DNA from: Bacteroidota bacterium
GTDB lineage: Bacteria; Bacteroidota; Bacteroidia; Bacteroidales; FEN-979
Assembly (NCBI GenBank): GCA_026391355.1
Contig: JAPLDH010000013.1
Span: 1-64,000, forward strand
DNA: 64,000 nt
Reading direction: 5' to 3'
Shown: one piece after another, positions 1-64,000 of the stretch
Numbering within the stretch: the stretch's first letter is position 1
How the letters are laid out: each line of letters starts with the position of its first letter
The notes under the pieces: model-generated
Told to the model about the DNA's origin: nothing
What the model saw: the letters and a program-made list of their open reading frames with translations, nothing else
Databases searched by the model: none
Program-made: the position numbers and the translations under genes

Positions 1-133
1 ACCTCTCAAAATGAAACATCGAAATGCTCCCTGATACTTGCCTTAATGATATCTACTAGACCCATAACGTGGTCGCCTTCTCCCCGGGGTGGTATCAATT
101 TGTACCGTTTGCTGGTAGCAGTTTAGATCAGGG
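1..133. other. Unassigned sequence beyond the break in the ATPase gene
   Basis: This stretch follows the point where the minus-strand ATPase reading frame loses similarity to its family. No long reading frame continues through it. The only open stretch seen is a 19-residue minus-strand frame starting near 65. The sequence next to the break begins TTTTGACCC on the minus strand and contains two loosely similar pieces (CTGATCTAAACTGCTACC and CAAATTGATACCACC), which could be the end of an insertion element. The rest of such an element would lie outside the window, so this remains a guess. Confidence 0.25.
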
Positions 134-499
134 TCAAAATGCAAGTGATTCCGAAACATGCTTCATCAGAAAAGGCGAAGAGCTTCCCAGTAATAAAAAA
201 CGGGCAGAACTATCCGTACGATCCGATAGCACCCTTAAGATCGGGAATAATTCAGGCATCCGCTGGATCTCATCAAGAACAATGAGACCTTTCTGCTCCG
301 ACAGGAGCTGTTCAGGACTGCTCTTCAAGGCCTGGAACGAGACAGGATCTTCAAGGTCAAAAAAAGTGGCATGGTGGTTTGCACCAATCATCCTGCTGAT
401 CGTTGTTTTTCCGCATTGTCTCGGACCAAGAATGGTAGTAATTACAGACCTTTTGATTGCTTTTTCGATCTTTTCCCGAAGTTTCTTCCTTTGAACCAT
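134..499 (-). pseudogene. Broken AAA_14-family ATPase (N-terminal fragment)
   Basis: The 121-residue frame matches the start of AAA_14/DUF4143 ATPases, which are usually about 380-440 residues long. It has a Walker A motif GPRQCGKTT near residues 25-33, a Walker B motif LIVLDEIQ near residues 72-79, and the family's sensor stretch FLLLGSSSPFLMKHVSESLA. In intact relatives SLA is followed by GR and a DUF4143 domain. Here the frame runs into a stop three bases later and the following DNA is unrelated. The gene is therefore truncated by insertion or rearrangement. The cellular role of this family is poorly known. A complete but distant paralogue lies at 54953-56269. Confidence 0.7.
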
Positions 500-683
500 C
501 TCCTTGAATTTTAAAATATCATCTTTTAATTTTCAAGGACAAAAATAAGTAATATTTTAATAAAATGCAGAATAGTTTTTTCATCTGTAATGTTTTCAGG
601 ATGTATTATGATTTCTCATTTTGGATTTTGCTCTTTGCATATTGGATTTTGAATTTTCCGAAAGGATTTTTCCAAATATTTCA

Positions 684-691
684 TATTTTTG
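684..691 (+). promoter_or_regulatory. Possible -7 box for the first T9SS gene
   Basis: TATTTTTG matches the Bacteroidota -7 consensus TAnnTTTG and lies 41 nt upstream of the chosen ATG at 733. No clear TTTG -33 box is seen at the right spacing and the region is very AT-rich, so a chance match is possible. Confidence 0.3.
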
Positions 692-732
692 ATACATTAT
701 TATATTTCGGTATTTTTTCAATATTCTCACCT

Positions 733-1788
733 ATGAAAAAAATTTTACTTTTTGGAATGACTTTGCTCCTTATCCAGGGTTTGTATTCCAATCCAATCGT
801 TCTTCCGTCGCCTTATATCAATGAGTTCCAGGTTTTTACCGGAGGTCATTGGACGATGGAAGTTCTTCTCGACACCGAGGACTACTTCTGGCTCGACAGC
901 GTTAAAGTTCAGAACAACGCAGGATTTGCAAGAGTGAATGCAGTTTCTTTTATTCCCGATTACGGCTTCTTTGGATTTTCATTTTCCGATTCAGATCTCG
1001 ATCATTCAATTTTAGCCAATGAAAACGGTGATATTTTCACGGTAACCATATATTTTACCTGGGGCGGGAATTCCATGTTTACCAACAGCTTTGAGTTAAG
1101 ATACGGGAATGTCACTAATCCTCATGTGTATGCCCCAACTGCATCCCAGTCCATTGAGACATTTTTTACCCAAAGCGTAGTCACATTATCTGACAACCCT
1201 ACCTTAGGACTACCAAATGATACCAGCGGAACCTTTGGAACGGTGAGTGGAATTGTATATGACTTAAATGGTCAGCCTGTTCCCAATCAATCATTTAAAA
1301 TAGACAACTATTTTACTACCGATGCCACCGGCCATTATTCAACCCGGTTATTCTCCAGGATATTCACCTGGACAAGAATTTACTATGAAAAGTGGCCCGG
1401 ACATTATGCGTCAATTGCACTAACCCCCTATACATATTCAATGAAACCGGATTCCCTGATAACCCGGAACATTAATTTGCTCGAAGATTTACTCGTGGGG
1501 ATTGATCCCGGTACCAGGAATCCATCTCCTGTTTTATCCGTTTTCCCAAACCCGGTGAAAAACATGATCACCATCTCCTATACGACCGATCTGACATCGA
1601 CCGTCGATGATCCTGAGTTGTTCATCTATGATGCCACCGGAAAAATTGTCATCCATAAACCATTGATGAATCGCCAGGGGGTGATCAACCTGCCTGTAAA
1701 CCTGCCCGACGGACTCTACCTGGTGACGCTCAAATCCGGTAATAAATTGCAGGGGACCCGTCGCTTTATCGTGAGCCAGGGGAAATGA
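733..1788 (+). CDS. Secreted protein with T9SS type A sorting domain
   Basis: The 351-residue protein starts with a signal peptide (MKKILLFGMTLLLIQG). The frame is open further upstream, but that part is AT-rich and unlike a protein N-terminus, so the ATG at 733 is preferred. Residues about 160-230 resemble a carboxypeptidase-like regulatory beta-sandwich (GIVYDLNGQPVPNQSF, with DATGHYS). The last 80 residues form a T9SS type A sorting domain: SVFPNPVKNMITI, then LFIYDATGKIV, then LPDGLYLVTLKSGN. The protein is expected to cross the outer membrane by T9SS and be released or anchored. The middle part is not recognised. It overlaps the next gene by 4 nt, and it is probably the first gene of the run reaching 8758. 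Confidence 0.85.
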   Translation: MKKILLFGMTLLLIQGLYSNPIVLPSPYINEFQVFTGGHWTMEVLLDTEDYFWLDSVKVQNNAGFARVNAVSFIPDYGFFGFSFSDSDLDHSILANENGDIFTVTIYFTWGGNSMFTNSFELRYGNVTNPHVYAPTASQSIETFFTQSVVTLSDNPTLGLPNDTSGTFGTVSGIVYDLNGQPVPNQSFKIDNYFTTDATGHYSTRLFSRIFTWTRIYYEKWPGHYASIALTPYTYSMKPDSLITRNINLLEDLLVGIDPGTRNPSPVLSVFPNPVKNMITISYTTDLTSTVDDPELFIYDATGKIVIHKPLMNRQGVINLPVNLPDGLYLVTLKSGNKLQGTRRFIVSQGK

Positions 1789-2348
1789 TGCTGTATCTCA
1801 GTGTACTTCTATTATTGGGCTTTCCCCAGGTACACGACAAACAAACCGTTTCTTTTGTTGAAGAGTATATTGAATTCCGTCTTGACGGATCTGAATTTAC
1901 TGTGAATGGTCTCTATGTGTTTGTAAACAATGCGAACGCGGCATCCTCAACCAACATATTTTATCCATTCCCGGTTGCCGTTTCAGCTATTGATTCGGTT
2001 TTCATATTCGACAATTCAGCAGGAAAATTCCTAGAATTCTCCAAGGGGAAAAACGGCGTCAACTTTAATTTGCAGGTACCATCCAGGGACACACTAAAAC
2101 TGAATATTTTCTACCGGCAAAAAGACATAAAAGATAGTGTCCGATATATTCTGACCACCACCCGATACTGGGGTAAACCACTCGTGGAAGCACTCTACAC
2201 GTTTGAATTAAGGAAATCAAGAAAAATCAATTCCTTTTCATACGATCCGGACAGAGCCTCTGTTTCCGGGGATTGGATAAAATATTCCTGGAGAAAGCAG
2301 CATTTTATGCCCGACAGGGATTTTATCGCAGTGCTGGCAGACCAATGA
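1785..2348 (+). CDS. Hypothetical secreted protein
   Basis: A 187-residue protein whose start overlaps the previous stop in an ATGA, which implies translational coupling. The first 17 residues (MMLYLSVLLLLGFPQVH) look like a short signal peptide. The rest is rich in beta-prone stretches with many aromatic residues and has no cysteine pair or known motif that I recognise. Its position between a T9SS cargo and a TonB-dependent receptor cluster suggests an envelope protein. No function can be assigned. After it, 62 nt with repeated AAAATGGTA-like words precede the next gene. Confidence 0.7.
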   Translation: MMLYLSVLLLLGFPQVHDKQTVSFVEEYIEFRLDGSEFTVNGLYVFVNNANAASSTNIFYPFPVAVSAIDSVFIFDNSAGKFLEFSKGKNGVNFNLQVPSRDTLKLNIFYRQKDIKDSVRYILTTTRYWGKPLVEALYTFELRKSRKINSFSYDPDRASVSGDWIKYSWRKQHFMPDRDFIAVLADQ

Positions 2349-2410
2349 TAAAATGGTAAAATGGCAAGATGCAAAATGGTAAATGATTTTGAATTTTGCA
2401 TTAAGAAATA

Positions 2411-3151
2411 ATGTTTACCTTTAGATCGTCCTTTTCCATACACATAAAGAGATCCCTGGTGAAAACCATAACACACTCCTTACTACTTTTTATCCTTGTC
2501 TCTGTTTCAGGAACACTTTTATCCCAGGATACCGTGAAGGTTCCGGACCGGGTCCATGGCCCGGACCAAACACTATACAATGGAAAAAAATACAGCTATT
2601 TCCTTCCCACGGGGGTCAAAGGAGATCAATACCTCTTTTCACAGGATTACCTTGCCGGCAGTTTGACCCTCAGGGGAAAATGCTACCTGGGTCTCACCCT
2701 GAATTATGATATCTTCAACCAGCAACTTTTGCTGAAGTATAATGATGAAATGGGCGCGCTGAATATCATCGAAGTATCAAAAGCATGGATAAAACGCTTC
2801 AGCCTGGGCAGCCTGAATTTTGAATACCTGAACCTGGAACAGGGTCCGCGTTACTACCAGGTGCTGGGTGAAAGCCGGGTACAGATCCTTTATTACTGGA
2901 CGAAAACCCTGGTTCTTGACGTTGTGTATGGTTCTTCTGTTTATACATTTACACCCGCCCAGAAGGATTCTTATCTTTTCATGCATGGACAACTCAGACC
3001 ATTCAGGAACAACCGGGGCCTGGTCCGGCTTTTTGACCCTGTTCACAGGGCGCAGATAAAAAGTTACCTGCGGAAAAATAAAATCAATGTGAAAAAAGCC
3101 GCCGACCAGACTATTGTCGAGTTGATCACCTATATCGGCAAAATCTTATAA
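2411..3151 (+). CDS. Hypothetical exported protein
   Basis: A 246-residue protein with a basic N-terminus followed by a hydrophobic stretch (SLLLFILVSVSGTLLSQ) that looks like a signal peptide with a rather long n-region. No other ATG lies between the start and this stretch, which supports the start. The mature part has alternating beta-strand character and no family that I recognise. Its stop is only 4 nt before the receptor gene at 3156, so it is cotranscribed with the receptor. A role with the receptor system (for instance surface exposure or assembly) is possible but not shown. Confidence 0.7.
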   Translation: MFTFRSSFSIHIKRSLVKTITHSLLLFILVSVSGTLLSQDTVKVPDRVHGPDQTLYNGKKYSYFLPTGVKGDQYLFSQDYLAGSLTLRGKCYLGLTLNYDIFNQQLLLKYNDEMGALNIIEVSKAWIKRFSLGSLNFEYLNLEQGPRYYQVLGESRVQILYYWTKTLVLDVVYGSSVYTFTPAQKDSYLFMHGQLRPFRNNRGLVRLFDPVHRAQIKSYLRKNKINVKKAADQTIVELITYIGKIL

Positions 3152-3155
3152 CGGG

Positions 3156-5927
3156 ATGAAATTACTGCTGATCATACATCTGCTGTTTTTTAGCAATCCC
3201 GTCCGGGATAAAGGCCCCGATACGCTGGTTTCCTGTCACTTCAGGGAATTGCCATTCATGGAATTCTGCGATTCTATTTACCATGAATCAGGGGTAAGGA
3301 TCTATTATCAGATATCCTGGGTACAAGGGATCAGGGTGACCATTGATACAGACAATATCAGCGTAAAGCTGGCAACTGAGATGGCCCTGAAAGGTACCGG
3401 TCTCGAAGTATCTGCCTGGAATGATGACCTGGTGGTAATGCCGGGTGAAAAACTCCCTGCGGGGTTGCCCCGTTTTAAGATACAGCAGTCGCCATCCGAT
3501 AGTTCTGCTCCCTCTGCCAGGGCACTCACCGAGAGCGAGGAACGGTATCTCACAGGGAGAAAGGCAGATGTATTGCAAACCCTGAGGGTGGGCAGGAAAG
3601 GACTTTCCGGGAGCGCTTCCAGGGTAACCATCCGGGGCCGGATCACCGAACAACAGACCGGGGAGGTTCTGATCGGCGCTACGATGTACCTCGAGGAGAC
3701 CAGAACAGGCAAGGCCACCGACCTGAACGGCAATTTGAGTTTTGTGCTGAGACCCGGACATTATACCGCAGTTTTTTCATTCATTGGAATGGAACCAAAG
3801 AAATATTTCCTCGAAGTTCTTTCCGACGGTGAGTTCACTGTCGAGATGAAGAAGTCGGCCATACAGATAAAGGAGGTGGTGGTCTTTGGTGACCGGCAGA
3901 TGAGTATCCGGTTCAAGGACCCCGGCCTTGAAAAGATCTCTGTTAAAACGATCAAGGAAATACCAATGTTGATGGGTGAACGCGATATCCTGAAAGTCTC
4001 GGAGATGTTGCCAGGAATTGTCACGGTTGGTGAAGGCTCGGCAGGGCTTAGCGTCAGGGGTGGAAACTACGACCAGAACGCTTTCTATATCAACAGGATA
4101 CCAATTTACAACACCTCCCACCTCTTTGGATTCTTTCCTGTCTTTAATGCCGATATCGTAAAGGATTTCTCCATTTACAAAGGGCATATTCCTGCCCGAT
4201 ACGGTGGCCGGCTAAGCTCTGTATTTAACATCACCGGCAGGCAGGGGAACCGCAAACGTTTCACTGCCCATGGCAGTATAAGCCCTGTTACCGCCACTCT
4301 TTCCGTGGAAGGTCCGTTAAAAAAAGATACCAGTTCATTCCTGATCAGTGGCCGCTATTTATACTCCGACTGGATCCTCCGCCAGATCAATGACCCGGTG
4401 GTCCGCACCAGCAAAGCCGGGTTCAACGACCTCTCGGCCTCCTGGAACTACGATTTCCGTAAAAGCCAGTTATCCCTCTTTGTGTACCATAGCCAGGATG
4501 AGTTCAGACTCTCCGATATCAATTACTATAAGTATTCCAACAATGGCGCTTCAATCAATCTAAGCCATTATTTCAGTACCTCAATGCGGGCTGACTTTTC
4601 CCTGACAGGCGCACAGTACGGTTTCAACACCATTGATCAACAGGAACCGCCCCAGGCATATACACATTCTTATCTTATCGGCGATTACAGGGTTAATGCC
4701 GATTTTACACATGAACTTTCTTCCAGGAATACCCTTCAATACGGGACAGGAATTACCTTTTACAAACTCGACAGGGGAACGGTCATGCCCTATGGGGAAA
4801 AATCAATACGATTGCCGGTCGGACTTGGCCAGGATCTTGGTATTGAGAGTGCCCTCTATCTTTCCGATGCCCATGATATCCTTTCCTGGATGAACATTTC
4901 CGCTGAATTCAGGCTCACGCTTTTTAACCCACTTGGACCCAGGACGGTTTACACCTATTATCCCGATTCCCCTAAAGACCCGCGTTACATTAACGATACC
5001 CTGCATTTTGGCAACGGGCAGGCCATCAAATGGTATTTCGAGCCGGATATCCGGGTTGCAGTGAACATGCGTACCGATGAAGACGGAACCATGAAGGTCG
5101 CCTTCAACCAGATGCACCAGAACCTGTTCATGCTGAATAACACCATTGCCCTGTCGCCAAATTACCAGTGGAAAATGGCTGATTACCATATTCCCCCGGC
5201 CCTTTGCAACCAGATCTCTGCCGGGGTTTTCCGCACATTTCCAAAGCCCGGATGGGAAACCTCTCTCGAACTCTATTACAAGCGAATAATCAATTATCCT
5301 GAATTTATCGACGGGGCGGATTTTCTCGGCAACCCGCTCGTGGAAACTTCGGTTTTGCCCGGTAAACAGAACGCTTACGGGATAGAATTCATGCTCCGCC
5401 GCAGCGGCCGTAAGCTGGAAGGATGGCTCTCCTATACCTTTTCGCACTCTATCGTTAAGGTTGACGGTGATCAGCCCTGGAAACGAATCAACAACGGAGT
5501 TGCCTACCCGGCAAACTATGACATCCCGCATGTGCTGAATACCGTGATCAACTACCATATCAGCCGCAGGGTGACTGCCTCGGGCGTCATTACTTACAAA
5601 ACCGGGAGTCCGGTTACATACCCCATCTCGATCTACTATATCAACGGCATCCCATATGTGGATTATTCCAATCGCAATGAATATCGTATCCCTGACTATT
5701 TCAGACTTGACCTTTCAATGACCATCGAGGGAAATCTCAAAAGAAATAAGTTTCTTCATAATTCAATATCATTCAGCTTATACAATGTGACCGGACGGGA
5801 TAATCCATATGCGGTTTACTTCAAACTGGTCAATGGAAAAATTACAAGTTATCAATATTCAGTCATTGGTGTGCCCATTTTCACGATCACATGGCTGTTT
5901 AAACTCGGGAATTATGCGTCGGATTAA
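3156..5927 (+). CDS. TonB-dependent receptor with STN and carboxypeptidase-like domains
   Basis: The 923-residue outer-membrane transporter has a short signal peptide, then a secretin/TonB short N-terminal (STN) domain at about residues 25-95. A carboxypeptidase-like regulatory domain follows at about 150-235 (GATMYLEETRTGKATD through VVVFGD). The plug domain spans about 260-365, with SVRGGNYDQNAFYINRIPIY and RYGGRLSSVFNI, and the rest is a 22-strand-type barrel. The substrate is unknown. STN domains often signal to an inner-membrane anti-sigma factor, but no such pair lies next to it here. The next gene, a DUF4249 lipoprotein, overlaps its 3' end by 14 nt. DUF4249 proteins commonly accompany this receptor class, so the two likely work together at the outer membrane. 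Confidence 0.92.
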   Translation: MKLLLIIHLLFFSNPVRDKGPDTLVSCHFRELPFMEFCDSIYHESGVRIYYQISWVQGIRVTIDTDNISVKLATEMALKGTGLEVSAWNDDLVVMPGEKLPAGLPRFKIQQSPSDSSAPSARALTESEERYLTGRKADVLQTLRVGRKGLSGSASRVTIRGRITEQQTGEVLIGATMYLEETRTGKATDLNGNLSFVLRPGHYTAVFSFIGMEPKKYFLEVLSDGEFTVEMKKSAIQIKEVVVFGDRQMSIRFKDPGLEKISVKTIKEIPMLMGERDILKVSEMLPGIVTVGEGSAGLSVRGGNYDQNAFYINRIPIYNTSHLFGFFPVFNADIVKDFSIYKGHIPARYGGRLSSVFNITGRQGNRKRFTAHGSISPVTATLSVEGPLKKDTSSFLISGRYLYSDWILRQINDPVVRTSKAGFNDLSASWNYDFRKSQLSLFVYHSQDEFRLSDINYYKYSNNGASINLSHYFSTSMRADFSLTGAQYGFNTIDQQEPPQAYTHSYLIGDYRVNADFTHELSSRNTLQYGTGITFYKLDRGTVMPYGEKSIRLPVGLGQDLGIESALYLSDAHDILSWMNISAEFRLTLFNPLGPRTVYTYYPDSPKDPRYINDTLHFGNGQAIKWYFEPDIRVAVNMRTDEDGTMKVAFNQMHQNLFMLNNTIALSPNYQWKMADYHIPPALCNQISAGVFRTFPKPGWETSLELYYKRIINYPEFIDGADFLGNPLVETSVLPGKQNAYGIEFMLRRSGRKLEGWLSYTFSHSIVKVDGDQPWKRINNGVAYPANYDIPHVLNTVINYHISRRVTASGVITYKTGSPVTYPISIYYINGIPYVDYSNRNEYRIPDYFRLDLSMTIEGNLKRNKFLHNSISFSLYNVTGRDNPYAVYFKLVNGKITSYQYSVIGVPIFTITWLFKLGNYASD

Positions 5928-7065
5928 AAATATCTCAGTCATATTCGTCTTATTGCTGCTATTCTCCTGCATCAAGATCTATAACCCGAATATTGATGCC
6001 AAAGCAGAGAAAAAGTATGTTGTATCGGGACGGATCACCGGTACAGAAGGCTGGCAGGAGGTTGAAGTTTCTCTCTCTTCTCCCATTGAATCGCCGGAGT
6101 ATATTCCGGTACCGGATTGCCAGGTCAGGATCCTGGATGATAAGGGTAATGTTTTTTCACTGGAAGAATACAAGCCGGGGCATTACCATGTATGGATAGG
6201 TCAGGAATATCTTTTACCGGGCACTTCATACAAGGTCAGGGTTACAACATCGGGCGGAGAGGAACTGGCTTCCGGATTTGATAAAATGCCAACCGGTCCG
6301 GTGCTGGATTCTGTCTATTATCTCATTAAGGATATTCCGACACCGGATCCTGAAATTAACCTGAGGGTGATGCAATTTTATATAGACCTGAAGGCACAGG
6401 GTAACTACAGTCAATATTACAAATGGGAGGTTGTCGAGACCTGGGAGTACCATGCCGCCCATCGGATCCAATATTACTATGACGGCACCGTTCATCGTGT
6501 CTCACCCCCTGATTATTCCAAGGTGGTGTGCTGGGACACAAATCCGGTGAAGAATGTCTTTACCCTTTCTACGAAAAGTCTTTCTCAGAATACTTACAAT
6601 CAATACCCGTTACATGTTATTGACGGACACACTTCACGTCTGGCGTACCTGTACAGCATATTGGTCTTCCAGTATGCCCTGAGTGAGGGTGCATACAATT
6701 ACTGGGAGCAGTTGCGCATCAATAGCAATGAACAAGGTGGGCTGTATGAAAAACAACCCCTTGCCATTAAAGGCAACCTGCTGAATGTGAGTCACCCTGA
6801 AAGAGAAGTGCTGGGCTATTTCTACGCAGCATCGGTGTCGTCGAGAAGATATTTTTACCATGATATTGAAGGTATTGAACTGGATTTCAATAACGGTTGC
6901 ATTGAAGAAGAATTGGGTATGGGTGGTTGGAAAAATGTTAACCCGTGGGACTATCCGGTTTACTTTTATTATAAACTTGAGGTGCTGAAAATACTGTCCA
7001 ATGAATGTGTTGACTGTCGTCTGTTGGGCGGTACCATTGTAAAACCTGATTTCTGGCCAAAATAG
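5914..7065 (+). CDS. DUF4249 family lipoprotein
   Basis: The 383-residue protein starts MRRIKNISVIF and has a lipobox LLFSC about 20 residues in, so it should be a lipid-anchored periplasmic or surface protein. The frame is open upstream to 5809, but the ATG at 5914 puts the signal peptide in the right place. The body fits DUF4249: YVVSGRITGTEGWQEVEVSLS followed by VPDCQVRILDDKGNVF, with a beta-sandwich start and a large mixed domain. Members are typically encoded next to TonB-dependent receptors, as here. Two cysteines near the C-terminus (NECVDCR) may form a disulphide. Its molecular role is not established. Confidence 0.85.
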   Translation: MRRIKNISVIFVLLLLFSCIKIYNPNIDAKAEKKYVVSGRITGTEGWQEVEVSLSSPIESPEYIPVPDCQVRILDDKGNVFSLEEYKPGHYHVWIGQEYLLPGTSYKVRVTTSGGEELASGFDKMPTGPVLDSVYYLIKDIPTPDPEINLRVMQFYIDLKAQGNYSQYYKWEVVETWEYHAAHRIQYYYDGTVHRVSPPDYSKVVCWDTNPVKNVFTLSTKSLSQNTYNQYPLHVIDGHTSRLAYLYSILVFQYALSEGAYNYWEQLRINSNEQGGLYEKQPLAIKGNLLNVSHPEREVLGYFYAASVSSRRYFYHDIEGIELDFNNGCIEEELGMGGWKNVNPWDYPVYFYYKLEVLKILSNECVDCRLLGGTIVKPDFWPK

Positions 7066-7066
7066 C

Positions 7067-8758
7067 ATGAAAAGATTTCTTTCGCTATATTATCTTATGT
7101 TGATAACACTCTTACCGGTCTGTTCAGGGCTGAGGTCGCAGGACTTTTTTGTCAATGCGGAAGGGGAAAGGATCCAGGCTTGCACCGACAGGACAATGTA
7201 TGTTTCTGGCGAGAAAGTGCTTTTTTCTGCGGTTATTTTTAATGAAAAGGATCTTTTTCCGGAAGAATTCAGCCGGATTTTTTACTGTGAACTGATCACA
7301 CCTGCCGGGAAAAAGATCACCGGTGGGAAATATCTACTGCAAAATTCTTCCGGGCAGGGATGTCTTACCATTCCCGAAGAAACCATCTCGGGTATTTATT
7401 TCCTGAGGTTTTATACCCGGTTCATGAGAAATATCGGTACGGATGGATATAAATACATCATGCTGAAGATCATCAATCCTTTTAAAACAGAAGTACTTTC
7501 AGGAAAGGATGTAATTGACAGTGCAGATCCGGCAGGGAATTACAGGGAAGTACCTGCGGGTGATCAGTCCCTGGTTATTGCATCCGGCAAAAAGACCTTC
7601 TCCCCCGGGGAGGAGATCCGTTTTAACATCAGGAGGAATACCGTTACGGGGTCACATACTAAGTTATGCCTGTCAGTAATCCCTGAATTCACCTTTAACG
7701 GTATATTTTACCCGTATAAGAAAAAACCGGATACTGCTAAAAGTGGCGGATATCTTCCTGAAACCCGTGGTATTTCACTGTCTGGTCATTTACTTGAAAA
7801 GGAATCAGGGAAACCGGTCCCGGATGCCAAAGTAAATTTATCCATCATCGGAGACAAGGATATTCAGGTGGTCCGCACCGGTTCAACCGGAAGGTTCTGT
7901 TTCACATTACCGGATTATCATGGTCACAGGGACATCTTCCTTTGCGCCGGTGAATTGCCGAATTTCTCACCTGAAATCCTCATCGACAATGATTTCTGTT
8001 CGAGACCGGTAAATCTTCCTTCACCCCTGTTCACGCTGAATAATGAAGAGATGAAGGCTGCCTATAAGCTGGCCGTTAATTCCAGGATTACTTCCATTTT
8101 CAGGAAGGATACCCTGGCTGGTGACTCCCAGGGAGAAGAAAATACTGTATCTTTTTACGGAGAGCCTTCGGGGGTGCTTGTCATGGACAAATACATCGAC
8201 CTGCCGACAGTCGGGGAATATTTCACCGAACTGTCGTTTGGAGTGAGTTTGAAAAAGGTCCAGGACAGATATCAACTACGGTTTTACTCAACTCAGGCTG
8301 AGATGTCAATATATGATCCGCTTGTACTTGTGGATTGGGTTGCCGTTGATGATATTGAAAAGATCGTGGCTATGCCGCCGCGTAACATCGACCGGATTGA
8401 ACTCGTGAATTCCCTTTATATCAAAGGAAATACAACATACGGAGGAATTATCAGCTTTGTGTCGAAAAAAAACGACTTTGCAGGCATCAACCTTTCAAAA
8501 TCAGGAACATTTGTCAATTACAGCTTCCTGGAAAAGTGTGCTGAAAACATTTCGTCGGGTCCTTCTTCGATAAATATTCCCGATTCCCGCAACACTGTTT
8601 ACTGGAACCCGGCTGTTCAGACACATAATGATGGCACTGCAAGTATCTCATTCCCGGCCCCCGGCACACCGGGAAAGTATGACATCCTGCTCAGGGGAAT
8701 GAGCAATACCGGGGAGGTAGAATTAAGAAAAGAGACGATTGTTGTAAAGGCTTACTGA
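7067..8758 (+). CDS. Secreted MG2-like protein with carboxypeptidase-like domain
   Basis: The 563-residue protein begins one base after the previous stop. After a signal peptide (to about residue 24) comes a macroglobulin MG2-like beta-sandwich with the typical DRTMYVSGEKVLFSAVIFN. A second sandwich lies around residues 165-230, and a carboxypeptidase-like regulatory domain (ISLSGHLLEKESGKPVPDA) around 235-310. The segment PPRNIDRIELVNSLYIKGNT near 440-460 resembles a receptor plug motif. Such proteins are found beside receptor/DUF4249 pairs in Bacteroidota and may form an extracellular part of the uptake complex. This is family-level inference. It ends the plus-strand run that starts at 733. 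Confidence 0.75.
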   Translation: MKRFLSLYYLMLITLLPVCSGLRSQDFFVNAEGERIQACTDRTMYVSGEKVLFSAVIFNEKDLFPEEFSRIFYCELITPAGKKITGGKYLLQNSSGQGCLTIPEETISGIYFLRFYTRFMRNIGTDGYKYIMLKIINPFKTEVLSGKDVIDSADPAGNYREVPAGDQSLVIASGKKTFSPGEEIRFNIRRNTVTGSHTKLCLSVIPEFTFNGIFYPYKKKPDTAKSGGYLPETRGISLSGHLLEKESGKPVPDAKVNLSIIGDKDIQVVRTGSTGRFCFTLPDYHGHRDIFLCAGELPNFSPEILIDNDFCSRPVNLPSPLFTLNNEEMKAAYKLAVNSRITSIFRKDTLAGDSQGEENTVSFYGEPSGVLVMDKYIDLPTVGEYFTELSFGVSLKKVQDRYQLRFYSTQAEMSIYDPLVLVDWVAVDDIEKIVAMPPRNIDRIELVNSLYIKGNTTYGGIISFVSKKNDFAGINLSKSGTFVNYSFLEKCAENISSGPSSINIPDSRNTVYWNPAVQTHNDGTASISFPAPGTPGKYDILLRGMSNTGEVELRKETIVVKAY

Positions 8759-8764
8759 TTACTG

Positions 8765-8801
8765 AACAAATTCAAAATGCAAAATGCAAAAAGAATTTGT
8801 T
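8765..8801. terminator. Probable bidirectional terminator hairpin
   Basis: AACAAATTC (8765-8773) and GAATTTGTT (8793-8801) are perfect inverted repeats around a 19-nt A-rich loop. They lie between two converging genes that end at 8758 and 8812. The position is what a shared terminator would have, although the stem is AT-rich and only 9 bp. Confidence 0.4.
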
Positions 8802-8811
8802 ATTGTGCTAT

Positions 8812-11800
8812 TTATTGTTGTTTCATCATTTTTTTCGTTTCCACAACTTTCCCGTCGGCTACCAATGAATAAGAATACATTCCGGTGGATAAATCATTGG
8901 AATATACCTTTAACTTTCCTTCGCCACGGGTATTGATATCAACGACTTTAATAATTTGTCCCTTGTCATTATAAAACAAAATCCGGGCAACGCCTATTCG
9001 TCCAGGAATATTGTATGTGATGGAAGTTTGCTCCGCAAATGGATTTGGCACATTCTGGTTCAGGACAATTACATCTTCATCTGTCAAGGTAACATCAGAT
9101 TGATTGATCATCTTATCATTGCTGTTTACAGAACCGTCAGGTTTATTCAATTTTACATTAAGAGCAGCAGTCAGAAGCCTGATCAAACTATCCTGTTTCT
9201 CATTCTGACTTTGTAATTGCTGCACAGCCCTTATTAAAATGCCAGTAAATGCCTCATAATTGACCGATTTAAAAGAGACTCCTTCAGTGATGATCTTTCC
9301 GGCAGAATCAACCATTGCAGGCTTTTTATTATCGATGACCAATTCGGGTAAAACTTTTTCAACATCCTGTGCAATTACACCATATTGCTTTTTATCGCTG
9401 AAATGCATCCCGTACTTGTTTGCTTTATCATAGTAAAATGTTTTTGGTTTCAACTGTTTAATTATATCCAGTGCATTATCTATGGTATCTACATTTGTTT
9501 TAAACATCTGATCAGAAGTGATAACAATTCCTGTTCCGGATAACGGACCATTGATCCAGACATCGCCATCAAAAAATCCAGCATAATCCCATGGAGGAGA
9601 AGAGGCATTCCAGGGTGCATTTCCATAAACACCAACATTAATCCCTGTTGGAACAGTGGGTGGATTTGAAATGAAAGTAGTTGGATAAGCCATGCCACTT
9701 ACACCAATGTTTGTAGTCGTTCCGCCAAATGCCTGAAAGTATCCGCCAGTTGTATTTGCTCCGCCGTACGTGGGTGAATAAACTCCAAAATTATTATTTA
9801 TACCTCCGGAGGCTACTGAATACACCCCAATATTATCATTGGCATTACCAGCCGATGCCTGTACACCATAATTGATAATATTTCCTGCTGTTACTGATTC
9901 GAAGTAACCACCGAATGCCGGCCCAAATGTACTGACAGAACCTGCCTGGCCATGAACTCCGATTGCCTGCCTGTCTCCATTTGCAACACCCCACACACCT
10001 GTCTCATGCGTTCCTGTACCTGTAGAGGTTGCTTCGCCATAAACACCGGTATTATTTGAAAAAAGACTGCTGTGCGTATCTGTTGCATAAATAGAATAAC
10101 TATCACCGCTTGCTGAAACCGGATCACTTTGAAAAGCGGTCGTAACATTTAATTTTCCCGGCAAAGGACTACTCCCACAGGGAAATCCAATGTTCACCTT
10201 GTTATTGTTTGTACCGTCGCCGGAAAAATTAAAATCAAACGTATTTAGTGGTATTTCATAACTTGCGGTTAATGGGTTCTGAGGAAGCGTACAAATGTTT
10301 CCCAAGCTACCACCACTGGTTGTTGGCGCTGTAACATAAATTACATTGCCATTTGCATCCAGACTTAAAACACCCGGAGGTGTCGGATTTGTAGGTGAAA
10401 GACTATTTAGATTTCTGAATTTCAGACCTGAAGTATTCGGAGAACCCGTACTGATTTCCAATTTGTTTTGAGGACCGAGGGCATTACCGCTTAACCCAAT
10501 TCCAACATTTACATTGTTGTTGCCGAGGATCATATGGTTACTTCCCATCACGGAGGCAGCATCACCGATAGCAATGGCATTTTGTATATTTGGAAGCCCC
10601 GGACCTGAACCACCACCAAGGGCAACATTGTTAGACCCGGTTTGGTTTGCTGTGCCACTCCCAATACCGATGAAAACACACTGATATCCTCCAGTAGTGG
10701 CACCACCGGCGCCATTTCCAATGAATACACAGTGTAAACTGCCGGTGCTGTTAAACCCTGCATGCCAGCCTACATAAACATCCTCATCCGAGCCTTCATT
10801 AAATCCTGCCTGGGATCCGATAAACGTCGAATTATTCCCACCAAAGGCATAATTATAGCCGGCCTGGTATCCCATAATTGTATTGTGTGTGGATCCAAAT
10901 CCTCCTGCATTAAAATTAAAAGCTGCTTCACTCCCAACAATGGTGTTTTTATCTCCTAATGCGGTTGCCACACTGGCAGCGCTAAAGCCCATGATTGTAT
11001 TATTATTACCACTGGCAGTATTCATTCCTGCATTGACTCCGACATAAAGGTCGCTGGTGTTCCCTTTGTGCCATAATATTGCTTTATTTCCTAATTTGTA
11101 AGCATTTAAAGGCGAAACAACATTGATGTCGCCAAGATCAACATCCAGTGCATTAATTGGAGTGGTTGTATTTATTCCCACATATGGAAATGAAGGAAAC
11201 AAATCTGTAATATTTGTCCGGCAAATGGAATTACCTGTTGTAAATTTTGTAACATTATCCGTGAGGGGTCCCGGTACTGTACAAATATTTACCCCTCCTC
11301 CTGAAGGCGCAGCAACATAAATTACATTGCCATTTACATCCAGGCTTAAAACTCCGGTAGGGGTAGGATTTGTAGGTGAAAGGCTATTTAAATCCCTGAA
11401 TTTCAAACCTGATGTATTAGCAATACCGGTGCTTATTTCCAATTTATTCAATGGGCCGAAAGGATCGGCACTCAGACCAATTCCGACATTTACATTATTG
11501 TCGCCAAGAATCATCTGGTTGGAATTTGTCACCAGGGAATTAGTTCCTATAGCAATGGAATTTTGAAGGTTGCTCGAAAACGGGCCCGAACCAAAACCAA
11601 CAGCGACATTGTTTTGTCCGGTAGAATTTGACAAACCACTGGTATATCCCAGGAAAGTATTGCTGGAACCTGACGTCGTATTAAAGCCGCTGTAACTTCC
11701 CACAAATGTATTGTGGAAACTTTTGTTACTGTTGAACCCGGATTTTAAACCGATATAAACATGTTCACCACCGGTGGTTTCCGAGAATCCTGTCAGGGAG

Positions 11801-12807
11801 CCTAAAAAGGTGCATTCCTTACCATTCGTAGCGTTAAATCCTGACTGGAATCCCATAAAAGTATTGTCGTTCGCCCCTGGAGGTGCAGTCAGATTTTTTC
11901 CGGCTCCGCTTCCCATGATGGTATTCTGACCGCCTATAATACTGTTCACACTAACAGCATCGAATCCCATGATGGTATTGTCGTTACCGGAAGTGCCAGC
12001 CAGGTTTAACCCGGCATTAACCCCGGCAAAAATATTGCTTGAATTGCCTTTATGCCGTAAGACATATTGGTTACCAATCTTGTAGCCGACAGCAAAGTTA
12101 GAGGGGGAGAACACATTAACAGCTCCATCGTACACATCAAGCATATTGCCAGTGATTGGGCATTGCCAGTTCACACCCATGCCCTTTAATGGAGCGGTTG
12201 CCCAAGTATTGGTGGCACCCTTAATGGTAAAATATTTTGTGGTTACTTTCATGAGATCTGTAGTCAGTCCCGGTGAACATGGGAAAAGTGTATTTCCGAA
12301 AAAGCCAAAGGAGCCACTATCACTTGAAACGATCAGCGGACCATTGATTTTAGCACTGTCTGCTTCAAAATATCCATTCACTTTCACGCCACCGTTTGAA
12401 CCAAGCCTTATCCGCTCTTGTCCGTTTGTTCCAAGCCGTACAGGTTGACTATCGGTAGTACCGAAAAAATTTATTACTGAGTCTGTTCCGGCATTTCCCA
12501 TGACTTTCCATACATTTTCAGAATTGTCGATCTTTTCCCATTTTGTGGTGTAATACCAGAAACTCTGAGTATCTGTATCGTAAACCAGAAGACCATTGTC
12601 ATGAGCAGGGTCTGGAGTCATTGCCATGCGTTGGGTCGTTGTAACACGCGTAAAAAGTACTCCTTTGTCATGATTTTGTGCCCTCACTTCCAGCATAGAA
12701 TTCGTACTTACCGGAGCATTATTTGAACCATCGGTAATGACCACCTGGCCGAAAAGTGTAATAGTCAGGTTTATGAATAATAGAAAAAGGATATGTGTCT
12801 TTTTCAT
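8812..12807 (-). CDS. Giant surface protein with S74 chaperone domain and T9SS sorting domain
   Basis: The 1331-residue protein starts with a signal peptide (MKKTHILFLLFINLTITLFG). Residues about 250-480 and 580-790 hold many short iterations of the type NTIMGxxAG / NTFMGFQSGFN / NVAVGFGSG, as seen in trimeric fibre-like stalks. A tail-fibre peptidase S74 (intramolecular chaperone) domain follows, starting at Ser1098-Asp1099 (TSDQMFKTNV) and including YGVIAQDVEKVLPELV. A T9SS type A sorting domain ends the protein (NVPNPFAEQTSITYNI, IKVVD, LSTGMYSYSL). It is probably a large fibrous surface protein. The two halves of the stalk (about residues 240-510 and 565-840) are recognisably duplicated, each ending in a near-identical stretch with SGLKFRDLNSLSPTNPTP. 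Confidence 0.88.
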   Translation of the reverse strand: MKKTHILFLLFINLTITLFGQVVITDGSNNAPVSTNSMLEVRAQNHDKGVLFTRVTTTQRMAMTPDPAHDNGLLVYDTDTQSFWYYTTKWEKIDNSENVWKVMGNAGTDSVINFFGTTDSQPVRLGTNGQERIRLGSNGGVKVNGYFEADSAKINGPLIVSSDSGSFGFFGNTLFPCSPGLTTDLMKVTTKYFTIKGATNTWATAPLKGMGVNWQCPITGNMLDVYDGAVNVFSPSNFAVGYKIGNQYVLRHKGNSSNIFAGVNAGLNLAGTSGNDNTIMGFDAVSVNSIIGGQNTIMGSGAGKNLTAPPGANDNTFMGFQSGFNATNGKECTFLGSLTGFSETTGGEHVYIGLKSGFNSNKSFHNTFVGSYSGFNTTSGSSNTFLGYTSGLSNSTGQNNVAVGFGSGPFSSNLQNSIAIGTNSLVTNSNQMILGDNNVNVGIGLSADPFGPLNKLEISTGIANTSGLKFRDLNSLSPTNPTPTGVLSLDVNGNVIYVAAPSGGGVNICTVPGPLTDNVTKFTTGNSICRTNITDLFPSFPYVGINTTTPINALDVDLGDINVVSPLNAYKLGNKAILWHKGNTSDLYVGVNAGMNTASGNNNTIMGFSAASVATALGDKNTIVGSEAAFNFNAGGFGSTHNTIMGYQAGYNYAFGGNNSTFIGSQAGFNEGSDEDVYVGWHAGFNSTGSLHCVFIGNGAGGATTGGYQCVFIGIGSGTANQTGSNNVALGGGSGPGLPNIQNAIAIGDAASVMGSNHMILGNNNVNVGIGLSGNALGPQNKLEISTGSPNTSGLKFRNLNSLSPTNPTPPGVLSLDANGNVIYVTAPTTSGGSLGNICTLPQNPLTASYEIPLNTFDFNFSGDGTNNNKVNIGFPCGSSPLPGKLNVTTAFQSDPVSASGDSYSIYATDTHSSLFSNNTGVYGEATSTGTGTHETGVWGVANGDRQAIGVHGQAGSVSTFGPAFGGYFESVTAGNIINYGVQASAGNANDNIGVYSVASGGINNNFGVYSPTYGGANTTGGYFQAFGGTTTNIGVSGMAYPTTFISNPPTVPTGINVGVYGNAPWNASSPPWDYAGFFDGDVWINGPLSGTGIVITSDQMFKTNVDTIDNALDIIKQLKPKTFYYDKANKYGMHFSDKKQYGVIAQDVEKVLPELVIDNKKPAMVDSAGKIITEGVSFKSVNYEAFTGILIRAVQQLQSQNEKQDSLIRLLTAALNVKLNKPDGSVNSNDKMINQSDVTLTDEDVIVLNQNVPNPFAEQTSITYNIPGRIGVARILFYNDKGQIIKVVDINTRGEGKLKVYSNDLSTGMYSYSLVADGKVVETKKMMKQQ

Positions 12808-12864
12808 AACTTCATATTTGTTTGTTAATTAATTAATAATATTTTTATTTAGACTAAATTAATG

Positions 12865-12897
12865 CAAAGGTATAACAAAACATTCTATCAGTGACAA
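12865..12897 (-). promoter_or_regulatory. Probable promoter of the S74/T9SS gene
   Basis: On the minus strand TACCTTTG (12872-12865) matches TAnnTTTG exactly. A TTG lies at 12897-12895, 22 nt upstream, slightly longer than the usual 19-21. The predicted start of transcription is about 50 nt before the ATG at 12807. The intergenic region 12808-13153 (346 nt) separates two divergent genes and holds only this and the RHS promoter. Confidence 0.5.
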
Positions 12898-13023
12898 TTT
12901 TCTTTACTTTCTTATAGAAAAAATTTAAAAAGCAGGTTTATAGCAAGATAAAATGAGGAATGAAGAATGATGGATATTACCTTTTCCCGTTTTGGTAGCC
13001 ACTGGTTGCTTTTGCTTTTTCTC

Positions 13024-13054
13024 TTGCAAACCACAATTAATTGTCGTATATTTA
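13024..13054 (+). promoter_or_regulatory. Possible promoter of the RHS-repeat gene
   Basis: TTG at 13024-13026 and TATATTTA at 13047-13054 are separated by 20 nt and resemble the TTG/TAnnTTTG pair, with one mismatch in the -7 box. The chosen start codon lies about 100 nt downstream. Confidence 0.35.
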
Positions 13055-13153
13055 TTGCTTGAATTTTTCGTAAAAGACTATCCTGCCGCAAATTACTTCC
13101 TGTCCTTGTATGGCTCATTTCTGCTTATCGAATCATTCCTAAAATCAATAATC

Positions 13154-16100
13154 ATGAAAGCCGATGTACATATTTTTAAAACCATCATTCCGGCTGTTTT
13201 AATAATAAAGAAAATAAAACCCGGGATAGTATTGCTCACCGGTAAAACATGTAAGACTCTTGCACTCCTGTTCTTATTCATGTGTCTCCAAAACCCGGTT
13301 TCAGCATCCGACCTGACCAGGCCCAACGAACCCGGTCCCCGGTCTGACATCCAGGTAAATACCTTTACGGGAAATTTGTTTTACCAGCGGACTGATCTCC
13401 TGATACCGGTCCGGGGAGACATTCCGCTGGACATCACCTTTACTTACAACAGTCTGAAAAATCAGCAGGATAATGGATATGGCAAAGGATGGTCCTTCTT
13501 TTTCGGGATGTGGTACAACAGGGTTGAAAATACAGTGACCATAGGCCGGGAAGACGGACGGGAGGATGAATTTACCTGGTCAGGCTCTGCATTTATCTCC
13601 CCGGTGGGAGTATATGATGTGCTCACCGAATACGAACCCGGTAAATACCTGCTCACCACAAAATATGGCATCAAATACTATTTTGAGAACGCCACACTTA
13701 AGATGCTTACCAGGATCGTTGACAGAAACGGCAATACCATCAGTTTGTCCTTTACCGGTGGCAATCTCACCACCATTACCGACCCATCCGGCCGGGCGCT
13801 TACACTCAGTTGGGTGAGTAACCATCTGTCGCAGATCACCGACCCCAATACATCACCCAACCGGGTCATTACCTTTCAATACGATGTTTCATGGAATACA
13901 ATCCAGGTTACAAGGCCTTTGACCAATGTCTGTCAATACGGATATGATATTTCCGGGTGTATGACTTCCATCACCGATCCGCGTTCCACTACCGTGACCA
14001 TTTCATATGATGTGAACCAAGCCGTCGGCGGCATAAGCTGCCCTGTTGTGAATTACAATAAATTATTCCAGTATGATATATGTAATAATACAACGACGGT
14101 GAGCCAGGTCGTATCTTCTGTTAACCGGCAGATTGTTTACAGGTTTGACCAGCCGGGCAGGATGATCAGCAAGAAATTTCCGGGCGGAGATTCTATCAGC
14201 TATGCCTGGGATGCTTACAATAACATCACCACTTTTACCGATGAGAAGGGCAGTCAAACCTCCTTTACCTATGATACCAGGGCAAACCTGCTGACAGAGA
14301 CGGATTGTCTTGGAAATACCGATACCACCACCTATGAAGGCAGCTTCAATAATATTACCCGGTTCAGGGATAAAAATGGTAACATAACATCCTATTATTA
14401 CGATGATAAAGGAAACCGGACAGGGATGACCGATTGTAAGAATAACCAGGAGGCATACACCTATAATGTACACGGAGAGAGGATAACCATGGAGGATAAA
14501 AATGGGTTCACGACTGCCTTTTCTTATGATGTTTACGGGGATCTGGCAGGAAAGACCGATCCACTGGGATATTCAGAAACCTACACCTATGATCAGGCGG
14601 GGAACCTGCTGGTTTCTACCGATAAACGTGGCTATTCCATGACCTATGCCTATGATCTCCTGAACCGGCTCCTGAACAAGACTGATCCGCTTTCTTACGT
14701 GTACAGCTACCTCTATGACGCAAACGGAGATCTTGTCAGCGAAACGAATCCGGGTTCATTTACCACTACATGGTCATATGATCCGCTGAACAGGTTAATC
14801 ACTAAAACGAATGCGCTGTCGGGAGTGACAGGGTATGCGTATGATGAAACAGGAAATAAAATCTCAGAGACCAATACCCTCGGATACACAACATTCTATG
14901 CCTATGATGGACGGAACCGGCTGACGGGAGTCACTGATTGCCTTGGAAACACGGAATCGTACACGTTTGATCCCTCAGGTAACAGGCTCACAACAACTGA
15001 TAAGAACGGTCAAACCACCTTATTTCTTTATGATTGCCTGGGAAGGGTAGTTCGTTCAACAGACCCTTTCGGGAATAAGGATTCCACCATTTACGATGTC
15101 CTGGGCAACAGGGTTGGGTCAAAGTCAAGGAATGGTTTCCTGACGAATTATACTTATGATTGCCTGTCACAGCTGGTATCAGTAATCGATCCGCTTGGTA
15201 AATCCGAAACATATGATTTTGACCCTGTTGGAAACAGAACCGGGTTCACAGATAAAAACGGGAATACAATTACCTATACATTTAATAGCCTGAACCGTCT
15301 GGTTGGCACTGCCAACCCTCTTGGATTTACTGAATCCTATGTATATGACCCTGCAGGAAACTGGACCGGCTATACTGATAAAAACGGGAATACCAGCATA
15401 TACATTTTTAACAGTCTTAACCGGTTAACCGGTACAACTGATGCTATGGGTTTTACGGAATCAACCAGTTACGATCCGATTGGAAATAAAACAGGGATTA
15501 CGGATAAAAACGGGCATACTACCAGTTATGTGTATGACGCACTGAACCGAATGATACTGTTAACAGATCCGATCGGTAATTCAGAAGAATACGGATACGA
15601 CGCGATGAATAATCTGACAACTTTCACTGATAAAAATGGCAATACAACCACTAAAGTTTATGACTGCCTGAACCGTGATACATTGACCACCGACCCGATG
15701 GGTTATACCGAATCCTATGAATACAACCCGACAGGCAACATGACAGGTTATACCGACAAGAATGGTAACACCACTACTTATAATTATGACGGTGAAAGAC
15801 TGATCAATACCACTGATCCATTGGGCAATTCAGAATCCAATACGCATGATCCCAATGGTAACCTTACGGAAATATCGGATAAGAATGGATACACAACTAC
15901 CTATGTGTACAATGTATTAAACCGGTTGATTTCAACGACTGACCCATTGGGGGCGATAACCACGATCACCTACGATGACCATGGTAATCAGACATCAGAA
16001 ACAGATCCCCTCGGGAATACGACTTATCATTCATACGATCCCCTGAACCGGCCTGATACCATTGTTTACCCACAGGGTGAAATTACAGTAATTGTCTATG

Positions 16101-18709
16101 ATTCTTCCGGTAACAAGATCGAAGAAAAAGATGATCTGGGTAATTCCACAATCTATTCCTATGACGCCCTGAACAGGCTGATCAGTAAAACAGATGCACT
16201 AACACAAGTAGAAACCTATGGATATGATTCTGTTGGAAATATATCATTGGTTAAGGATCCAAACGGAAATACCACAAATTATACATACGATGCAATGAAC
16301 CGTGTGTTAACCATCACCACATCCCTGGGAAACCAGACCATATATGTGTATGACCCGTTTGGCAATGTAATAAAGCGCACGGATCCTGACGGCCAGGTCA
16401 CTGACTATTCGTATGATGCCGACAACCGAGAGGTATCTGCAACCTATCCAGGAGTATCCGAATCTATGACAGAATCAAACATCGTTATCAATACCCAATA
16501 TGACCGGGCAGGCAATCCTATCCAGGTTACGAACTCAGGAGGGATAGGAGATACTACTACTCATGCTTATAATGATCTGAACAGGTGCATTTCCACAACT
16601 GTGAATTTTGGTCCGTTTTCAAAAACAGTGAGTTATACCTTTGACAATGTTGGTAATGAATTAACCAAAAGCGGCGCTGCAGGTACGATTCAGAAGACCT
16701 ATAATGCAAACAACCAGGTTTTGACCGTAACTGGCCAGGATACCAGCCTGACGCAATATACCTATGACCTTGTCGGGAGGAGAACCCAGGTACTTTTTAA
16801 TGATGGAATGGAGGGTTCCATAAGTTATTATGCAAATAACCAGGTAGAGGATTATCTGATGAAAACACCTGTTGGTGATACCTTACAGGCAATCCATTAT
16901 ACTTATAATCAAACCGGACAAAAAACGATAGAAATACACGAGGACGGCGATTCACTATTATTCACATGGGATAATACAGGCAGACTGATCAGGGAGAAAA
17001 ACCTCTTTAAAGATGACAGCACCCTATATACCTATGATTCAGCAGGTAATCGTCTGACAAAAAATTTCAACGGCAGTATAACATCATACACCTACAATGA
17101 TGAAAATAGGGTAATTTCGGCAGGACCGGTGAAGTTTGGGTATAATAAAAACGGTAGCCGGGTACTGAAGAAAGACACGGTTACCGGTGATTCAACGAGT
17201 TACGCATATGACCCTGAAAAGAGGCTGACCATTGTGGCCAGACCCTATGACACCAATGCATTTTTCTATGATCCGAATGGAAAACAACTTGCAAAGACCA
17301 GCTACGGATCGATGAAATATATAATGCATGGCAGCCCTGACCCGCTGGAAGAATATATGGTCTCCGGTACCACTGTTTACATGCTGGCAAGTTATAATCA
17401 GGGAATAGGTATCCAACATGGACCTATGTATGGTACATACGTTTACAATGGAGAGGGTTCTTCAACAGGCCAGGCTGTTAAGATCCTGGGGTTGGATACC
17501 ACTTTTTACGCCAGTGCCGGATATGATGCTTTTGGCAATGTTATAGATATGCAAGGAATGTGGGTGAACAATGAGATCAAATTCAGGGGAATGGTTTGGG
17601 ACCAGGATGTTCAGTTGTACCAATCAGGTTCATTGAAATATGATCCTGTCACGGGAGATATTTTAAACCCGACAAACTATAAAATTAAGGATAAGGGCAA
17701 GGTAATTTATGACCCCGGAACCATGACCGTTGAAACTCCTGTCTATTACATAATAAGCACCTCAACCACATCGACTCCGGTCTCCGTAACGGATCCTGCG
17801 GCTGATGCATTAGCAAAAGGGTTAATCTGCGGAACGATGGGTTATCAGTGGTCAAATCATAACAAAGCACCTGATGATATTGTTATTCCACCCAGCGTCC
17901 GGTTGCTTTGCGGAACAATTGCTGCCGAGATGACGGCGAGAGCAGGAAAGCCAAATGATATTGTCATTCCGGAAGTAAAGCCTCCGGTGATGTTTGTCGA
18001 TTTTATCTTACCGGATGAAACACCCGAGCAAAAAACAGCCCGGCTTATCGGTTACAATTATAAATTCATCCCCGTACCCAATGTTGACCCAAGGATCATT
18101 CATGCACAGGTCCAGGCTTATCTTGACCGTCTCGACGCGGAGAGGAAGCAAAAAGAGAAGGAAGAACTTGAATATAAGATGAAACTACAGAATCTGCAGA
18201 AAAAAATAGACGATCTGGGAGCATTGATTGACAAACTCAGAAACCAAAGAATAATAATCCATCAAAAGCAACGGGATATTGCCTGGCAACAGAACAAACT
18301 TAACGAGGAAACCTCTTTGATCGATTATGCATCCGCCGGAGTAAAATCGTTCAATAAGTGGTTCAAAATAGCGGATAAAATAAAGGAAGTGGCTGAGATA
18401 CTCAAGAATTTCAGCAGTAGTATTGAAAAAGACCAAACCATTAGTGGCCAGGAGGCAAAGACCCGGGAAAGCTTGTATGGTGAAATCTACAACCAGTTAA
18501 GTAAGATACAGGGAGCAGCCAATGCTTGGGCAGAAGCCAAAATAGGTGAAAACTATCAGGATGTTGAAAATGTCAGGGTGCAGTTGCTGCAGGAAGAGCT
18601 TGCAAACAGGTTTATAGATGTCAGAATCGGGGGCATGGTGTCAGGGTTGGAAGCAGAACGTGTGAATTTGCAACAGGAACAAAGCAGGCTGGTTCAAGAA
18701 CAGAAATAA
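13154..18709 (+). CDS. RHS/YD-repeat protein with coiled-coil C-terminus
   Basis: The frame is open from 12992, but the ATG at 13154 (MKADVHIFK) gives a long N-terminus ending in a hydrophobic export-type segment (LALLFLFMCLQNPVSAS). The 1851-residue product has a DUF6531-like start (VNTFTGNLFYQRTDLLIPV), then about 40 YD-type repeats (YDxxGNxxxxTDxxGN) up to about residue 1470, which fold into the hollow RHS shell. The core end is weak: LKYDPVTGDILNPTNY replaces the usual YDPETGRY..PDP. The last 380 residues include a long charged coiled coil (AERKQKEKEELEYKMK). No nuclease or other toxin motif was recognised, and no immunity gene is evident downstream. It is an exported RHS protein of unknown action. 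Confidence 0.88.
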   Translation: MKADVHIFKTIIPAVLIIKKIKPGIVLLTGKTCKTLALLFLFMCLQNPVSASDLTRPNEPGPRSDIQVNTFTGNLFYQRTDLLIPVRGDIPLDITFTYNSLKNQQDNGYGKGWSFFFGMWYNRVENTVTIGREDGREDEFTWSGSAFISPVGVYDVLTEYEPGKYLLTTKYGIKYYFENATLKMLTRIVDRNGNTISLSFTGGNLTTITDPSGRALTLSWVSNHLSQITDPNTSPNRVITFQYDVSWNTIQVTRPLTNVCQYGYDISGCMTSITDPRSTTVTISYDVNQAVGGISCPVVNYNKLFQYDICNNTTTVSQVVSSVNRQIVYRFDQPGRMISKKFPGGDSISYAWDAYNNITTFTDEKGSQTSFTYDTRANLLTETDCLGNTDTTTYEGSFNNITRFRDKNGNITSYYYDDKGNRTGMTDCKNNQEAYTYNVHGERITMEDKNGFTTAFSYDVYGDLAGKTDPLGYSETYTYDQAGNLLVSTDKRGYSMTYAYDLLNRLLNKTDPLSYVYSYLYDANGDLVSETNPGSFTTTWSYDPLNRLITKTNALSGVTGYAYDETGNKISETNTLGYTTFYAYDGRNRLTGVTDCLGNTESYTFDPSGNRLTTTDKNGQTTLFLYDCLGRVVRSTDPFGNKDSTIYDVLGNRVGSKSRNGFLTNYTYDCLSQLVSVIDPLGKSETYDFDPVGNRTGFTDKNGNTITYTFNSLNRLVGTANPLGFTESYVYDPAGNWTGYTDKNGNTSIYIFNSLNRLTGTTDAMGFTESTSYDPIGNKTGITDKNGHTTSYVYDALNRMILLTDPIGNSEEYGYDAMNNLTTFTDKNGNTTTKVYDCLNRDTLTTDPMGYTESYEYNPTGNMTGYTDKNGNTTTYNYDGERLINTTDPLGNSESNTHDPNGNLTEISDKNGYTTTYVYNVLNRLISTTDPLGAITTITYDDHGNQTSETDPLGNTTYHSYDPLNRPDTIVYPQGEITVIVYDSSGNKIEEKDDLGNSTIYSYDALNRLISKTDALTQVETYGYDSVGNISLVKDPNGNTTNYTYDAMNRVLTITTSLGNQTIYVYDPFGNVIKRTDPDGQVTDYSYDADNREVSATYPGVSESMTESNIVINTQYDRAGNPIQVTNSGGIGDTTTHAYNDLNRCISTTVNFGPFSKTVSYTFDNVGNELTKSGAAGTIQKTYNANNQVLTVTGQDTSLTQYTYDLVGRRTQVLFNDGMEGSISYYANNQVEDYLMKTPVGDTLQAIHYTYNQTGQKTIEIHEDGDSLLFTWDNTGRLIREKNLFKDDSTLYTYDSAGNRLTKNFNGSITSYTYNDENRVISAGPVKFGYNKNGSRVLKKDTVTGDSTSYAYDPEKRLTIVARPYDTNAFFYDPNGKQLAKTSYGSMKYIMHGSPDPLEEYMVSGTTVYMLASYNQGIGIQHGPMYGTYVYNGEGSSTGQAVKILGLDTTFYASAGYDAFGNVIDMQGMWVNNEIKFRGMVWDQDVQLYQSGSLKYDPVTGDILNPTNYKIKDKGKVIYDPGTMTVETPVYYIISTSTTSTPVSVTDPAADALAKGLICGTMGYQWSNHNKAPDDIVIPPSVRLLCGTIAAEMTARAGKPNDIVIPEVKPPVMFVDFILPDETPEQKTARLIGYNYKFIPVPNVDPRIIHAQVQAYLDRLDAERKQKEKEELEYKMKLQNLQKKIDDLGALIDKLRNQRIIIHQKQRDIAWQQNKLNEETSLIDYASAGVKSFNKWFKIADKIKEVAEILKNFSSSIEKDQTISGQEAKTRESLYGEIYNQLSKIQGAANAWAEAKIGENYQDVENVRVQLLQEELANRFIDVRIGGMVSGLEAERVNLQQEQSRLVQEQK

Positions 18710-18752
18710 ACGTTAACTGTAAAAGGATCCAGGAGATAAAAAAAAGTTAACC

Positions 18753-19118
18753 ATGTACACCAACGGTTTAGTAGTAAAAGCTTTTTTACTGGCTGCATTC
18801 GCATTGACTTTGAGCAGCGAAGCCCAGCAACCTTTTCCCACTGGTGGCTACCAGGGAGGAACACACGGAAATGTAAAAATTAAAACCTGGAGCGGGGCGG
18901 TCGATGAAAAATGGAATGTTTCAGGCAATTGGTGTCCTGCCGGTGTACCGGTTGCGCAGGATGATGTAGTCATCCCAGCGACACCCTCTATCATGCCGGA
19001 AGTTAAGGTACAGGGGATGGCTTGCAAAAACCTCACAATCAAGCCCGGGGCAGAATTGAATATTAATCCGGGCGTAACCTTAACCGTCAATGGACATGTA
19101 ACGATTGAGAAACAGTAG
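18753..19118 (+). CDS. Small secreted single-module protein
   Basis: A 121-residue protein with a signal peptide (to about SEAQQ, residue 26). The body matches the short module often repeated in large Bacteroidota surface proteins: a tryptophan-rich WNVSGNWCPAGVPVAQDDVV followed by CKNLTIKPGAELNI and LTVNGHVTI, which should form a beta-helix-like rung stack. Here the module stands alone and lacks a T9SS sorting domain. It lies 43 nt after the RHS gene on the same strand and may be cotranscribed with it. It may be a remnant of a larger protein or a stand-alone adhesin-like factor. Confidence 0.7.
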   Translation: MYTNGLVVKAFLLAAFALTLSSEAQQPFPTGGYQGGTHGNVKIKTWSGAVDEKWNVSGNWCPAGVPVAQDDVVIPATPSIMPEVKVQGMACKNLTIKPGAELNINPGVTLTVNGHVTIEKQ

Positions 19119-19161
19119 TTTCCTGAATGTCCTTTGCAATTTAACCCATGAAAAAGTTTAC

Positions 19162-19398
19162 TTATTTTTTCTCAGAATGGGGCATAACACCATTACCCCT
19201 GCGCAATTCATATTTTAATCTTGTTTCTGACTCCTTGCTCTTATCGGAAATAAAGATAACCGTTCTGCCTCCGTCAAGTACTATGGGAAATTTTCCTGTC
19301 ACTGACCCCGTTAATAATTTTGCATCGGGGATTTTAAACCGATGATTTGCCATACTCATCCTGTTCTCCAGCGTGTCCTTTTTCATTCTTTGTTTCAA
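19162..19398 (-). CDS. Hypothetical small basic protein
   Basis: A 78-residue minus-strand frame in an otherwise empty 529-nt gap (19119-19647). Its composition looks coding: charged, with a hydrophobic core segment GKFPIVLDGGRTVIFISD. The opposite-strand frame over the same bases is less protein-like. No family was recognised. No strong promoter was found upstream, although a weak TACCTTGT lies near 19430. The rest of the gap holds only AT-rich spacer and the promoter of the next gene. Confidence 0.4.
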   Translation of the reverse strand: MKQRMKKDTLENRMSMANHRFKIPDAKLLTGSVTGKFPIVLDGGRTVIFISDKSKESETRLKYELRRGNGVMPHSEKK

Positions 19399-19575
19399 TT
19401 TCAGATTATAAAATCTACAGTATTTTTACAAGGTACGACTGATTTTGATATTTCTGACAAAATAGTTATGAACAACGAGCCCTCTGTCTTCCTTTTTGGC
19501 TCGTCCGAGAGCCACCAGTCTGGTTTTAGAATGAGTCAATGAAATAATGAATAATTAATAATAAGTCTTATTTTC

Positions 19576-19606
19576 TTGCAACCTGTTTTTCTTTTCATTA
19601 GATTTG
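19576..19606 (+). promoter_or_regulatory. Promoter of the T9SS repeat protein gene
   Basis: TTG (19576-19578) and TAGATTTG (19599-19606) are spaced by exactly 20 nt and match the Bacteroidota promoter pattern. The start codon candidates at 19648 and 19657 lie about 35-45 nt after the expected transcription start. Confidence 0.65.
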
Positions 19607-19647
19607 AAGTGTTTCTGATACTGAAAGTCCATCTAACACATCATAAA

Positions 19648-21045
19648 ATGCACAGGATGAGAAAATTATTCTACTTTTTTTTGTTTTTGCTTCCGGTTTT
19701 TGCTGGTGCTCAAAACGATCTGTACAAATCTTCCCCATTGGGTTATATGTGGAAGTATGTTGGTAATCAGGGTTTCTCAAGCGGACAGGCGGATTTCCTC
19801 AGCCTCGCCTTCAGCCCTACTGATCACTTTCCTTATGTAGCTTATATGGATTATGGAGATACCATGAAAGCAATGGTAAAAAAATATGACGGAGTCAACT
19901 GGGTGAATATAGGGAATGCCATGTCTTCAGGAGAATGGTCAATGTTTACAAGCCTCGCCTTCAGCCCCGTCGGCCAACCTTACATTGCTTATTGTGACGC
20001 TGCGATTGGTTACGGTGCGACAGTTATGAAATTTGACGGAACAAACTGGGTGAATGTTGGTACCCCCGGATTCTCGGCAGGAGCAGCGCAGAGTACCTGC
20101 CTTGCTTTCAACCCAACAGATGGAAACCCGTACGTTGCTTACCAGGATGATGGGAACCATGATAAGATCACAGTGATGAAATTTGACGGAACCAATTGGG
20201 TGAATGTCGGAAATACGGGATTCTCAGCCGGGGTTGCACTGGAAACCAGCCTTGCATTCAGCCCATCCGGCCAGCCTTTTGTGGCTTTTAAGGACTGGAC
20301 GGCAGCCAAAGGAGCAACGGTGATGAAATTTGACGGGACAACATGGGTGGTTGTCGGGTCAGCTGGTTTGTTGGCAGGAGTGGCCGATTACATTACCCTC
20401 GCCATCCATCCCTCTGGTCAGCCCTATGTTGCCTATATGGACTCTGCAAATTATTCCAGGGCTTCTGTAAAGAAATTTGACGGAACCGACTGGGTATATG
20501 TGGGAAATCCGGGTTTTTCAGCCGGTTGGGCTGAATGGATCAGCCTTGCCTTCAATCCATCCGGTCAACCCTGTATCGCGTATGAGGATTTTGGGTTTGA
20601 CCGTAAAGCAACGTTGATGAAATTTAACGGAACTTTCTGGGATTATGTCGGAATTGAAGGCTTCACGGGTGATTGGGCGGAATTCAACAGTCTTGTCTTC
20701 AATCCATCCAATGGTCAGGCCTATGTTGCCTATCAGGATAATGATGATTCCATGAAAGCATCGGTTATGAGATATGATTCCGTTTATGTTGGGATAAATG
20801 AACCAGGTGACACAAGTATATCCATCTACCCAAATCCTGCAACGGATAAGATTACCACTAAATTTGCAGGGTTAACTTCAGGATTACATCTGGCTATTAT
20901 GAATATTTATGGCCAGGAAATCATGAGCCGACAAATAACCGGACCTAAAACGCAAATTGATATTTCCGATCTTCCTGGGGGAACTTATTTGGTTAGATTG
21001 AATTGCGACAAATCTGTGTTTGTGACCAAGCTATTCAAATATTAA
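19648..21045 (+). CDS. Secreted repeat protein with T9SS sorting domain
   Basis: The 465-residue protein begins MHRMRKLFYFFLFLLPVFAG. ATGs at 19648 and 19657 are both possible and both follow the promoter at 19576-19606, which rules out the longer open frame. The mature part is eight or so copies of a roughly 50-residue repeat of the type MKFDGTNWVNVGNxGFSAG followed by SLAFxPSGQPYVAYxD. This pattern suggests a beta-propeller or similar repeat fold. A type A sorting domain closes it: ISIYPNPATDKITTKF, MNIYGQEIMSRQ and LPGGTYLVRLN. It is expected to be exported by T9SS. The ligand is unknown. Confidence 0.85.
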   Translation: MHRMRKLFYFFLFLLPVFAGAQNDLYKSSPLGYMWKYVGNQGFSSGQADFLSLAFSPTDHFPYVAYMDYGDTMKAMVKKYDGVNWVNIGNAMSSGEWSMFTSLAFSPVGQPYIAYCDAAIGYGATVMKFDGTNWVNVGTPGFSAGAAQSTCLAFNPTDGNPYVAYQDDGNHDKITVMKFDGTNWVNVGNTGFSAGVALETSLAFSPSGQPFVAFKDWTAAKGATVMKFDGTTWVVVGSAGLLAGVADYITLAIHPSGQPYVAYMDSANYSRASVKKFDGTDWVYVGNPGFSAGWAEWISLAFNPSGQPCIAYEDFGFDRKATLMKFNGTFWDYVGIEGFTGDWAEFNSLVFNPSNGQAYVAYQDNDDSMKASVMRYDSVYVGINEPGDTSISIYPNPATDKITTKFAGLTSGLHLAIMNIYGQEIMSRQITGPKTQIDISDLPGGTYLVRLNCDKSVFVTKLFKY

Positions 21046-21049
21046 TGAG

Positions 21050-21103
21050 GTAATGAGATAATGAAGTAATAAATAATTAATAATTACATCATTATCTCAT
21101 TAC
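21050..21103. terminator. Bidirectional terminator hairpin
   Basis: A perfect 15-bp inverted repeat (21050-21064 with 21089-21103) continues inward after one mismatch as a further short stem. It sits between the converging genes ending at 21045 and 21100 and overlaps the stop of the latter. Both arms are built from ATGAGATAATGA-like words. Confidence 0.6.
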
Positions 21104-21633
21104 TCCTTCTGCCCGGCCTTAATAGAGTTTCCCTCCGTTTGGTTAACTGCCATATCGATAATTCTCAGTGTATCATTATTTGGGCTGTTAACTATTTGAA
21201 ACCAGCCATAATAATATCTCAAATGTCCATCGGGAAAATATTCATTTCTAAATCCAATAAATTTATTCCCCTTCCCTCTGAAATTTTTCAGACTAAAGCT
21301 ATTGGAGGTTATTGTATCGCCCCAATTGTTTTGTCCGGATATGACATCATTCAGATTGAATAATAAAATATCACCTGAATTTCCGTCTTTTAAAAGTTCC
21401 TGACCACAATCACACAGAAGGTGATCGTGAACATATTTAAGCCTTGTAATAAAAGAATCTCCTTCTTTATATATTTCAAAAATAACTCTGTAATTTGTAT
21501 CAGCACTTTCATGGATCAAAACCTTTTCCAGCATTGAATGATTTATATTATCAGAAGTCTTTTTATCTTTTTTACAGGCATTGCTGAAGATCAGCAAAAA
21601 CAAGAATACTAAGAAAATAATTCGCTTCATCAT
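21100..21633 (-). CDS. Hypothetical lipoprotein
   Basis: A 177-residue protein starting MMKRIIFLVFLFLLIF with a lipobox FSNAC and lysines after the cysteine. The frame is open for 29 more residues upstream, but the signal peptide fixes the start at 21633 or 21630. The mature part has two cysteines (HLLCDCGQE) and the segment GHLRYYYGWFQIVNS, and no family was recognised. It is probably attached to the inner face of the outer membrane or to the cell surface. It lies alone between converging and tandem genes. Confidence 0.65.
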   Translation of the reverse strand: MMKRIIFLVFLFLLIFSNACKKDKKTSDNINHSMLEKVLIHESADTNYRVIFEIYKEGDSFITRLKYVHDHLLCDCGQELLKDGNSGDILLFNLNDVISGQNNWGDTITSNSFSLKNFRGKGNKFIGFRNEYFPDGHLRYYYGWFQIVNSPNNDTLRIIDMAVNQTEGNSIKAGQKE

Positions 21634-21790
21634 TCTCAGGTAAAATGGTAAACCCTTCATACTTTTATGTCTTTTTAAATCTGGGATAAATGAAGATTGA
21701 CCTATAAAACTCTTCCCCACCGGGGCTGTGTTAATTAAATATATAATAAAGACAAATATATATAAAAAAGGTTGTCTCCTGATCCTTTCA

Positions 21791-24700
21791 TTAATTTTTA
21801 ATAAACTTCCTTACTATATTGGTTCCATCATCGAAATTGATCCTCATGGAGTAAAATCCAACCGGCAAATTCGTTGTTGGGATACTGAGCCTGGATTTAC
21901 CAGAATTCAGTTTTTTACTGACCTGCAGAACTTCCCTTCCTGTAACATCCCTGAGTTCGATGATTAATCCTGTCATCTTTGTAAGCTGAAGCTCAATATT
22001 GGCTTCATTGGATACCGGGTTGGGATAGATCACACTCGAATTTAAAGCCGATATGCCAAGAGGTATTCCGATAATCGTATTCCCGGTGAAGGTCATAACG
22101 ACATTCCCTTGCGGATTATCAGGAGATAGTACCACCATGATCACATCGCTTTTCACTCCGGCAATTTCGGCCTTAAGGTAATACGTGCCATATGCAAGGG
22201 AAGGAAATGCAAAAGTTCCCTGGTCATTCAGCTTGAGATAGGAGATCGTTTTACCCTCGCTGTTCATGAGCAGTATTACAATTTTACCGAGCAATCCGGA
22301 GGATTTCAAACCATTCAGATTGATCTGTCCATGAATGGACCCGTTACCTGACATCATATCAGAGGCCGCCAGCAGGTTGATGTTATAAGGATTTACGGGT
22401 ACCCCGAGATGGATGATGGTTGCATCCTCCCAATAAACTGTACCACCATAATAGGTCGGCAGAAATCCTTCAGGTGTAAATGGTATTGCATAGATATAGA
22501 AGTCGCCCTGGGGAACCATCGGGAAATAATAGACCCCATCCGAATCAATATTGCTGATATTGATGTAGGGTACATAAGGAGGGATTGTATCGACTGAGAA
22601 TAAGGCCACCATGCCTGTTTGGGCGGGGAATTCTCCGGCAAACACCTGCCCGTATAGCTGCAGGAACTGGGCGCTGTCGCCAACCAGAATAGTCTGGCCT
22701 GAGGAATAAGTGCAAAGTGTGGAATCGATGGTTGTTAAGGTAACATAATAGACCCCAGTAGATGGAAAGGTGTGCAGGACGGATTGACCTATGCCTACCT
22801 GGCCATCACCGAAACTCCAGTTATAATTCGCAGCCAATCCATTGACCATATGTCCATAAAGGGTTACATCGAGCCCTGACTTAATGTATGTAAAATAGCT
22901 CACACAACTGGTAACATTTCCAACAGTGATCTCCTGGCAGGAAGTGTTAAGACAGTCGGGGCCTTCAATGGCAAGACATACATAATAGTTCCCGGGACCA
23001 GGGAAGATATGGGAAGGATTCTGAACTACTGAAGATGAATCATCGTCGAAGTTCCAGAGCCAATGGTCAATCGTACCCGTTGAGAGATCTGTGAACTGGA
23101 GGGTATTCGGATCAGCAGTAGCAGCCCAGGTAAATTGTGCCTGGCAGCTAACGGTTGAATCGGAAACTTGTATGATCTGTATAGCCGAGTCATGGCAATA
23201 TGTACTGGTGTTATAGATATAAAGTCGCACGGTATAATTGCCTGCTGCCGGATACACATGAAGCGGGTCCGATTGGCTTGAGGTGGCTCCATCTCCGAAA
23301 TGCCAGTACCGGGTATAAGGTTCACCTGTCGAAATATCATGGAACTGGATCGTAAGGGAACCTGCATTGGTATATGACATAATGGCCTGGCAATCGGAAC
23401 CAGAGGTTGTTGTGAATGTCATATCGACACCATATGCAGTTCCAAAACTGTTCACACCTTTTGCCCGGTAATGATAGGTGTGGTTTGGCAGGAGCCCCGT
23501 AAGGCCAGTTGAGATTGCCTGCGATGTATTGCCGTAAACTGTCGCAGGAGTAGCGTTGATTGTATTTCCATAGGCAGTCGACAATCCATATTCAAAGGCA
23601 GCTGTCGTCGGATCTCCGTTGGGATTGACAGAACCGTTGAGTGTCGCAGTGGTTCCTCCTATGGATGTTGCCGCAAGGGTTACCACAGTTGCTATCGTAT
23701 CATTCGTATAAAATGTCGAATCCGCACCATACGCTGTTCCCCCGGCATTTGAGCCAACCCCACGGTAGTGATAAAGCGTCCCAGGTGATAAACCATAGGC
23801 AATGGCACTTACAATCTGAAAGTTGTTTCCCGATACGGTTCCTGCTGAAACCGAAGAGCCATAAGCAGTTGTTGTTCCGTACTGAAAGCTGGCAGTTGTC
23901 AGTGATCCGTTGGCGTTGATATGGGCTATCATCCGGGCATAAAAATGGGTAATCATATCGGCGCCGTATGTAATTACTGTAGGAGGTGTTGCACCTGCTG
24001 ACAACGTCGTGAATGTGTAATCACTGCCGTAAGATGTTCCGTATGAATTCACGCCTTTGATCCTGAAATGGTATGTGGTTCCAGCAACGAGTCCTACAAG
24101 TGCAGCGGTCACTGATTGAACGGTATTCCCTGTAACGGTATTAGGTGTTGCGGCAATAGTTGATCCATAGGAAGGAGTAAGCCCATAGTCAAAGCTTACA
24201 GTTGTAGTAGCTCCGTTTGCGTTGACCGTACCATTCAGTGTTGCAATGGTCTGGTTGATGTTTGTAGCCGGTTGTGTAACGACTGAAGGTGCAGCAGCCA
24301 ACGTGGTGAACACGGAATCGTTACCATAGGCCGTGCCATTGGCATTCGTTCCTGCAGCCCGGAAATGGTAGGTCGTTGCCGGGGAAAGCCCGTAAATTGA
24401 AGCATTGATCGGGGTCATGGTATTCCCGGTTACAGTCTGTGCTGCAACAGAATTACCATACGCTGTGGTTAGACCATACTGGAAGGAGGTTGTGGTGGAA
24501 TACCCGTTGGCATTCACATGACCGTTGAGGGTTGCACTGTTAGCAGTGATACCCGATGCTGTCATTGTTACAACGGTGGGTACAGGACCCGTACCAAGCG
24601 TCGTAAAGGTAGTATCATAGTCATATCCCGTACCCATGGAATTCACACCCTTTCCCCTTAAATGGTATGTAGTTGCCGGGGTCAGCCCGGTTATGTTTGC

Positions 24701-26371
24701 AGTGACAAATTGGTAGGTGTTCCCATATACTGTACCCGGTGTTCCACCGATGGTCGATCCGTAGGACGCAGTGAGTCCGTATTCAAAGCTGGTCGTCGTT
24801 GCCAGCCCATTGGCCCTGGTGCTGTCGTTGAGTGTTGCCGAGGTAGTGGTGATGTTTGTGGCATAGGCAAGAATTACATCAGGAGCAGCATTCAGGGTGG
24901 TGAAAACCGAATCATTCCCGTATGTTGTACCATAAGCATTCGAGGCAACTGCCCTGAAATGGTAGTTGGTGGCAGGAGAAAGCCAATAAATGTCGGCATA
25001 TACAAGTTGGTTTGTACTTCCATTGATCGTCCCGACGGAGTATGAACTTCCGTAAGATGTGGTAAACCCATACTCAAAAGATACATTGGTTGAATAGCCA
25101 TTGGGGTTGACATGCCCGTTCAGTCTGGCACTGGTAGCCGTAATATTTGTTGCATGGTTGGTGGTCACTGTCGGAGGGGAGCCTGAACCGAGGGTTGTAA
25201 AAGATTTATCTGCTCCGTAAGAGGTTCCGTTTGCATTTGTACCCACAACCCTGTAATGATATGAAGTGGACGGGGTCAGACCTGAAATGGGGGCACTTAC
25301 AGACACATTGATATTCCCGGTGACAATTCCTCCTGAAACAGTGCTTCCATATGAGGTCGTCAACCCGTATTGAAATGTAACCGTAGTTGAAGATCCGTAG
25401 GCATCGACTACCCCGTTTAACGTGGCACTGGTGGAGGTTATGTTGGTCGGGTTGTCGGTGTAAACATATGGAGGATAGCCCGTTGTGGTGAAAACAGAGT
25501 CCGGGCCATAGGAAGTTCCACCGGCGCTGTTTCCGACAGCCCTGTAATGGTAAAGCGTACTTGCAGCAAGATACCCGGTTGAAGCAGATATACTGGTGAC
25601 AGTACTCCCGGTCACAGTCCCCGCATTGGCATTACTTCCGTATGATGTGGTTAAGCCGTACTGGAATGAGGCTGTAGTGGAATACCCGTTTGCATTTACC
25701 GTTCCATGCAGGACTGCCTGGCTCGCGCCGATGCCTGTTGCATTGTTGGTAGTGACAGTGGGTGCAGGAGGTGTTGAGGTATATCCCTTGATATGCACAA
25801 GATCGAGATGGCAGTTGCGTACCTGGTTGGAATTAAACAAAAGTGCAATGTAAAGTGTCGCCTGGTTTGCAGCCCCGGCGGGAAGGTTCTGGGTCTCAAG
25901 TACCCACTGGGCAGGCATGCTTGATCGCTGGAAAATGGTTCCGGCAGTCGTCCAGGTTGTTCCGTTGGTCGACCATTGAACATATACCCCTTCAGTCGGA
26001 GCATCATAATAAGCTGTATCAACATACCATTCGAAATCGATGGTAACGTAAGGATAGCCTGACGTTGAAACGGCAGTTGTCCGCTTCAGCCTGTTCGAAG
26101 TGCCGTTGGTGGCAACATCCGAATGAAATTCAACCATCCTGTTACCACTGAATGGAAAGCAGCCGGGATCATAACCTGTTTGCTCAAAGAAAGTGTAATT
26201 ACTTCCGGTAACAAGGTCAACTCCCCAACCCGTTGGTGGTGTTTGTCCTATAGAAGCAGATTCCCAGTCCTCGGTGAAGAGTGTCGTTTGGGCTTTGGTA
26301 TTGGATGCTGCTACAAATACGATCAATACTGTCAGTAAAAGGATGCGGTGAATTTTGGTAAAGGTTTTCAT
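21791..26371 (-). CDS. Large fibronectin-like/PKD repeat protein with T9SS sorting domain
   Basis: The 1526-residue protein starts at MKTFTKIHRILLLTVL, chosen over an upstream start because it gives a clean signal peptide ending NTKAQ. An N-terminal jelly-roll-like domain (about 25-215) is followed by eight fibronectin-type-III-like repeats of about 95 residues, each with ATLNGxVNANGYSTT.SFQYG and a YHYRxxGxNxxGTxYG end. Three PKD domains follow (YWHFGDG, WNFDDD and NWSFGDG cores), then two regulatory beta-sandwiches and a type A sorting domain (VIYPNPVSNEANIELQ, LPVGFYSMRI). It is likely an adhesin-like surface protein, and the ligand is unknown. Confidence 0.88.
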   Translation of the reverse strand: MKTFTKIHRILLLTVLIVFVAASNTKAQTTLFTEDWESASIGQTPPTGWGVDLVTGSNYTFFEQTGYDPGCFPFSGNRMVEFHSDVATNGTSNRLKRTTAVSTSGYPYVTIDFEWYVDTAYYDAPTEGVYVQWSTNGTTWTTAGTIFQRSSMPAQWVLETQNLPAGAANQATLYIALLFNSNQVRNCHLDLVHIKGYTSTPPAPTVTTNNATGIGASQAVLHGTVNANGYSTTASFQYGLTTSYGSNANAGTVTGSTVTSISASTGYLAASTLYHYRAVGNSAGGTSYGPDSVFTTTGYPPYVYTDNPTNITSTSATLNGVVDAYGSSTTVTFQYGLTTSYGSTVSGGIVTGNINVSVSAPISGLTPSTSYHYRVVGTNANGTSYGADKSFTTLGSGSPPTVTTNHATNITATSARLNGHVNPNGYSTNVSFEYGFTTSYGSSYSVGTINGSTNQLVYADIYWLSPATNYHFRAVASNAYGTTYGNDSVFTTLNAAPDVILAYATNITTTSATLNDSTRANGLATTTSFEYGLTASYGSTIGGTPGTVYGNTYQFVTANITGLTPATTYHLRGKGVNSMGTGYDYDTTFTTLGTGPVPTVVTMTASGITANSATLNGHVNANGYSTTTSFQYGLTTAYGNSVAAQTVTGNTMTPINASIYGLSPATTYHFRAAGTNANGTAYGNDSVFTTLAAAPSVVTQPATNINQTIATLNGTVNANGATTTVSFDYGLTPSYGSTIAATPNTVTGNTVQSVTAALVGLVAGTTYHFRIKGVNSYGTSYGSDYTFTTLSAGATPPTVITYGADMITHFYARMIAHINANGSLTTASFQYGTTTAYGSSVSAGTVSGNNFQIVSAIAYGLSPGTLYHYRGVGSNAGGTAYGADSTFYTNDTIATVVTLAATSIGGTTATLNGSVNPNGDPTTAAFEYGLSTAYGNTINATPATVYGNTSQAISTGLTGLLPNHTYHYRAKGVNSFGTAYGVDMTFTTTSGSDCQAIMSYTNAGSLTIQFHDISTGEPYTRYWHFGDGATSSQSDPLHVYPAAGNYTVRLYIYNTSTYCHDSAIQIIQVSDSTVSCQAQFTWAATADPNTLQFTDLSTGTIDHWLWNFDDDSSSVVQNPSHIFPGPGNYYVCLAIEGPDCLNTSCQEITVGNVTSCVSYFTYIKSGLDVTLYGHMVNGLAANYNWSFGDGQVGIGQSVLHTFPSTGVYYVTLTTIDSTLCTYSSGQTILVGDSAQFLQLYGQVFAGEFPAQTGMVALFSVDTIPPYVPYINISNIDSDGVYYFPMVPQGDFYIYAIPFTPEGFLPTYYGGTVYWEDATIIHLGVPVNPYNINLLAASDMMSGNGSIHGQINLNGLKSSGLLGKIVILLMNSEGKTISYLKLNDQGTFAFPSLAYGTYYLKAEIAGVKSDVIMVVLSPDNPQGNVVMTFTGNTIIGIPLGISALNSSVIYPNPVSNEANIELQLTKMTGLIIELRDVTGREVLQVSKKLNSGKSRLSIPTTNLPVGFYSMRINFDDGTNIVRKFIKN

Positions 26372-26480
26372 AACTTTTATTATTTGGTGATATTCGTTTT
26401 TGATTCTTTTCTTCTTGTTGATAATGTAATTCTTAAACACAACCCCTTGAAATGGTTGCTTGAAATGTTTTCAATAATTA

Positions 26481-27791
26481 CTAATTCCTGATTATCAGCG
26501 CAATCCTGAACCCTGCTGACCAGGGCTTTTTGGTGTTATCGGGTTTTTCATAGACCGAATTGAAATAGTGCCTGAAATCCGGTTCAACTTCCAGTCCGAA
26601 ACGGCGGTTCATCCGGAACCAGGCATTGATCCCGGCACTGAATTGCCAGTTGGTTGCAACCCGGTCAGGAGTTACATCATTCAACCTGACAATCCTGTCC
26701 TTGCCCAGATTATAACTGGCACTTTTTGCCCTCGATTGAAGCAGTACCGATAAGGTAGGACCAATCCTGACGCCCAGGGAGAAATTGTTGTTACGGATGA
26801 GATCATATCCTAATTTAAGGGGAATCTGAAGGTAGATATATCTTTTCTCATAATATGAATAATTAAGTCTTAAAAGACTGTCATACACTTCCTTGTCGGT
26901 ATAATAGTAGATCGGGATAATGTGCGTATGGCTGATATCCCACTTAAATACAATGGAATCAAGCCCCCTGTAGGTTCCAAGGTAATCATTATAACCGATC
27001 ACCATCTCATTGGTGCCCTTGGTAATTGACAGACCGATCCCTGTACCGACAGAAAAGGGTCCGAAATGAAAGGATTCTTCCAGTCCCAGGTTATCGGCCC
27101 TCATGGATTTATTTGCCTCCAGGATATTGAACATCCATTCGGCGGTATAGGATACTCCTGTTGCAAAGTACCACCGGCCAGAAGACCAGTCAGAGGAATT
27201 TCTGCACTCTATTGGCCAATCCAATAAATGACTGACTACTTTGTAGCGCGGTGCAGAATCTGCTTTTTCCCCTGTTACAACAAGGGGGCCGGTTACAGGT
27301 TTTATTGGATTCTCCGCTGGTATATTAAGGGAGGATGTGTTGATGTTTTCATTTGGCAGAAGATTGCCTGGTTTGCTGTTCATTGCGATCAACTGCTCCT
27401 CCGGTTTCACAGGGACCAACTGGTGAGAAGGTTCCCGGACAGGAGAGATTTGGGCATATTCCTTAGCGGGAGCGCTGCTTTTCTGAGGATGATTGCCGGA
27501 TGTAATAGGTGAAGGAACGGCTATTCCGTTTCCGGGTTGAATAATTGCTGCGGAAGTCTTTACTGCTCCTGGTTTATTCATGCCAGTGCCGAACCAGATT
27601 CCCATGATCCCCATCAGAATCAGCAGGATAATCATTGGAAAGAAGTACCATCTTCGATAAACCGGGAGTTTGAAATCCAGCGATGCTACATCCTTCAGGA
27701 ATAGCTCCCTGGCCTTGCCTGAAGGTGTGATCGCATGATCCCCCAGGACATCGAGGAAAAAGTCGTCGAGGGAATGTGTTTTATTTTTCAT
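26481..27791 (-). CDS. Membrane protein with cytoplasmic N-terminus and beta-barrel-like C-terminus
   Basis: The 436-residue protein has a soluble N-terminus of about 45 residues (LDDFFLDVLGDHAITPSG), one transmembrane helix (FFPMIILLILMGIMGIWFG, about 48-67), a low-complexity periplasmic linker, and a C-terminal half with PorT/outer-membrane-barrel-like strands (FHFGPFSVGTGIGLSI, RIGPTLSVLL, FRIALIIRN). Its start overlaps the stop of the sigma factor gene by 11 nt. This arrangement is common in Bacteroidota, where the short cytoplasmic part may bind the sigma factor, so it could act as an anti-sigma factor. That role is inferred from context only. Confidence 0.7.
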   Translation of the reverse strand: MKNKTHSLDDFFLDVLGDHAITPSGKARELFLKDVASLDFKLPVYRRWYFFPMIILLILMGIMGIWFGTGMNKPGAVKTSAAIIQPGNGIAVPSPITSGNHPQKSSAPAKEYAQISPVREPSHQLVPVKPEEQLIAMNSKPGNLLPNENINTSSLNIPAENPIKPVTGPLVVTGEKADSAPRYKVVSHLLDWPIECRNSSDWSSGRWYFATGVSYTAEWMFNILEANKSMRADNLGLEESFHFGPFSVGTGIGLSITKGTNEMVIGYNDYLGTYRGLDSIVFKWDISHTHIIPIYYYTDKEVYDSLLRLNYSYYEKRYIYLQIPLKLGYDLIRNNNFSLGVRIGPTLSVLLQSRAKSASYNLGKDRIVRLNDVTPDRVATNWQFSAGINAWFRMNRRFGLEVEPDFRHYFNSVYEKPDNTKKPWSAGFRIALIIRN

Positions 27792-28389
27792 GATTCAATA
27801 TTTTCGATAGCATTCTTTTCCCCACCGGGCCCTGCCCTGCCTGGGAAACTACTTCCATGATCTTTTTACGCAGCATCGCCCGTGCCTTTGACAATTGCGA
27901 CTTTGACGTATTTTCGGAACAATCCAAAAGCTTTGCAATCTCTTTATGCGTATATTTTTCAAAAACATACAGGTTAAAAACTGTTCTGTACCCGGCAGGC
28001 AGGTGTGTGAGTATCTCCATTACCTGGTCAGGATTAACTTTCTCCCTGATGCTATCAAATAAAGTTTCTTCATCTTCTCCATCCTTTTCATAGTATTGAA
28101 CTTTGTCAATGTCGAGGAACCTTTTTTCCTTCAGATGATCGCGAACATAGTTAAGTGCGGTATTGATGACGATCCGTTTCATCCAGTTTTCAAATGCGCT
28201 GTCAAACCTTGATTTAAAAGTATGACGATGACGAATGATCTTCATGAAAGCGTCGTGCAGTACATCTTCGGCATCTTCAATGTTTCCGCAATACCGCATA
28301 GAAATGCTCAGGAACCGAGACGAATAGCGGTCATACAACAGATCTAAATCCCCATTATTCTGAATTTTATCGTGTGGAGATTGTGTCAT
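27781..28389 (-). CDS. ECF-type RNA polymerase sigma factor
   Basis: A 202-residue sigma-70-like factor. Region 2 lies at about residues 20-90 (LYDRYSSRFLSISMRYCG, then DAEDVLHDAFMKI) and region 4 at about 130-190 (LPAGYRTVFNLYVFEKYTHK, then EIAKLLDCSENTSKSQLSKA), with the helix-turn-helix that reads the -35 region. The start MTQSPHDK at 28389 is preferred to one six codons upstream. It is followed by an overlapping gene for a probable membrane regulator. The targets are unknown, and the large secreted protein genes nearby are candidates. Confidence 0.88.
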   Translation of the reverse strand: MTQSPHDKIQNNGDLDLLYDRYSSRFLSISMRYCGNIEDAEDVLHDAFMKIIRHRHTFKSRFDSAFENWMKRIVINTALNYVRDHLKEKRFLDIDKVQYYEKDGEDEETLFDSIREKVNPDQVMEILTHLPAGYRTVFNLYVFEKYTHKEIAKLLDCSENTSKSQLSKARAMLRKKIMEVVSQAGQGPVGKRMLSKILNHEK

Positions 28390-28463
28390 TATACCGTTTA
28401 ATAACAAAGTAACACGGAACCGTCAAATGGTTGCCTGTAATCTTATGCAAGTTAGGGAAAAGT

Positions 28464-28553
28464 TTCCATTTTCCAGTTTGCAGTTTACAGTTTCCAGTTT
28501 CCAGGTCCCAGGTCCCAGTTCCCAGGTCCCAGTTCCCAGTTCCCAGTTTCCAG
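28464..28553. repeat. Seven-base tandem repeats (CCAGTTT/CCAGTTC/CCAGGTC)
   Basis: About a dozen near-copies of a 7-nt unit lie in the 229-nt gap between the sigma factor gene and the T9SS gene at 28637. The unit switches between CCAGTTT, CCAGTTC and CCAGGTC. Short open frames across it have repetitive translations and are not genes. Confidence 0.75.
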
Positions 28554-28636
28554 TTTTTTTGTTTCGGGGAAAAGGTTCCATTGAACCACGGAACCAGGTA
28601 GCTCTGTTGGTGTGCGCTTTCAGGCGTGCGGAGCAC

Positions 28637-30133
28637 TTACTCAAAGATAACTTTTGCCCGTCCTTTTAGCACTCCATCCTTATCCATAACTATCATAAAA
28701 TAGCATCCTGCCGGAATCCCATTCCTGTTGAGAATAAAACGATCGGAGGTGGCAGTTCCACTGAAAACCCGGGTTCCATAAACAGAATAGAGAATAAGGT
28801 CGAGCTTTTTGGAACCTGAATATTCCTGGAATAAAATGGTGGCTTGTGATTTCACCGGGTTCGGAAAGATCTGTACTGCAAAGTCAGCGTGTTGATCTTC
28901 ATTTTCTATACCCACAAGTGAATTACAATCGCTGCCCACAGGCGTTCCCCAGGTTTCCGTGCCCTTTTTAAAGTAGACCAGGGTTCGCTGGGGCACCGGT
29001 CCCTCAAATGCAGGGAACAGGGAATAGGTCTGTCCTATTCCGTTGGCATATTCAACAATGGAATCGAGATAATAAAGATATTCCCTCGTTTCCCAACACG
29101 TGGAATAATTTTTAAAGTATAGATCATATTCCCCGCCTTTTTTCAGCCGTTGATTGAAAGTGTTTGTGGTTTCATAAAGCCAGGGTGCTAAACGGGTTTC
29201 ATCGATAATTCCCTTTCTTCTGCTGACCAGTTCATCGGGTAGTTTTGAATATATCGGGTTGAGCAACAACTGCTGAAGATTATATGTAATCGTCACTGTA
29301 TCAAATGTATTCCCCCATTGATGGGGAAAGTATGATTCCCAGTGCAAGCAATTTTGTACCGAATATCCAATGGAGTCATAATTCCCATAAACAGTTTTAG
29401 CCAAAATCTTATGAATGGTATGGGACTGGTACCCCTCTTCTATCCAGGACCATTGATAAAAATAATGGAACTCATCACCAATATCGAAATTGTAGATCTC
29501 CTTCGCTCCTATCGGCTGAAGCCCTATGGAAGGATTTGTTTTACCGGCAAGAAAATAGGTGGTTGTATCTCCGGGAATATAATAAACATCGAGGATCTTT
29601 GTCAGACCGTAATGCTGGCTCATTTCGAGCGTTCTGCCATTCAGAATATGGGAAATATTGACATTGCTGCTGTTCTTCGCCTGTAAACTCACGATCTTCA
29701 CCAGGTCAGGAGTACCGAGAACATCCTTGGTGACGATAGAGGCGACAGTGGCCTGGATATAGGATCCTGACGGTAGCAAATAAAACTTCCAATTTTCATT
29801 GAGCAATGCCTGTGTATTAATTTTTACCGTATCGCTCATCCTGTTGAAAAAGAAAAACCAGCCATTGGATTTCTTATATACCTTCCTTCCGAGAACGGAA
29901 CCGTTTGTTGTATCATCACAAGCCAAACCATTCGAGGTATCATGGATCGCCCGATAAGAGGTGAAGATGGTGTCACCGCTCACAGGGATATTGACAGAGT
30001 CTTTCCTGAATGCTTTAAGATTCTGGAGATAATCGTGGTAATAAGTCGTTCCCAGAGAACAGATGTTCTCATAATTCTGGGACTGAAGGGATGTGGCAAC
30101 GAGAATGAACAGGGAGAAGATAACTTTGTTCAT
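28637..30133 (-). CDS. Secreted protein with T9SS type A sorting domain
   Basis: A 498-residue protein with signal peptide MNKVIFSLFILVATSLQSQ. The central 390 residues are not recognised. They contain several cysteines and aromatic-rich strands. The C-terminal 80 residues form a sorting domain: AVQIFPNPVKSQATILFQ, then LDLILYSVYGTRVF, then IPAGCYFMIVMDKDG, ending with AKVIFE. It should be exported to the surface or medium by T9SS. It ends the minus-strand group before the transposon. Confidence 0.82.
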   Translation of the reverse strand: MNKVIFSLFILVATSLQSQNYENICSLGTTYYHDYLQNLKAFRKDSVNIPVSGDTIFTSYRAIHDTSNGLACDDTTNGSVLGRKVYKKSNGWFFFFNRMSDTVKINTQALLNENWKFYLLPSGSYIQATVASIVTKDVLGTPDLVKIVSLQAKNSSNVNISHILNGRTLEMSQHYGLTKILDVYYIPGDTTTYFLAGKTNPSIGLQPIGAKEIYNFDIGDEFHYFYQWSWIEEGYQSHTIHKILAKTVYGNYDSIGYSVQNCLHWESYFPHQWGNTFDTVTITYNLQQLLLNPIYSKLPDELVSRRKGIIDETRLAPWLYETTNTFNQRLKKGGEYDLYFKNYSTCWETREYLYYLDSIVEYANGIGQTYSLFPAFEGPVPQRTLVYFKKGTETWGTPVGSDCNSLVGIENEDQHADFAVQIFPNPVKSQATILFQEYSGSKKLDLILYSVYGTRVFSGTATSDRFILNRNGIPAGCYFMIVMDKDGVLKGRAKVIFE

Positions 30134-30202
30134 AGGGGAGTTTTTTGATGCAAGTTATGAAAAACTATAGTAAAAATAGTCAAACGTCAGTATATTAATT
30201 AT

Positions 30203-30228
30203 GGCAATGATATATAAATTTACACTAA
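30203..30228 (+). repeat. Left terminal inverted repeat
   Basis: 26 bp, identical to the reverse complement of 33659-33684. It is preceded directly by the target duplication TTAATTAT. Confidence 0.95.
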
Positions 30229-30233
30229 AAAAC

Positions 30234-30264
30234 TTGACTTTGTGTAAATAAAGTATTATATTTG
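30234..30264 (+). promoter_or_regulatory. Transposase promoter
   Basis: TTG (30234-30236), then 20 nt, then TATATTTG (30257-30264) exactly fits the Bacteroidota promoter pattern. It lies inside the element just after the left inverted repeat and 27 nt before the transposase ATG, so it likely drives the whole passenger operon. Confidence 0.7.
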
Positions 30265-30291
30265 CAGTGTTGTTTTAATAGAACATTTGAC

Positions 30292-31203
30292 ATGACAGAA
30301 TTTGCAACAATCTTTGAGTTACTCCAAGAGTTTACGGACGAACAAACTTGCATCAATCATTTAGAGGCACTCCGCTGGGATGGTAAAGTTATATCTCCCT
30401 ACGATCCTACATCACAAGTCTATAAATGCAAAGGTAATAAATACAAGTGTAAAAACACTGGTCAATATTTCAATGTAAAAACGAGGACTATTTTTGAAGA
30501 CACGAAGATCCCATTACGGAAATGGTTTATGGCATTGTATATCTTTTCATCTCACAAAAAAGGTATTTCATCCCATCAACTTGCAAAGGATATAGGAACA
30601 ACTCAAAAGACAGCATGGTTTATGCTTCACAGGTTGCGTTATGCTTTTGACCATCCCAATTTTAAGAAGGAATTAACAGGCCATGTTGAAGCTGATGAAA
30701 CGTATATAGGTGGTGAAGGAAAAAACAAACATAAGGATAAGAAACAGGCAGGAACCCAAGGCAGGAGTTTGAAAGATAAAACTCCGGTTTTCGGACTTAT
30801 GGAACGTGGAGGAAATATTATTACCCAGGTCGTACCAGATACCAAACGGGAAACCCTGCAAACTATCATTTTTGACAACGTACAGGCAGATTCAACCATT
30901 TCAACGGACGAATGGAACGCTTATAATGGCCTTTCCAAAAAGTACGAACATCTTATTGTAAACCACAGCGCAAAGGAATATGTAAACGGAATGGCACATA
31001 CAAACGATCTGGAATGCTTCTGGTCTCATTTAAAACATGGTATTGACGGCATCTATCATTGGGTAAGCACAAAGCATTTAGATAGCTATGCAGATGAATT
31101 TTCTTTGAGATTCAACACGAGAAAAGATAGTACAAATCAAAGATTTGATTTAATTTTGGGTAATGTTATTGGAAGATTAACGTATAAGGATTTAATAAGT
31201 TAG
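30292..31203 (+). CDS. IS1595-family (ISXO2-like) transposase
   Basis: A 303-residue transposase counted from MTEFATIFE, chosen because it follows the promoter at 30234-30264. An N-terminal zinc-binding-like stretch (C46-x6-C53) precedes a helix-turn-helix (about 90-118: GISSHQLAKDIGTTQKTAWF). The DDE domain has Asp135 in EADETYIGG, Asp206 in STDEWNAY and Glu241 in NDLECFWSHLKHGIDGIYHW. It should cut and join at the 26-bp ends and give 8-bp duplications, as seen. All catalytic residues are present and the length is normal, so it is probably active. Confidence 0.95.
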   Translation: MTEFATIFELLQEFTDEQTCINHLEALRWDGKVISPYDPTSQVYKCKGNKYKCKNTGQYFNVKTRTIFEDTKIPLRKWFMALYIFSSHKKGISSHQLAKDIGTTQKTAWFMLHRLRYAFDHPNFKKELTGHVEADETYIGGEGKNKHKDKKQAGTQGRSLKDKTPVFGLMERGGNIITQVVPDTKRETLQTIIFDNVQADSTISTDEWNAYNGLSKKYEHLIVNHSAKEYVNGMAHTNDLECFWSHLKHGIDGIYHWVSTKHLDSYADEFSLRFNTRKDSTNQRFDLILGNVIGRLTYKDLIS

Positions 31204-31206
31204 ACT

Positions 31207-32295
31207 ATGGAAAACACCAAAGGAGAAATATTGCTATATAAGTCTCAAGATGATGAAATTCAGATAGAAGTACAACTTAAAGACGAAACAGTTTGGTTGA
31301 CCCAACGCCAAATGGCTCAATTATTCCAAAAGGATTCGGATACAATAGGGGTTCATATCAAAAATATATACGAAAATGGTGAACTTCAACCATTAGGAAC
31401 TACCGAAAAAAATTCGGTAGTTCAGAAAGAGGGTAAGCGTGAAGTAACCAGAAATGTTGATTTCTTTAATCTTGACGTTATCATTTCTGTTGGTTTTAGG
31501 GTTAATTCCATCAGGGGTATACAATTCAGAATTTGGGCAATGCAAACAATCAAGGAGTATCTCGTAAAAGGGTTTGTTCTTGATGATAAAGCATTACAGG
31601 GAACAAAGAAGAAATACTTTGATGAATTACAGGAAAGGGTAAGACAGATAAGGATTTCTGAAAAAAACTTTTGGGAAAAAGTAAAAGATATTTTTACAAC
31701 AAGTATTGACTATGACCCAAGAGCAGAGGTTGCAATTCTGTTTTATAAACAAATTCAAAATATGTTTCATTATGCCATACATGGACATACCGCACCGGAA
31801 TTAATTTCCGAAAGAGCAGACGCTTCACAAGCAAATATGGGATTAACAAGTTTCAAGGGTGATCACATTACAAGATCAGATGTATTTGTTGCGAAAAATT
31901 ATCTTACTCAAGGAGAATTAAAAAGGTTGAATTTATTAGTTGACCAATATTTATCTTATGCTGAATTACAAAGCGTGGAACGAAAACCCATGTATATGGG
32001 AGATTGGATCAATAAAACTCAACAATTCTTTATATTCAACGAAAAACCTATCCTCCAAGATTATGGTCATGTTAGCAGGGCCACTGCGGAATTGAAAGCC
32101 AATAAAGAATATGAGAAATATGATAAAATGAGAAAAGAATTTTATCATACTGTTAGAAAATTAACACCGGCACAAGACGTTACAGACACAGAGATTCGGG
32201 AAGTAAAATATATGCCAACTGAAAAAAAAAATCTAAACTCTTTTGACCAACAACTCAAGGGAATGTTAAATGTTCCACCGGAAAACAAAGAATAA
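31207..32295 (+). CDS. RhuM-family (virulence RhuM-like) protein, transposon passenger
   Basis: A 362-residue, full-length member of the RhuM family. It starts EILLYKSQDDEIQIEVQLKD, then ETVWLTQRQMAQLFQKD (a helix-turn-helix-like N-terminus) and the typical VTRNVDFFNLDVIISVGFRV, then FRIWAMQTIKEYLVKGFVLD. RhuM was first named from a Salmonella pathogenicity island. Its biochemical role is unknown, and relatives are often on mobile elements or near restriction and Fic genes. The start is 3 nt after the transposase stop and the stop is immediately followed by the next ATG, so it is a passenger in the transposase operon. Confidence 0.9.
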   Translation: MENTKGEILLYKSQDDEIQIEVQLKDETVWLTQRQMAQLFQKDSDTIGVHIKNIYENGELQPLGTTEKNSVVQKEGKREVTRNVDFFNLDVIISVGFRVNSIRGIQFRIWAMQTIKEYLVKGFVLDDKALQGTKKKYFDELQERVRQIRISEKNFWEKVKDIFTTSIDYDPRAEVAILFYKQIQNMFHYAIHGHTAPELISERADASQANMGLTSFKGDHITRSDVFVAKNYLTQGELKRLNLLVDQYLSYAELQSVERKPMYMGDWINKTQQFFIFNEKPILQDYGHVSRATAELKANKEYEKYDKMRKEFYHTVRKLTPAQDVTDTEIREVKYMPTEKKNLNSFDQQLKGMLNVPPENKE

Positions 32296-32676
32296 ATGGA
32301 GATTCCAGATAAAATAATAGATCAAGAAATTAATCATCCTAAATTTGAATTTAGGGAAATGACACTTGATTATAGAACTTTATTTTCTTACCCAAAATTT
32401 TTCCTTCCGTTAATTTCCTTTATAATTGGGATAGTGGCAAGTTATTTATCATTCAAATTTGACAGCACGCTTTCAATGATTTTCTTTATTATAATCGGGC
32501 TACCTACTTTAGTAGTTGGTATTTGTTACACCTTATGGCCATTTGTTACAAGATTGGTATTGCCATTAATTATGATGGCATTGTTATTACTTGAAGCATT
32601 AATATTGATACCCCAATCTATGTTGGCAACAATCAGATTAAAACTGATAGAGGGATTATTAGGGCATAGAAACTAA
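32296..32676 (+). CDS. Small membrane protein, transposon passenger
   Basis: A 126-residue protein whose ATG directly follows the RhuM-like stop. After a polar N-terminus of about 35 residues there are three hydrophobic segments (LISFIIGIVASYLSF, MIFFIIIGLPTLVVGICYTL and LPLIMMALLLLEALILI). No known family was recognised. Tight linkage suggests that it is made together with the RhuM-like protein. Confidence 0.7.
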   Translation: MEIPDKIIDQEINHPKFEFREMTLDYRTLFSYPKFFLPLISFIIGIVASYLSFKFDSTLSMIFFIIIGLPTLVVGICYTLWPFVTRLVLPLIMMALLLLEALILIPQSMLATIRLKLIEGLLGHRN

Positions 32677-32758
32677 TTATAACGTTTCTTGAAATTATGT
32701 AGTTAAATGCTTGCTTTTTATTGTTTTACTTTGTATTATTGCTTGAAAAACAAGTGAT

Positions 32759-33232
32759 ATGGAACAAGATTCACCAAAGGAAACATTTATTGATTTATTA
32801 GATATATTGAATCAATATATGAATCAAGCAAAAGAGCTTGAATTTCTTACAGGTCTTCCGGTAAGGAATGAACCATTTAGAATTTATTTAACATTTTATG
32901 TTAACTTATCAACTCCATCGCCTTTAATTGTTTATCAAGAAAAAGCGTTTGAAGTAATGGTTGAGAATAGGGATCAGTTTAATGATGTAATTCATATTGA
33001 ACGATTCAATAATACACTTAAACTCATATTGTTTGATAAATCAAACAATCCTATTATTAATGTTTCAAACCTTGTTTTTAATGAAAAGGATTTCTTACAA
33101 ACAAAGGAGTTAACTCTTAAACCCATACAGTATCAAATATTTATGGGAGTTAAAATTGGTAATACCTGGACATCACAGATTAGTCAACCCCGTACACAAT
33201 TTATTTTCAATACCTGTCTTATCAAGGATTGA
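32759..33232 (+). CDS. Hypothetical protein in the transposon
   Basis: A 157-residue soluble protein with coding-like composition (MEQDSPKETFIDLLDILNQY...). The family is not recognised. Its last 20 residues lie over the 3' end of an opposite-strand frame (33173-33343). The C-terminal segment after GNTWT may be a fusion made when DNA was joined at about 33165. It starts 82 nt after the membrane protein gene and may be read from the same transcript. Confidence 0.6.
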   Translation: MEQDSPKETFIDLLDILNQYMNQAKELEFLTGLPVRNEPFRIYLTFYVNLSTPSPLIVYQEKAFEVMVENRDQFNDVIHIERFNNTLKLILFDKSNNPIINVSNLVFNEKDFLQTKELTLKPIQYQIFMGVKIGNTWTSQISQPRTQFIFNTCLIKD

Positions 33233-33343
33233 AACTTCTGCGTGTTTGCCAAGCTTCTTATTCCTATGAAATGTTAGGGTGTAGAATGGCGTATCAAGAA
33301 CTTCACCATCTTTAAAAGTTTTTAGTTTTTTGTTTGTTTTCAT
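33173..33343 (-). CDS. Possible 56-residue protein antisense to the passenger gene
   Basis: This minus-strand frame starts MKTNKKLKTFKDGEVLDTPF, continues YTLTFHRNKKLGKHAEVSIL and ends after KLCTGLTNL. Its composition is more protein-like than expected for a chance frame of this size, and it begins in a short spacer. It overlaps the 3' end of the plus-strand gene by 60 nt. No family was recognised. It could be the truncated end of a gene captured by the transposon. Confidence 0.4.
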   Translation of the reverse strand: MKTNKKLKTFKDGEVLDTPFYTLTFHRNKKLGKHAEVSILDKTGIENKLCTGLTNL

Positions 33344-33370
33344 AATGTATTGATTTTAAATTGTTAAACA

Positions 33371-33562
33371 TTGAAAATTAAGTTTATAAAAAGGATAACC
33401 TTAAAAAGGGTACTTATATTTATAGGAACTTTGGTTTTTTTTGCGCCTATGGTTTGGCACTATTGGCAAAAAGGAGATAAAATGACTTGGGATAGATGGT
33501 TAACAGGTAGTGTTTTTGCGACAATTATTTTTGCCGCCGTCTTTTATGACGATTTAGAATAA
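33371..33562 (+). CDS. Possible small membrane protein in the transposon
   Basis: A 63-residue frame starting with TTG, with a basic N-terminus (KIKFIKRITLKR) and a hydrophobic helix (VLIFIGTLVFFAPMVWHYW), then a second one (GSVFATIIFAAVFY). The next upstream in-frame codon but one is a stop, so only the TTG, or an ATG at 33449 giving a much shorter product, could start it. It has no recognised family. Confidence 0.4.
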   Translation: MKIKFIKRITLKRVLIFIGTLVFFAPMVWHYWQKGDKMTWDRWLTGSVFATIIFAAVFYDDLE

Positions 33563-33658
33563 AAAAAATTAGTTGAGATTAAAAGAGAAAAGAACCTTTA
33601 GGGAAGTTCTTTGAAAATATTCAAAAGTCTAAATGTGTTTAAAAAATTCGGGTGGGAG

Positions 33659-33684
33659 TTAGTGTAAATTTATATATCATTGCC
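33659..33684 (-). repeat. Right terminal inverted repeat
   Basis: 26 bp, perfect reverse complement of the left end at 30203-30228. It is followed directly by the second copy of the target duplication TTAATTAT (33685-33692). Confidence 0.95.
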
Positions 33685-33706
33685 TTAATTATTTTGTTGT
33701 CAATTA

Positions 33707-33834
33707 CCCCGTGCTTTAGCGCGGGGTTAAACACGCACAATAAAAACCTGGGCTTTAGCCCAAAATAAAGGCAAAATGTTTCGGGCTAAAGCCCGGGATT
33801 ATTGATGCCCTGAACCCCGGTCTGAAGACCGGGG
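33707..33834. repeat. Cluster of four GC-rich palindromes (REP-like)
   Basis: Four short hairpins stand in a 128-nt stretch: 33707-33726 (stem CCCCG.GCT), 33749-33762 (TGGGCTTTAGCCCA), 33783-33794 (GGGCTAAAGCCC) and 33815-33834 (CCCCGGTCTGAAGACCGGGG). The middle two can also pair with each other. They contrast with the AT-rich flanks. The 412-nt gap 33563-33974 otherwise holds the transposon end and the next promoter. Confidence 0.75.
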
Positions 33835-33898
33835 AAATTCAGGAAGATTTGGGATTTGTCCAAACCTGTTCCTGCAGTACATTTGTCACCCTGTCACC

Positions 33899-33930
33899 TT
33901 GTCACCCAATTAAATAATTTTGTATCTTGC
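33899..33930 (+). promoter_or_regulatory. Possible promoter of the DUF1028 gene
   Basis: TTG (33899-33901) and TATCTTGC (33923-33930), spaced by 21 nt, resemble the Bacteroidota pattern with a shortened T-run in the -7 box. Just upstream and overlapping are three near-direct repeats of TTGTCACC(C), which could be an operator. Confidence 0.4.
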
Positions 33931-33974
33931 ACTCAATAAAACCCTGAAAGGGTTAATCCATTAACCTTCAGATT

Positions 33975-35015
33975 ATGACTTCAAAAAATTCATCATTGCT
34001 TTTGGTAATAATGCTTGCAACATTATTCCTATGCTGCAGGATAGCTGTAGCCCAGGACACATTTTCCATTGTCGCAATCGACTCCCTCACCGGGGAGATC
34101 GGGAGTGCAGGCGCTTCCTGCGTAAGTTCCAGTTCAAGCTATCCTCACGGGGCACAGATCCTCAGCGATGTGATCCCCGGCATCGGTGCAATCCACACCC
34201 AGGCTGCATGGGACCCGGCAAACCAGTCTAATGCACACGACTGGATGATGATGGGACTTCCTCCCCAACAGATCATTGACTCGCTCGTAGCCCACGATGC
34301 CGGCGGCAACCCAACAACCCGCCAATACGGGATCGTGGATTACAACGGGGGTCATCCCCGCAGTGCCGCTTACACCGGGATGAACTGCAGCAACTATAAG
34401 AACGATACGGCGAATCTCAATTATTCCATTCAGGGGAACATCCTGATGGGACAGCAGATCCTCGATTCGATGCAAACCCGGTTTCTGAATACCACGGGAA
34501 CGCTTGCCGACCGTCTGATGGCCGCCCTCCAGGGAGCCAAAGTTATCGGTGCTGATACACGCTGTGCCGTTCATGGTACATCGTCGGAGTCCTCGTTCCT
34601 GCGTGTTGCAAAAATAACAGACCCGGCTGATTCTCTCTATCTCGATCTCTGGATGGCTTATCCGGCAGGAACCACCGGGATCTTCCCGAAAGACCCCATC
34701 GATTCACTCCAGATCCTTTACAACCTGTGGAAAGCCTCAACCCTGGTCAGGGAGATGGAACGCATCCCTGCATATCCAATCAGGGCATTTACGGATGCCA
34801 GCGGAATGTGTATCTTCGATTTCACCTTATGTAAAAACTGGTCGTCACTTTCATTGAAGGTAATAGATATTTATGGAAGGTGCATAAAGTCGGCAAAAGT
34901 TACCTCCAGGATCATGAAAGTAAACCCGGGAAACACACGCTCCAGGGAGATCCTCCTCTACAATGTGACCGACAGGGATCAGCATGTTGTAGAAAAGGGG
35001 AAACTGATACGGTAA
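33975..35015 (+). CDS. DUF1028 protein with degenerate T9SS-type C-terminus
   Basis: A 346-residue protein with a signal peptide (to about CCRIAVAQ, residue 27). Residues 28-255 match DUF1028, a family related to Ntn-hydrolases: DTFSIVAIDSLTGEIGSAGA, then IPGIGAIHTQA, then RQYGIVDYNGG. The C-terminal 80 residues look like a worn T9SS sorting domain (SLKVIDIYGRCIKSAKV, then NVTDRDQHVVEKGKLIR). The usual proline-rich YPNP start is missing and the segment NPGNTRSREILL does not fit, possibly because of small compensating indels. It is probably a secreted hydrolase-like enzyme. Its substrate is unknown. Confidence 0.8.
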   Translation: MTSKNSSLLLVIMLATLFLCCRIAVAQDTFSIVAIDSLTGEIGSAGASCVSSSSSYPHGAQILSDVIPGIGAIHTQAAWDPANQSNAHDWMMMGLPPQQIIDSLVAHDAGGNPTTRQYGIVDYNGGHPRSAAYTGMNCSNYKNDTANLNYSIQGNILMGQQILDSMQTRFLNTTGTLADRLMAALQGAKVIGADTRCAVHGTSSESSFLRVAKITDPADSLYLDLWMAYPAGTTGIFPKDPIDSLQILYNLWKASTLVREMERIPAYPIRAFTDASGMCIFDFTLCKNWSSLSLKVIDIYGRCIKSAKVTSRIMKVNPGNTRSREILLYNVTDRDQHVVEKGKLIR

Positions 35016-35217
35016 ACCGATTTCCTGATGAACACTTCACAAAACTCCGGTAAAACCACTATTCCCGGATCCTCAAATGTCATCGAAAACTACGCCCACC
35101 ATCTGGAATCTGCAATCAAACACGCTCCTGATCTGTGGCTTTGGTCACACAGGAGGTGGAAGAAGTTATAGGGATCGTGGGACAAAGTCAACAAGTCAAC
35201 AAGTAAAAAATTATATT

Positions 35218-35988
35218 ATGAACCAAATCCTGTTAACACTGATCATCTCCGTAGGTTTTAACCTTGTCCTGTTTATTCCTGCCTATCGTTTCAAAACAGA
35301 TCATTTGACTGACATTTCGTATGCCCTCACTTTTATTGGTCTGGCTTTTTTCGGGTTCGTCAAAAACACTTCCACGCTGCCTTCTGTAATGCTTTATCTC
35401 ATGATCCTTTTGTGGGCAGGACGGCTGGGTGTTTTCCTGTTCAGCCGTATCCGTAAGATTGGCAGGGACAAGCGGTTTGACGGTATGCGTGAGAACTTCT
35501 GGCTGTTTGGCCGTTTCTGGCTCCTGCAGGGGATTACCGTTTGGGTCATCCTGATACCCGCCATTTTTTTCTTTACAGCTCCCTCTACAACCCTTTCATT
35601 TCTTTCCCTTCCCGGTTTCCTGATATGGCTTGCCGGTCTTTTAGCGGAAACCATCGCTGATCTGCAGAAATATAGGTTCAGCACCAATCTTTCAGACCGG
35701 GGAAAGTGGATTGAGACCGGCCTCTGGAAATTTTCCCGTCATCCCAATTACCTTGGCGAGATCATGGTCTGGACAGGGGTGTACCTGTTTGTTTTACCGG
35801 GATTAAGCACTGTCCATGCATGGATCGGGCTGACAGGCCCTGTTTTTATCGCACTTCTCCTGATCTTTGTGAGTGGAATACCAATCCTGGAAAAGAGTGC
35901 CGATAAAAAATGGGGCGATCGGGATGATTACCTTGAATATAAAAAACGTGTTGGGGTGCTGGTGCCGAAAATATCATTATTCCATTAA
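35218..35988 (+). CDS. DUF1295 membrane protein (steroid 5-alpha-reductase-like)
   Basis: A 256-residue inner-membrane protein starting MNQILLTLIISVGFN. The open frame before it (from 35077) is low quality. It has about six hydrophobic helices and the family's C-terminal signature: WIETGLWKFSRHPNYLGEIM, then EKSADKKWGDRDDYLEYKKR. DUF1295 proteins are related to steroid 5-alpha reductases and isoprenylcysteine methyltransferases, and act on lipid-like substrates with NADPH or SAM. The exact reaction is unknown. It overlaps the converging gene at 35985 by 4 nt. Confidence 0.88.
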   Translation: MNQILLTLIISVGFNLVLFIPAYRFKTDHLTDISYALTFIGLAFFGFVKNTSTLPSVMLYLMILLWAGRLGVFLFSRIRKIGRDKRFDGMRENFWLFGRFWLLQGITVWVILIPAIFFFTAPSTTLSFLSLPGFLIWLAGLLAETIADLQKYRFSTNLSDRGKWIETGLWKFSRHPNYLGEIMVWTGVYLFVLPGLSTVHAWIGLTGPVFIALLLIFVSGIPILEKSADKKWGDRDDYLEYKKRVGVLVPKISLFH

Positions 35989-37235
35989 TAAGCACCTGAA
36001 TTTTTCCTCACGGAACTCATTTCAAAATCAGCGGCAACCTTTGAAGCGGAGGAAACAAACATCTTCTGAAGAATTTCATCGTATGAATTCAGGTTCGGGA
36101 AGTCATCCAACTGGATGTACTGGTAATGCAACGAGTCAAGACTCAGGGAGTTAAAAAGTCTTACTACTGCTGGGGCAATTTGGGGAAGTAGTAAGGTTTG
36201 TGTCGAATCCGGTCCGAAAATATTCCAGTCAAAATTCTCCTGGTTGGCGCTTAAAAATTGCCAGTTGGCATTCCAACTCCGGTATGTTCCTGTGGTATTT
36301 CTCCTGACCCGGTTGCCGGTAATTTCAACGGAAGTAATTCCTGCATCGATCTTCCTGAACTGATCAGGGATATCACCCAGTGAGTGATAAAACCACTGAA
36401 CATCCGACTGATAATTTTCATGCAGCATCACCTCGGTAATGAACCCGGAAAACAGGGAGGGTGGGAAGGCAACATCCACAGCATTCATACTATTGCCATC
36501 ACTGAGGATCCTGTCTGTCCGCAGCGTCAGTGGTGTATCAAAATCTCCACCTCTGTAACCTGCCACGGAAACTTCATAATCCAGCGCACTCATAGGGAAT
36601 GTGATCGTATGGTGGTCAGGGGGAATGGCATCAGACATATCGATCTCATAATTCCCGCCTTTTGTAATACCGGAAACCCATTTGTATTTATCTCCCTGGG
36701 CTGTCTGGATCTTGATATAAATATCATCAGGTGACTGATACAACATTTCAGTACAATTTAAAAACCTGAATGTCAAATTATTATATCCGGAGTTTGAAAA
36801 AAGGATGGGACCGGTAAGGGCAGGCAGATGGGTTAGTGAAACCGTAGCATGACCGGCAGAATCAGGTTTAATACCTTTCAATGTCCATTCAGAGTGAGGT
36901 TTTACCTGGGTATATGTATTCAGATGGACCTCCAGAAAATGCATAATGATCTCATAATTGACAATGGTGACGGTGATCCTTGAAGGAATATTCCGGTTGA
37001 CTTCCGAATAAATTGAATACGTTCCGTTCTTGCTGCAGGTTGTATCAGCCAGGATATTACCATCAGCATCAGAAATGAAAATGATGGCTGAAAGCTGGTC
37101 AGGTATGAACTGATCTGTAAAATTGACTGTCAGCAGTGCCTCTTGTGATGGAGGGCTGGTATTATTCTTTTTACATCCCGTGAAGGACAGGATAAGCACC
37201 AGTAAAATTATGGCAGTCCCGGTTAAATATCTCAT
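35985..37235 (-). CDS. Hypothetical lipoprotein
   Basis: A 416-residue protein with signal peptide and lipobox (LILSFTGC, cysteine at about residue 21), followed by KKNNTSPP. The start of the mature part resembles a carboxypeptidase-like or Ig-like sandwich (LTVNFTDQFIPDQLSAIIFI). The rest has repeated beta-strand segments and no recognised family. It follows a beta-barrel protein gene by 1 nt and belongs to the three-gene operon 38539-35985. Confidence 0.7.
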   Translation of the reverse strand: MRYLTGTAIILLVLILSFTGCKKNNTSPPSQEALLTVNFTDQFIPDQLSAIIFISDADGNILADTTCSKNGTYSIYSEVNRNIPSRITVTIVNYEIIMHFLEVHLNTYTQVKPHSEWTLKGIKPDSAGHATVSLTHLPALTGPILFSNSGYNNLTFRFLNCTEMLYQSPDDIYIKIQTAQGDKYKWVSGITKGGNYEIDMSDAIPPDHHTITFPMSALDYEVSVAGYRGGDFDTPLTLRTDRILSDGNSMNAVDVAFPPSLFSGFITEVMLHENYQSDVQWFYHSLGDIPDQFRKIDAGITSVEITGNRVRRNTTGTYRSWNANWQFLSANQENFDWNIFGPDSTQTLLLPQIAPAVVRLFNSLSLDSLHYQYIQLDDFPNLNSYDEILQKMFVSSASKVAADFEMSSVRKNSGAY

Positions 37236-37236
37236 A

Positions 37237-38208
37237 TTAACGGATCACTTTGATATCTTTCGTGGCTTTCGGTGACCCAGCAAGGTCGAAATCACGTGTA
37301 AGACTAATTGCAACAGAATGATTTGGTGTAAGTTGCTTCCCTTTGTAGTCTTTATAGACAGGAATATCGCAGAGTATGGAGATATTCCACTTACCTGCAA
37401 TGGAATAACTGAGTTGCGGTGAAAGCAGGATAAGCCAGTTTCCGGTATTCGGTCGGATCTGGTGATCATCTTCATCCTGCAGGCGATATTCACTTCTTAC
37501 CTGCAGGATCCCGAGAAAATACTTAACGATCTTTTTTGTGACAAAGAGTGAGTTGAGCAACATATCGCCGTATTTATATTTTGAAGTGTCAGCGAAGTTG
37601 TGGTCAAAACGGTTCATGGAGAAAACGCGCATGGTTACATCCGGAAATCCCTTGCTGAAAAACAAGATCCCGGAACAGGCGAATGCATTTGTAGAGGGTT
37701 GTACATCGCGGGAAAGCTGAACGTGATCCTTTTCCTGGGGTGTCCGGTTGAAGGGATAACGAAATCCTGCACCGGCAGTAAGTTCGATCTGCTGCACCGG
37801 TTTGACAAACATTCCATATTTCACTGTGACTCCCCCATTGGATAATCCATACCCCTTTTCCTGGAAGTCAATCGTTTTAAAGATCTGCGTTTTATTGATA
37901 AAGTATCCGAAATCGGCTTCAATGGTCAGTCTTTTCGTCAGGCCATAGCCAACCAATGCCCCAAGGAAATTGTAATTGGACGATTTCAGCTGGTTGTTCT
38001 CCGTAACCTTTGAAGTTCCCTCATAATAGGTATCTGAGTAACTCCTCCGGTAATACGTAATGAGCCGGAGTGTGTTTTTTCCGAGTATTCCAATATAGAC
38101 GGAGGCCCCCACAGGACTTCCGGTTGAACAGCATTGTGAAATGGCTTGTTCAGTAAAAAAGAGGCAAAAGAAAAAAGGGAGTAAAAAGGTTCGTTTAATT
38201 ATGGACAT
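37237..38208 (-). CDS. Probable outer-membrane beta-barrel protein
   Basis: A 323-residue protein that starts MSIIKRTFLLPFFFCLFFTE, a signal peptide. The upstream open frame overlaps the previous gene and is not used. The mature part begins QCCSTGSPVGASVYIG and shows many amphipathic strands of 8-12 residues (ALVGYGLTKRLTIEADFGYF, then GGVTVKYGMFV), typical of a small outer-membrane barrel. The first two mature residues after Gln are paired cysteines. It overlaps the lipoprotein gene upstream by 14 nt. A transport or assembly role with the two lipoproteins of the operon is inferred. Confidence 0.7.
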   Translation of the reverse strand: MSIIKRTFLLPFFFCLFFTEQAISQCCSTGSPVGASVYIGILGKNTLRLITYYRRSYSDTYYEGTSKVTENNQLKSSNYNFLGALVGYGLTKRLTIEADFGYFINKTQIFKTIDFQEKGYGLSNGGVTVKYGMFVKPVQQIELTAGAGFRYPFNRTPQEKDHVQLSRDVQPSTNAFACSGILFFSKGFPDVTMRVFSMNRFDHNFADTSKYKYGDMLLNSLFVTKKIVKYFLGILQVRSEYRLQDEDDHQIRPNTGNWLILLSPQLSYSIAGKWNISILCDIPVYKDYKGKQLTPNHSVAISLTRDFDLAGSPKATKDIKVIR

Positions 38209-38539
38209 TGATCTTAACTTCTTTTGCATCCGCATGTCCGTTGTTATCAGTAACCTGGCAGGTGACGGTGAATTTATCGGAATGACAAACTGTCCACTGT
38301 ACCTGTGAACCATTCCCGACGAAGGTACCATAACTGGCGGTCCAATGATAGGTCAGTCCGCTTCCTGTTGCAGTCGCTTTTATGGTTGTGATCCCGTTAA
38401 CCGGCAGAACGGTATCATTCGGAACCAGGCTCACAAACTTGAATTCGCTCCCGTTATCTGAAGGCGTTGACTTCGATTTACTGCAGGACAGAATAGTAAA
38501 ACCTGTAATGAAAACAAGTAAGTAAAAAGCATATTTCAT
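38195..38539 (-). CDS. Small Ig/PKD-like lipoprotein
   Basis: A 114-residue lipoprotein (MKYAFYLLVFITGFTILSC, lipobox ILSC). The mature part is one immunoglobulin/PKD-like domain: NGITTIKATATGSGLTYHWT, then QWTVCHSDKFTVTCQVTDNN. Two cysteines may form a disulphide. It is the first gene of an operon with a barrel protein and a larger lipoprotein. Confidence 0.75.
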   Translation of the reverse strand: MKYAFYLLVFITGFTILSCSKSKSTPSDNGSEFKFVSLVPNDTVLPVNGITTIKATATGSGLTYHWTASYGTFVGNGSQVQWTVCHSDKFTVTCQVTDNNGHADAKEVKINVHN

Positions 38540-38586
38540 GTTAACGTATTTTAATTGTTAGGAAATGTTCTCTTATAAATACGAGA

Positions 38587-38594
38587 CAAATTTA
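38587..38594 (-). promoter_or_regulatory. Probable -7 box of the lipoprotein/barrel operon
   Basis: TAAATTTG on the minus strand (38594-38587) is an exact TAnnTTTG match about 47 nt before the start at 38539. No good -33 TTG is seen. Confidence 0.45.
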
Positions 38595-38801
38595 CTAAAA
38601 ATATTATATGCAGTTTATTAAATATCAAAATTCAGTTTCATACTTGAGTTTAATTCAGAGGATCAAAGTAACATTAAGGGATTTATAAAAATATTATCTT
38701 TACATTATGGAGAAAGTGGTTACACGGAACCACGGAACCACCGGAACATGGTGACAAGATATTCCGCTTTTTAGGAATTCTGCATTCAAGCATTAAGTGT
38801 T

Positions 38802-41147
38802 ATGATGAGATATTTCCTGATCTCTTTTTTATTTGTCTGGAACATCTTCCTCGTCCATGCTCAAACGCCCGTACAGATAGTCCGGGGCAGGGTTACCGAT
38901 GCGGATACCAAGGCAGGCTTGCCCGGAGCCAATATTGTGATCCTTGATTCTGACCCGTTGCTGGGCACCTCTTCCAATGCTGACGGCACTTTCAGTATCG
39001 GAAGCGTACCTGTTGGACGGCATACCATCCAGATACGCTTTATGGGTTATAAACCTTCATCAATGCCTGAGATCCTGGTCACATCCGGCAAGGAGGTTAT
39101 CCTTAATGTGGAATTGGAAGCGTTTGTGGTCAACACCGGCGAAGTGGAGGTCAAAGCAAGCATGGACAAGGACAAACCTGTTAACCCCATGGCCATTATC
39201 AGTTCCCGGTCATTCAATGTTGAAGAATCAAGGAGATATGCAGGTTCTGTAGATGACCCCATGCGGGCAGTTTCGAATTTTGCCGGTGTCGTTGGTAACA
39301 ACGGAATCAACTCAAATCAGATCATGATCCGGGGGAACTCTCCCAAGGGCTTACTCTGGCGGGTGGAAGGAATGGACATACCCAATCCTAACCATTTCTC
39401 TTTTGTAGGAACCTCGGGTGGAGGTTTTACTATTTTCAGCAGCCAGGTACTGAGTAATTCCGATTTCTATACCGCCGCTTTCCCTGCCCAGTTCGGCAAC
39501 GCTCTTTCAGGTGTTTTCGATATGCGCTTCCGGAACGGGAACAATGCCCGCTACGAGTATGCATTTCAATTGGGCGTTCAGGGAATCGATTTCGCAGCAG
39601 AAGGACCGTTCAGCAAAAAAAACACATCTTCATACCTGGTCAACTACCGGTATTCTATCCTCGCTTTCCTCCAATACATTGATCCCTCAATGAAAAACGA
39701 GATCCCTGAATTTCAGGATGTGTCCTTTAAGATCAACCTGCCGACAAGGAAATCCGGAACATTTGCGTTGATCGGTATCGGTGGGATCTCCTGGATAAAA
39801 GACACCCCGGTGCAGGATTCAACGAAATGGAAGAATCTGGATGACCGCTCCCGGTCTTCACTGAAGAATAAAATGGGGGCAATCGCCCTGACCCACGTGA
39901 TCTATCTGTCACGCCATACCTATCTCCGATCCTGCCTGTCAAACACCTACAACGATATTTCTGCCGACGACAGCCATATGATCTCCGGTTATAAACTGCA
40001 ACCGGAGGATAGTATCATTCATCAGAATATCCGTGCCAGTGGTTCGGTTTCTATCCATAATAAATTTGGATCCCATTACTCCCTTCTCAGCGGTATTACT
40101 TATAACCGTATGTTTTACAACCTCATGATAAAATCCAGGAACCCTTTTACCGGGATTTTTCAGCAGGTGAATAAGGGCAGCGGAAATACCGGGCTCATCC
40201 AGGCATTCTCCGAATCAAAGATCGACATTACCAATAACCTTTCCTTAAATCCAGGTCTCTGTTTTCAGTACCTGCTTCTGAACGGACATTATTCTCTGGA
40301 ACCCAGGCTGGGCATTCGATGGCAGATATCCGGCAGGCATGCGCTGAGTGCTGGTTATGGTATGCATTCACAATCAGAAGATATCGGTCTTTACCTTTCA
40401 CAGGCTTCAACCGATGGTATAACCATGGTTCAACCCAATAAAAACCTTAACTTCAGTCATGCCCATCATTTCGTACTGGGTTATGATTATCTTATCAGAA
40501 GCGATATCCGGCTCAAAATTGAAACCTATTACCAGTACCTCTATGACATCCCGGTCAAACCCGGCAGCTATTTTTCACTCATCAACAGCACCGGTGATTA
40601 TTCGAACGACACCCTTGTCAATTCAGGTACAGGAAGGAATGAAGGGATCGATATGACTTTTGAGAAATTTCTTACCCACCAGTATTATACGCTGATCACG
40701 GTTTCCCTGATCGAATCAAAATACAGAGGGGGCGATGGTATCCTCAGGAATACACGGTTCAATTCCCATTTTGTCATCAATATGCTTGGAGGTAAAGAAT
40801 GGACCATCCGCAAAAAGAATATTTTCGGGCTGAACCTTAAGGCATCACTGACCGGCGGGGAATTCTATGTACCGGTCGACCTGCAACAATCCATTCAGCA
40901 ACAGCGGGAAATACTGGATGAAAAGAATGCATATTCACAGCAATTGCCTGCGTTTTTCTACTTCGACCTGACCCTCACCTACCGCACCAATCACCGGAAA
41001 TTTTCCGGTATCTGGGCTGTCCAGGTAAAGAACCTTCTCAACCAGAAGCCCTGTACCGGGTATGTCTACGATAATTTCAATGCTTCCGTTGAACAGCAAA
41101 GGGCACTGGGGATCATACCCCTGATCAGTTATAAAGTTGAGTTTTAA
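38802..41147 (+). CDS. TonB-dependent receptor with carboxypeptidase-like domain
   Basis: A 781-residue outer-membrane receptor with a signal peptide (MMRYFLISFLFVWNIFLVHA). A carboxypeptidase-like regulatory domain spans about 25-110 (VRGRVTDADTKAGLPGANIV, then ADGTFSIGSVPVGRHTI). The plug domain spans about 140-240 (MIRGNSPKGLLWRVEGMDI, then FPAQFGNALSGVFDMRF), and a barrel follows. There is no STN domain, unlike the receptor at 3156. A possible -7 box TATCTTTA lies at 38695-38702. No SusD-like or DUF4249 partner follows. The next gene is a START-domain protein, which suggests a lipid-like ligand only weakly. Confidence 0.9.
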   Translation: MMRYFLISFLFVWNIFLVHAQTPVQIVRGRVTDADTKAGLPGANIVILDSDPLLGTSSNADGTFSIGSVPVGRHTIQIRFMGYKPSSMPEILVTSGKEVILNVELEAFVVNTGEVEVKASMDKDKPVNPMAIISSRSFNVEESRRYAGSVDDPMRAVSNFAGVVGNNGINSNQIMIRGNSPKGLLWRVEGMDIPNPNHFSFVGTSGGGFTIFSSQVLSNSDFYTAAFPAQFGNALSGVFDMRFRNGNNARYEYAFQLGVQGIDFAAEGPFSKKNTSSYLVNYRYSILAFLQYIDPSMKNEIPEFQDVSFKINLPTRKSGTFALIGIGGISWIKDTPVQDSTKWKNLDDRSRSSLKNKMGAIALTHVIYLSRHTYLRSCLSNTYNDISADDSHMISGYKLQPEDSIIHQNIRASGSVSIHNKFGSHYSLLSGITYNRMFYNLMIKSRNPFTGIFQQVNKGSGNTGLIQAFSESKIDITNNLSLNPGLCFQYLLLNGHYSLEPRLGIRWQISGRHALSAGYGMHSQSEDIGLYLSQASTDGITMVQPNKNLNFSHAHHFVLGYDYLIRSDIRLKIETYYQYLYDIPVKPGSYFSLINSTGDYSNDTLVNSGTGRNEGIDMTFEKFLTHQYYTLITVSLIESKYRGGDGILRNTRFNSHFVINMLGGKEWTIRKKNIFGLNLKASLTGGEFYVPVDLQQSIQQQREILDEKNAYSQQLPAFFYFDLTLTYRTNHRKFSGIWAVQVKNLLNQKPCTGYVYDNFNASVEQQRALGIIPLISYKVEF

Positions 41148-41205
41148 TATTCAGGTATGGAATCTAACGAAAGAATACCAAAAAAAAAAGTGTAACCCAA
41201 TTTCA

Positions 41206-41877
41206 ATGGTCATTGCAAGGGAAAATCCCTTTACTTTGCAAAAAATAAAAACACCGGTGAAGAAGAGAATAAGCCCATTTCTGATAATTCTGCTGATTAT
41301 ATATTTACCCGGTCACACACTTTATGCCCAGTCATGGGAATTCATCAAAGAAAAGGACGGGATCAGGATCTATACTCGCCCGGAAGCAAATTCTTCACTG
41401 AAATCTTTCAAAGGTGAAGCCACCCTTCATACACAAACCGCCAAGGTCTTTGAACTTCTCGGGAATGTAACAAATACCTCCTGGTGGGATGAGAATGTGA
41501 AGGATCTGAAAGTTCTTGCATATGATAAAGACAAGCTGATCCGATACTACCTGGTTTACCATGTTCCATGGCCTCTTGAGGATCGTGATCTTTGTGTCGA
41601 ATCCAGGATCACTACTGACCCTGTAACGGGGATCAGGATAATCTTTGCACAACCACTCCTGAATACTGTCCCTGAAAAACCAGATAAAATACGTATTAAA
41701 AAATACTGGCAGAAATGGACCGTCGAACCGCTCGGCAACAACCTGGTTCATGTTACCCTTGAAGGATTTGTTGATCCGGGTGGATTCGTTCCGGCATGGC
41801 TTTATAACATGGTAATAACCGATGCTCCGTTAAAAGTGATCCACGGAGTTCAGAGCCGGGTGGAATCCAAAAATTAA
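41206..41877 (+). CDS. START-domain protein, exported
   Basis: A 223-residue protein counted from MVIARENPF. An earlier ATG at 41137 overlaps the receptor and runs through a 10-A tract. A hydrophobic export segment (FLIILLIIYLPGHTLYAQ) is followed by a START (StAR-related lipid-transfer) domain: WEFIKEKDGIRIYTRPE, then TSWWDENVKDLKVL, VPWPLEDRDLCVESRI and FVDPGGFVPAWLYNM. START domains bind lipids or other hydrophobic molecules in a deep cavity. It is probably periplasmic and lies directly after the receptor on the same strand. Confidence 0.85.
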   Translation: MVIARENPFTLQKIKTPVKKRISPFLIILLIIYLPGHTLYAQSWEFIKEKDGIRIYTRPEANSSLKSFKGEATLHTQTAKVFELLGNVTNTSWWDENVKDLKVLAYDKDKLIRYYLVYHVPWPLEDRDLCVESRITTDPVTGIRIIFAQPLLNTVPEKPDKIRIKKYWQKWTVEPLGNNLVHVTLEGFVDPGGFVPAWLYNMVITDAPLKVIHGVQSRVESKN

Positions 41878-41945
41878 GTTTCTCCACGCACGTCCATACC
41901 CAACCGCTACCGTTCAAAGGAATTGTACAGGGAAGTTGCTTTGGG

Positions 41946-43217
41946 TTATTTTTCCGGCTTCAATGAGTTGTACATCCAACTGATCTCATTTGCAGTCAAT
42001 GCCCTGTGAAAGATCCTTACCTCATCCAGCAAGCCACCAAAATGGTTGGCGTACGGATTGTCATAATTCCACTCTGACTGGTTATTCCATAGGGTGCTTG
42101 CCCTCGATTTGATGAACCCAAAAGAAAGAACATTCGCTTCTTCCGGTGCAGTGCCATGGTATTTTAAGCCAACAACATACCTTCTTGGATCACCTGCCGG
42201 CCATAAATTGAAGTCCTGTGATTTCATCTTATCACCATTGATGTACAGCGTGCCAATTTTCGTAGTACTGTTGTAAACACAGGTAATGAAAGCCCATTTA
42301 TCTTTCAGCAGGGCCTGAACCCCGCCGGAACCGGTAAGATCCCTGCAATAGGTCCACCCCTGCCAATCCAGGTTACCATCCCCGGCAAACCAAAGATCTT
42401 CTGAAATGCAGGATGTGTCGCCAACATTATAGGAAGCTGACAACTTGCAGGCGGAGTAATCACCGGAAATCTGAAACTGGAAACCAAAGGATGCACCAAG
42501 CCCAATAACACACTGGTCTCTTGGATTTCCGGCTGAATCAATCTGCCCTGCAGAGATGGCCTTAACATAAAATGACAACGTGAAATCATGCGTATTCTCC
42601 AGTGCATCCCCGTTGGGAATTTCTACAATGGTCGTAGTCCCGTTGAAAACACCTGCCTGGCCTGCTGCTGAATTGAATGAAGCGGCATAAAGCAGGTCCA
42701 CGATACCTGTATCAGGAGGATTGAAGGTGCCAACCTGGTCCTTAACTGTATCGTTAAAATTCCAATATGCAACAGTTCCTCCGGGAACGAAGGTACCTGT
42801 TGTGGTGAATGTCTTGTCATATTCCGGCAATAACTGACCTTCAACCGACATGATCCCTGTTTTAAAACTCAGGGTGTAAAATGCCCCATTTCCCAATCCA
42901 TTCGTCGGAACGATCGTGATACTTGATCCGGCAACGGTAATGGTCAACGGAATATTAATTGTATCATAACTCTCGGTCATTCTGATGGTTGTATTGTTAG
43001 CTGTGGGTATGCTGACACCTGCTGAGAACGTTGCAAGGATCTGGGGATTGGCCGGCACGTTTGAGGGGGGTGTTGCGGTATTCAGGTCAATGGCGCCTGT
43101 TGTCAGAGATGTCAGACTAAAAATCACCGTCCCATTTTTATTCTTACAACCGGTCACTCCTGCCAGGAGCACCAGTACCACAATCAATGAACAAATTACG
43201 ACAATTTGTCTTTTCAT
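41946..43217 (-). CDS. Lipoprotein with Ig-like and LamG domains
   Basis: A 423-residue protein starting MKRQIVVICSLIVVLVLLAG with lipobox AGVTGC. Residues about 35-140 form an SbsA-like Ig domain (NPQILATFSAGVSIPTANNT, then GNGAFYTLSFKTGI). Residues 150-423 form a LamG/concanavalin-type jelly roll (VAYWNFNDTVKDQVG, FTLSFYVKA, GGLLDEVRIFHRALTANEIS), which usually binds glycans or proteins. It is likely exposed on the outer membrane. The ATG at 43217 is chosen because the signal peptide begins there. Confidence 0.82.
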   Translation of the reverse strand: MKRQIVVICSLIVVLVLLAGVTGCKNKNGTVIFSLTSLTTGAIDLNTATPPSNVPANPQILATFSAGVSIPTANNTTIRMTESYDTINIPLTITVAGSSITIVPTNGLGNGAFYTLSFKTGIMSVEGQLLPEYDKTFTTTGTFVPGGTVAYWNFNDTVKDQVGTFNPPDTGIVDLLYAASFNSAAGQAGVFNGTTTIVEIPNGDALENTHDFTLSFYVKAISAGQIDSAGNPRDQCVIGLGASFGFQFQISGDYSACKLSASYNVGDTSCISEDLWFAGDGNLDWQGWTYCRDLTGSGGVQALLKDKWAFITCVYNSTTKIGTLYINGDKMKSQDFNLWPAGDPRRYVVGLKYHGTAPEEANVLSFGFIKSRASTLWNNQSEWNYDNPYANHFGGLLDEVRIFHRALTANEISWMYNSLKPEK

Positions 43218-43395
43218 GGCATTTCTGAATATGGTTATGCAATAGTAAAATTTACACGGCAATCAGGAGATTAATCTTTATATGGTTGAAGTATGCAAGA
43301 TACAAACGATCGATCCATAAAACAATATTTATTCAGACAAAATTTTAATCACGGGTATGAACCCCGGGGCAAGCCATGGACCCGAATCGGATTTA

Positions 43396-45381
43396 TTAAT
43401 CATGACAGTACCGTTTCATTACCTTGTAGGCATCCTGTATCCCAAGTTCACCGGCACGGCTCAGATCAGTACAACCCGGTGTTATATCATTCAGCAGAAT
43501 ATATAGTAACCCGCGGTTATATAAAGCTTCGGCAAAATTGGGTTTCCGCTCAATTACGCCGGTGAAATCCCTGATAGCCCCCGGGTAATTACCCATCAGG
43601 CATTTTATATATCCCCTGTTGTAATATGCAAAGATGAAATCCGGGTCCAGCCGTATGGCTTGATCAAGATCATGAACAACAGCTTCGAAAGTGTGCTCGG
43701 GGTCCCTTGGAGGGACCGGTTTCTGTGATTTTCCTGCGGTATTTGCAATGGTGATCTGATCACGGTAATCATTTACTTTCTGCATATACCGGATAAAGGC
43801 AAAACGTGATGTTGCCCTGCAAAACCAGGCCAGAACAGATGTTGTGTCCCTTCTGAAAAGTGAATCATAATCACAGAATGCAGCATCAAATTTTTGAAGA
43901 CCGGTCAGGGAGACCGCTCTTTTAACCAGCCATTCCGTGATATTCTTCAGTGAATCCAATCGTCTTGAGTCTGCCGCCACTTCTTTCTGATAGGTTGAAT
44001 CCCTGATGATATCGGGCTGGTTTGTAAGGGTGATGATATCGGAGAAATAATGCGGTTTCTGGTATGCATCATACAGGCTGAGCTTGTCAAACCCGGCTTT
44101 TCCGATCATCAGGTAATAGAGGGGTATTAACTGTATATCGACAAATTGATTCTGAAGTTTACTGTTCATTGTGTTCATCTCTTCAAAATCACCGCTTAAT
44201 TTTACCAGGCTTTGCAGGTACTTCTCCTGTTTCCACCTCAGACTATCGGCGGAAAGATTGCTCTTTTTCCCAAGTTCGATCGCTTTTTCATAGTCTTCCT
44301 GTGCACCGTGATGATCATTGACTTTAAGCCTGATCTGGTAACGTTCATAAAGTGCATAAGCGAAATCAGGATACAGTTCGATCGTTTTATCCAGGTCTTC
44401 GAGCGCTCCCACCGGATCATTCAATTCTGCCTTCAGCATACCACGATAAAAATAACTCATGATGTTTTTGGGGTTCAGCTTTATTACCACATCATAATCC
44501 CGGATGGCGCTTTTCTTATCATTCATATCCTGGAAAACGATAGCACGATCGAAATAGGCATAGGAATTATAAGGCGACAGACGGATGACCTTTGTAAGGT
44601 CGGCCATGGCCCCTTTGTGATCAGTTTTTTTGATAAGGGCAAGGGCCCGGTTAAAAAGGGCATATACACTGTTGGAATCGATCCTGATCGCGCGGTTGAA
44701 AGCAATGATAGCTGAATCCGGTTGAGTCTGTTCCATCCATACGGACCCAAGCTGGATATAACTGTAGGTATTGGCCGGGTTGATTGAAATTGCCTTGTTG
44801 AGATCTTCAATGGCTTCACTGTACCGGACCAATTCAAGCTCTGAACTTCCTTTTATGATGTAGACGTACTCGGCAGGATACTTCAACGCGATAGCTCTCT
44901 TGCAATCACTGATGCATGCATAATACTTTTTCAGATAGAATTTGATCCTGGCCAGATCAAAATAGATCTCTGCATTAGCTGTATCCAGCTTGAGCGCTTC
45001 TTCCAGATCCGATAGCGCACCTGAGAAATTATGTTTCTGGCTCCTAACGATCGCCCGGTTGATCAACACATCAGGCTGCAGCGGCGAAAGTTCCAGCGAC
45101 CTGGAATAATCCTCATCTGCCCCGATAAAATCTTCCAGATTTGATTTTGCAATGCCCCTCAGGTAGTAAAGGTCAGCATTGTATGGCTCTTTCTGGATGG
45201 CCATATTAATATCTCCAAGCGCTTCAATAAACTGCCCTTTGCGGATCTCATTGATACCAATTTGTTTGAAATCAACAATCTTCTGTGCATAGGAATGTCC
45301 GCACAGTATTGTGGCTATTACGAAGAGAAAAAGAATGTGGGAGAAGGTTGTCCAGGACCTTTTAGAATGCCTGTCTTTCAT
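43396..45381 (-). CDS. Exported TPR-repeat protein
   Basis: A 661-residue protein with an export signal (FSHILFLFVIATILCGHSYA) and about 11 tetratricopeptide repeats in the first 400 residues (for example GDINMAIQKEPYNADLYYLR, then GALEDLDKTIELYPDFAYAL), with two or three more at the C-terminus (NYPGAIRDFTGVIERKPNFA). TPR proteins are scaffolds, and no catalytic domain is seen. The region immediately before its start codon is an 18-bp perfect hairpin that ends on the ATG, so its translation may be limited by that structure or uncoupled from the upstream peptidase gene. Confidence 0.82.
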   Translation of the reverse strand: MKDRHSKRSWTTFSHILFLFVIATILCGHSYAQKIVDFKQIGINEIRKGQFIEALGDINMAIQKEPYNADLYYLRGIAKSNLEDFIGADEDYSRSLELSPLQPDVLINRAIVRSQKHNFSGALSDLEEALKLDTANAEIYFDLARIKFYLKKYYACISDCKRAIALKYPAEYVYIIKGSSELELVRYSEAIEDLNKAISINPANTYSYIQLGSVWMEQTQPDSAIIAFNRAIRIDSNSVYALFNRALALIKKTDHKGAMADLTKVIRLSPYNSYAYFDRAIVFQDMNDKKSAIRDYDVVIKLNPKNIMSYFYRGMLKAELNDPVGALEDLDKTIELYPDFAYALYERYQIRLKVNDHHGAQEDYEKAIELGKKSNLSADSLRWKQEKYLQSLVKLSGDFEEMNTMNSKLQNQFVDIQLIPLYYLMIGKAGFDKLSLYDAYQKPHYFSDIITLTNQPDIIRDSTYQKEVAADSRRLDSLKNITEWLVKRAVSLTGLQKFDAAFCDYDSLFRRDTTSVLAWFCRATSRFAFIRYMQKVNDYRDQITIANTAGKSQKPVPPRDPEHTFEAVVHDLDQAIRLDPDFIFAYYNRGYIKCLMGNYPGAIRDFTGVIERKPNFAEALYNRGLLYILLNDITPGCTDLSRAGELGIQDAYKVMKRYCHD

Positions 45382-45426
45382 TATTTTATCTGACGCGTGA
45401 TTGTAATAACGCGTCAGATAAAATAA
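45381..45426 (-). terminator. Perfect 18-bp hairpin, terminator or translational attenuator
   Basis: The arms 45381-45398 and 45409-45426 are perfect reverse complements around a 10-nt loop, with GACGCGT in the core and an AT-rich outer stem. It lies 12 nt after the stop of the M16 peptidase gene, where a terminator is expected. One arm reaches into the start codon of the next gene (ATG at 45381-45379), so it could also mask its ribosome site. Confidence 0.65.
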
Positions 45427-45437
45427 AAGTATATCCT

Positions 45438-48251
45438 CTATTTAGGTCGCATAATGATTTCGATGCGATTATCCTGACCTAATACTTTCTTTGCAAAGTC
45501 TTTAATATCAGCAACCTTTAATGCCCTGACATTATTTTCATAACCGGTGAGATAGTTAAGTCCATAGAATGAAAAATCAATTAGTGTATTGTTCCACCAA
45601 TTGTTTTCTTTCAAATCCTCCTGTCGTTGTTTCAGGAAATATTCCGTGGCTTTCTGGAGTTCAGCATCCGTAGGACCTTCTCCCATCATTTTTGCTGCTT
45701 CCCTTTCCACAATCCCGACCAACTTGTCAGCTTTCAAAGGATCCGTCTCAAACATCACATTCATCCTGAAATTGGGTTCAGGTACCTTTGAAACATTGAA
45801 CATGACCCGGATACTATAGGCGCCACCCTCCTCTTCACGGATCGATTCAATATACCGCAACTCAAGAACGTGCCGCAAAGCATCTCCCAGTAATTTATTC
45901 TCTGCATTGTATTCACAGCTCCCGTTAAAATTGACAAAAACAGAAGTTCGGGGAGTTTTTGTTTCATGCAGGAAATCATTTTTGACTTTTCCTTGCGGCG
46001 GTCGAACCCCATTGTCTTTATACACCTCATTACGACTTACCGTCGGTATGGAGGCCAGGTATTTTTCCAGCAACGGTTTAACGGAATCAGGGTTGATTTT
46101 CCCAATGAACTGGAATATAAAATTTCCAGGGTCTGAATAACGGTCTTTGTAAATCGACTGCAGCTTTGTAAGGGTTATCTCATCAAGAAATTTGTAAGTC
46201 ATCGGAACCGTCCGCTTGTTATGGTTATTGATCATCACCTGGATACTATCGCTAAAGGCTTTGCGGGGTTCTGATTCAGCATTGATATAATAGGCTTTCA
46301 TTTTACTCATCCAGGTCTTGAAATCAGCCTCATTCCAACGCGGGTTTGTAAAATAGAGATAGATGAGCTGAAGCGTGGTTTCCAAGTCTTTGGGAGATGT
46401 TCTGGCTGAAATTTCATCCCGGTCTGAACTCAGGTTAAGTGAAACATTCACCTTCTTCCCTGCAAGCATTTTTGTAAGATCAGTCCGTGAAAAGTCACTC
46501 ACTCCCATCTGGTTGACTGCATCACTGAGAATATCGGCAGTATGTAATTCTTCGGTTTTCAGCAAGGAAGTACCTCCCGGGCTATAACCACGGATGAGCA
46601 GTTCGTCTTCCTTGAAATCGGTGGATTTGATGATCACTCTCATGCCATTCGACAATACCGCTTCATAGAAGCCAGGATCATTGTTTGTTGCCGACTTCTT
46701 TATTGAACCTGGAACCGGTTCCTTTTCAAGAAGCTTTTTATTGGCCGTGAGGTCAACATAAGGATCTATTTTCTGGGTCTTATAGTTCGCCAGAACATTT
46801 TGGATATTCTGAACCGTTGGCAAGGTAACGCCGGGTTTATCAGGACCTGTAACCGTAACTATCATATTGTTATCCGTAACATATTTTTTCGCTTCGGCGT
46901 TCACTTCGTCAAGTGTAATGTTTGGAACCATTTCATTGGCAAACTGGTACTCATATTCGATTCCGGGATTAGGGTTGTTGATGAGGAAATTCATGACATT
47001 CGCATAAACGAGTTCCCGGTTCTTCCTTTTGTCCCTTTCCATGTATCTTGATTCATAATTTCGCAGCATGTTTGCTTTGGCCCGCTCAAACTCGGTAGTT
47101 GTAAAGCCATATTTGTTCATTCGCTGCATTTCTGTCAGTAAGGCTTTCAACGCTTTAACCGATTCATTATTGGCTGCCTGGGCAGTTCCCGAAAAAGCAT
47201 CCTTTGCACGTACATAATTTCCATAATAACTATAAGCGGAAATAAAGGGAGGATTTTCCTTTCGTGAAATTTCATTCATCCTTTCTGAGAACATCGTATT
47301 AATGAGGTTGCGAATCAGTTGTAACCGCATATAGCCCAAATTCTTATTATTATCTTTTATGGCATCGTGCTTAAAACTGACATCAACGGATGTTTCAGTT
47401 GCCTCCTTGTCTGTGGCAGTTCCTATCAACGGGGTAATATTATCCGGCAACGGGAATTCTCCTTTTGGCGCCGGATTCTGTGATTTCGGGATGGAACTGA
47501 AAAGTTTCCTGATCTTACTTTCGATTACATTGACATCAAAATCACCAACTACAATAATGGCCTGTAGATCCGGCCTGTACCATTTTTTATAGAAGTTCTT
47601 AATGGTTTGATATTTAAAATGGTTGATGACTGCGGTATCTCCGATAACATCCCTTTTTGCATATTTTGAACCCTTGTAGATGACCGGGGCAAGCTTATTT
47701 TGCATACGTTCATCAGCCGTGCCATACATCCTCCACTCTTCCCGGATCACACCTCTCTCAAGGTCGATCTCTACCGGTTCAAAGGATATATAGTTCGACC
47801 AGTCATGCAGGATCAGAAGTGCACTATCAATGATCCCTTCCCTGGTCAGCGGGACATTTGATAAATTATAAACCGTTTGCTCAACACCGGTACCTGCATT
47901 TACATTTGTGCCGAATTTTACGCCGATGGTCGCCAGGTAATCGAGGATGCCTTTTTTCGGAAAATTCTCCGTGCCATTGAATGCCATATGTTCTGTAAAG
48001 TGCGCCAGTCCATTCTGATCATCATCTTCCAGGATCGCTCCAACATTATGTGCAATATAAAACTCACCCCGTTTTTCAGGAAGCTTGTTCGAACTGATGT
48101 AATAATGCATACCATTATCGAGCACCCCGGTCCTGACCTTTGGATCCAACGGGGGCATGGTATTCAGATCATACTTTTGGGCCAACAATCCTGCAGCGCT
48201 TGTCAGGATAAATGCCAGCGCTAATGCTAAACGCATAAATTTACTTTTCAT
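45438..48251 (-). CDS. M16-family metallopeptidase (pitrilysin/insulinase type)
   Basis: A 937-residue exported peptidase (signal peptide to about GLLAQ, residue 25). The active M16 half carries the inverted zinc motif HxxEH at His84-Glu87-His88 (GLAHFTEHMAFNGTENF) and the downstream acidic ligand region ERGVIREEW (about 165-173). A second, inactive-type M16 half follows at about 520-937 with the RY-type element ALRHVLELRYIESIREEEGG. Full length is typical for the single-chain form. It probably degrades peptides in the periplasm or at the surface. A strong promoter lies at 48282-48314. Confidence 0.93.
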   Translation of the reverse strand: MKSKFMRLALALAFILTSAAGLLAQKYDLNTMPPLDPKVRTGVLDNGMHYYISSNKLPEKRGEFYIAHNVGAILEDDDQNGLAHFTEHMAFNGTENFPKKGILDYLATIGVKFGTNVNAGTGVEQTVYNLSNVPLTREGIIDSALLILHDWSNYISFEPVEIDLERGVIREEWRMYGTADERMQNKLAPVIYKGSKYAKRDVIGDTAVINHFKYQTIKNFYKKWYRPDLQAIIVVGDFDVNVIESKIRKLFSSIPKSQNPAPKGEFPLPDNITPLIGTATDKEATETSVDVSFKHDAIKDNNKNLGYMRLQLIRNLINTMFSERMNEISRKENPPFISAYSYYGNYVRAKDAFSGTAQAANNESVKALKALLTEMQRMNKYGFTTTEFERAKANMLRNYESRYMERDKRKNRELVYANVMNFLINNPNPGIEYEYQFANEMVPNITLDEVNAEAKKYVTDNNMIVTVTGPDKPGVTLPTVQNIQNVLANYKTQKIDPYVDLTANKKLLEKEPVPGSIKKSATNNDPGFYEAVLSNGMRVIIKSTDFKEDELLIRGYSPGGTSLLKTEELHTADILSDAVNQMGVSDFSRTDLTKMLAGKKVNVSLNLSSDRDEISARTSPKDLETTLQLIYLYFTNPRWNEADFKTWMSKMKAYYINAESEPRKAFSDSIQVMINNHNKRTVPMTYKFLDEITLTKLQSIYKDRYSDPGNFIFQFIGKINPDSVKPLLEKYLASIPTVSRNEVYKDNGVRPPQGKVKNDFLHETKTPRTSVFVNFNGSCEYNAENKLLGDALRHVLELRYIESIREEEGGAYSIRVMFNVSKVPEPNFRMNVMFETDPLKADKLVGIVEREAAKMMGEGPTDAELQKATEYFLKQRQEDLKENNWWNNTLIDFSFYGLNYLTGYENNVRALKVADIKDFAKKVLGQDNRIEIIMRPK

Positions 48252-48281
48252 ATAATTGTTTATTGGTTGTGATTTACTCTA

Positions 48282-48314
48282 CAAACCTACGTGAAATTAT
48301 TGAATCCTGCAAAA
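48282..48314 (-). promoter_or_regulatory. Promoter of the M16 peptidase gene
   Basis: On the minus strand TTTTG (48314-48310), then 20 nt, then TAGGTTTG (48289-48282) matches the Bacteroidota consensus very well. The ATG at 48251 is about 24 nt after the expected transcription start. Confidence 0.7.
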
Positions 48315-48333
48315 GAGATCAGCAGTCTGCCAA

Positions 48334-49746
48334 TCAGAAACTTACCCGAAGAAATCCAAATGCAAGAGAAGCCATAATGTCCTCTCTTTTGAAAATGATG
48401 GGAAAATCACGGGTTGCAACCCCGATCTCCCAGGTGGATTTTTCATTTCTCACCGGGTAAAGAGTAAGTCCGAAAGGAATATTTACTCCAACATCTGCCC
48501 CGGTCACCAAACCTGCAGAAATTTCAACCCATTTTATGGGTTCAATTCTGAGCCCAATTCCAAAAATTCCTTTATCAATTGCCCCTGGTACTTTTGTCTG
48601 AAAGGGGACAATGGCATCGACTCCGACTTCAAGTTGGGGAATGATCCTGTAACTTGCTCCACCCCTTAATTGTATGGGCAAATTGACCCTTTTTGAGCTT
48701 AATCCCTTCCATGCATTGGAGTCACTGGGTAACCCATCTATCTTGATGAGCTGACCCGCATTGAAGATGTTATAATTATTTATCCCGGGTGTTTTAATTT
48801 TAAAAACCGCGATATCATTTGCCTGGTAAACATTTCCGTTCCAGTTTATGTATCCGATGTCATTTATTGCCAAGCCGATTTTTATCTTTTTCAGGATGCG
48901 AAAAGTTAACCCGATATCCAACCCAAAGCCGGATCCTACTTTTTTAACGCCATTTCCCGATATCTGAGAGGGGGTGGGTGCGCTGTAATTAATATTGAAT
49001 TCAGGACCCAATGAGCTGAAAGCGGTGAGTTGATTGTTATCGAGAACGAAATTAAAACTACCATACCCTTCGAGGTACTTCAACCCAATCCCTGCATAAA
49101 TGGATAATATATCATTATCAATGATCTTACGTCCATACCCGAAATTATATTCCCGGTACCATATGAACTGCAGTTTTGTCCCACCATAAACGAGCGATAT
49201 AGGTTTCGGATTTGTGGTATAACCCGTGGTATCAATACCTTTCACTACAAGGCTGTCGAAATAGGCTGCATGATACCCAAGGAAAAGGAACTGGGCTGCC
49301 TCAGCATCCATCGTGGTATTCCATAATATACGGTCCCTGACACTGACGGCAAATCCTCCGGCTTGTTCATTATAATAGGAGACTCCCAGCCAGGTAACCC
49401 CAACCTGGCCCCACAATTTGGTGTTTGTAAACCGCTGGGCAGCATCAAGTTTCTGCGACAAGGTCAGACTAATATTGTTATTGAACAGGTCGTTTGTCAC
49501 CTGTGATTTCGACAAAGCATTGGTATAAAGACTGACACCCGTTTCAAGAAACCCAAGTGTAAGATGATGTTTATCGTTCACCCAGCCAAGGTTTGCCGGG
49601 TTGATGCCCAGGCACTGATAGTCGGCCAGGAAAGTAGTAGAATAACCACCACCAATCGCATTAAACGAATTGATCTCGGTTTGGGAGTAAACCGCAGGTA
49701 AACTGCAAAACCATGAGATGAAAACAAAAATGTAGAATTTATTCAT
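48334..49746 (-). CDS. DUF5723-like outer-membrane protein
   Basis: A 470-residue protein from MNKFYIFVFISWFCSLPAVY; the longer open frame lacks a sensible N-terminus. After the signal peptide the mature part starts FNAIGGGYSTTFLADYQCLG and INPANLGW, as in DUF5723 and related outer-membrane proteins distantly like PorV/FadL barrels. Many amphipathic strands follow and it ends with FGFLRVSF, a typical aromatic barrel end. It is likely an outer-membrane beta-barrel of unknown function. Confidence 0.75.
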   Translation of the reverse strand: MNKFYIFVFISWFCSLPAVYSQTEINSFNAIGGGYSTTFLADYQCLGINPANLGWVNDKHHLTLGFLETGVSLYTNALSKSQVTNDLFNNNISLTLSQKLDAAQRFTNTKLWGQVGVTWLGVSYYNEQAGGFAVSVRDRILWNTTMDAEAAQFLFLGYHAAYFDSLVVKGIDTTGYTTNPKPISLVYGGTKLQFIWYREYNFGYGRKIIDNDILSIYAGIGLKYLEGYGSFNFVLDNNQLTAFSSLGPEFNINYSAPTPSQISGNGVKKVGSGFGLDIGLTFRILKKIKIGLAINDIGYINWNGNVYQANDIAVFKIKTPGINNYNIFNAGQLIKIDGLPSDSNAWKGLSSKRVNLPIQLRGGASYRIIPQLEVGVDAIVPFQTKVPGAIDKGIFGIGLRIEPIKWVEISAGLVTGADVGVNIPFGLTLYPVRNEKSTWEIGVATRDFPIIFKREDIMASLAFGFLRVSF

Positions 49747-49773
49747 TGTATCTGAATTTAAGGATTGATACAT

Positions 49774-49781
49774 CAAAACTA
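49774..49781 (-). promoter_or_regulatory. Probable -7 box of the DUF5723-like gene
   Basis: TAGTTTTG on the minus strand (49781-49774) is an exact TAnnTTTG match 27 nt before the ATG at 49746. No TTG is found 20 nt upstream. Confidence 0.45.
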
Positions 49782-49863
49782 ATGAAAAGAGTGACGGAAA
49801 AAATAAAAACCTGTAAGATAATTCGGACTTGTGAAAAATAATCAATTGGTATGAACCCCAAGG

Positions 49864-49923
49864 CCCCGAATACTCGGGACGGGGAATTTACCATGCACCT
49901 CATCCCCTGCAGGGGTTGAGGTG
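49864..49923. repeat. Palindromic intergenic repeat
   Basis: Two hairpins stand side by side: CCCCG...CGGGACGGGG at 49864-49884 and a 28-nt palindrome at 49896-49923 with stem CACCTCA/TGAGGTG closing over CCCCTGCAGGGG. Similar GC-rich palindromes occur at 33707-33834, 52002-52069 and 56380-56448. Confidence 0.65.
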
Positions 49924-49984
49924 AAAAAATTAATATTAGATTTCTGCTCGTGACAACCAGGGACGCCTGGATAGACGATTAGGG

Positions 49985-51369
49985 GCGGAAAGTAAAATTA
50001 CTACCCTGTATGAATTACCAAGTAAAGACATGGGAATAACAGCAGGCAAGAATGTAATGTATATCTATGACCGAAACAAGGAACAAAAAAACCATGCACT
50101 TTATATTTTAGCTAAGGGACACAAATATATTGAATTGTTTGCGATTCCTACTTCAATAACATCTGTGTTAGAAAGGAATGAAACACTCCTATTTGCAACA
50201 GAGAATAAATTATTTTCAATTAATTTAAAAAGTAAAGAGTTGAAAGCGCTTGCTGCTTTGCCCAAGGATAAAGAAATAGAATCAATAGCTGTGGATACTG
50301 CAAGCAACAGTATATACTTTTCAACCAACAGTATGGTATATGCCTTAAAAGATACAAGTAAGGTAATAATTACTGATCAATTCGGAGGAATTCTCCGGTT
50401 CTTTAATGATGGTCTAATAGTTTTTAACCCTGATAAGAAATTCTTAATCAGAATAGTTGGCATTGAGGATCAGATAGCATCAAAAATGCAGGAATTGAAG
50501 GCTGCTGCAAATGGTACTCAAAGAACCAATGTGAATAAGGAAAGTAGGTCAATGACTTCAGCTTTGTCAAATACTTTACAGGACCCAGAAAGCTCACATA
50601 CACAGATGCCAAGGGAAATTCTGCCAGTTTTGAGGGAGAATTTGTCAATTCCTACAAAACGGGACCAGGCAAAATTATTTTTTACAACCCAGAAGGAATT
50701 GAATTTGAAAGAATTGTTGGGACATGGGAAAATGATATCCTCATCAAAGGTGATATGGTCAAAAAAAACGGTGAAAAATATAATGGGGGTTTTTATGGTT
50801 ATGAATATTCAGGTAGTGGAAATTTGACCTATGCTAATGGGAATAGCATTGAAGGAATATTTACCAAAGGAGTGCGAAATGGGATTTCAAAATTCACTTA
50901 CAAAAACGGAGAAACAACTGAAGGAAATTATAATATGGGGTGTGCTGATGGTGATTTTACTTTTACCTTTCCTTGTGGAGACAGGTGTATATTTTCCTTT
51001 AAAAACGGAGCAATAAATCAAAGGGGAACATATTTTTATAAAGACGAACAATTTACAAAAATCGAGTTCAGTGATCTGGCATCACAGGATTATTCACAGG
51101 TTCTGGAAAGGACGAAAACCAAACTTGCGTTTGTGTGGTTAAAAGCGGGTTCAGGGCTAAAGGATAGTGACATTGAGGAGAAGAATAGGAACCGTGACCG
51201 TATATATCTCCTGTTAGCTTACTTATGTGCTGAAAATGGCTCTTTTATCAAGGAGGCTGCATGGGAGGTGTGTATGAATGATCCGTGGATAAAGGATAAT
51301 ATTAATTCTTTCCAGGTCACATTTCTTTTAAAATCATTGAGCCAGGATAAAGCGCTGAAAGCCATGTAA
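49985..51369 (+). pseudogene. Truncated, frameshifted beta-propeller/MORN-repeat gene
   Basis: Coding-like sequence begins about 49985, upstream of any start codon (SKITTLYELPSKD precedes the first ATG at 50030 in the same frame), so the true 5' end is missing. The first 165 residues look like a beta-propeller (IESIAVDTASNSIYFSTNSM, then GGILRFFNDGLIVFNPDKKF). At about 50540-50552 the frame shifts by one base. The second frame begins VNDFSFVKYFTG and has MORN repeats (SFEGEFVNSYKTGPGKIIFY, GGFYGYEYSGSGNLTYANGN, EGIFTKGVRNGISKFTYKNG) and a helical end. MORN repeats often bind lipids or protein partners. The gene is probably dead. A sequencing error is an alternative for the frameshift but not for the missing start. 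Confidence 0.65.
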
Positions 51370-51571
51370 CTATATAATGTACCCCGTTTTTAGGACAGGC
51401 AGTGAAGATGGATTACTTTATGTGAGTATGGTTTTTTCATAAATAAAATTTTAATTACATATCTTGTAAATCTTATCATCTCCGGAAATTCTTACAATAG
51501 AACAAATATAGTTATCAAATCTTTATAAAATTCAATCCCTTAAGACCAGAAAATAATCTTCTTAAAAACAT

Positions 51572-51579
51572 TATCTTTG
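51572..51579 (+). promoter_or_regulatory. -7 box of the tRNA gene
   Basis: TATCTTTG is an exact TAnnTTTG match 16 nt before the mature tRNA 5' end. The 226-nt gap before the tRNA has no other feature. Confidence 0.55.
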
Positions 51580-51595
51580 CCCACCAAAAAATTCC

Positions 51596-51667
51596 GGCCC
51601 CGTAGTTCAATGGATAGAACGGAAGTTTCCTAAACTTTAAATGTAGGTTCGATTCCTACCGGGGCTA
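51596..51667 (+). tRNA. tRNA-Arg (anticodon CCT)
   Basis: A full cloverleaf can be drawn: acceptor GGCCCCG with CGGGGCT (first pair G-U), TA at positions 8-9, D stem GTTC/GAAC, anticodon stem GAAGT/ACTTT with loop TTCCTAA (anticodon CCT, reading AGG), a 4-nt variable loop, and T stem GTAGG/CCTAC with loop TTCGATT. CCA is not encoded. The DNA directly after its 3' end is a truncated DUF4062 fragment, as expected if the tRNA end was an integration site. Confidence 0.93.
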
Positions 51668-51669
51668 CA

Positions 51670-51830
51670 AATAAATAAATCCATATATCCTTTCCATTTT
51701 CAACAGCCAGTTCATACTCCCTTTGAGTAAATGACTTATTTGTCTCTTTGTCAATACTGCCATATCTCATACCAATTATTCCGATGAAAATGTCGGATTC
51801 TGAAACTTCATCCATACTAGTCTCCAGTGG
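51670..51830 (-). pseudogene. DUF4062 gene fragment next to the tRNA
   Basis: About 50 codons match the middle of DUF4062 domains: SESDIFIGIIGMRYGSIDKE, then TNKSFTQREYELAVENGKD and IWIYLF. The match stops exactly where the tRNA 3' end begins, and the upstream side is joined to a small module gene (51847-51984). DUF4062 proteins have a TIR/nucleotide-type Rossmann-like fold and often carry NTPase, WD40 or TPR parts in conflict systems. This piece is a remnant and not functional alone. Confidence 0.65.
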
Positions 51831-51846
51831 TTTAGCACTCCTAGTT

Positions 51847-51984
51847 CTACCTCTCTGCTTTGGTCTGCTGCCACGGCTGCTCAACGAGTTTGCGGGTGTT
51901 GGGGTTCTTATCGGTGGGTTTATCCAAATATAGTGGCTTGCTTGAGAAGTACCTTGAAAGTAAAATGTAGTATTTGTGGTTCAT
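51847..51984 (-). CDS. Small module protein, copy 1 (45 residues)
   Basis: A 45-residue frame: MNHKYYILLSRYFSSKPLYL, then DKPTDKNPNTRKLVEQPWQQ and TKAER. It shares a roughly 40-residue module with the N-terminus of the WD40 protein at 52248-54956 and with two other small frames. It is the most diverged copy and ends early, joined to the DUF4062 remnant, so it may be decaying. Its ATG follows a REP-like palindrome (52002-52069). Confidence 0.45.
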   Translation of the reverse strand: MNHKYYILLSRYFSSKPLYLDKPTDKNPNTRKLVEQPWQQTKAER

Positions 51985-52001
51985 GGTTTTTAATCTTTAA
52001 A

Positions 52002-52069
52002 CACCCTCGGGTGCTTCGCACACCGAGGGGTTTTCAATTCAACCCGACGGGGTCTGAAAGACCCGCCGG
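52002..52069. repeat. REP-like palindrome after module copy 2
   Basis: About 68 nt with two hairpins: CACCCTCGG...CCGAGGGG around GTGCTTCGCACA, and GGGTCTGAAAGACCC followed by GCCGG. A homologous element with the same order of words (GGCGGGTCTT, CAGAC, GGGTT, TCGGT, TGCG) lies at 56380-56448, again directly after a module copy. Confidence 0.7.
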
Positions 52070-52071
52070 TG

Positions 52072-52248
52072 TTATATTTTCTCATCCCACATTTCCCCCT
52101 TAGTTTGCTGCCAAGGTTGCTCAACGAGTTTGCGGGTGTTGGGTTTCTTTTGGGTGGGTTCATCCAAATAGAGCGGTTTGCTTTGGAAATATCCAGCAAG
52201 GTTGAAGTGATATTTATTTTGAGCAGTTTCCATTTTGGGCACGGTCAT
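52072..52248 (-). CDS. Small module protein, copy 2 (58 residues)
   Basis: A 58-residue protein starting MTVPKMETAQNKYHFNLAGY, then FQSKPLYLDEPTQKKPNTRK and LVEQPWQQTKGEMWDEKI. Its ATG overlaps the stop of the WD40 gene in TAATG, and AGGAGGTG lies just upstream within the WD40 3' end, an unusually good Shine-Dalgarno for this phylum. This argues for coupled translation of a real product. The module is the same as residues 17-54 of the WD40 protein. Function unknown. A stand-alone adaptor for the WD40 protein is a reasonable guess. Confidence 0.65.
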   Translation of the reverse strand: MTVPKMETAQNKYHFNLAGYFQSKPLYLDEPTQKKPNTRKLVEQPWQQTKGEMWDEKI

Positions 52249-54956
52249 TATTCACCTCCTGCAATAAACGGATTAAACTTCAATTTTTCTCCGCATTTTG
52301 GGCATGTGCTAAGCAAGCCCGGATCTTCCCAAGCTTCATCCGGCAAATCCAAACAAGGGGATTGTTCTGGTTTTAATCCTGCTTCTTTTGTAATTTTTTT
52401 AATTGTATCTAATACCGAAACTGGTGATGCAAAGCGGTGCCCGCATAATGGGCAATCTGCTGTTGGCATTTGTAACTTTCTCTGGGTGGAATCCCAAATT
52501 CTCCGGGTATTGGCTATTTTTTGCTTGATATTAAAATATAAACAATATTTTAAAAAAAATATTCCACCACTAAAACCACCTAAAACAACATAGTTATTCC
52601 AGCATGTACTACTGATTAATCCCTGATTTGCATAAAAATGAGAAATAGGGGCCCCGTTTTCGAGGTCCCATAAAATACAGGTTCTGTCCCAAGATGCCGA
52701 AACGGCCATTTTCCCATCAGAGGTGACAGCAACGGAACAAACATCAGAAGAATGTTCAGATAAAGTTTTCAGGACTTTACCGCTTAAGAGGTCCCATAAA
52801 ATACAGGTCTTGTCATGGGAAGCCGAAACTGCCATTTTCCCATCAGGGGTGACAACTACGGAAAGAACAGAGTCAGTATGCCCGGATAAAGTTTTAAGGG
52901 CTTTACCGCTTTCAAGGTTCCATAAAATACAGGTATGATCAAAGGAAGCCGTAATTGCTATTTTTCCATCAGGTGTTACAGCTATAGAATTAACAGATTT
53001 AGTATGCCCAGATAAAGTTTTCAGGATTTTACCGCTTTCTATGTCCCATAAAATGCAGTCATAGCCTGAATTCGAAATTGCCATTTTCCCATCAGGTGAT
53101 ACAGCTATGAAATTATCTTGACCAGAAATAAGTCCAGATAAAATTTTTAGGGCCTTACCGCTTTCCAGATCCCAGAGGATGCAGGTGTAGTCACGGGAGG
53201 CTGAGAGAGCCCTTTTGCCATCTGGGGTGACAGCTACAGACTGAATATCTGAAGTATGCCCATATAGAATTTTCAGCTTTTTACCACTTTCGAGGTCCCA
53301 TAAAACACAAGTCTCGTCAGAGGAAGCTGAAACTGCCATTTTCCCATCAGGGGTAACAGCTATGGAATTAACTAAGGAAGTATGCCTCGAAATAATTTTC
53401 AGGTTCTTACCGCTTACTATGTCCCATAAAATACAGGTATGGTCATCTGAAGCCGAAACTACCATTTTCCCATCAGGGGTGACAGCTATGGAATTAACCC
53501 AGGAAGCATGCCCGTATAAAGTTCGCAGTATTTTACCATTTTCGAGGTCCCATAAAATACAGGTTTTGTCCATGGAAACTGAAACTGCTATCTTCCCATC
53601 AGGGGTGATAGCTATGAATCTAACAGGGTGAGTATGCCCATAAAAAAATTTCAGGGCTTTACCGTTTTTGAGGTCCCATAAAATACAGCTCTTGTCCCAG
53701 GAAGCCGAAACTGCCATTTTCCCATCAGGGGTGATAGCTACGGAATGAACCCATGAAGTATGTCCGGATATAGTTTTCAAGGCATTACCGTCTTTGAGGT
53801 CCCATAAAATACAATTATATCCAGAGGCCGAAACTGCCATTTTTCCATCAGGTGTGATTGCTACAGACTCAACCTTGTTAGTATGCCCGTATAAAGTTTT
53901 CAGTGCTTTACCGCTTTCGAGGTCCCATAAAATACAGGTTTTGTCAGAGGACCCAGAGATCGCCTTTTTTCCATCCGGAGTAATAGATACTGAAACAACC
54001 AGGTCAGTATGTCCAGATAAAGTTTTCAGTGCTTTACCGCTTTCGAGGTCCCATAAAATACAAGTTTTGTCCAATGACCCCGAAACTGCTATTTTACCAT
54101 CAGGTGTGATATCTACTGACCAAACACTTTTAGTATGGCCGGATAAAGTTTTCAGGGCTTTGCCACTTTCGAGGTCCCATAAAATACAGGTTTTGTCAGA
54201 AGAAGCCGAAATTGCCATTTTTCCATCGGGTGTGACAGCTACAGACTGAACATCGGAAGTATGTTCAGATAAAGTTTTCAAGGCTGCGGGAATGGGATTT
54301 TGCAAAGGGCGGGTGGGTGGGTTCCGCAGAAACAATTTGTTCAATATTTCTTTTCGAGTTTCAGTAGCTTTACTTCCAACAGGTCCGTCGGCTTCAAAGT
54401 TCCAAGCCTGTTGTGTTGCCATACCCGGTAATTCGTGTGCATATTTCTGCAGATTCCCTGCTTCCTGTCCCAGGAAGTTTAAAAAATCTTTCAGTATGTC
54501 CAATCGTGCAGGATTGTTTTTTATCCTTTCAATTTCAGTATCAATTTGTTCTTCTGTCCAAGGGGTAATACTATCGGGTATGTCAAGTTCATTTATTTTT
54601 ATTTCTCCTTTGGCACAAGCAATAAGATCTCTAGTATATTTATCCATCCGTGCCTGCCGTTCTTTCTCTTTTTTAATATTTTCCTGGTTATCAGGAATAA
54701 CCTGCAAAACAGAATTAAAATCATCCACCAGTTCATAGGTCATCTTTGCAACTGCTTTCGCCTGTATGAAATCAAGGTTACGAAGAGTATCTGTTACCTC
54801 ATCCCACATCTCAGCCTTCGTTTGCTGCCAGGGCTGCTCAATGAGTTTGCGGGTGTTGGGTTTCTTCTGGGTGGGTTCGTCCAGATAAAGTGGTTTGCTT
54901 TGGAAGTAGGAAGCAAGAGTAACAGAATACTTTGAATAATTCTCCGGTTTTTTCAT
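52248..54956 (-). CDS. WD40 protein with N-terminal module and C-terminal zinc ribbon
   Basis: A 902-residue cytoplasmic protein without signal peptide. Residues 17-54 are the dispersed module (YFQSKPLYLDEPTQKKP...MWDEV). Residues 55-225 are mainly helical. From 226 there are 13 very similar WD repeats of about 42 residues (GHTxxVxSVAVTPDGKMAVS, then ASxDKTCILWDLESGKALKT) plus a degenerate fourteenth, which would make two seven-blade propellers. The C-terminal 70 residues carry a split zinc ribbon, CPLCGHRF and CPKCGEKL. The start overlaps the ATPase stop by 4 nt. It is likely a scaffold or sensor. Near-identical repeats suggest recent repeat expansion. Confidence 0.88.
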   Translation of the reverse strand: MKKPENYSKYSVTLASYFQSKPLYLDEPTQKKPNTRKLIEQPWQQTKAEMWDEVTDTLRNLDFIQAKAVAKMTYELVDDFNSVLQVIPDNQENIKKEKERQARMDKYTRDLIACAKGEIKINELDIPDSITPWTEEQIDTEIERIKNNPARLDILKDFLNFLGQEAGNLQKYAHELPGMATQQAWNFEADGPVGSKATETRKEILNKLFLRNPPTRPLQNPIPAALKTLSEHTSDVQSVAVTPDGKMAISASSDKTCILWDLESGKALKTLSGHTKSVWSVDITPDGKIAVSGSLDKTCILWDLESGKALKTLSGHTDLVVSVSITPDGKKAISGSSDKTCILWDLESGKALKTLYGHTNKVESVAITPDGKMAVSASGYNCILWDLKDGNALKTISGHTSWVHSVAITPDGKMAVSASWDKSCILWDLKNGKALKFFYGHTHPVRFIAITPDGKIAVSVSMDKTCILWDLENGKILRTLYGHASWVNSIAVTPDGKMVVSASDDHTCILWDIVSGKNLKIISRHTSLVNSIAVTPDGKMAVSASSDETCVLWDLESGKKLKILYGHTSDIQSVAVTPDGKRALSASRDYTCILWDLESGKALKILSGLISGQDNFIAVSPDGKMAISNSGYDCILWDIESGKILKTLSGHTKSVNSIAVTPDGKIAITASFDHTCILWNLESGKALKTLSGHTDSVLSVVVTPDGKMAVSASHDKTCILWDLLSGKVLKTLSEHSSDVCSVAVTSDGKMAVSASWDRTCILWDLENGAPISHFYANQGLISSTCWNNYVVLGGFSGGIFFLKYCLYFNIKQKIANTRRIWDSTQRKLQMPTADCPLCGHRFASPVSVLDTIKKITKEAGLKPEQSPCLDLPDEAWEDPGLLSTCPKCGEKLKFNPFIAGGE

Positions 54957-56269
54957 TGTGTTTTTATATTTTCGACTGAATATAACGGATAAACGTCGAT
55001 CGCATCATAAACCGAAAAATTCTCATTTGATATCCGGATTCCCTTGTGAAGGTTTTTTTCCTTCAAAAACAAAAACAGACTTTGCATTGATCCTTTTGTT
55101 CCTGCTTTGACTTCAACCGGCACTATTTCCTGTGAAACAGTGATGACGTAGTCAACTTCCGCATTGCTGCTGCGCGACTCCCTGTGCCAGTAATTCAGCG
55201 ATGGATTCTGATAGCAGGAAGCTGACCTGATCAATTCCAACCCGACGAACTGCTCTGCTATATTGCCTTTATTAATGGCTTCAAATTTCTTTGACAGAAG
55301 AAAATCAGTCAGATCAAGACCCAAAATACGTTGGAATATACCAGTATCATATACGAGCATTTTTTGTTTCTGTGGATTTGCCCCGGCACCGAGGGGCAAG
55401 CCATTTGAGGAACTATGCGTTACAGGAATAATGAGACCTGCCGTTATCAACAGTTGCAAAGCTTCCTTAACCTGGTTATTGGTGGCCCGGGTGCACACCC
55501 TCGAATAGACAAACTTTTGTCCTGCCTGTAATACAGCAGACTGAAAAACTTCATTCAGGCGGGAAACCGGCGTTTTCTTCTTGTACTTTGTAAAATCAGC
55601 CTGGACTGAAATTATCAAGTCGTCGAGTAATTGCTGACATTGACGCAAATCCCTGGTTTCAAGATAGGTCGCAATTACTTCAGGCATACCCCCTAAACAC
55701 ATGAACTTTTGAATGAGTTCAAGCAGCCTGAAATGAAGTACTTCATTCATTGGTTTCGCTGGAGATGCTCCCCTGACTTTATCGAGCAATTGATTTTCGC
55801 CGGCGCCTGACAGGAACTCGGAAAAACTCAGTGAATGCATAAACATTGACCGGATCCTGCCAACCCCAAAGGTTGGCATTTCCGATAATGCAAATTCCAG
55901 TAAAGATCCTGCAGCTATGACATGCAATCCGGGCATCTTTTCGTAAAAGAATCGAAGCGATGCTATTGCTTCCTGGCATTCCTGCACTTCATCCAGGAAA
56001 AGCAGTGTTTTTCCTGGCAAAATCGAGGTCCTGAAGATGGCTGCGATATTTTCACAAATGGATGCCGGGTTTAATTCCCCCGAAAACAGCTCTTTTAAAC
56101 GAGGGGTTTCTTCAAAATTTATTTCGATAAAATGATCAAACTTTTTTCCGAACTCCCTGACTGTCTCCGTTTTTCCGACCTGCCTGGCACCCCTGATCAG
56201 GAGTGGTTTGTGCTTACTATCAGCTTTCCACTTTTCCAGTTCCTTATCTGCTTTTCTGGGAATATACAT
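54953..56269 (-). CDS. AAA_14/DUF4143 ATPase
   Basis: A 438-residue, full-length protein. The AAA_14 domain has Walker A GARQVGKT (residues 27-34) and Walker B LLFLDEVQE (about 89-97), with AAGSLLEFAL as sensor region. The DUF4143 C-terminal domain (about 210-420) includes AEVDYVITVSQEIVPVEVKA, which resembles a PD-(D/E)xK-like nuclease core. The family is widespread and poorly understood, often strain-variable. Here its stop overlaps the WD40 start (ATGA), so the two are made together. Three 33-nt spaced repeats precede its start. It could be a chance neighbour, because such ATPases are common in accessory DNA. Confidence 0.88.
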   Translation of the reverse strand: MYIPRKADKELEKWKADSKHKPLLIRGARQVGKTETVREFGKKFDHFIEINFEETPRLKELFSGELNPASICENIAAIFRTSILPGKTLLFLDEVQECQEAIASLRFFYEKMPGLHVIAAGSLLEFALSEMPTFGVGRIRSMFMHSLSFSEFLSGAGENQLLDKVRGASPAKPMNEVLHFRLLELIQKFMCLGGMPEVIATYLETRDLRQCQQLLDDLIISVQADFTKYKKKTPVSRLNEVFQSAVLQAGQKFVYSRVCTRATNNQVKEALQLLITAGLIIPVTHSSSNGLPLGAGANPQKQKMLVYDTGIFQRILGLDLTDFLLSKKFEAINKGNIAEQFVGLELIRSASCYQNPSLNYWHRESRSSNAEVDYVITVSQEIVPVEVKAGTKGSMQSLFLFLKEKNLHKGIRISNENFSVYDAIDVYPLYSVENIKTQ

Positions 56270-56282
56270 GATGAGATGTTAT

Positions 56283-56363
56283 AAATGCAAGGCAATATTA
56301 CAACAAAAATTACAGAAATACAAGGCAATAATAAAGTAAAAACAGAAAAAATACAATGCAAAG
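56283..56363. promoter_or_regulatory. Three direct repeats spaced 33 nt, possible operator
   Basis: AAATGCAAGGCAATA (56283-56297), AAATACAAGGCAATA (56316-56330) and the weaker AAATACAATGCAAAG (56349-56363) begin exactly 33 nt apart. They lie between module copy 4 and the ATPase start at 56269. A 33-nt period puts the copies on the same helix face, as in iteron-like or operator arrays. Function is not shown. Confidence 0.45.
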
Positions 56364-56369
56364 CGATTT

Positions 56370-56618
56370 TTACACTATCACGGGTGTTGCGCAAACCGAC
56401 GGGCTTAAGGCTGTTTTTAAACCCGGTGTCGTCTGCAAGACCCGCCGGAGATTAATCATCATTACCTCATCCCACATTTCCGTTTTCGTTTGCTGACAAT
56501 ACTGCTCAACGAGTTTGCGGGTGTTGGGTTTCTTTTGGGTGGGTTCGTCCAGATATAGTGGCTTGCTTTGGAAATATCCGGCAAGACTTTTATAAAAATT
56601 CCTAATAATACTGCTCAC
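56370..56618 (-). CDS. Small module protein, copy 4
   Basis: An 82-residue frame starting MSSIIRNFYKSLAGYFQSKP, then LYLDEPTQKKPNTRKLVEQY and CQQTKTEMWDEVMMI. The first 54 residues match the shared module. The rest is simply the translation of a REP-like palindrome (56380-56448), so the original protein may have ended near MWDEV. It lies 44 nt after the PrsW-like gene on the same strand. In this copy PW of the EQPWQQ motif is changed to YC. Confidence 0.55.
   Translation of the reverse strand: MSSIIRNFYKSLAGYFQSKPLYLDEPTQKKPNTRKLVEQYCQQTKTEMWDEVMMINLRRVLQTTPGLKTALSPSVCATPVIV
56380..56448. repeat. REP-like palindrome after module copy 4
   Basis: A GC-rich palindromic stretch (CGGGTGTTGCGCAAACC..., ending AAGACCCGCCGG) homologous to 52002-52069. 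The joint duplication of module plus palindrome points to copying of a combined unit. Confidence 0.65.
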
Positions 56619-56662
56619 TAAGTTGAAATTTAAAAATCATTTGAACTATCAAACCTGCGATG

Positions 56663-57532
56663 TTAGTCTGCGTATAACCCTGCTTCGCATCTTGGGCAAG
56701 TAGCTGCAATTTTACTTACCTTAGCATTGCATTTGGGGCATAGTCTGTAAAATTCCAAATTGAATTTTTGTCCACATTTTTTACAGATTCGTGCATCCGG
56801 AAAATTAACAGTATTACAGGAATGGCAAAACAAGCGGTTTGAAAACGGTCCATCCTCGGAGTACCTTATTACCTTCCTGATAGCAAACCTGACCAGAAAG
56901 AGTCCAATGGCAGAAAGAATAAATATTGTAAAAAGAGGGGTAAAAAAAATTGTGGCGCTGTTGTAGACTGAATGTATCAACATAGCAACCAACAGGTAAG
57001 GGATCACGGTACGAAAGTACTTCCCCTGGTGTAAAAATTTTGCTTTGGCAATTCCTATACCCCAGATGGCAGCCAACCCGATGTGTAAAGGAACCGCGTT
57101 GAACTGGCGGAAAAAAAAAGTAAAAAAGCCAAATTTTATGATATAATCGATGTTTTCAAATACCGAAAATCCGAATGCAGTAGTCATGGAATATACCAGT
57201 GCGTCTGCCGGCTCATTAAAAGCCTTCATTTTTCTGATCAGTAGGATAGTTGCGATTGCTTTGAGCGTTTCTTCATTAATGCCAACAAAAGCATAGAACA
57301 ATGATGCTTTTTTAATGTTGGTACTTTCTATAAATCCGTTCATCATGTATTGATCCAACAGCGATCTGAAAGCAAGGTTTAGCAACCCTGCCGGCAAAGA
57401 ACTTATTAAACCACCAACGATGAATACAAATAAGATGGATTTCAATGGTTCCCGTTCAAACTTGTCATACTTCAGAATGATCCATAGCCAGAAAAATATC
57501 GAAATCAGGTAGGAAGATATAAAAAGCAGCAT
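56663..57532 (-). CDS. PrsW-type intramembrane protease with two zinc ribbons
   Basis: A 289-residue protein with about eight membrane segments. All PrsW (M82-type) motifs are present: Glu87-Glu88 in NEETLKA, Phe125-Glu126-Asn127 in FSVFENIDY, His150 and His187 in LIHSVYN. A cytoplasmic tail holds two zinc ribbons: Cys236/Cys239/Cys250/Cys253 and Cys265/Cys268/Cys279/Cys282. PrsW proteases cut membrane proteins such as anti-sigma factors. It starts 14 nt after the TPR gene and so is in the same transcript as the TIR/TPR pair. The substrate could be the TIR protein's membrane helix, but this is speculation. Confidence 0.88.
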   Translation of the reverse strand: MLLFISSYLISIFFWLWIILKYDKFEREPLKSILFVFIVGGLISSLPAGLLNLAFRSLLDQYMMNGFIESTNIKKASLFYAFVGINEETLKAIATILLIRKMKAFNEPADALVYSMTTAFGFSVFENIDYIIKFGFFTFFFRQFNAVPLHIGLAAIWGIGIAKAKFLHQGKYFRTVIPYLLVAMLIHSVYNSATIFFTPLFTIFILSAIGLFLVRFAIRKVIRYSEDGPFSNRLFCHSCNTVNFPDARICKKCGQKFNLEFYRLCPKCNAKVSKIAATCPRCEAGLYAD

Positions 57533-57546
57533 TGGGAAACGGTTTG

Positions 57547-60500
57547 TTATTTTACTTGTTTGGAGAGAAACCAGGGTTTTAACTGACGGATGTTGTCTTT
57601 ATATTGTTTAGCTTCAGGGTCATTCGGGTATTTGCTTGCAATTGATTCTATTTCCGTCATGTATTTAAGTGATTGATCTATAATGATGGATTCCTGCGTC
57701 ATTTCATATTGTTGCTTATTTAGCAGGCAAATTTTAAATAGTAACATACATTTCAGCAAATCATAATTTGATTGCTTATTATTGACCAAGGTGCTCGCAA
57801 CCTCCAGCGCTTTTAAGTAAGCTGAAGATGCATTCTTATAATCATTTTTTTCTTTAAATGAGTCTCCTAATTTATTATACATCAACGTTATGTTATAATT
57901 TGTCTTGTTGATCTCCTCAGACAATCCTGGCTTATCTTTCACACAAATCGTATAAATTTTCAAAGCATTGGAGTAAGATTCCAAAGCATGACTATATTGT
58001 TTCCTGGACTCTTGTAAGTCAGCGAGGTTAACCAAAGCAAATGCTGTTTCACTAAGGGTTTTAACATCGAAATTCCGGGATATCCCATTGATGATTTTAA
58101 ATGTTTCCCGGAGATTGTTACGGGCAGACAGGGTGTCATTTTGAAGTGTCTGGATAAATGCCATGTAGGCTAGGGTTCCAGCCAGGTATTGAACACCTTC
58201 ATCCGGATGATCCTGGTTGAGTTTTTTGCTGATTGATTCAAGTGATTTGAAGTTTGCCATTGATGATTGAAAATTTTTCATCATAAACTGCAGTTTTGCA
58301 AGGTGGTCAAGTGTTGAGGTCAACTCAGGAGTATACATGCCGGGATTTTCATCTGCCAGCTTTTTCCTGATTTCAACTGATTCCTGCATGAGTAAAACTG
58401 CTCCCGAAAGATCATTTCCAGATTCCTTAAGCATAGCAATATTGAGAAGCACATTTGAAAGTCCAGGACGGTATGAATTCGGGTTTTTCAAATTTAAGGA
58501 TCGATAAATCGCTAATGCTTCACTATAACTATTCGCGGCATTCTGAAAGTCCTGATTAACAATCTGAATCCTACCAATTTCGCATTGAATACTGGCAATT
58601 TCAGGTAAATATACTTCCGGGCTTTCCTTAGATAATTCAGTGAAGATTCTCAAACTTTCCGTGTAGTTCCCAAAGGCATCCTTTGTGTTTTTTTGTGCAG
58701 TTTGTAACATAGCCAGGCTATATCGTGTTTTTGCCACATCAGGCAAATATGCTTTTTGATCTTCCGTAGAAAGTTGCAATAAAATATTGAGTGATTCGGT
58801 GAAGTTAGCCGAAGCCGAAGAATAGTCTTTCTTATTCATTTGCAAAGAAGCTAAATTAGACAGGGTTGTTGAAACCTTTGGTAAAAATGTCTTTGCATTT
58901 TCCCTGGCAAGATTTCTATAGATACCCAAGGCCTCCTGAAAGGATCTCTCTGCATTGGAATTATCATTGCGTATCACTTGCAGGTTGCCAAGATTATTTA
59001 AAGTAACTGCAATATCCGGCGAATAAACACGGCTGTTTTCCGCAGCCAGTTTCCGGTAAATACCCAGAGCCTCCTGGTAAAACACGAACGCAGAATCAAC
59101 ATTCTCATTTTTCAGCATATTACCGAGGTTGTTCAGTGTTATGGCAACATTCGGCAGATAAACACCAGGATTTTCTCTTGCCAGTGAACGATTGATCCTG
59201 AGAGCTTCGTTAAAGTTTGACCTGGATGCAGGATAATCGTTCATAAGCTGTTGCAATGCAGCCAAACTATTTAATGTCGTTGCGACATCAGGCAGGTACA
59301 GATCACGGTTGCCAAGCATGAGCTTCTGGTAGATTGAAAGTGCTTCCGAAAAGTTTTTTAATGATTCACTTAACTGGTTCTGAAGTTTCTGCAATGCGGC
59401 GAGGTTATGAAGGGTAACGGCTATCTCTGGCAGATACTGGTTGGGATTAGGTGTCGCAAGGCCCTTCTTTATTTTTAATGATTTATTATAATAGTCAACC
59501 GCAGGTGAAAAATTGTTTTGCGTCTGATATAGATTTGCAAGGTTGTTATATAAAGTTGCCAGATCAGGTAAGTATTTATTGGGATCGGTAACAGATAAAT
59601 TTCCCAGGATTCTCAATGCTTCCAGGAAAGATGCCAGCGCTTCTTTAAGATACAATTGATCTTCCTGGATAAGGGCGATGTTGTTCAAATCCATGGCAAG
59701 GTCCTGCGAATAATTGCCCGGATCTGTTTTTGCAAGCGAACGCCTGATTTTCAAAGCCTCACTCATGGAAGAGTTGGCAAGGTTAAAATCATTCTTAGCC
59801 TGTTGGACTTTGGCTAACCTGCTTAAAACATCTGCCCTTTGATTCTCATTGTTTATATGGTTCATTGCTGTTTTTAACCAGAGGTTTGCTTTTTCAAATT
59901 TGTTTTGATTTTGCAAAAAAGTAGCATAGTAAAATAAATTGTTAAAATTAGAGGTATCGCTCATGGCAACATCATGGTAGCAGATTTCGGCAGAGTCAAT
60001 TTTGCCTGAAAACTCATAATTTGCTGCAAGGTAAAGAATGGCCAAGGTGTAGTTCTTCTTTATGTTGTTAAGGATAGTCTCTTTCTTCGCAATCTCTTTT
60101 TTTTCGTTTTCGAGTTTTTTCTTCTCTTCAAGGATATTTCTGAAATTCTCTTTTACTTTTGAATTCTCCAGAACGGCAATTGATTTCTCTACATCCCCAG
60201 CTTTAAAAAAAGTAAAAGCCTCTTTCATGCTGGGTATTACATCATCAAAATTGGTCCTGGCAAATCGTTCTGAAAGGCTTTCAAGCTGTTCCTTTGCTTT
60301 CTTATACTGATCGTCCAACGAAACAGCTTTGGACTTAAATGCCTCCTCGCTGATTTTTTTCAGGTTCAGTTCATGCTGCAGCTTATCGAGATTCTGCTGG
60401 TAACTCCTGGTTATTGCTTTTAGGCCTATTCCATAATATTCATCCATATTTTTGGCCAGAGCTCCTTCACGTGAAAAAACAATTTTGAAACGATCCTCCG

Positions 60501-60801
60501 GATCACCGGAAACAATCCAATTGTCAAAAACCTCCTTTCTGTTGATGAGTTCATAACCCTTTTTATAGATTTCAATAACGACGATTTTATCACCTGGCTT
60601 TTTGTCAGCAAAAGCAAGTTTGAATTTTCCTTCCAGGTCACTGTCTGTTGGTACGGAACTCAATACTTTAATTTGCGCACCTGCAATGGGTTTCAATCCG
60701 GAATTTTGTTCAAGGACAATCCCGAACTGCGTCGTTTGTGAATGGGCTGGAAAAATAATTGCCATCAGCATTACGAGTGGAAAAAACGATTTCATCTTCA
60801 T
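57547..60801 (-). CDS. Periplasmic TPR protein with regulatory beta-sandwich
   Basis: A 1084-residue protein with signal peptide MKMKSFFPLVMLMAIIFPAH. Residues about 25-115 form a carboxypeptidase-like regulatory domain (FGIVLEQNSGLKPIAGAQIK, then TDSDLEGKFKLAF). A coiled-coil-like stretch (about 130-240) is followed by roughly 15 TPRs of about 44 residues with the consensus YLPDVATTLNNLAxLQ...FxEALxIYRKLA. It ends SKQVK. It should be a periplasmic scaffold or sensor. Its start overlaps the TIR gene stop (ATGA), so the two proteins are made together. Both carry the same type of beta-sandwich on the outer side of the membrane. Confidence 0.85.
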   Translation of the reverse strand: MKMKSFFPLVMLMAIIFPAHSQTTQFGIVLEQNSGLKPIAGAQIKVLSSVPTDSDLEGKFKLAFADKKPGDKIVVIEIYKKGYELINRKEVFDNWIVSGDPEDRFKIVFSREGALAKNMDEYYGIGLKAITRSYQQNLDKLQHELNLKKISEEAFKSKAVSLDDQYKKAKEQLESLSERFARTNFDDVIPSMKEAFTFFKAGDVEKSIAVLENSKVKENFRNILEEKKKLENEKKEIAKKETILNNIKKNYTLAILYLAANYEFSGKIDSAEICYHDVAMSDTSNFNNLFYYATFLQNQNKFEKANLWLKTAMNHINNENQRADVLSRLAKVQQAKNDFNLANSSMSEALKIRRSLAKTDPGNYSQDLAMDLNNIALIQEDQLYLKEALASFLEALRILGNLSVTDPNKYLPDLATLYNNLANLYQTQNNFSPAVDYYNKSLKIKKGLATPNPNQYLPEIAVTLHNLAALQKLQNQLSESLKNFSEALSIYQKLMLGNRDLYLPDVATTLNSLAALQQLMNDYPASRSNFNEALRINRSLARENPGVYLPNVAITLNNLGNMLKNENVDSAFVFYQEALGIYRKLAAENSRVYSPDIAVTLNNLGNLQVIRNDNSNAERSFQEALGIYRNLARENAKTFLPKVSTTLSNLASLQMNKKDYSSASANFTESLNILLQLSTEDQKAYLPDVAKTRYSLAMLQTAQKNTKDAFGNYTESLRIFTELSKESPEVYLPEIASIQCEIGRIQIVNQDFQNAANSYSEALAIYRSLNLKNPNSYRPGLSNVLLNIAMLKESGNDLSGAVLLMQESVEIRKKLADENPGMYTPELTSTLDHLAKLQFMMKNFQSSMANFKSLESISKKLNQDHPDEGVQYLAGTLAYMAFIQTLQNDTLSARNNLRETFKIINGISRNFDVKTLSETAFALVNLADLQESRKQYSHALESYSNALKIYTICVKDKPGLSEEINKTNYNITLMYNKLGDSFKEKNDYKNASSAYLKALEVASTLVNNKQSNYDLLKCMLLFKICLLNKQQYEMTQESIIIDQSLKYMTEIESIASKYPNDPEAKQYKDNIRQLKPWFLSKQVK

Positions 60802-61844
60802 TGATTTTTTAATATGATTTTTGCTTCTTCTCCGCAGATCACGGGAAAGGTGAGTTCCCAGAGTTTATACCTTTGTTTATATACGCACAGTTTCTGCTTG
60901 ATGGATTGCTTTTCAAAAGGGATAACGATTTTGAATCTTCCTGAGGAATCCGTTTTAGCATAGATATCTTTTACGCTGACCGAGGCACCTGCAACAGGGA
61001 GGTTGTTCTCATCTTTCACAATTCCGAAAAGTAGGCCAAGACTGTTATCCCGGCAGATTGGAAGTGTGACACTTTCATCAAGAACGATCAACGTATCGAC
61101 CTTACAATAACCTTTTGATTCGAAGATGACTCGCCCCTTCTCACCCTTAAAACCTCGGGGGATTTTTTTAAATATGGCTTCATCAACAATACTCAGTTTT
61201 TCAATCTTGTCCTTCAAATACAACGAAACAGTTCCACCAGGAAATGTCATACCCTGGAGCTTTCTTGATTCATTCGTAAAAACTGTCATGTTAAAATCGC
61301 CAGATATTGTCGAAAGCTTATAAATTGCCATTACAAGAAAACAAATAAATATCAAAGATGATACGAAATAGAGAGATCTTTTTTCCCATCTATTGCATGG
61401 TTTACTTTTCAGAAGTAGAATTAGTTTGTTGATGCTTGCATCCCATAGTTCATTGGATGGCGCAATGCCATGGTAATCCGGTAAAGATGATATTTCTTCC
61501 GGAAGAGTCCCTTTATCGGGCATAATGAAATCACGGCCTAAAACAGGAACAATATTGCAGTTACATTCTATTGCATGCTTAACTTCTTTCCTGACCCAGT
61601 CATTTTCATTTTTACATCGCTCAAGTGAACCAGGGGTTAGGATAATAATGAAATCCTTTGAATTTTGAATTTTTGCATACAATGCCTCATTAAATTTACC
61701 ACTGCGCAGGCTTTCAATATCCATAAATGTTGCATACCTTTTTGCCTGCAAAGCATTTTTAACCAGCATAGCCAGTTCTGTTCCGCCATCCCGGCGGTAA
61801 CTGATAAAAATGTCATGATTGGGTTTCTTCAGTTTTATATTCAT
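60798..61844 (-). CDS. Membrane-anchored TIR-domain protein with outer beta-sandwich domains
   Basis: A 348-residue protein. The TIR domain (about 8-145) has HDIFISYRRDGGTELA, then FMDIESLRSGKFNEAL and IIILTPGSLERC. The segment NDWVRKEVKHAI aligns with the catalytic WxxKE region of SARM1-type TIR NADases, so Glu87 is a likely catalytic residue. A single transmembrane helix (SLYFVSSLIFICFLVMAIYK, about 156-175) puts the C-terminus outside the cytoplasm. This C-terminal part includes a carboxypeptidase-like regulatory domain (about 270-348: GIVKDENNLPVAGASVSVKD). Predicted role: NAD-cleaving effector controlled by a periplasmic signal. The catalytic activity is inferred. Confidence 0.88.
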   Translation of the reverse strand: MNIKLKKPNHDIFISYRRDGGTELAMLVKNALQAKRYATFMDIESLRSGKFNEALYAKIQNSKDFIIILTPGSLERCKNENDWVRKEVKHAIECNCNIVPVLGRDFIMPDKGTLPEEISSLPDYHGIAPSNELWDASINKLILLLKSKPCNRWEKRSLYFVSSLIFICFLVMAIYKLSTISGDFNMTVFTNESRKLQGMTFPGGTVSLYLKDKIEKLSIVDEAIFKKIPRGFKGEKGRVIFESKGYCKVDTLIVLDESVTLPICRDNSLGLLFGIVKDENNLPVAGASVSVKDIYAKTDSSGRFKIVIPFEKQSIKQKLCVYKQRYKLWELTFPVICGEEAKIILKNQ

Positions 61845-61872
61845 GTGGCAGGTGTCATCTAATATACTTCAC

Positions 61873-62181
61873 TCAATTTTTCAGGTATTCCTGGTTATTT
61901 TGTAAGACAAATAAATGACCATTTGCATCGGGAACCCCTTTAAATGAGAACTGGATGATTTCCAATACTTCCTTAATGGTTGCACGAATTGCCGGAATAT
62001 CAGGTTTATCCCGTTTTCGTTTAACATTTGGGGGTAGAATATCTGGTTCAGGCCTGTGACCTGTAACACCAATCCTGAGGACTAATGGTGCTCTGGGGGG
62101 GCTATTATAAATATTGCCCTGGTCTTTGTCAGGCTCTGACTTAGGATCATTTTGTTTTTCTTTTTTGACGAAATTATCCAT
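61873..62181 (-). pseudogene. SLOG-like gene fragment
   Basis: A 102-residue frame with a charged, disordered start followed by APLVLRIGVTGHRPEPDILP, which is the first strand and loop of SLOG-type Rossmann proteins (GVTGHR). The family normally continues for 150 or more residues with a SxLAEGADR-like motif. Here it ends after NGHLFVLQNNQEYLKN, 28 nt before the TIR start. SLOG domains bind nucleotides or NAD-derived signals and occur with TIR proteins, for example in Thoeris. This may be a truncated gene, or a minimal N-terminal remnant kept as leader of the TIR operon. Confidence 0.5.
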
Positions 62182-62254
62182 ATAATCAATGTGTTATAAA
62201 TTTTTATCTCCACAAAACAATAAATTGAAATATTAAAAATCCTCTATGTTTCTT

Positions 62255-63739
62255 CTATCGGTTCAACTTCTCTATAATCTGCTTAAAATTCAATAACCCG
62301 GCTTCAAGATTTTCTACGATTTCACTGGCTATAACATCCGGGTCCGGAAGGTTATCTAAATCGGCCAGGGACTTATCCTTCAGCCATGTGATATCCAAAC
62401 TCGTTTTGTCACGGCTGATGATCTCTTCATAGGTGAACTTCCTCCAGCGACCTTCCGGGTTTGATTCTGAATTAAAAGTTTCCTGGCGCTTAAACCGGTT
62501 GATTGCGTTGTAACAAGTAATGAAATCTTTTAAATCATCAAGTTTTAAGGGATTTTTCTTTAGTGTGTGATGGATATTTGTCCGGTAGTCATATACCCAG
62601 ATCTCCTTTGTCCATGGATCCTTGCTTGCGGGTTTGTTATCGAAAAAGATGACGTTTGCCTTTACTCCCTGTGCATAGAAAATTCCGGTTGGCAGGCGAA
62701 GGATGGTATGCAGGTCGGTTGTCTCCAACAACTTTTTACGGACGGTTTCTCCTGCTCCGCCTTCAAACAGAACATTGTCGGGAACAACGACGGCTGCGAG
62801 ACCGATGGTCTTCAGCATCGAACGTATATGCTGTACAAAGTTAAGTTGCTTATTGCTGGTGGTTGCCCAGAAATCCTGGCGGTTGTAAGTCAGATCTTCT
62901 TTTTCCTGTTCACCTTCATCATTGGTGAATGTCTGGCTGCTCTTCTTACCGAAAGGGGGATTGGCCAGCACATAGTCGTAGGTTACGGGTGACGCTGCAA
63001 TAAGGGCATCGGCCGGTGAAATGAAATTATCGCTGTCGATGTCACCGATGTTGTGCAGGAAGAGGTTCATCAGTGCCAGTCGACGCGTTCCTGCCACGAT
63101 CTCGTTCCCGAAAAAGGTTTGCAGTTTCAGGAACTTGTTCTGGTCTTTGTCGAGTTTGTTGTTTGAAACCAGGTAATCATAGGCCGCCAGGAAAAAGCCA
63201 CCGGTACCACATGCCGGGTCGGCGATGGTCTTCATGAGCCGGGGCTGAACGCACTGAACCATTGCTTTGATCAGCGCCCGTGGGGTAAAGTATTGTCCTG
63301 CCCCGCTTTTTACATCCTCGGCATTCTTCTCAAGCAATCCTTCATAGATATCGCCTTTCACATCGGCGCCCATCACGAGCCAGTTTTCGCTGTCGATCAT
63401 GTCGATCACTTTTGCCAGCATGGCCGGGTCCTGGATCTTGTTCTGGCTCTTGGTGAATATCTGGCCCAATATCCCTTTCTGGGTGCTTAACTCCCGGAGC
63501 AAGGCAACATAGTGGATTTCCAGCTCTGCGCCTTTCCTGGAGGTAAGGCTTTCCCAGTTGTAATCATTGGGGATACCGAGTTTGCGGTTATAGGGTGGCT
63601 TGCTGTATTCATCGGCCATTTTCAGGAACAACAGGTAGGTGAGTTGTTCAAGGTAATCGCCGTAGCCGACGCCGACATCCCGTAGAGGATTGCAGAAGGA
63701 CCAGACTTTGCTGACAATGCTGGAAGTGTTATTGCTCAT
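62255..63739 (-). CDS. hsdM: Type I restriction-modification methyltransferase subunit M
   Basis: A 494-residue N6-adenine methyltransferase of the HsdM type, counted from the ATG at 63739 (a TTG one codon upstream is less likely). An N-terminal helical domain is followed by SAM motif I DPACGTGGF (174-182) and the catalytic motif IV NPPF (260-263). YFTPRALIKAMV marks the usual link between the two. It methylates adenine when complexed with HsdS. No hsdS or hsdR follows: the next genes are the SLOG fragment and TIR gene 73 nt downstream. The partners may lie beyond the right edge or be lost. Confidence 0.92.
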   Translation of the reverse strand: MSNNTSSIVSKVWSFCNPLRDVGVGYGDYLEQLTYLLFLKMADEYSKPPYNRKLGIPNDYNWESLTSRKGAELEIHYVALLRELSTQKGILGQIFTKSQNKIQDPAMLAKVIDMIDSENWLVMGADVKGDIYEGLLEKNAEDVKSGAGQYFTPRALIKAMVQCVQPRLMKTIADPACGTGGFFLAAYDYLVSNNKLDKDQNKFLKLQTFFGNEIVAGTRRLALMNLFLHNIGDIDSDNFISPADALIAASPVTYDYVLANPPFGKKSSQTFTNDEGEQEKEDLTYNRQDFWATTSNKQLNFVQHIRSMLKTIGLAAVVVPDNVLFEGGAGETVRKKLLETTDLHTILRLPTGIFYAQGVKANVIFFDNKPASKDPWTKEIWVYDYRTNIHHTLKKNPLKLDDLKDFITCYNAINRFKRQETFNSESNPEGRWRKFTYEEIISRDKTSLDITWLKDKSLADLDNLPDPDVIASEIVENLEAGLLNFKQIIEKLNR

Positions 63740-63755
63740 CAATTAATCTTTTAAG

Positions 63756-63875
63756 TTATCATGTGGGTTATCCTGCAATAAATCATGCAACTTATACTGC
63801 ACTTTATCCTGCAGTTTTTACTGCAACTTATCCTGCAATCAATTATGCAGTTTATCCCGCAGTTTATCCTGCATC
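63756..63875. repeat. Ten 12-bp tandem repeats
   Basis: Ten 12-nt units of the type TTATCCTGCAAT run without gaps. On the minus strand they read as repeated LQDK. The first units are the last codons of the winged-helix gene, which stops at 63839. The remaining units stay in frame but contain TGA and TAA stops, and a stop just before hsdM looks like the former end. The array is therefore the repeat tail of the upstream gene, partly untranslated now. Confidence 0.85.
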
Positions 63876-64000
63876 TTATTGCTTAATTCATACGCACCGG
63901 CTTTTTTACTGCCAATATAGTTGACTAAGTTAAAATCGATTAATATTTTAATGTTATCTCTTATTGTTCTTTCCGACACATTAAAACGAGTTATAAGATC
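63839..64000 (-). CDS. Partial winged-helix protein with LQDK-repeat tail
   Basis: Only the last 53 residues are in the window: DLITRFNVSERTIRDNIKIL (a helix-turn-helix), a wing-like NLVNYIGSKKAGAYELS, then MQDKLRDKLHN and a stop. Such ends are seen in ATP-binding or AlbA_2-type transcription regulators that have repeated LQDK-like tails and often lie near restriction genes. The tail is shortened by a stop inside the repeat array. It is the first gene read into hsdM, with a 97-nt gap now made of leftover repeats. The N-terminal domains are outside the window. Confidence 0.65.
   Translation of the reverse strand, partial: DLITRFNVSERTIRDNIKILIDFNLVNYIGSKKAGAYELSNKMQDKLRDKLHN

Follow-up and report, generated by a model that had tools for sequence, protein, structure and literature searches.

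Self-cutting S74 domains work through a Ser-Lys pair, which is described as S587/K592 in MYRF and S911/K916 in endoNF (PMC8326128) and as S1264/K1269 in T5 pb1 (PMC4690869), and the cut is reported to occur once the trimer has correctly formed (PMC8326128, PMC4690869). In bacteria, S74 self-cutting has been demonstrated experimentally for Bdellovibrio Bd3182 (PMC10769870), and S74 is also known from eCIS loci (PMC8213781). A review on the type IX secretion system (T9SS) gives periplasmic folding of the cargo as a proposal and describes PorU as removing the sorting domain after translocation (PMC10202324); gingipains truncated at the very end of the sorting domain are reported to stay periplasmic (PMC4804311). 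Bacterial S74 self-cutting and T9SS cargo are each already known alone, and their combination was not found in the open-licence PMC literature that we searched.

In the window (the whole stretch of DNA analysed here, 64,000 nucleotides), both modules occur in one 1331-aa protein, residues 1093-1331 of which correspond to 8812-9530 on the minus strand within ORF 8812-12807. The earlier note had read this part as an S74 domain ahead of a T9SS sorting domain, and the arrangement is real: PF13884 matches residues 1098-1157, TIGR04183 matches residues 1254-1330, and both parts adopt the corresponding folds in a structural model. The gene is laid out as follows:

8812..12807, minus strand: whole gene, encoding a 1331-aa secreted fibre-like protein (ORF)
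12748..12807, minus strand: probable Sec signal peptide, residues 1-20 (hydrophobic N-terminus ending FGQ, by eye)
12520..12747, minus strand: N-terminal domain, residues ~21-96 (own HMM)
10438..11106, minus strand: glycine-rich repeat region, second copy, residues 568-790, perhaps a beta-roll (AlphaFold, weak Foldseek matches)
9517..9519, minus strand: Thr1097, preceding the predicted scissile bond (T is the commonest residue here, in 38/113 sorting-domain members)
9514..9516, minus strand: Ser1098, predicted nucleophile, codon TCT (start of the PF13884 match; aligned with MYRF position 587)
9499..9501, minus strand: Lys1103, predicted general base, codon AAA (S-x4-K spacing; alignment)
9337..9516, minus strand: S74 / ICA core, residues 1098-1157 (PF13884, fold matches)
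9148..9255, minus strand: helix predicted to form a trimeric coiled coil, residues 1185-1220 (model helix 112-147)
9079..9147, minus strand: linker, residues ~1221-1243, low confidence (pLDDT <50 at model residues 153-170)
8818..9048, minus strand: T9SS type A sorting domain, residues 1254-1330 (TIGR04183; CTD-like fold)

By eye, the N-terminus has no lipobox Cys, and the N-termini of two paralogues from the same genome (L151 and L153) resemble it; our own HMM picked out the N-terminal domain type of residues ~21-96 in 3/80 proteins with a sorting domain and in 20/89 without one. Glycine-rich repeat copies fill the passenger at ~243-470 (by eye) and 568-790. The second copy was modelled by AlphaFold at pLDDT 71, and Foldseek related it weakly to left-handed beta-helices and the YadA-like heads 7o23, 3s6l and 1p9h, with no match at E 0.001 or better; the VIA list for the same region consisted mostly of left-handed beta-helix acyltransferases. 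PF05658 (YadA head repeat) was matched by 2/23 aligned repeats and by none in the window copy, and no C-terminal YadA membrane anchor was matched in Pfam to E 10, the C-terminus being the sorting domain. A beta-roll is weakly suggested for these repeats by the models. A trimeric fibre is likely, because the (weak) YadA-like repeats are joined by matches of the protein's C-terminal part to phage tail-fibre families.

The surroundings of the gene include a divergent 1905-aa RHS/YD-repeat ORF with 18 RHS repeat stretches at 12992-18709 (plus strand), behind it a 121-aa ORF with no Pfam match, and two more T9SS sorting-domain proteins at 565-1788 and 19576-21045 (plus strand). Upstream of the S74 gene, at ~12850-12900 on the minus strand, a TTG and a TACCTTTG box, spotted by eye, presumably resemble a Bacteroidota promoter.

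PF13884 (Peptidase_S74) was matched at 1098-1157 with E 2e-16 and 60.4 bits (cut-off 22), and no other Pfam family was listed for the protein at E 10 or below. In the AlphaFold model of residues 1074-1331 (single chain; pLDDT 86.6, pTM 0.56), the S74 part superimposed on the MyRF ICA chain 7dc3_B with Z 10.4 and 2.4 A over 130 residues (Foldseek E 9e-6; the VIA alignment to 7dc3 covers model residues 8-145) and on the endoNF chaperone 3gw6 with E 2e-4; the best solved chain by sequence was the phage long tail fibre 6f45. A flexible linker follows helix 1185-1220 in the model and separates S74 from the sorting domain.

The earlier note had named a Ser-Asp pair as catalytic; Ser1098 stands, and its partner is Lys1103, since the pair is Ser-Lys. 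D1099 is conserved, yet lies outside the pair. In a profile alignment to MYRF and phage chains, S1098 and K1103 occupy the positions of MYRF S587 and K592 at the same spacing. Of the other S74 residues, whose conservation the earlier note had proposed to check, F1124, Y1126, I1145 and Q1147 are kept: in the profile alignment to 7dc3 (hand-counted numbering), MYRF Y615 and Y617 correspond to F1124 and Y1126, and I637 and Q639 to I1145 and Q1147. Joint loss of MYRF Y615 and Y617 is reported to block the correct cut (PMC8326128). By the same alignment and numbering, R590 of MYRF, at +3 from the Ser, corresponds to M1101, and the R590A mutant is described as cutting at two other sites (PMC8326128).

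Two ideas about Arg positions were set aside, the first being the -14 Arg as an indicator of activity. Position -14 from the Ser is W1084, the sensor Arg of T5 pb1 and endoNF being missing. The -14 Arg does not discriminate, because it is absent almost throughout the pool (Arg in 2% of the 113 members with a sorting domain and 5% of the 154 without) and in MYRF, which by the published analysis lacks it and still cuts (PMC8326128). The idea that sorting-domain proteins slow their cutting by losing the +3 Arg was likewise rejected as a general rule: the difference in the full pool (35/113 sorting-domain members versus 124/155 others) stems from loci fetched with a window-like query, of which 11/81 have the Arg, and among survey loci alone the counts are 24/32 versus 124/154 (p 0.48).

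At the C-terminal end, TIGR04183 (NCBIfam) scored 21.1 bits at 1254-1330 in the whole protein, just below its 23-bit cut-off, and 26.3 bits, above it, when residues 1074-1331 were scanned alone; PF18962 reached 19.3 bits, under its 27-bit cut-off, and was unlisted in the whole-protein scan. An alignment of 65 rows (the window protein and 64 diverse relatives, from 111 pre-selected for the Ser and a sorting-domain call) gave an S74 match in 65/65, TIGR04183 in 62/65 and PF18962 in 51/65. Its sorting-domain columns contain invariant or nearly invariant positions up to the last strand, and the terminal strand pair is conserved. The tail is modelled as an Ig-like sandwich of at least 6 strands within residues 1260-1329, and matches the CTDs of PorU (6za2, Z 10.0), PorZ (5m11, Z 9.4) and mirolase (8qb1, Z 9.2); the fold is common, and unrelated Ig-like chains, including the top row, score like CTDs against it. 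The genome of the window encodes one SprA (2621 bits), three PorU sortases that pass the family cut-off, and at least 150 T9SS sorting domains. The three PorU genes stand in tandem (G000:C26:39746-50045). Across 100 N-complete sorting-domain domains, a crude script called 78 signal peptides SPI-like and 2 lipobox-like.

S74 is a common domain in this phylum: it was present in 107/395 Bacteroidota genomes in a first survey and in 52/198 in a second, overlapping one whose query was free of catalytic positions. The first survey retained the best 150 loci, ranked by a model that included the catalytic pair; because this ranking was biased by the pair, searches were repeated without the catalytic positions. 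Among the matches listed, S74 was followed by a sorting domain in 33/193 distinct domains from survey loci, and the window's own genome has six S74 loci, of which the window gene and L149 also carry a sorting domain. To collect relatives from named genomes, a query was joined from the stretch that follows the catalytic pair and the sorting domain; of 343 relatives matching either part the best 80 were retained. Of these, 79 belong to Bacteroidota lineages, some assigned through the genus, and one is labelled 'uncultured bacterium'; the carriers include the cultured Taishania pollutisoli (locus L264). Sorting domains were called with our own model built from 19 tails picked by eye, the NCBIfam/Pfam check covering 65 rows. 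After S74 stretches below 35 residues had been dropped, removal of repeats reduced 319 domains to a pool of 277, with 116 sorting-domain S74 domains, 83 of them obtained via the query lacking the catalytic residues.

Among the matches listed, Ser and Lys are both kept in 113/116 sorting-domain S74 domains of this pool (81 via the query lacking the catalytic residues, 32 from survey loci), and Lys is present in 113/113 members that have the Ser. As for the remaining three, L226 (contig edge) and L256 (broken frame) are unreadable, and L074 has lost both residues (Glu/Arg). S74 domains without a sorting domain keep both residues in 155/161 cases. A further 21 passenger-bearing domains have both residues without exception, 7/7 of those in sorting-domain frames included, and proteins with a passenger and a sorting domain thus carry the pair in every readable case (113/113 pooled and 7/7 further). 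The codons of the catalytic Ser in the sorting-domain set are split between TCN (102) and AGY (11). On a short and weakly resolved S74 tree, the sorting-domain label changes at least 26 times, and the state of the pair 8 times if unreadable rows are treated as losses. As far as these sequences tell, the sorting domain does not relax retention of the pair.

Secreted S74 proteins that lack a passenger behave differently, the pair being kept in 5/11 and lost in 6/11 (L074, L117, L184, L191, L193 and L308, in which the signal peptide directly abuts S74), with A/Q as replacements in three, P/K in two and E/R in one. Passenger-bearing domains have lost it in 2/285 (Fisher p ~1e-8 against 6/11, or 1e-4 when the passenger-less losses are counted as three groups). 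The two exceptions, both without a sorting domain, are L029 (A/A) and L203 (divergent, read by offset). This comparison leaves aside four short frames with no clear signal peptide and the pair kept (L295, L272, L080, L065) and the unreadable L256 and L226. Because of the contrast between 6/11 and 2/285, the pair seems dispensable for the fold and appears, from these sequences, to be retained where a cut would have something to detach. Ten of the 11 passenger-less proteins belong to a subfamily of ten members (at least 138 bits versus 90 for the next, among the matches listed in a class-wide search), of which 5/10 keep the pair and 5/10 have lost it; as these 11 are a small set and stem mostly from one lineage, their losses are support, not proof.

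Several other arrangements were met in the collection. L302-L311 and the second ORF of L074 are small secreted proteins consisting of signal peptide, S74 and coiled coil, in frames of 140-199 aa; the passenger-less subfamily is perhaps a chaperone without a client in cis that acts on other fibres. Four S74 genes follow in a row across L029 (708-2833) and L085 (1597-4091) (G353:C24), and the L029 gene at 1780-2833 has a passenger, Ala at both catalytic positions and intact copies adjoining it. Two consecutive S74 matches occur within single frames in L092 (1805-4085) and L330. In L053, L056, L092 and L111, a TM-like helix lies behind S74 near the C-terminus (with more sequence after it in L111), and the pair is kept in all five domains; as in MYRF, a self-cutting domain would here be followed by a membrane tether.

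Taken together, we consider it probable, with some reserve, that the protein is a secreted, probably trimeric fibre or adhesin whose C-terminal 234 residues serve as a disposable cassette for assembly and export, in the order export, folding, self-cutting. Sec would carry the chain into the periplasm, where the type IX machinery would take up the C-terminal sorting domain. S74 and the coiled coil would then gather three chains, and folding of the fibre would be nucleated from its C-terminal end; once this end is correctly folded, Ser1098, aided by Lys1103, would attack the T1097-S1098 bond, T5 pb1 being likewise reported to cut Thr-Ser (PMC4690869). The products would be the fibre (~21-1097) and the chaperone with the sorting domain (1098-1331), so the earlier note's expectation that one cut would take off both modules together agrees with the anatomy of the protein. 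Because the two modules would not otherwise both be useful, and are conserved together, we infer that the chains do not assemble or cut until they have reached or passed the outer membrane, export coming first and folding and cutting second, with the fibre presumably released. PorU may also cut the linker, at ~1221-1253, in which case any surface anchor would end up on the chaperone and not on the fibre.

Published accounts of the two modules speak against this order. The S74 cut follows folding in phages and trimerisation in MYRF (PMC8326128, PMC4690869), and periplasmic folding is proposed for T9SS cargo (PMC10202324); if both hold here, S74 would cut too early and the export signal would be lost before use. 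On such grounds S74 might cut in the periplasm upon trimer folding, the fibre then being exported non-covalently on its tagged chaperone or staying behind. We regard this as unlikely, given that the chaperone-fibre interface of T5 pb1 is described as small and almost exclusively hydrophilic and that, as the authors of that study argue, the chaperone has to come off (PMC4690869); besides, a sorting domain shed unused is not expected to stay conserved, yet here it is conserved to its last strand. Cutting may instead have been lost or fallen out of use, as the earlier note allowed, leaving S74 as a trimerising chaperone only, with the whole protein exported, trimmed by PorU and anchored C-terminally. 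The missing -14 sensor Arg and the Met1101 in place of the +3 Arg speak against cutting here, and natural copies without the pair exist: an uncut form can occur, L029 and L203 lacking the pair despite a passenger. This reading is nevertheless improbable, because Ser1098 and Lys1103 are present and the pair is kept in 113/113 and 7/7 passenger-bearing sorting-domain proteins (113/114 readable sorting-domain domains) while it varies in passenger-less relatives of the same fold; MYRF, too, is without the sensor Arg and is reported to cut (PMC8326128).

The conflict between export and cutting would vanish if the terminal Ig-like domain were a decayed or re-used FlgD-like domain with no working T9SS signal. 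Its sub-threshold scores with PF18962 and, in the whole protein, TIGR04183 fit such an origin, as does FlgD_ig, which is matched by 34/65 aligned rows (best E 1e-6). Against these stand TIGR04183 matches in 62/65 rows, the conserved terminal strand pair, and a genome that encodes SprA, PorU and at least 150 domains of this kind, and we hold this explanation to be very improbable.

Under the favoured order of export, folding and self-cutting, one may tentatively generalise, at somewhat less than even confidence, that Bacteroidota shed a T9SS tag by folding-triggered self-cleavage: the fibre would be exported unassembled, trimerise outside and be released independently of the sortase. Such coupling of export, quality control and sortase-independent release, if true, would be an exception to the proposed periplasmic folding of cargo. 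Individually well understood, the modules make conflicting demands when joined, in that the sorting domain must stay attached until export and S74 cuts when folding is complete; their conserved pairing thereby offers a natural test of the stage at which T9SS cargo folds. A cut after export would mean that large trimeric fibres can be built outside the cell and set free with no need of a sortase; a cut before it would require the sorting domain to work while non-covalently held. Either answer would, to our knowledge, be new for T9SS.

Compared with described systems, the window protein shares with phage S74 proteins (endoNF of K1F, T5 pb1, the GA-1 neck appendage; PF13884) the family, the Ser-x4-Lys spacing, the C-terminal place on a long beta-rich chain and the coiled coil behind; it differs in adding a secretion signal after the chaperone and in having no -14 Arg. 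The animal MYRF ICA is the best fold match for the S74 part (7dc3) and has in common with it the Ser-Lys pair, the aromatic pair, the Gln and the lack of a sensor Arg, as well as a cut (predicted here) that separates a functional N-terminal part from an anchoring C-terminal one. MYRF is described as tethered to the ER membrane, whereas the C-terminal piece of the window protein is an export tag. The S74-bearing MAT fibres of Bdellovibrio are likewise bacterial secreted fibres with an SDxxxK S74 domain, but 13 MATs are described as terminating in S74, and that description mentions no sorting domain behind it (PMC10769870). With YadA-type trimeric autotransporters, the protein shares glycine-rich, perhaps beta-roll passenger repeats of weak fold similarity; unlike them, it ends in a sorting domain with no YadA anchor matched, and its export would be by T9SS. 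T9SS type A cargo, as described for RgpB (PMC4804311), resembles it in the probable signal peptide and the C-terminal Ig-like sorting domain; relative to such cargo with a PorU-cut CTD, the window protein has a second, predicted self-acting cut site ahead of that domain.
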